Positions 1-8,479 of a stretch of DNA of 8,479 nt are shown here, piece by piece. The notes under the pieces were generated by a model. It saw only the letters and a list, made by a program, of their open reading frames with translations, did not search any database and was not told where the DNA came from. The stretch covers positions 1-8,479 of the forward strand of contig JAFWXB010000121.1 in NCBI GenBank assembly GCA_017523185.1. The letters are read 5' to 3'. This stretch comes from Lachnospiraceae bacterium (GTDB taxonomy: Bacteria; Bacillota_A; Clostridia; Lachnospirales; Lachnospiraceae). Made by a program: the position numbers and the translations under genes. Every line of letters starts with the position of its first letter. Position 1 is the stretch's first letter.

Positions 1-231
1 TGTTAGCTTTCCGTCTGCATTACCATCTGCTACTTCTAAAATTGCATTATACAAATTTATATCTGGTATTCCATTTTCATCATTCGTAATTATCACTTCA
101 TTTTCTTCTATTGTTAATTCTGTATTACTTGTATTCATTTCAGTTGCTTGTACAATGCTTAAATTAGAACAAATCATTGTTATAGACAATCCTACTGCTA
201 ATAATTTTTTCACTAATTTCCTATTTCTCAT
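1..231 (-). CDS. Partial secreted surface protein, probably leucine-rich-repeat type
   Basis: Only the first 77 codons are present; the gene runs off the left edge. The ATG at 229-231 has an AAGGAG Shine-Dalgarno at 238-243 (6-nt spacing), which fixes the start. The N-terminus is a clear signal peptide: basic start (residues 2-9 include RNRK and KK), hydrophobic core (about 10-27), and a probable signal peptidase I site after VQA (27-29). The mature part has an acidic stretch, then GIPDINLYNAILEVADGN followed by ADGKLT. From memory this resembles the N-terminal cap of clostridial leucine-rich-repeat surface proteins, where a short helix precedes a DxNxDG calcium-type loop. No repeats are visible because of the truncation, so the LRR call is inference. 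Secretion is well supported. The gene is divergent from the XRE regulator at 388 and shares its control region. Confidence 0.7.
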   Translation of the reverse strand, partial: MRNRKLVKKLLAVGLSITMICSNLSIVQATEMNTSNTELTIEENEVIITNDENGIPDINLYNAILEVADGNADGKLT

Positions 232-268
232 ATTTTTCTCCTTTTCTTCATCTCTATAACTATTATTT

Positions 269-280
269 TTACACTTTCAT
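269..280 (-). other. Three-codon leader ORF with strong Shine-Dalgarno
   Basis: On the minus strand AGAGGTGAT (about 286-294) is followed by ATG AAA GTG TAA at 280-269. It lies in the predicted 5' leader of the surface-protein gene, about 40 nt before its start. The ribosome site is as good as those of real genes here, but the ORF encodes only three residues. It could be a regulatory mini-ORF, a relic of an older start, or chance. Confidence 0.35.
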
Positions 281-298
281 AACAATCACCTCTTTTAT

Positions 299-320
299 AC
301 ATTATCTAATGTTTACATTA
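299..320. promoter_or_regulatory. Operator candidate: three alternating ACATTA half-sites
   Basis: The sequence reads ACATTA, TC, TAATGT, TT, ACATTA: three perfect half-sites in alternating orientation with an 8-bp period, forming two overlapping perfect 14-bp palindromes (299-312 and 307-320). It covers the -10 (317-322) and predicted start point of the minus-strand promoter for the surface-protein gene, a classic repressor position. The adjacent divergent XRE regulator is the obvious candidate ligand, but that link is inference. Confidence 0.5.
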
Positions 321-345
321 TATATCTTTTAAATCAGTTATTCAA
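317..345 (-). promoter_or_regulatory. Sigma-A promoter for the surface-protein gene
   Basis: On the minus strand, TTGAAT (345-340) is separated by 17 nt from a consensus TATAAT (322-317). Transcription would start near 310, giving a leader of about 80 nt that contains the three-codon ORF at 280-269. Confidence 0.6.
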
Positions 346-366
346 GCAAAATATATTGGTTATAAT
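338..366 (+). promoter_or_regulatory. Promoter for the XRE regulator
   Basis: A consensus -10 TATAAT lies at 361-366 with a weak -35 (TTATTC, 338-343) at 17-nt spacing. The -35 overlaps that of the divergent minus promoter, so the two probably compete. The start point would be near 373, leaving a very short leader just ahead of the Shine-Dalgarno at 375-380. Confidence 0.5.
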
Positions 367-387
367 CATTTGAAAAGGAGATTTCAC

Positions 388-612
388 ATGATTAGATTAC
401 GCATTTTAGATATTCTTACAGAACAAAATCACAGCAAATACTGGTTATTTAAACGTATGGAAATGAGCTATCAAAATTTTAATAAAATTGTAAATAATGA
501 AACTACATCTATTCGCTTTGATAACCTTGAAAAATTAAGTACCATTTTAGATTGTCCCATTGGTGATTTATTTGAAGTTATTCCTGAAGATAATACTGAC
601 TTAGACAACTAA
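388..612 (+). CDS. Small XRE/Cro-C1-type HTH transcriptional regulator
   Basis: A 74-residue DNA-binding protein consisting of essentially one helix-turn-helix domain. I start it at the ATG at 388 because AAGGAG (375-380) stands 7 nt before it; the in-frame TTG at 370 has no ribosome site and would place that Shine-Dalgarno inside the gene. Residues about 5-65 fit the Cro/C1 fold of the short YozG-like type: helix 1 ILDILTEQ, the HTH around SKYWLFKRMEMSYQNFNKIV, then FDNLEKLSTILDCPIGDLFEV, with the Leu-x-Cys-(x)3-Asp ending usual in this family. The acidic tail (PEDNTDLDN) has no known role. It is divergent from the surface-protein gene and followed by its own terminator. It probably represses its own and the divergent promoter through the 299-320 half-sites (inference). 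Confidence 0.85.
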   Translation: MIRLRILDILTEQNHSKYWLFKRMEMSYQNFNKIVNNETTSIRFDNLEKLSTILDCPIGDLFEVIPEDNTDLDN

Positions 613-631
613 TATCCATTACAAAATAGAA

Positions 632-661
632 AACGGTATGGAAGATTTCTCCCATACCGTT
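632..661 (+). terminator. Rho-independent terminator after the XRE gene
   Basis: Perfect 10-bp stem AACGGTATGG (632-641) / CCATACCGTT (652-661) with a 10-nt loop, 20 nt after the XRE stop and followed by a T-rich stretch (CTGTTCTTTAT). It could also stop minus-strand transcription coming from the gene at 824-1684. Confidence 0.8.
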
Positions 662-823
662 CTGTTCTTTATAAATTTATTCTATTTGGAAAAATTTTCT
701 GATATATTACTTTCTATATATCTAATTTACCACCTAAATCTAATTTTATTTATTTTTATGTATCATAAAATATTAAAATTTACAAATAGTATATTAAAGA
801 AATTTAAACTATCTGTTTTTTTA

Positions 824-1684
824 TTAAACTACTATTTCCATCTGCTTTGTTATTCGATTGAAATAATAGATATTATTAGATAACCAAAGTTCTTGCTCTA
901 TTTCTTTTATACTAATTTTTTTCATAATTTCAGCTAATTCTCTTGGTTTTATTTTTTCTTCTTCTAAAATTAATGTAACTTCTTCTATGGAATTCGGAAA
1001 AATATAAATATTTTTTTGATGCTTTTGTGCTAATAATTCTAATAAATCTATTCTTAGTATTCCACAAGCACCATCATACCTTGTTTTATTTGTCATTACA
1101 TATTCCTTATTTTCTATTTCTTCAAATGAAAATTCATTAATAAGTTTCCTAATATCATAAATGATAAATTCTTTTGATTTTAAATTATTCATTGCAATTT
1201 CAAATAGTTCTTTTTCGTTTATCTCCCAATTTCGTAACATCTCTTTTGAAATTGGATAAGAACACATGCTTCTTTCTTCTTTAAGATGTATTTTATAAAT
1301 AATTGCTAAATCAAGAAAGCTTTTAAATACTATATTTTCTAAAAATTCTTGATTCCACTCTTTATTAATTAAATAAGGATAAATTCGCTTTTTTACAGAA
1401 TCCCACTCTCTATTTAATATTTCTGGCATTTTTATATAACCAGCTTCTATCATAAATTGAATTAAACTTTTACAAGTTTTTTCAAGGTTTTTATGTTTTT
1501 TATAATCTTCATACAGATTATCCCACGCAATAATAGGAATTTCTTCCATATTTTCGATTCGAAATGTTAAAAACTCTTTCACTACATGATTATTCTTTAT
1601 AATCACTTTATTAAACAGTTCTATGTCATTTGGCAACTCCTCTTTTAGTTTTTGAATTAAATTGTTTTTAAATTCGTTATACAT
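824..1684 (-). CDS. DUF5688-like protein of unknown function
   Basis: A 286-residue cytoplasmic protein; start fixed by AGGAGG at 1691-1696 with 6-nt spacing to ATG. No signal peptide or membrane segment is visible. It has the pattern I associate with DUF5688 proteins, abundant in Lachnospiraceae: an N-terminal alpha-helical part, a central FLDLAIIYKI segment (123-132), and a conserved C-terminal module with YVMTNKTRYDGACGIL (195-210), a beta-strand-like IYIFPNSIEEVTLI (226-239) and an LSNNIYYFNR ending (268-277). In relatives the same module reads roughly 'YVLTN...GA..ML... FYILPSSIHEVIL... LS..VY.YDR'. The biochemical function is unknown to me. It stands alone on its strand, with the terminator at 632-661 downstream and the Rpn remnant upstream. 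Paralogue-rich accessory families like this often sit near mobile DNA, as here. Confidence 0.75.
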   Translation of the reverse strand: MYNEFKNNLIQKLKEELPNDIELFNKVIIKNNHVVKEFLTFRIENMEEIPIIAWDNLYEDYKKHKNLEKTCKSLIQFMIEAGYIKMPEILNREWDSVKKRIYPYLINKEWNQEFLENIVFKSFLDLAIIYKIHLKEERSMCSYPISKEMLRNWEINEKELFEIAMNNLKSKEFIIYDIRKLINEFSFEEIENKEYVMTNKTRYDGACGILRIDLLELLAQKHQKNIYIFPNSIEEVTLILEEEKIKPRELAEIMKKISIKEIEQELWLSNNIYYFNRITKQMEIVV

Positions 1685-1810
1685 AGTATATCCTCCTAAT
1701 ATTTTACTGATAATTTATGTTACCACTCTTTGTTCATTTCTACCATCGTAATTTATATTTTTAAATCTCTAAAAAACTTTATTTTTTCATAAAAGCTTTC
1801 CAAACTAAAA

Positions 1811-1849
1811 ATAGACCTAAAAATATTTCTTAAATACCTCTAGGTCTAT
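1811..1849 (-). terminator. Terminator after the first Rpn C-terminal fragment
   Basis: Arms ATAGACCTA (1811-1819) and TAGGTCTAT (1841-1849) with a smaller internal TATTT/AAATA stem. On the minus strand the stem runs into TTTTTAG. It sits 22 nt after the stop of the reading frame ending at 1872, so this fragment still has a working-looking 3' end. Confidence 0.65.
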
Positions 1850-1871
1850 CATATTTACTTTCTTATTTTGA

Positions 1872-2051
1872 TTAATCTACTTTCTCATTTTTTATCATTT
1901 CCACATATTCTGCCTGCTCTGATTCCGGTATCTCTAATATTCTCATTACTTCTTGTACAGATAATTGCATATTTTTCATTAAATTAATGATAGAAACTAA
2001 AATACCTTTTTTTATTCCCGTTTGCTCTACACCTTTACTTAAATTACACAT
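1872..2051 (-). CDS. Stand-alone Rpn C-terminal domain (putative antitoxin-like small protein)
   Basis: A 59-residue reading frame starting MCNLSKGVEQ. It is homologous to residues 259-324 of the full-length Rpn protein at 4462-5436: charged KG linker, then ILVSIINLMKNMQLS and a helical ending (LEIPESEQAEYVEM). I chose the ATG at 2049-2051 because a perfect AGGAGG (2060-2065) lies 8 nt before it; the upstream in-frame GTG at 2084 has no clear ribosome site. The tail differs from the full-length protein at many positions but has no frameshift or stop, unlike the region just upstream. It may be a decaying remnant, or a retained small protein that binds the Rpn nuclease, as the intragenic antitoxins of E. 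coli Rpn proteins do. The second reading is inference. Confidence 0.5.
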   Translation of the reverse strand: MCNLSKGVEQTGIKKGILVSIINLMKNMQLSVQEVMRILEIPESEQAEYVEMIKNEKVD

Positions 2052-2159
2052 CAGCGATACCTCCTGTTCCAATTTTTGAATCACCTGTATTTCAAAATCT
2101 TCTTTTAATATTTGCTTCTTTTCCTATACATTTGTCTTCGTAAATAATAAACTATTATT
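1872..2159 (-). pseudogene. 3' remnant of an Rpn/PD-(D/E)XK nuclease gene
   Basis: Reading upstream of 2051 in the same frame gives NNSLLFTKTNV, a TAG stop (2124-2126), then EKKQILKEDFEIQ. This aligns directly with residues about 222-247 of the full-length Rpn protein, where the stop position holds a Gln (CAG to TAG). A second in-frame stop lies at 2160-2162, where similarity ends. The nuclease domain is missing entirely. As an Rpn gene this copy is therefore broken by both N-terminal deletion and a nonsense codon, although the frame from 2051 onward is intact. Confidence 0.75.
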
Positions 2160-2199
2160 CTATACACATCTATTAATTTTATTACTTTTTATAAAACCC

Positions 2200-2484
2200 T
2201 TAAAATACTTCTATCTCTTTCAACATAAGCAATGTATTTCTTACTCCTACTAAATATGCAATATCACAAACACGAGCATTTGCTGTCCAAATAGAAACAG
2301 TATAGTCTTCTACTATTTTCTGTTGATATTGGTCTAAATTAAGAGCTTCTAATTGTTTTTCTTGTTCGGCTAGTTCTTTCTTGTTTTGAATATAAATTTC
2401 ATCATTTTTTAATTGTTCTTCTATACTATACTCTATAATATTTCCTAACCCCATTTCAAGTAGTTCTTCTACTATCTTTCCCAT
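2200..2484 (-). CDS. Small helical protein, possibly DUF6809-like
   Basis: A 94-residue protein with AAGGAGG (2491-2497) 6 nt before its ATG, so translation looks genuine. It is predicted to be mostly alpha-helical: an N-terminal acidic helix (MGKIVEELLEMGLGN), a charged coiled-coil-like centre (KNDEIYIQNKKELAEQEKQLEAL, about residues 26-48), and a C-terminal region ending AYLVGVRNTLLMLKE. The layout (helical middle with Lys/Glu, then a short 'F/Y..G...G..L' helix near the end) recalls DUF6809-type small proteins seen with clostridial phage and mobile elements, but I hold this loosely. No catalytic motif is visible. It is divergent from the XRE gene at 2593, and the palindromic control region between them suggests co-regulation. 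Confidence 0.6.
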   Translation of the reverse strand: MGKIVEELLEMGLGNIIEYSIEEQLKNDEIYIQNKKELAEQEKQLEALNLDQYQQKIVEDYTVSIWTANARVCDIAYLVGVRNTLLMLKEIEVF

Positions 2485-2512
2485 ACATATCCTCCTTTTT
2501 CCTCATATATTT

Positions 2513-2543
2513 ATTATAACATATTGTGATTATATCCACAATA
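2513..2543 (-). promoter_or_regulatory. Promoter with TATTGTG-N8-CACAATA operator candidate
   Basis: On the minus strand TTGTGG (2541-2536) and TATAAT (2518-2513) are spaced by 17 nt and drive the small gene at 2200-2484. A perfect palindrome with 7-bp arms, TATTGTG (2522-2528) and CACAATA (2537-2543), overlaps the -35 and spacer, a position where a bound repressor would block RNA polymerase. Confidence 0.5.
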
Positions 2544-2548
2544 CAGAT

Positions 2549-2570
2549 TTTCAATATTGAAATTTATAAT
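2549..2570 (+). promoter_or_regulatory. Palindrome and -10 for the second XRE gene
   Basis: A perfect 14-bp palindrome TTTCAATATTGAAA (2549-2562) is followed immediately by a consensus -10 TATAAT (2565-2570). No good -35 is seen, so the promoter may be weak or activator-dependent. The palindrome is suitably placed for autoregulation by the XRE protein. Confidence 0.4.
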
Positions 2571-2592
2571 AAACTCATAATAAATAAAGGAC

Positions 2593-2799
2593 GTGATAAA
2601 AATTATAGATTATACACCACTTTGGGAAACAATGCGTAAAAAGAATATATCACAATATCAACTATTAAAATCGGGCATTGATAATAAAACTTTAGACTCT
2701 TTAAAGAAAAACAAAAATATTACACTTCTTACCGTTGAAAAAATTTGTAAAATTTTAAATTGTACTCCAAATGATATTGTACTATTTCAAGATGAATAA
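2593..2799 (+). CDS. Small XRE/Cro-C1-type HTH regulator (start uncertain)
   Basis: A 68-residue single-domain repressor of the same short family as the protein at 388-612. The pattern is DYTPLWETMRKKNISQYQLLK, then IDNKTLDSLKKNKNITLLTVEKICKILNCTPNDIV, with the recognition helix around NKTLDSLKKNK. The start is unclear. GTG at 2593 is the only conventional candidate near the end of homology, but AAAGGA ends only 1 nt before it. The stretch AAGGACGTGAT (2587-2597) is a near-perfect complement of the 16S 3' end, and 8 nt after its core lies an in-frame ATT (2602-2604), a rare start codon. Either choice leaves the HTH domain intact. It is divergent from the small gene at 2200-2484, and its stop lies at the edge of a long inverted repeat that may terminate it. 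Confidence 0.8.
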   Translation: MIKIIDYTPLWETMRKKNISQYQLLKSGIDNKTLDSLKKNKNITLLTVEKICKILNCTPNDIVLFQDE

Positions 2800-2900
2800 A
2801 AGGTTTGTCGGAAAATGAAAAATATATATAAATTTCCGTATGCATTCTTTTCAAGAATACCATATTCTGTATATTAATTCTATTTTCCGATACTCCTTTT
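2798..2900. repeat. 103-bp structured inverted repeat between converging genes
   Basis: The outer arms 2798-2816 and 2882-2900 pair over 17 of 19 positions, including one G-U (AAAAGG.. TCGGAAAAT with ATTTTCCGA ..CCTTTT). Inside is a second hairpin, TATG-c-ATTCTT / AAGAAT-ac-CATA (2839-2864). A third segment, TTTCCG (2833-2838), can compete with 2883-2889 for the left arm CGGAAA. It lies between the XRE stop (2797-2799) and the relaxase stop (2925), so it may be a bidirectional terminator. The size and terminal symmetry would also fit a small MITE-like insertion. Confidence 0.5.
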
Positions 2901-2924
2901 ATTACAATATCTTATTTTTTTGCT

Positions 2925-3413
2925 CTATTTCTGTTTTATTTTCTTATTGAAAATCACTTCATCAATTAAAATATCCATACACTTTTTAGCATATTCTCTT
3001 AACTCACTAATATCAAAAAATCCACAATAATTTCCATTCGTATATGCAACAGTATTGATTCCCATATGAATATGTAAATGTTTGGTGTCATCATGTACTG
3101 CAAATATTACTTGTCTTTCATAAGCAAAATATTGTGCTATCATTTCTGCTAATCTTCTTACCTCTAAAGGTGTAAAAGGTAAACTTTCTTCAATCGAAAT
3201 TACGATATGAACAATCTGCTTATTTTCCATTTTATTATATACTTTTTTTACCATATAAAATTCTCTTATAACCAAATCCGGAGAGATAGCAAACACTCCA
3301 TAACCACCTATTAACTTTGGGTTTTGTAATCTCATAATATAATTTACTACTTTTTCTACTGCATCATGATTTCTATAATTTCCTTGTGGTAAACTTACTA
3401 TAACTGCTGACAT
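2925..3413 (-). CDS. Minimal relaxase/mobilization nuclease domain protein (MobA-like, HUH)
   Basis: A 162-residue protein that matches only the catalytic core of MOBP-type relaxases (PF03432-like), which nick oriT and stay covalently bound through a tyrosine. Visible motifs: an N-terminal VVNYIMR with candidate nucleophile Tyr25, and the metal-binding HUH motif HDDTKHLHIHMGIN (107-120, His112, His114 and His116, followed by the family's Asn120). Classical relaxases are 300-600 residues with C-terminal domains; here the protein ends soon after the core in a basic tail (NKKIKQK). It overlaps the upstream MobC-like gene by 16 nt, implying translational coupling; the nearest Shine-Dalgarno (GAGAGG, 3426-3431) is 12 nt from the ATG. 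Catalytic residues look intact, so it may be a compact functional relaxase or a truncated one. Confidence 0.85.
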   Translation of the reverse strand: MSAVIVSLPQGNYRNHDAVEKVVNYIMRLQNPKLIGGYGVFAISPDLVIREFYMVKKVYNKMENKQIVHIVISIEESLPFTPLEVRRLAEMIAQYFAYERQVIFAVHDDTKHLHIHMGINTVAYTNGNYCGFFDISELREYAKKCMDILIDEVIFNKKIKQK

Positions 3414-3676
3414 ATATATTCTATTCCTCTCACTAATTTTTTTTCATCTTCTTCTAATAATTCGTATCTATGTATAATATCTGTACATACTGTTGATAAT
3501 TCACATACAGCTTTGATGCAATTTGTATTTGTATGATTTAACTTCTCATAAACTGCTTGTCTAATATAGTCACTTTCACTAATTCCCATATTTCTTGAAG
3601 CTCTCTCTATTTTTATAGATTCTTCTTCTGTAAATCTAATTGTTTTCTTTTGTATTCTTTCTTTACTTCCGTTCAT
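3398..3676 (-). CDS. MobC-like ribbon-helix-helix relaxosome accessory protein
   Basis: A 92-residue protein with a short basic N-terminus (MNGSKERIQKK), then TIRFTEEESIKIERASRNMG and ISESDYIRQAV, the ribbon-helix-helix signature of mobilization accessory proteins that bind oriT and help the relaxase nick. I start at the ATG at 3674-3676, which has AAAGGA (3685-3690) at 8 nt; the longer frame from GTG 3700 or ATG 3694 has no ribosome site and would include the Shine-Dalgarno. The C-terminal half is helical and acidic (YELLEEDEKKLVRG). It overlaps the relaxase gene by 16 nt, forming a two-gene mobilization operon, with the hairpin-rich oriT candidate just upstream. The family assignment rests on the RHH pattern plus gene order. 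Confidence 0.8.
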   Translation of the reverse strand: MNGSKERIQKKTIRFTEEESIKIERASRNMGISESDYIRQAVYEKLNHTNTNCIKAVCELSTVCTDIIHRYELLEEDEKKLVRGIEYICQQL

Positions 3677-3709
3677 TCTTCTTTTCCTTTCCATTGACAC
3701 TATTTAGCA

Positions 3710-3759
3710 GGTAATCAACTGTCCGACATTTCTGTCTTTCAGTCAATTACCTACGGTAA
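3710..3759. other. Candidate origin of transfer (oriT) hairpin region
   Basis: Upstream of the mobC-like gene lies a nested inverted repeat: GGTAAT (3710-3715) with ATTACC (3746-3751), ACTG (3718-3721) with CAGT (3740-3743), and GACA (3725-3728) with TGTC (3733-3736). A second perfect repeat TTACC-TAC-GGTAA (3747-3759) shares its arm, giving three related GGTAA-type units. Hairpins directly beside mobC/relaxase genes are where oriT is usually found. It is less AT-rich than the flanking sequence. No nic site can be assigned by eye. Confidence 0.45.
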
Positions 3760-3852
3760 CCTTTATCTATTTGTTAGTAATTTTATATTTTATTACCACT
3801 TATTATCAAAAATTATTCTATTTTGTCTATTCCCTTATAACTAAATAATGGA

Positions 3853-3876
3853 TTATTTATACAACATTATAAATAA
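3853..3876. promoter_or_regulatory. Palindrome overlapping the probable -10 of the excisionase gene
   Basis: Perfect 9-bp arms TTATTTATA (3853-3861) and TATAAATAA (3868-3876) around CAACAT. The right arm contains TATAAA, a plausible -10 for the gene at 3900, though no clear -35 is visible. Being pure A/T arms, it could arise by chance more easily than the other palindromes. Confidence 0.3.
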
Positions 3877-3899
3877 CTATATCTTGGAGGTATAACATA

Positions 3900-4103
3900 A
3901 TGTTTCAAAATACTTACAATGATATGATAAGCATTGATGATTTATGTGAAATGCTCACAATCGGAAAAAATACTGCTTACCATCTATTAAAAACAAATCA
4001 AATAAAAGCATTTAAAATTGGTCGAATATGGAAAATTCCTAGAAATTCTGTTTCTGATTATGTAGTATCACAAACAAAAAATAATATTCCGTTTTCCAAA
4101 TAA
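3900..4103 (+). CDS. Excisionase/MerR-like helix-turn-helix DNA-binding protein
   Basis: A 67-residue protein with GGAGG 9 nt before its ATG. It matches the HTH_17 'excisionase family DNA-binding domain': ISIDDLCEMLTIGKNTAYHLLK (about residues 10-31), then the wing IKAFKIGRIWKIPRNSVSDYV (35-55). The GRIWKIPRN segment is the hallmark of this winged-helix family. Such proteins bend DNA at attachment sites to direct integrases toward excision, or act as small regulators. It is divergent from the mobilization pair and close to the candidate oriT, as expected in an integrative mobilizable element. However, no integrase gene is present in this window, so an Xis role is inferred from family and neighbours only. 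Confidence 0.85.
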   Translation: MFQNTYNDMISIDDLCEMLTIGKNTAYHLLKTNQIKAFKIGRIWKIPRNSVSDYVVSQTKNNIPFSK

Positions 4104-4136
4104 AAGCTAAACTTTTTATTATGATTTCTTAAGAAA

Positions 4137-4172
4137 AAGTCCTCAGAAGTATATTAAACTTCTGAGGACTTC
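4137..4172 (-). terminator. Strong bidirectional terminator between excisionase and second Rpn fragment
   Basis: A perfect 14-bp stem, AAGTCCTCAGAAGT (4137-4150) with ACTTCTGAGGACTT (4159-4172), and an 8-nt loop. On the minus strand it runs into TTTTTCTT and ends the transcript reading through 4201-4410; on the plus strand it lies 33 nt after the excisionase stop and may serve that gene too. Confidence 0.85.
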
Positions 4173-4200
4173 TTACTGTAACCTTTTTGGCTATTCCATC

Positions 4201-4410
4201 TTAACTATAATTTTTTAATATCTCTATATATTCTGCTTGTTCTTCTTTTGGTATCTCTAATACATTCATTGTTTCCATTTCTGATAAATGCATATTTTTC
4301 ATTAAATTTATAATAGAAACTAATACGCCTTGTTTTTTTCCTTGTTCTATCCCTTGTTCTATCCCTTTTTTTCTGCCTTTTTCTTCTACGCCTTTACTTA
4401 AATTACACAT
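4201..4410 (-). CDS. Second stand-alone Rpn C-terminal domain (putative antitoxin-like small protein)
   Basis: A 69-residue frame starting MCNLSKGVEEKGRKKG and almost identical at DNA level to the 3' end of the adjacent full-length Rpn gene (4281-4410 against 4545-4662). It carries one extra GIEQ unit in its linker, then GVLVSIINLMKNMHLS and a more diverged ending. GAGG (4419-4422) stands 8 nt before the ATG. Homology continues about 11 codons upstream (ITKITNEVLQ) before an in-frame TAG at 4456-4458, only a few bases from the full-length gene's stop (4462). It is most simply a tandem duplicate of the C-terminal coding segment. Preservation of the Shine-Dalgarno, start, frame and a downstream terminator leaves open that the small protein is made and acts on the Rpn nuclease. 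It could equally be an untranslated relic. Confidence 0.55.
   Translation of the reverse strand: MCNLSKGVEEKGRKKGIEQGIEQGKKQGVLVSIINLMKNMHLSEMETMNVLEIPKEEQAEYIEILKNYS
4281..4410. repeat. Rpn tail direct repeat, copy 1 (130 bp)
   Basis: Identical to 4545-4662 apart from one additional 12-bp unit. The pair forms a direct repeat about 260 bp apart that could support deletion or expansion by recombination. Confidence 0.85.
4341..4364. repeat. 12-bp tandem repeat in the linker of the Rpn tail
   Basis: Two exact copies of CTTGTTCTATCC, coding on the minus strand for repeated GIEQ in the Gly/Lys/Glu-rich linker. The full-length gene has a single copy at the matching place, indicating in-frame slippage. 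Confidence 0.85.
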
Positions 4411-4461
4411 TTGTAATACCTCATTTGTAATTTTTGTAATATTTATATTTAAAAGCTATTT

Positions 4462-5436
4462 TTATCCCCTTTCATTTTTCAGCATTTCTCTATACTCTTC
4501 TTGTTCTATTTCTGATATACCTAATACATTCATAGCTTCTAATTCTGATAAATGCATATTTTTCATTAAATTTATAATAGAAACTAATACGCCTTGTTTT
4601 TTTCCTTGTTCTATCCCTTTTTTTCTGCCTTTTTCTTCTACGCCTTTACTTAAATTACACATCTCAGTTACCTCTCTTTCTAACCTTTGGGTCATCTGTA
4701 TCTGAAAATCTTCTCTTAATATCTGCTTCTTTTCTTGTACATTTGTATCTGTAGATAACAAGGTATCTAATAATTTCAATACTCCATTATAATTTTTATC
4801 TTTTGATTCTCCTAAGCACAATAAAATAACAGTCATTAAATCATAATTGATTTTTTCTTGTTTTACATTTCCTATCATATTTTCTTCTGTAATTATATAA
4901 CGTGTAATACTATTTTGCCATTTCTTTGGTGGAGTTGTACATACCCAAATAGAATATACTTTTTTAATTTTTTCATAATGAGAACCTTCAAACTCTGTAC
5001 CATATTGAGCTGAAATCATACGACTACAATAATAAATTCCTCTTTTAATTAAGGGATAGCCAGGATAAAAATCATTTTGTGCTTCTACATTGATAATTAA
5101 CTGTATTTTTTCTTTTGAATTTGGAACAAATGCTAAAAAACGAATATCATAAGTGATTGTTCCCTCTGTCATAGTTGTATCTTCTGTATTCAATCCTCGT
5201 ATCATAGATGCATTTGTTTCATCTGGTAAAACAGCTACTTTACTTACTTGTGGTGTACCCTCTATATATTTTTCTGATATTTCATTGACATCATAATCTT
5301 TATATTCTTCCAAACAAGATTTCATAATCCATGCAAGAATAATTTTCTCTGAAAGCAGACATTTACAAGCCTCATCATATTTGGCTTTATCATCTGCAAT
5401 TCGTATATTTTTTGCAATTGTTGTTTCTATATCCAT
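4462..5436 (-). CDS. Rpn-family PD-(D/E)XK nuclease (annotated elsewhere as transposase-like)
   Basis: A 324-residue protein; AGGAG at 5445-5449 is 8 nt before the ATG. It belongs to the Rpn/PDDEXK_2 'recombination-promoting nuclease' group, DNA endonucleases with toxic or anti-phage roles in E. coli. Motifs: catalytic Asp97 in TYDIRFLAF, then INVEAQ (115-120) with Glu118 and Gln120, the E-x-Q form of the (D/E)xK site, followed by YPLIKRGIYYCSRMISAQYG (127-146) as in family members. The C-terminus (259-324) is a KG/EQ-rich linker, then VLVSIINLMKNMHLS and a helical end. The catalytic residues and length look intact. The nucleotide sequence contains GAGAGG (4671-4676) 8 nt before Met259, a possible internal start for the C-terminal domain. 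It probably has its own transcription unit, with a palindrome just upstream and the terminator at 5583-5619 isolating it from the P-loop gene. Confidence 0.88.
   Translation of the reverse strand: MDIETTIAKNIRIADDKAKYDEACKCLLSEKIILAWIMKSCLEEYKDYDVNEISEKYIEGTPQVSKVAVLPDETNASMIRGLNTEDTTMTEGTITYDIRFLAFVPNSKEKIQLIINVEAQNDFYPGYPLIKRGIYYCSRMISAQYGTEFEGSHYEKIKKVYSIWVCTTPPKKWQNSITRYIITEENMIGNVKQEKINYDLMTVILLCLGESKDKNYNGVLKLLDTLLSTDTNVQEKKQILREDFQIQMTQRLEREVTEMCNLSKGVEEKGRKKGIEQGKKQGVLVSIINLMKNMHLSELEAMNVLGISEIEQEEYREMLKNERG
4660..4676 (-). promoter_or_regulatory. Internal ribosome binding site and start in the Rpn gene
   Basis: GAGAGG (4676-4671, minus) precedes ATG (4662-4660) by 8 nt, in frame with the Rpn protein at Met259. 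The same GAGG-8 nt-ATG arrangement is kept in both stand-alone tail copies, at 2051 and 4410. The conserved Glu uses GAG in all three copies although GAA is favoured in such AT-rich DNA. Confidence 0.5.
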
Positions 5437-5457
5437 AATATCATCTCCTATAATATA

Positions 5458-5483
5458 ATTCTAACATACTCATATATTAGAAT
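5458..5483. promoter_or_regulatory. 26-bp palindrome upstream of the Rpn gene
   Basis: Arms ATTCTAACATA (5458-5468) and TATATTAGAAT (5473-5483) match at 10 of 11 positions around CTCA. It sits just upstream of the Rpn Shine-Dalgarno (5445-5449) and contains a TAATAT that could be a -10. It is a good candidate for a repressor operator or a leader hairpin. Confidence 0.45.
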
Positions 5484-5741
5484 CCACATTATTTTTTCTC
5501 TGCTTCTTTACTTTTTACACCAATTTTTACAACATTTTTGTAAAAACAGATAAAATTTGACAACATTTGATAAAAAGAAAAAAGCTTGACAAATGCTTAT
5601 TTTATTGCATTTACAAGCTCTGATAAAAACACATAAAACATATCATCTAGTAACAAGAGGTGAGTGCTAAAATTTTCTGATAATTTTTGCAAACCTTTGA
5701 TTTTCAAGGGTTTGTAAGTTCTAAAATTTTTATAATATATC
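5484..5741. other. AT-rich intergenic region between the Rpn and P-loop genes
   Basis: No gene is supported here. It holds an inverted repeat with perfect 9-bp arms TTTTTACAA / TTGTAAAAA (5524-5532, 5538-5546), the terminator at 5583-5619, recurring GATAAAA words (about 5549, 5569, 5622), and a hairpin CAAACCTTTGA / TCAAGGGTTTG (5690-5714). That last hairpin is 27 nt after the P-loop gene stop but is not followed by a U-tract. A consensus promoter for the Rpn gene was not found. Confidence 0.6.
5583..5619 (-). terminator. Intrinsic terminator downstream of the P-loop gene
   Basis: Stem AGCTTG..AAATGC (5583-5596) with GCATTT.CAAGCT (5607-5619) and a 10-nt loop. On the minus strand it is followed at once by TTTTTCTTTTT. 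It lies about 120 nt after the stop of the gene at 5742-6533 and should separate it from the Rpn gene. Confidence 0.8.
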
Positions 5742-6533
5742 TTACTTAATCAATTTTATAATATCTTCTATCTTCCACTCTTTTGCTGTAAGAATTACTG
5801 CTTTATTATCAATTACTTCTTTTATAATACGCAATTCCAATTGTTGTCTATGTTGAAAATGGGTTATCATATCTTCCAATGTCCTATATCCATAACTTTT
5901 GCCATATGGAGAATCTATCAAATATTTCAACATCATTGGATACCACATTTCATTTCCCATACTATCACTACGTTCTTTTTTTATTATTGCAATACTTTCT
6001 TCTAATTTATCGCTATATAAATACAATAATAAAAAGTGTTCTTTATCAATTTTACTATATAATTCATAATAAAATGTCACAATTTCATCATCACTTAATT
6101 GATAAAATAAAATCAATTCTTCTATAATATTTTGAAAAAACGAACATTCCAATAAATAATCTGTTTCTGTAAAATTTTTATACCTTGTAAAAATAATTTC
6201 TTTAAATTCTTGTAACGTTTTTCTTCCATTATATATTTCAAATTTTTCTAATTCTTTATGAAAATTTGGAACATCTGTAATAATTTTTGTATAAGAAATT
6301 ATAAAATGGTTATCTTCTTGAACTGTATTTTTTATTATTTCATCTTGTAATGTATTATACTGTTTTAAAATAGCGTCATATTCTTCTTTTGTCATCCATG
6401 TACACCATGCCAGTTCTACCGGGGAATAATCACCTTCTCTGCAAATATGTAACTGTGGCAAGACAGTAAAAATGCGATTTAACAAGGTAGATTTACCCAT
6501 TCCTTGAATTCCTTCTATAAATATATTTTTCAT
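5742..6533 (-). CDS. P-loop kinase-like NTPase of uncharacterized family
   Basis: A 263-residue cytoplasmic protein. A Walker A motif GIQGMGKST (8-16) starts directly after the first beta strand, as in thymidylate and deoxynucleoside kinases. Other conserved-looking segments are CREGDYSPVELAW (31-43), YTKIITD (81-87), EIYNGR (99-104), LECSFFQNIIEEL (128-140, at the place of the 'DR' strand of dNK/TMK kinases) and KKERSD (185-190), resembling a LID with catalytic Arg. I recall similar unnamed proteins in Lachnospiraceae, but no proven substrate. Phosphoryl transfer to a small molecule is a reasonable inference from the fold; the specific reaction is unknown. The Shine-Dalgarno is weak (AGGA, 12 nt from ATG), suggesting low expression. 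It is transcribed separately: terminators lie on both sides. Confidence 0.8.
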   Translation of the reverse strand: MKNIFIEGIQGMGKSTLLNRIFTVLPQLHICREGDYSPVELAWCTWMTKEEYDAILKQYNTLQDEIIKNTVQEDNHFIISYTKIITDVPNFHKELEKFEIYNGRKTLQEFKEIIFTRYKNFTETDYLLECSFFQNIIEELILFYQLSDDEIVTFYYELYSKIDKEHFLLLYLYSDKLEESIAIIKKERSDSMGNEMWYPMMLKYLIDSPYGKSYGYRTLEDMITHFQHRQQLELRIIKEVIDNKAVILTAKEWKIEDIIKLIK

Positions 6534-6621
6534 ATTTTATATTTTTCCTATTTTTAATAATATAATTCTTTTTTAATTCTTTCATCAATTTTATATTGTA
6601 CTTTAACTTTATTCAATATTA

Positions 6622-6656
6622 AGAAAAGAATCATTTATTTCAAATGATTCTTTTCT
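6622..6656 (-). terminator. Terminator of the LURP-one-like gene
   Basis: A perfect 15-bp stem, AGAAAAGAATCATTT (6622-6636) with AAATGATTCTTTTCT (6642-6656), and a 5-nt loop, starting 18 nt after the stop of the gene at 6674. The minus-strand side of the stem is T-rich (TTCTTTTCTTAAT). Confidence 0.75.
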
Positions 6657-6673
6657 CTTAAGATAGTATAGTT

Positions 6674-7171
6674 CTAATTGCCAACATCTACACTTACACC
6701 ACTATTATTACTTTCTGTTACACAATCAATTGCAAGCACAACTGCAAGTGCTATGATTTCATCTTGGCTATCTTGAATATTGAGTTCATAACAATCACCC
6801 CAAGTTACCCATTCTTTATGTATCGTAACAATCGTATATCCATTTTTTTTAATCTCATAGTCATGTTCCATGAATCTGCCTTCTATACTCCAACCAAGTC
6901 CTTCTATACTATATTTAGGAAATAAAAAGGTAAATTCTTTTACAATTTCTGCAACTTGTGTACCATTTACAAAGACAAAATATTTTGGTAAAAAACTAAA
7001 TACTTTTTGCTGAATAAACGCAACTTCTCTGCCAACCATATCATAAACGTGTAGTTTTTTTCCAAAGGAAAACAATTCGCCTTCTACATAATATTTGTCT
7101 TGTCCATATTCATCTTTAATTGTAAATTTATCATTCCACGAAAACACCTTTTCTTTAATATATAATTTCAT
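6674..7171 (-). CDS. LURP-one-related (LOR/DUF567-type) protein
   Basis: A 165-residue protein with a GGGGAG-type ribosome site about 8 nt before the ATG. It shows the tubby-like beta-barrel repeat pattern of LURP-one-related proteins: KLYIKEKVFSWNDKFTIKDE (2-21), YYVEGELFSFGKKLHVYD (27-44), VAFIQQKVFSFLPKYFVFVNG (50-70), KYSIEGLGWSIEGRF (86-100), VTIHKEWVTWGDCYEL (114-129), then a C-terminal hydrophobic helix (EIIALAVVLAIDCV) that plugs the barrel in this fold. Bacterial members are soluble and widespread in Firmicutes; their function is not established, with lipid or membrane sensing proposed by analogy with tubby/scramblase relatives. The gene is monocistronic, with its own sigma-A promoter and terminator. 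Confidence 0.88.
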   Translation of the reverse strand: MKLYIKEKVFSWNDKFTIKDEYGQDKYYVEGELFSFGKKLHVYDMVGREVAFIQQKVFSFLPKYFVFVNGTQVAEIVKEFTFLFPKYSIEGLGWSIEGRFMEHDYEIKKNGYTIVTIHKEWVTWGDCYELNIQDSQDEIIALAVVLAIDCVTESNNSGVSVDVGN

Positions 7172-7203
7172 ACCTACATCTCCCCTCTGTTTTTTATAAA
7201 ATT

Positions 7204-7232
7204 AGCATATTCTTTTTCTTTTCCCATGTCAA
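7204..7232 (-). promoter_or_regulatory. Sigma-A promoter of the LURP-one-like gene
   Basis: On the minus strand a perfect -35 TTGACA (7232-7227), a 17-nt spacer and TATGCT (7209-7204) as -10. The start point near 7197 leaves a leader of about 25 nt that carries the Shine-Dalgarno. Confidence 0.7.
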
Positions 7233-7480
7233 TCTTTTTCAAATGATGCAAATTCTATAATTAAAATTTTTATAAAAATCCTATCTGATTCATAGTAAAA
7301 ATTATATAATTATATTTTTGTATACTGCATAAGAAAAAATACACACTCTTATCTGTCTTTTTCTTTCTTTTTATATTATTTTCTGATAAAATAAACATAT
7401 CGGTAGTCGTATATGTATTGGTATAAATAAGAATTGTTATATTAACATTTATCATCTAGGGCAAAAAAGGAGGATTTTCT
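7233..7480 (+). promoter_or_regulatory. Intergenic region with promoter and operator candidates for the KDG kinase gene
   Basis: No gene is supported in this AT-rich stretch. An extended -10, TGG-TATAAA (7419-7427), directs transcription to the right from about 7434; the -35 is poor. Two inverted repeats flank it: ACATAT-N10-ATATGT (7395-7416) over the -35 position, and TGTTA-TAT-TAACA (7435-7447) at the start point. Both are reasonable operator sites for a sugar-acid repressor. No clear CcpA cre site was seen. Confidence 0.45.
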
Positions 7481-8479
7481 ATGGAACATTTTAACCCGTT
7501 ATTAAAACACATTGACAGTCCAAAGTTTTTTACTATTGGCGAAATTATGCTGCGTTTAACACCTCCAAACTATGAAAAAATTCGTATGGCAAATACGTTT
7601 GAAGCAAGTTATGGTGGTAGTGAAGCAAACATTGCATTGGCTCTTGCAAATTTAGGAATTGACAGTACCTTTTTTAGTGTTGTTCCAAACAACAGTATTG
7701 GAAAAAGTGCAGTTCGTATGTTACGAAGCAATGATGTGCATTGTACACCTATGATTTTAAGCACACCGGAAGAAACACCTTCGCATCGTCTTGGTACTTA
7801 TTATTTAGAAACCGGATATGGAATTCGTGCAAGTAAAGTAACTTATGACAGAAAACATAGTGCATTTACAGAATATGATTATAACAACATTGATTTAAAC
7901 GAATTATTAGAAGGTTATGATTGGGTACATCTTAGTGGAATTACTCCGGCACTTTGTACAGGTTGTCGTAATTTAATTATTAACACTTTAAAAGTTGCAA
8001 AAGAAAAAGGGCTTACCGTTAGCTTTGATGGTAACTTTCGTAGTACGTTATGGACATGGGAAGAAGCTCGTGATTTCTGTACCGAATGTCTTCCTTATGT
8101 AGATGTCCTTATGGGAATTGAACCATATCATCTTTGGAAAGATGAAAACGACCACAGCAAAGGTGATGTAAAAGATGGTGTTCCATTACAGCCAACATAT
8201 GAACAACAAGATGAAATTTTCCAAAAATTTGTAGAACGTTATCCAAACTTAAAATGTATTGCTCGTCATGTACGTTATGCACATAGTGGTAGTGAAAACA
8301 GTTTAAAAGCATTTATGTGGTACGAAGGACATACATTTGAAAGTCGCTTATTTACATTCAATATTTTAGACCGTGTCGGTGGTGGAGATGCATTTGCAAG
8401 TGGTTTAATCTATGCTATGATGAAAGATTATCGTCCAATGGATATGATAAACTTCGCAGTTGCTAGTAGTGTTATTAAA
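7481..8479 (+). CDS. kdgK: 2-dehydro-3-deoxygluconokinase, PfkB family (3' end missing)
   Basis: The first 333 codons of a PfkB-family sugar kinase; the gene runs off the right edge, probably lacking about 10-20 residues. AAGGAGG (7467-7473) stands 7 nt before the ATG. Diagnostic features: FFTIGEIMLRLTPP near the N-terminus, the substrate-binding YGGSEANIA (44-52), SFDGNFRSTLW for KDG-kinase-like recognition, and the second PfkB signature DRVGGGDAFASG (297-308), with GGGD as anion hole and Asp303 as catalytic base. It phosphorylates 2-keto-3-deoxygluconate to KDPG with ATP, feeding uronate and pectin breakdown into glycolysis through KDPG aldolase, commonly the next gene. Codon use favours CGT and GGT, typical of well-expressed metabolic genes and unlike the accessory genes to its left. 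Related fructokinase or ribokinase activity cannot be excluded. Confidence 0.88.
   Translation, partial: MEHFNPLLKHIDSPKFFTIGEIMLRLTPPNYEKIRMANTFEASYGGSEANIALALANLGIDSTFFSVVPNNSIGKSAVRMLRSNDVHCTPMILSTPEETPSHRLGTYYLETGYGIRASKVTYDRKHSAFTEYDYNNIDLNELLEGYDWVHLSGITPALCTGCRNLIINTLKVAKEKGLTVSFDGNFRSTLWTWEEARDFCTECLPYVDVLMGIEPYHLWKDENDHSKGDVKDGVPLQPTYEQQDEIFQKFVERYPNLKCIARHVRYAHSGSENSLKAFMWYEGHTFESRLFTFNILDRVGGGDAFASGLIYAMMKDYRPMDMINFAVASSVIK

Follow-up and report, generated by a model that had tools for sequence, protein, structure and literature searches.

The reverse strand of an 8,479-nucleotide stretch of DNA from a Lachnospiraceae bacterium (the window, meaning throughout the whole stretch analysed) carries at positions 4462–5436 a nuclease gene, rpnL, in which a second translational start lies in frame near the 3′ end; initiation at this internal start is, as judged from the codons of its homologues, under selection, and its use in the window gene itself is, on the sequence, close to certain. 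We estimate a probability of about 0.82 that rpnL and the short frame nested within it, rpnS, form a gene-within-gene toxin-antitoxin system belonging to a divergent clostridial branch of the PDDEXK_2 family. The ATG at 5436 would give rise to the nuclease RpnL, and the ATG at 4662, set behind GAGAGG and eight nucleotides, would independently give rise to a 66-residue RpnS, as the comparative codon evidence supports. In the RpnS model a long helix that bears the 4-residue repeats precedes two short helices; by analogy with Escherichia coli, RpnS would bind the matching domain of RpnL, so that the nuclease stays inactive until a trigger arrives, for example phage infection. An rpnS-like solo gene, longer by one repeat, is probably cotranscribed, and the transcript would be ended by a hairpin behind it.

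The 324-residue reading frame of rpnL opens with ATG (A at 5436) behind the ribosome binding site AGGAG (5445–5449, reverse strand; pairing −6.9 kcal/mol), and family profiles and invariant residues predict a full-length PDDEXK_2/Rpn-family nuclease and putative toxin. Its match to Pfam PF12784 (PDDEXK_2; E 9.1e-6, 26.0 bits) narrowly misses the cut-off of 27.4, and its match to TIGR01784 (the Rpn family; E 5.4e-7, 29.7 bits) misses that of 52.1; the same TIGR01784 profile gives 160.9 bits for E. coli RpnA and 174.1 bits for one canonical clostridial PDDEXK_2 protein. Since TIGR01784 recognises RpnA, the canonical clostridial protein and, below cut-off, the window protein, we read the last as a member of a divergent branch of the family that contains the other two. 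Database searching returned 5289 relatives at E ≤ 0.001, and alignment A1 comprises 50 homologues from among the best 120 of these; D97, E118 and Q120, which make up a D...ExQ nuclease motif, are invariant across all 50 and by analogy may be catalytic, and PF12784 is matched at E ≤ 0.01 by 44 of the 50. A profile comparison of RpnA with A1 reached a probability of 5%, its alignment nonetheless placing Met259 of the window protein on Met244 of RpnA. Sequence searches of the PDB gave no match with A1 and eleven with a further alignment, A2, none of them Rpn. The fold search with the full-length model returned nothing significant (best E 0.097), the top rank going to the restriction endonuclease PaqCI and the eighth to FokI, with folds of no relation to them in between. 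A PADLOC scan of five window proteins produced just two weak matches, Cas10 to the rpnL protein (E 0.0051) and mad8 to the protein at 5742–6533 (E 0.0081), both taken as chance.

A preliminary description of this DNA had pointed to GAGAGG, eight nucleotides and an in-frame ATG at Met259 of the Rpn protein, leaving 66 residues, and the sequence bears this out: the Shine-Dalgarno (SD) sequence GAGAGG occupies 4671–4676 and the rpnS frame 4462–4662, both on the reverse strand, and the sequence ahead of Met259 (A of ATG at 4662) reads ...AGAAAGAGAGGTAACTGAG. The further statement that the Glu codon supplying GAG is GAG in all three family copies of the window also holds, with GAGG-N8-ATG in each, but the third copy is a C-terminal remnant and not a whole gene. 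When anti-SD pairing was calculated for every in-frame ATG, GTG and TTG of rpnL, Met259 ranked best (−7.0 kcal/mol), Met1 followed (−6.9) and the third candidate stood at −3.1. RNA structure across the internal start is ordinary (z −0.88) and Rfam gave no match. A candidate internal promoter, of the kind found in E. coli, was discarded: one site (4921–4892, reverse strand) matched at 10 of 12 positions, and the number of sites, 14 against 12.2 ± 3.5 in shuffles, lies within the shuffle range and so provides no evidence of a promoter.

Homologous DNA was assembled from genome-contig loci (the best 80 of 218 relatives), one viral contig, which held the single relative found in one scan of viral contigs, and genomes searched with A1 (11, then 200, of which 74 matched), from which additional loci were picked by hand. 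An hmmsearch of this material gave 243 frames, 176 of them full-length with 143 distinct 3′ ends, the duplicates arising where loci had been taken twice; a non-redundant set of 102 genes at below 90% identity was used for the codon tests. The column of Met259 reads ATG in 159, GTG in 12, TTG in three and CTA and CTG in one each of the 176 full-length frames. The 102 genes give ATG 89, GTG 8, TTG 3, CTA 1 and CTG 1, so that a start codon stands there in 100 of 102; 11 of the 13 codons other than ATG are GTG or TTG, an Ile codon occurs in none of the homologues, and the two genes with CTA or CTG (L179 and L186) have instead, seven codons upstream, a TTG accompanied by an SD. The preliminary description had proposed that an excess of GAG over GAA and a fixed Met be sought in relatives, and both are found: the start codon shows no random loss, and Glu255 is encoded by GAG in 68 of 70 genes, where 28.4 are expected from each gene's own Glu usage. 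The excess persists at 80, 70 and 60% identity levels (48/50, 38/39 and 26/27, where 10.6 would be expected for the last). For Glu253, which precedes it by two codons, GAG accounts for just 4/40, 2/31 and 2/17 cases at these levels. Where Glu255 is missing (32 of 102), pairing is −5.8 or stronger in 22 genes, between −4 and −5.8 in nine and nearly nil in one (L136); one gene that retains Glu255 also pairs weakly (−4 to −5.8). Arg, mostly AGG, replaces Glu255 in 10 of the 32 and the SD is kept in another reading (GAA AGG AGG or GAA GGG AGG), as in GAA AGG AGG CTT TTG ACA GTG. Gene by gene, a start codon with pairing of −5.8 or stronger is present in 89 of the 102, one between −4 and −5.8 in ten and a weak one in a single gene, L179 and L186 making up the remaining two; for comparison, pairing at column 1 averages −6.6 among the 26 genes that have their own start there.

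Resampling codons synonymously within each gene, and scoring alignment columns 8 to 317 wherever at least 50 genes were present, placed column 259 first for SD pairing beyond that of the shuffles (observed −8.23, expected −4.63, t −21.1). Columns 260, 258, 261 and 257, which reflect the same SD, followed, and then 266 (t −5.4) and 193 (t −3.9); at the Met columns 38, 140, 187, 201, 248 and 291 the observed minus expected pairing was between −0.17 and +0.26. With genes clustered at 90, 70, 60 and 50% identity, the observed mean was reached by none of 500 shuffles in each case. The test has power on the set as a whole, single-gene shuffles giving p ≤ 0.05 in 5% of genes because GAG is a common codon.

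The signal extends to canonical PF12784 genes of Clostridia and relatives (81 full-length frames, reduced to 53 representatives). When columns were scanned without a preset site, two clusters came out on top, an internal one at approximately columns 455–466 and another at approximately 169–178, which we take to be the genes' own start, since each frame extended from one stop codon to the next; column 456, the exact start, stands second after 455, and the weaker columns outside both clusters stand low in the list. A start codon occupies column 456 in 25 of 53 genes, with pairing of −6 or stronger in 24 of the 25, and a Glu lies four codons before it in 24, encoded by GAG every time, while the same genes use 380 GAG and 524 GAA overall. 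A strong SD-start lies within 12 codons on either side in 47 of 53 genes, against 37 of 318 control windows, all upstream and from the same genes, this fixed-window test being mildly circular in that its position was chosen from those genes; of the 28 genes that lack a start at that precise column, 22 still have a strong SD-start. These two tests superseded a first scan for the best C-terminal start in 25 genes, which was merely suggestive (Fisher p 0.064; 0.79 for the middle region). Certain subgroups have the start displaced by −8, −3, +5, +7 or +12 codons with the SD moving along, and such joint displacement suggests that selection acts on translation rather than on the protein sequence. 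As a positive control, the same scan of E. coli rpnA ranked Met244 first (−6.9) and Met1 second (−6.3); Met244 is the internal start proven by mutation (Zhong et al. 2023, PMC10327210).

Together, the excess of GAG, the retention of the start column, SD pairing beyond shuffles, the canonical PDDEXK_2 signal and the rpnA control are the grounds for regarding internal initiation as selected, and they support the proposal of the preliminary description that an internal start is used as in E. coli Rpn genes. The GAGG does lie at the junction of the nuclease domain and the C-terminal helix, where an SD-like pause site or a mere codon preference could be imagined with no second protein made. We give this almost no credence: the start codon is retained at near-fixed spacing, lost ATGs have become GTG or TTG in 11 of 13 cases, canonical genes shift SD and start jointly over −8 to +12 codons, and the internal ATG is the very point at which the solo copies begin.

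What the small protein does is a separate matter. Initiation from a signal of this kind yields an antitoxin in E. coli, where the small intragenic C-terminal RpnS has been shown to be the antitoxin of RpnL (PMC10327210), and we consider an antitoxin function of the window RpnS, by analogy, distinctly probable; the reading draws on the principle described by Zhong et al. 2023 (PMC10327210) and on the expression of RpnS from a Clostridioides difficile gene, and a part in phage defence would likewise be supposed on the strength of that paper. AlphaFold2 (AF2) models of the 66-residue product (pLDDT 87) have helices at residues 4–36, 40–46 and 51–65, in line with a predicted three-helix fold, and the model of the full-length protein (pLDDT 75) has a long helix at 250–294 and then two short ones. 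In the A2 alignment the 4-residue repeats set in roughly 12 residues into the product, and their number differs greatly among homologues; the reported onset is 8–20 residues after the internal Met (PMC10327210), a range into which the window falls. Fold searches with the RpnS model found nothing significant, and RpnAS (PDB 7TH0, a three-helix bundle) was absent among the matches listed. The model has a weak similarity to DeoR-type DNA-binding domains, at a level too low to be informative where helical bundles are concerned.

That weak similarity would suit a small protein that is genuinely made and yet is no antitoxin, being instead a structural partner or regulator, for instance an obligate subunit or an autorepressor acting through its helix-turn-helix-like end. 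The comparative data establish selected initiation and nothing beyond, and other genes-within-genes yield subunits or modulators, such as Cas11d (PMC10327210) and, in the available part of a 2025 review, McrBS from mcrB (PMC12707154). We nevertheless regard this as rather improbable, because TIGR01784 is common to the window protein (below cut-off) and E. coli RpnA, the start signal near the 3′ end and the placement of the repeats are as in E. coli, and solo copies are kept in tandem as at rpnC and rpnE, in a family whose E. coli RpnS is a demonstrated antitoxin.

Two further rpnS-like sequences lie in the window. A solo gene of 69 codons (4201–4410, reverse strand), with GAGG (4419–4422) eight nucleotides ahead of its ATG at 4410, has one GIEQ repeat more than the C-terminus of rpnL and an altered end, and its nucleotide match to rpnL starts at the internal ATG itself. 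Behind it lies a strong terminator-like hairpin running into a T-run (4134–4174, reverse strand; fold −25.7 kcal/mol, z −7.0), corresponding to inverted repeat I1. In the interval that separates rpnL from the solo gene a pattern scan detected no terminator, and a shared transcript is likely but no more than that, because the scan overlooked the hairpin at 4134–4174 too. The remnant (1872–2200, reverse strand) belongs to another rpn gene: a stop upstream of its conserved part closes the frame, leaving an open RpnS frame of 59 codons (1872–2051) behind AGGAGG (2060–2065) and eight nucleotides, with its ATG at 2051. Its RpnS part has a shorter repeat stretch and closely resembles the C-terminus of P0016, a 318-residue homologue, and so the remnant probably derives from a gene other than the main copy.

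The remnant, together with a relaxase fragment elsewhere in the window, raises the question of whether the signal is simply ancestral to the family and the window copy is decaying, with neither protein functional; the Ka/Ks of 0.48 between the C-termini of the main and solo copies is likewise not clearly under the value expected from one relaxed copy. Such decay seems very unlikely, given that the 324-residue frame is intact, the family-invariant D97, E118 and Q120 are present and the two start signals of rpnL are the two best in the gene.

Solo genes recur in the family. An MCNLS-like start was found within 1500 nt downstream of 16 of 144 non-redundant full genes, giving 17 starts and 14 frames of at least 50 residues, a lower bound because some stretches end sooner and the search pattern was strict. 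Identity between solo and neighbour in 16 pairs is 0.32–0.54 from −90 to −13, 0.67–0.68 in the 12 nt immediately preceding the ATG and 0.85–0.89 from +18 to +29, the first 15 nt being high by construction; the resemblance of solo copies to their neighbour thus sets in abruptly, at about the internal start. Ka/Ks for 13 of the 14 solos (L055 excepted) is 0.06–0.36 in 12, the window pair being the thirteenth, and such low ratios suggest selection on most of the solos, with the proviso that the ratio mixes both copies. Solo length differs from that of the neighbouring RpnL C-terminus in 12 of 14 cases, in eight by a multiple of four residues, and is equal in L009 and L159; several of the loci are closely related and repeat number is very variable, so that mismatch by itself proves little. 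Given that repeat number sets RpnL–RpnS pairing in E. coli (PMC10327210), mismatched solos would misfit the neighbouring RpnL. Such solos may give protection from RpnL proteins, whether incoming or sister, or may mark module exchange in which the old antitoxin was left behind; that solo RpnS genes form a kept antitoxin repertoire for other Rpn specificities is a tentative idea, which we hold to be doubtful.

At locus L076, near-identity between rpnL and the solo that follows it sets in about 20 nt ahead of the ATG, but the C-terminal part of the solo is unrelated to that of its neighbour, which suggests module exchange; L079 has a truncated 26-residue counterpart. From these sequences, exchange of a C-terminal module is possible at both loci. 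In polymorphic toxins of the CDI type, orphan immunity modules arise when a displaced C-terminal module stays behind a gene that has gained a new one, and the L076 solo would resemble such a displaced module. The parallel is limited, in that the Rpn module is presumed to inhibit the very toxin that contains it, and contact-dependent delivery is not implied.

The closest known system is RpnL/RpnS of E. coli (RpnA–E and RpnP2; PMC10327210), which shares the Rpn-family nuclease, a strong internal SD and start near the 3′ end, a C-terminal product with variable 4-residue repeats, and extra downstream rpnS genes, already known for rpnC and rpnE (PMC10327210); it differs in TIGR01784 score (160.9 bits for RpnA, 29.7 for the window protein) and at the C-terminus, which in the window begins MCNLSKG. 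The C. difficile rpn gene (PMC10327210) is likewise Gram-positive, and its RpnS is made in E. coli and lost when the predicted ribosome binding site and start are mutated; the available part of that paper reports no toxicity for it. Canonical clostridial PDDEXK_2 genes have the internal signal in 47 of 53, but its codon position shifts over −8 to +12 and the product is longer (84–141 codons in the 25 genes with the aligned-column start). In E. coli McrBL/McrBS, as described in the accessible portion of PMC12707154, a nuclease-system gene is also internally initiated and its C-terminal product dampens activity, although McrBS does so by withdrawing the partner McrC and belongs to an unrelated protein family.

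A MobA/VirD2-type relaxase fragment of 162 residues (2925–3413, reverse strand) overlaps a NikA-like protein (3398–3700, reverse strand), and a 20-nt imperfect inverted repeat (3709–3752) lies just upstream of these mobilization genes; from its sequence, the region 2925–3752 resembles a decayed mobilizable element together with an oriT-like site. An HTH_17 protein (3900–4103, forward strand), presumably excisionase-like, is encoded in the space that parts these mobilization genes from the rpn locus. The window also encodes two small Cro/C1-type HTH_26 proteins (370–612 and 2593–2799, forward strand) and a DUF5688 protein (824–1684, reverse strand; E 7.6e-55).

According to Zhong et al. (PMC10327210), who place Rpn in the PD-(D/E)XK superfamily and whose main text contains neither 'PDDEXK' nor 'Lachno', rpn genes have neither terminal inverted repeats nor target duplications. 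The same authors argued that COG5464 'transposases' are toxin-antitoxin genes, and the suggestion in the preliminary description that many 'transposases' of this family are really toxin-antitoxin genes is therefore not new; the 2025 review, in its accessible part, cites their PNAS version for rpn as toxin-antitoxin (PMC12707154). Literature searches, in which subscription journals were thinly covered and which for Rpn antitoxins and for PDDEXK_2/Rpn took in the top 20 of 506 and of 27 papers, listed Zhong et al. alone among reports of RpnS and found nothing on Rpn in Lachnospiraceae or on solo antitoxins with Rpn; PMC5350276 is a further paper on E. coli Rpn proteins. The principle is thus published, and what is new here is the branch-wide comparative evidence and the question of the solo copies.

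PDDEXK_2 'transposase' genes are plentiful in gut Clostridia, as the 5289 relatives of the window protein (E ≤ 0.001) illustrate, and a selected internal start in nearly all of the genes sampled calls for annotating them as genes with two products, toxin-antitoxin systems being the likeliest kind. With the SD-start signature, the Rpn model can be put to a simple test on genomes of bacteria for which it is untried, and solo genes with mismatched repeats offer a direct way of testing whether immunity groups are defined by repeat number.
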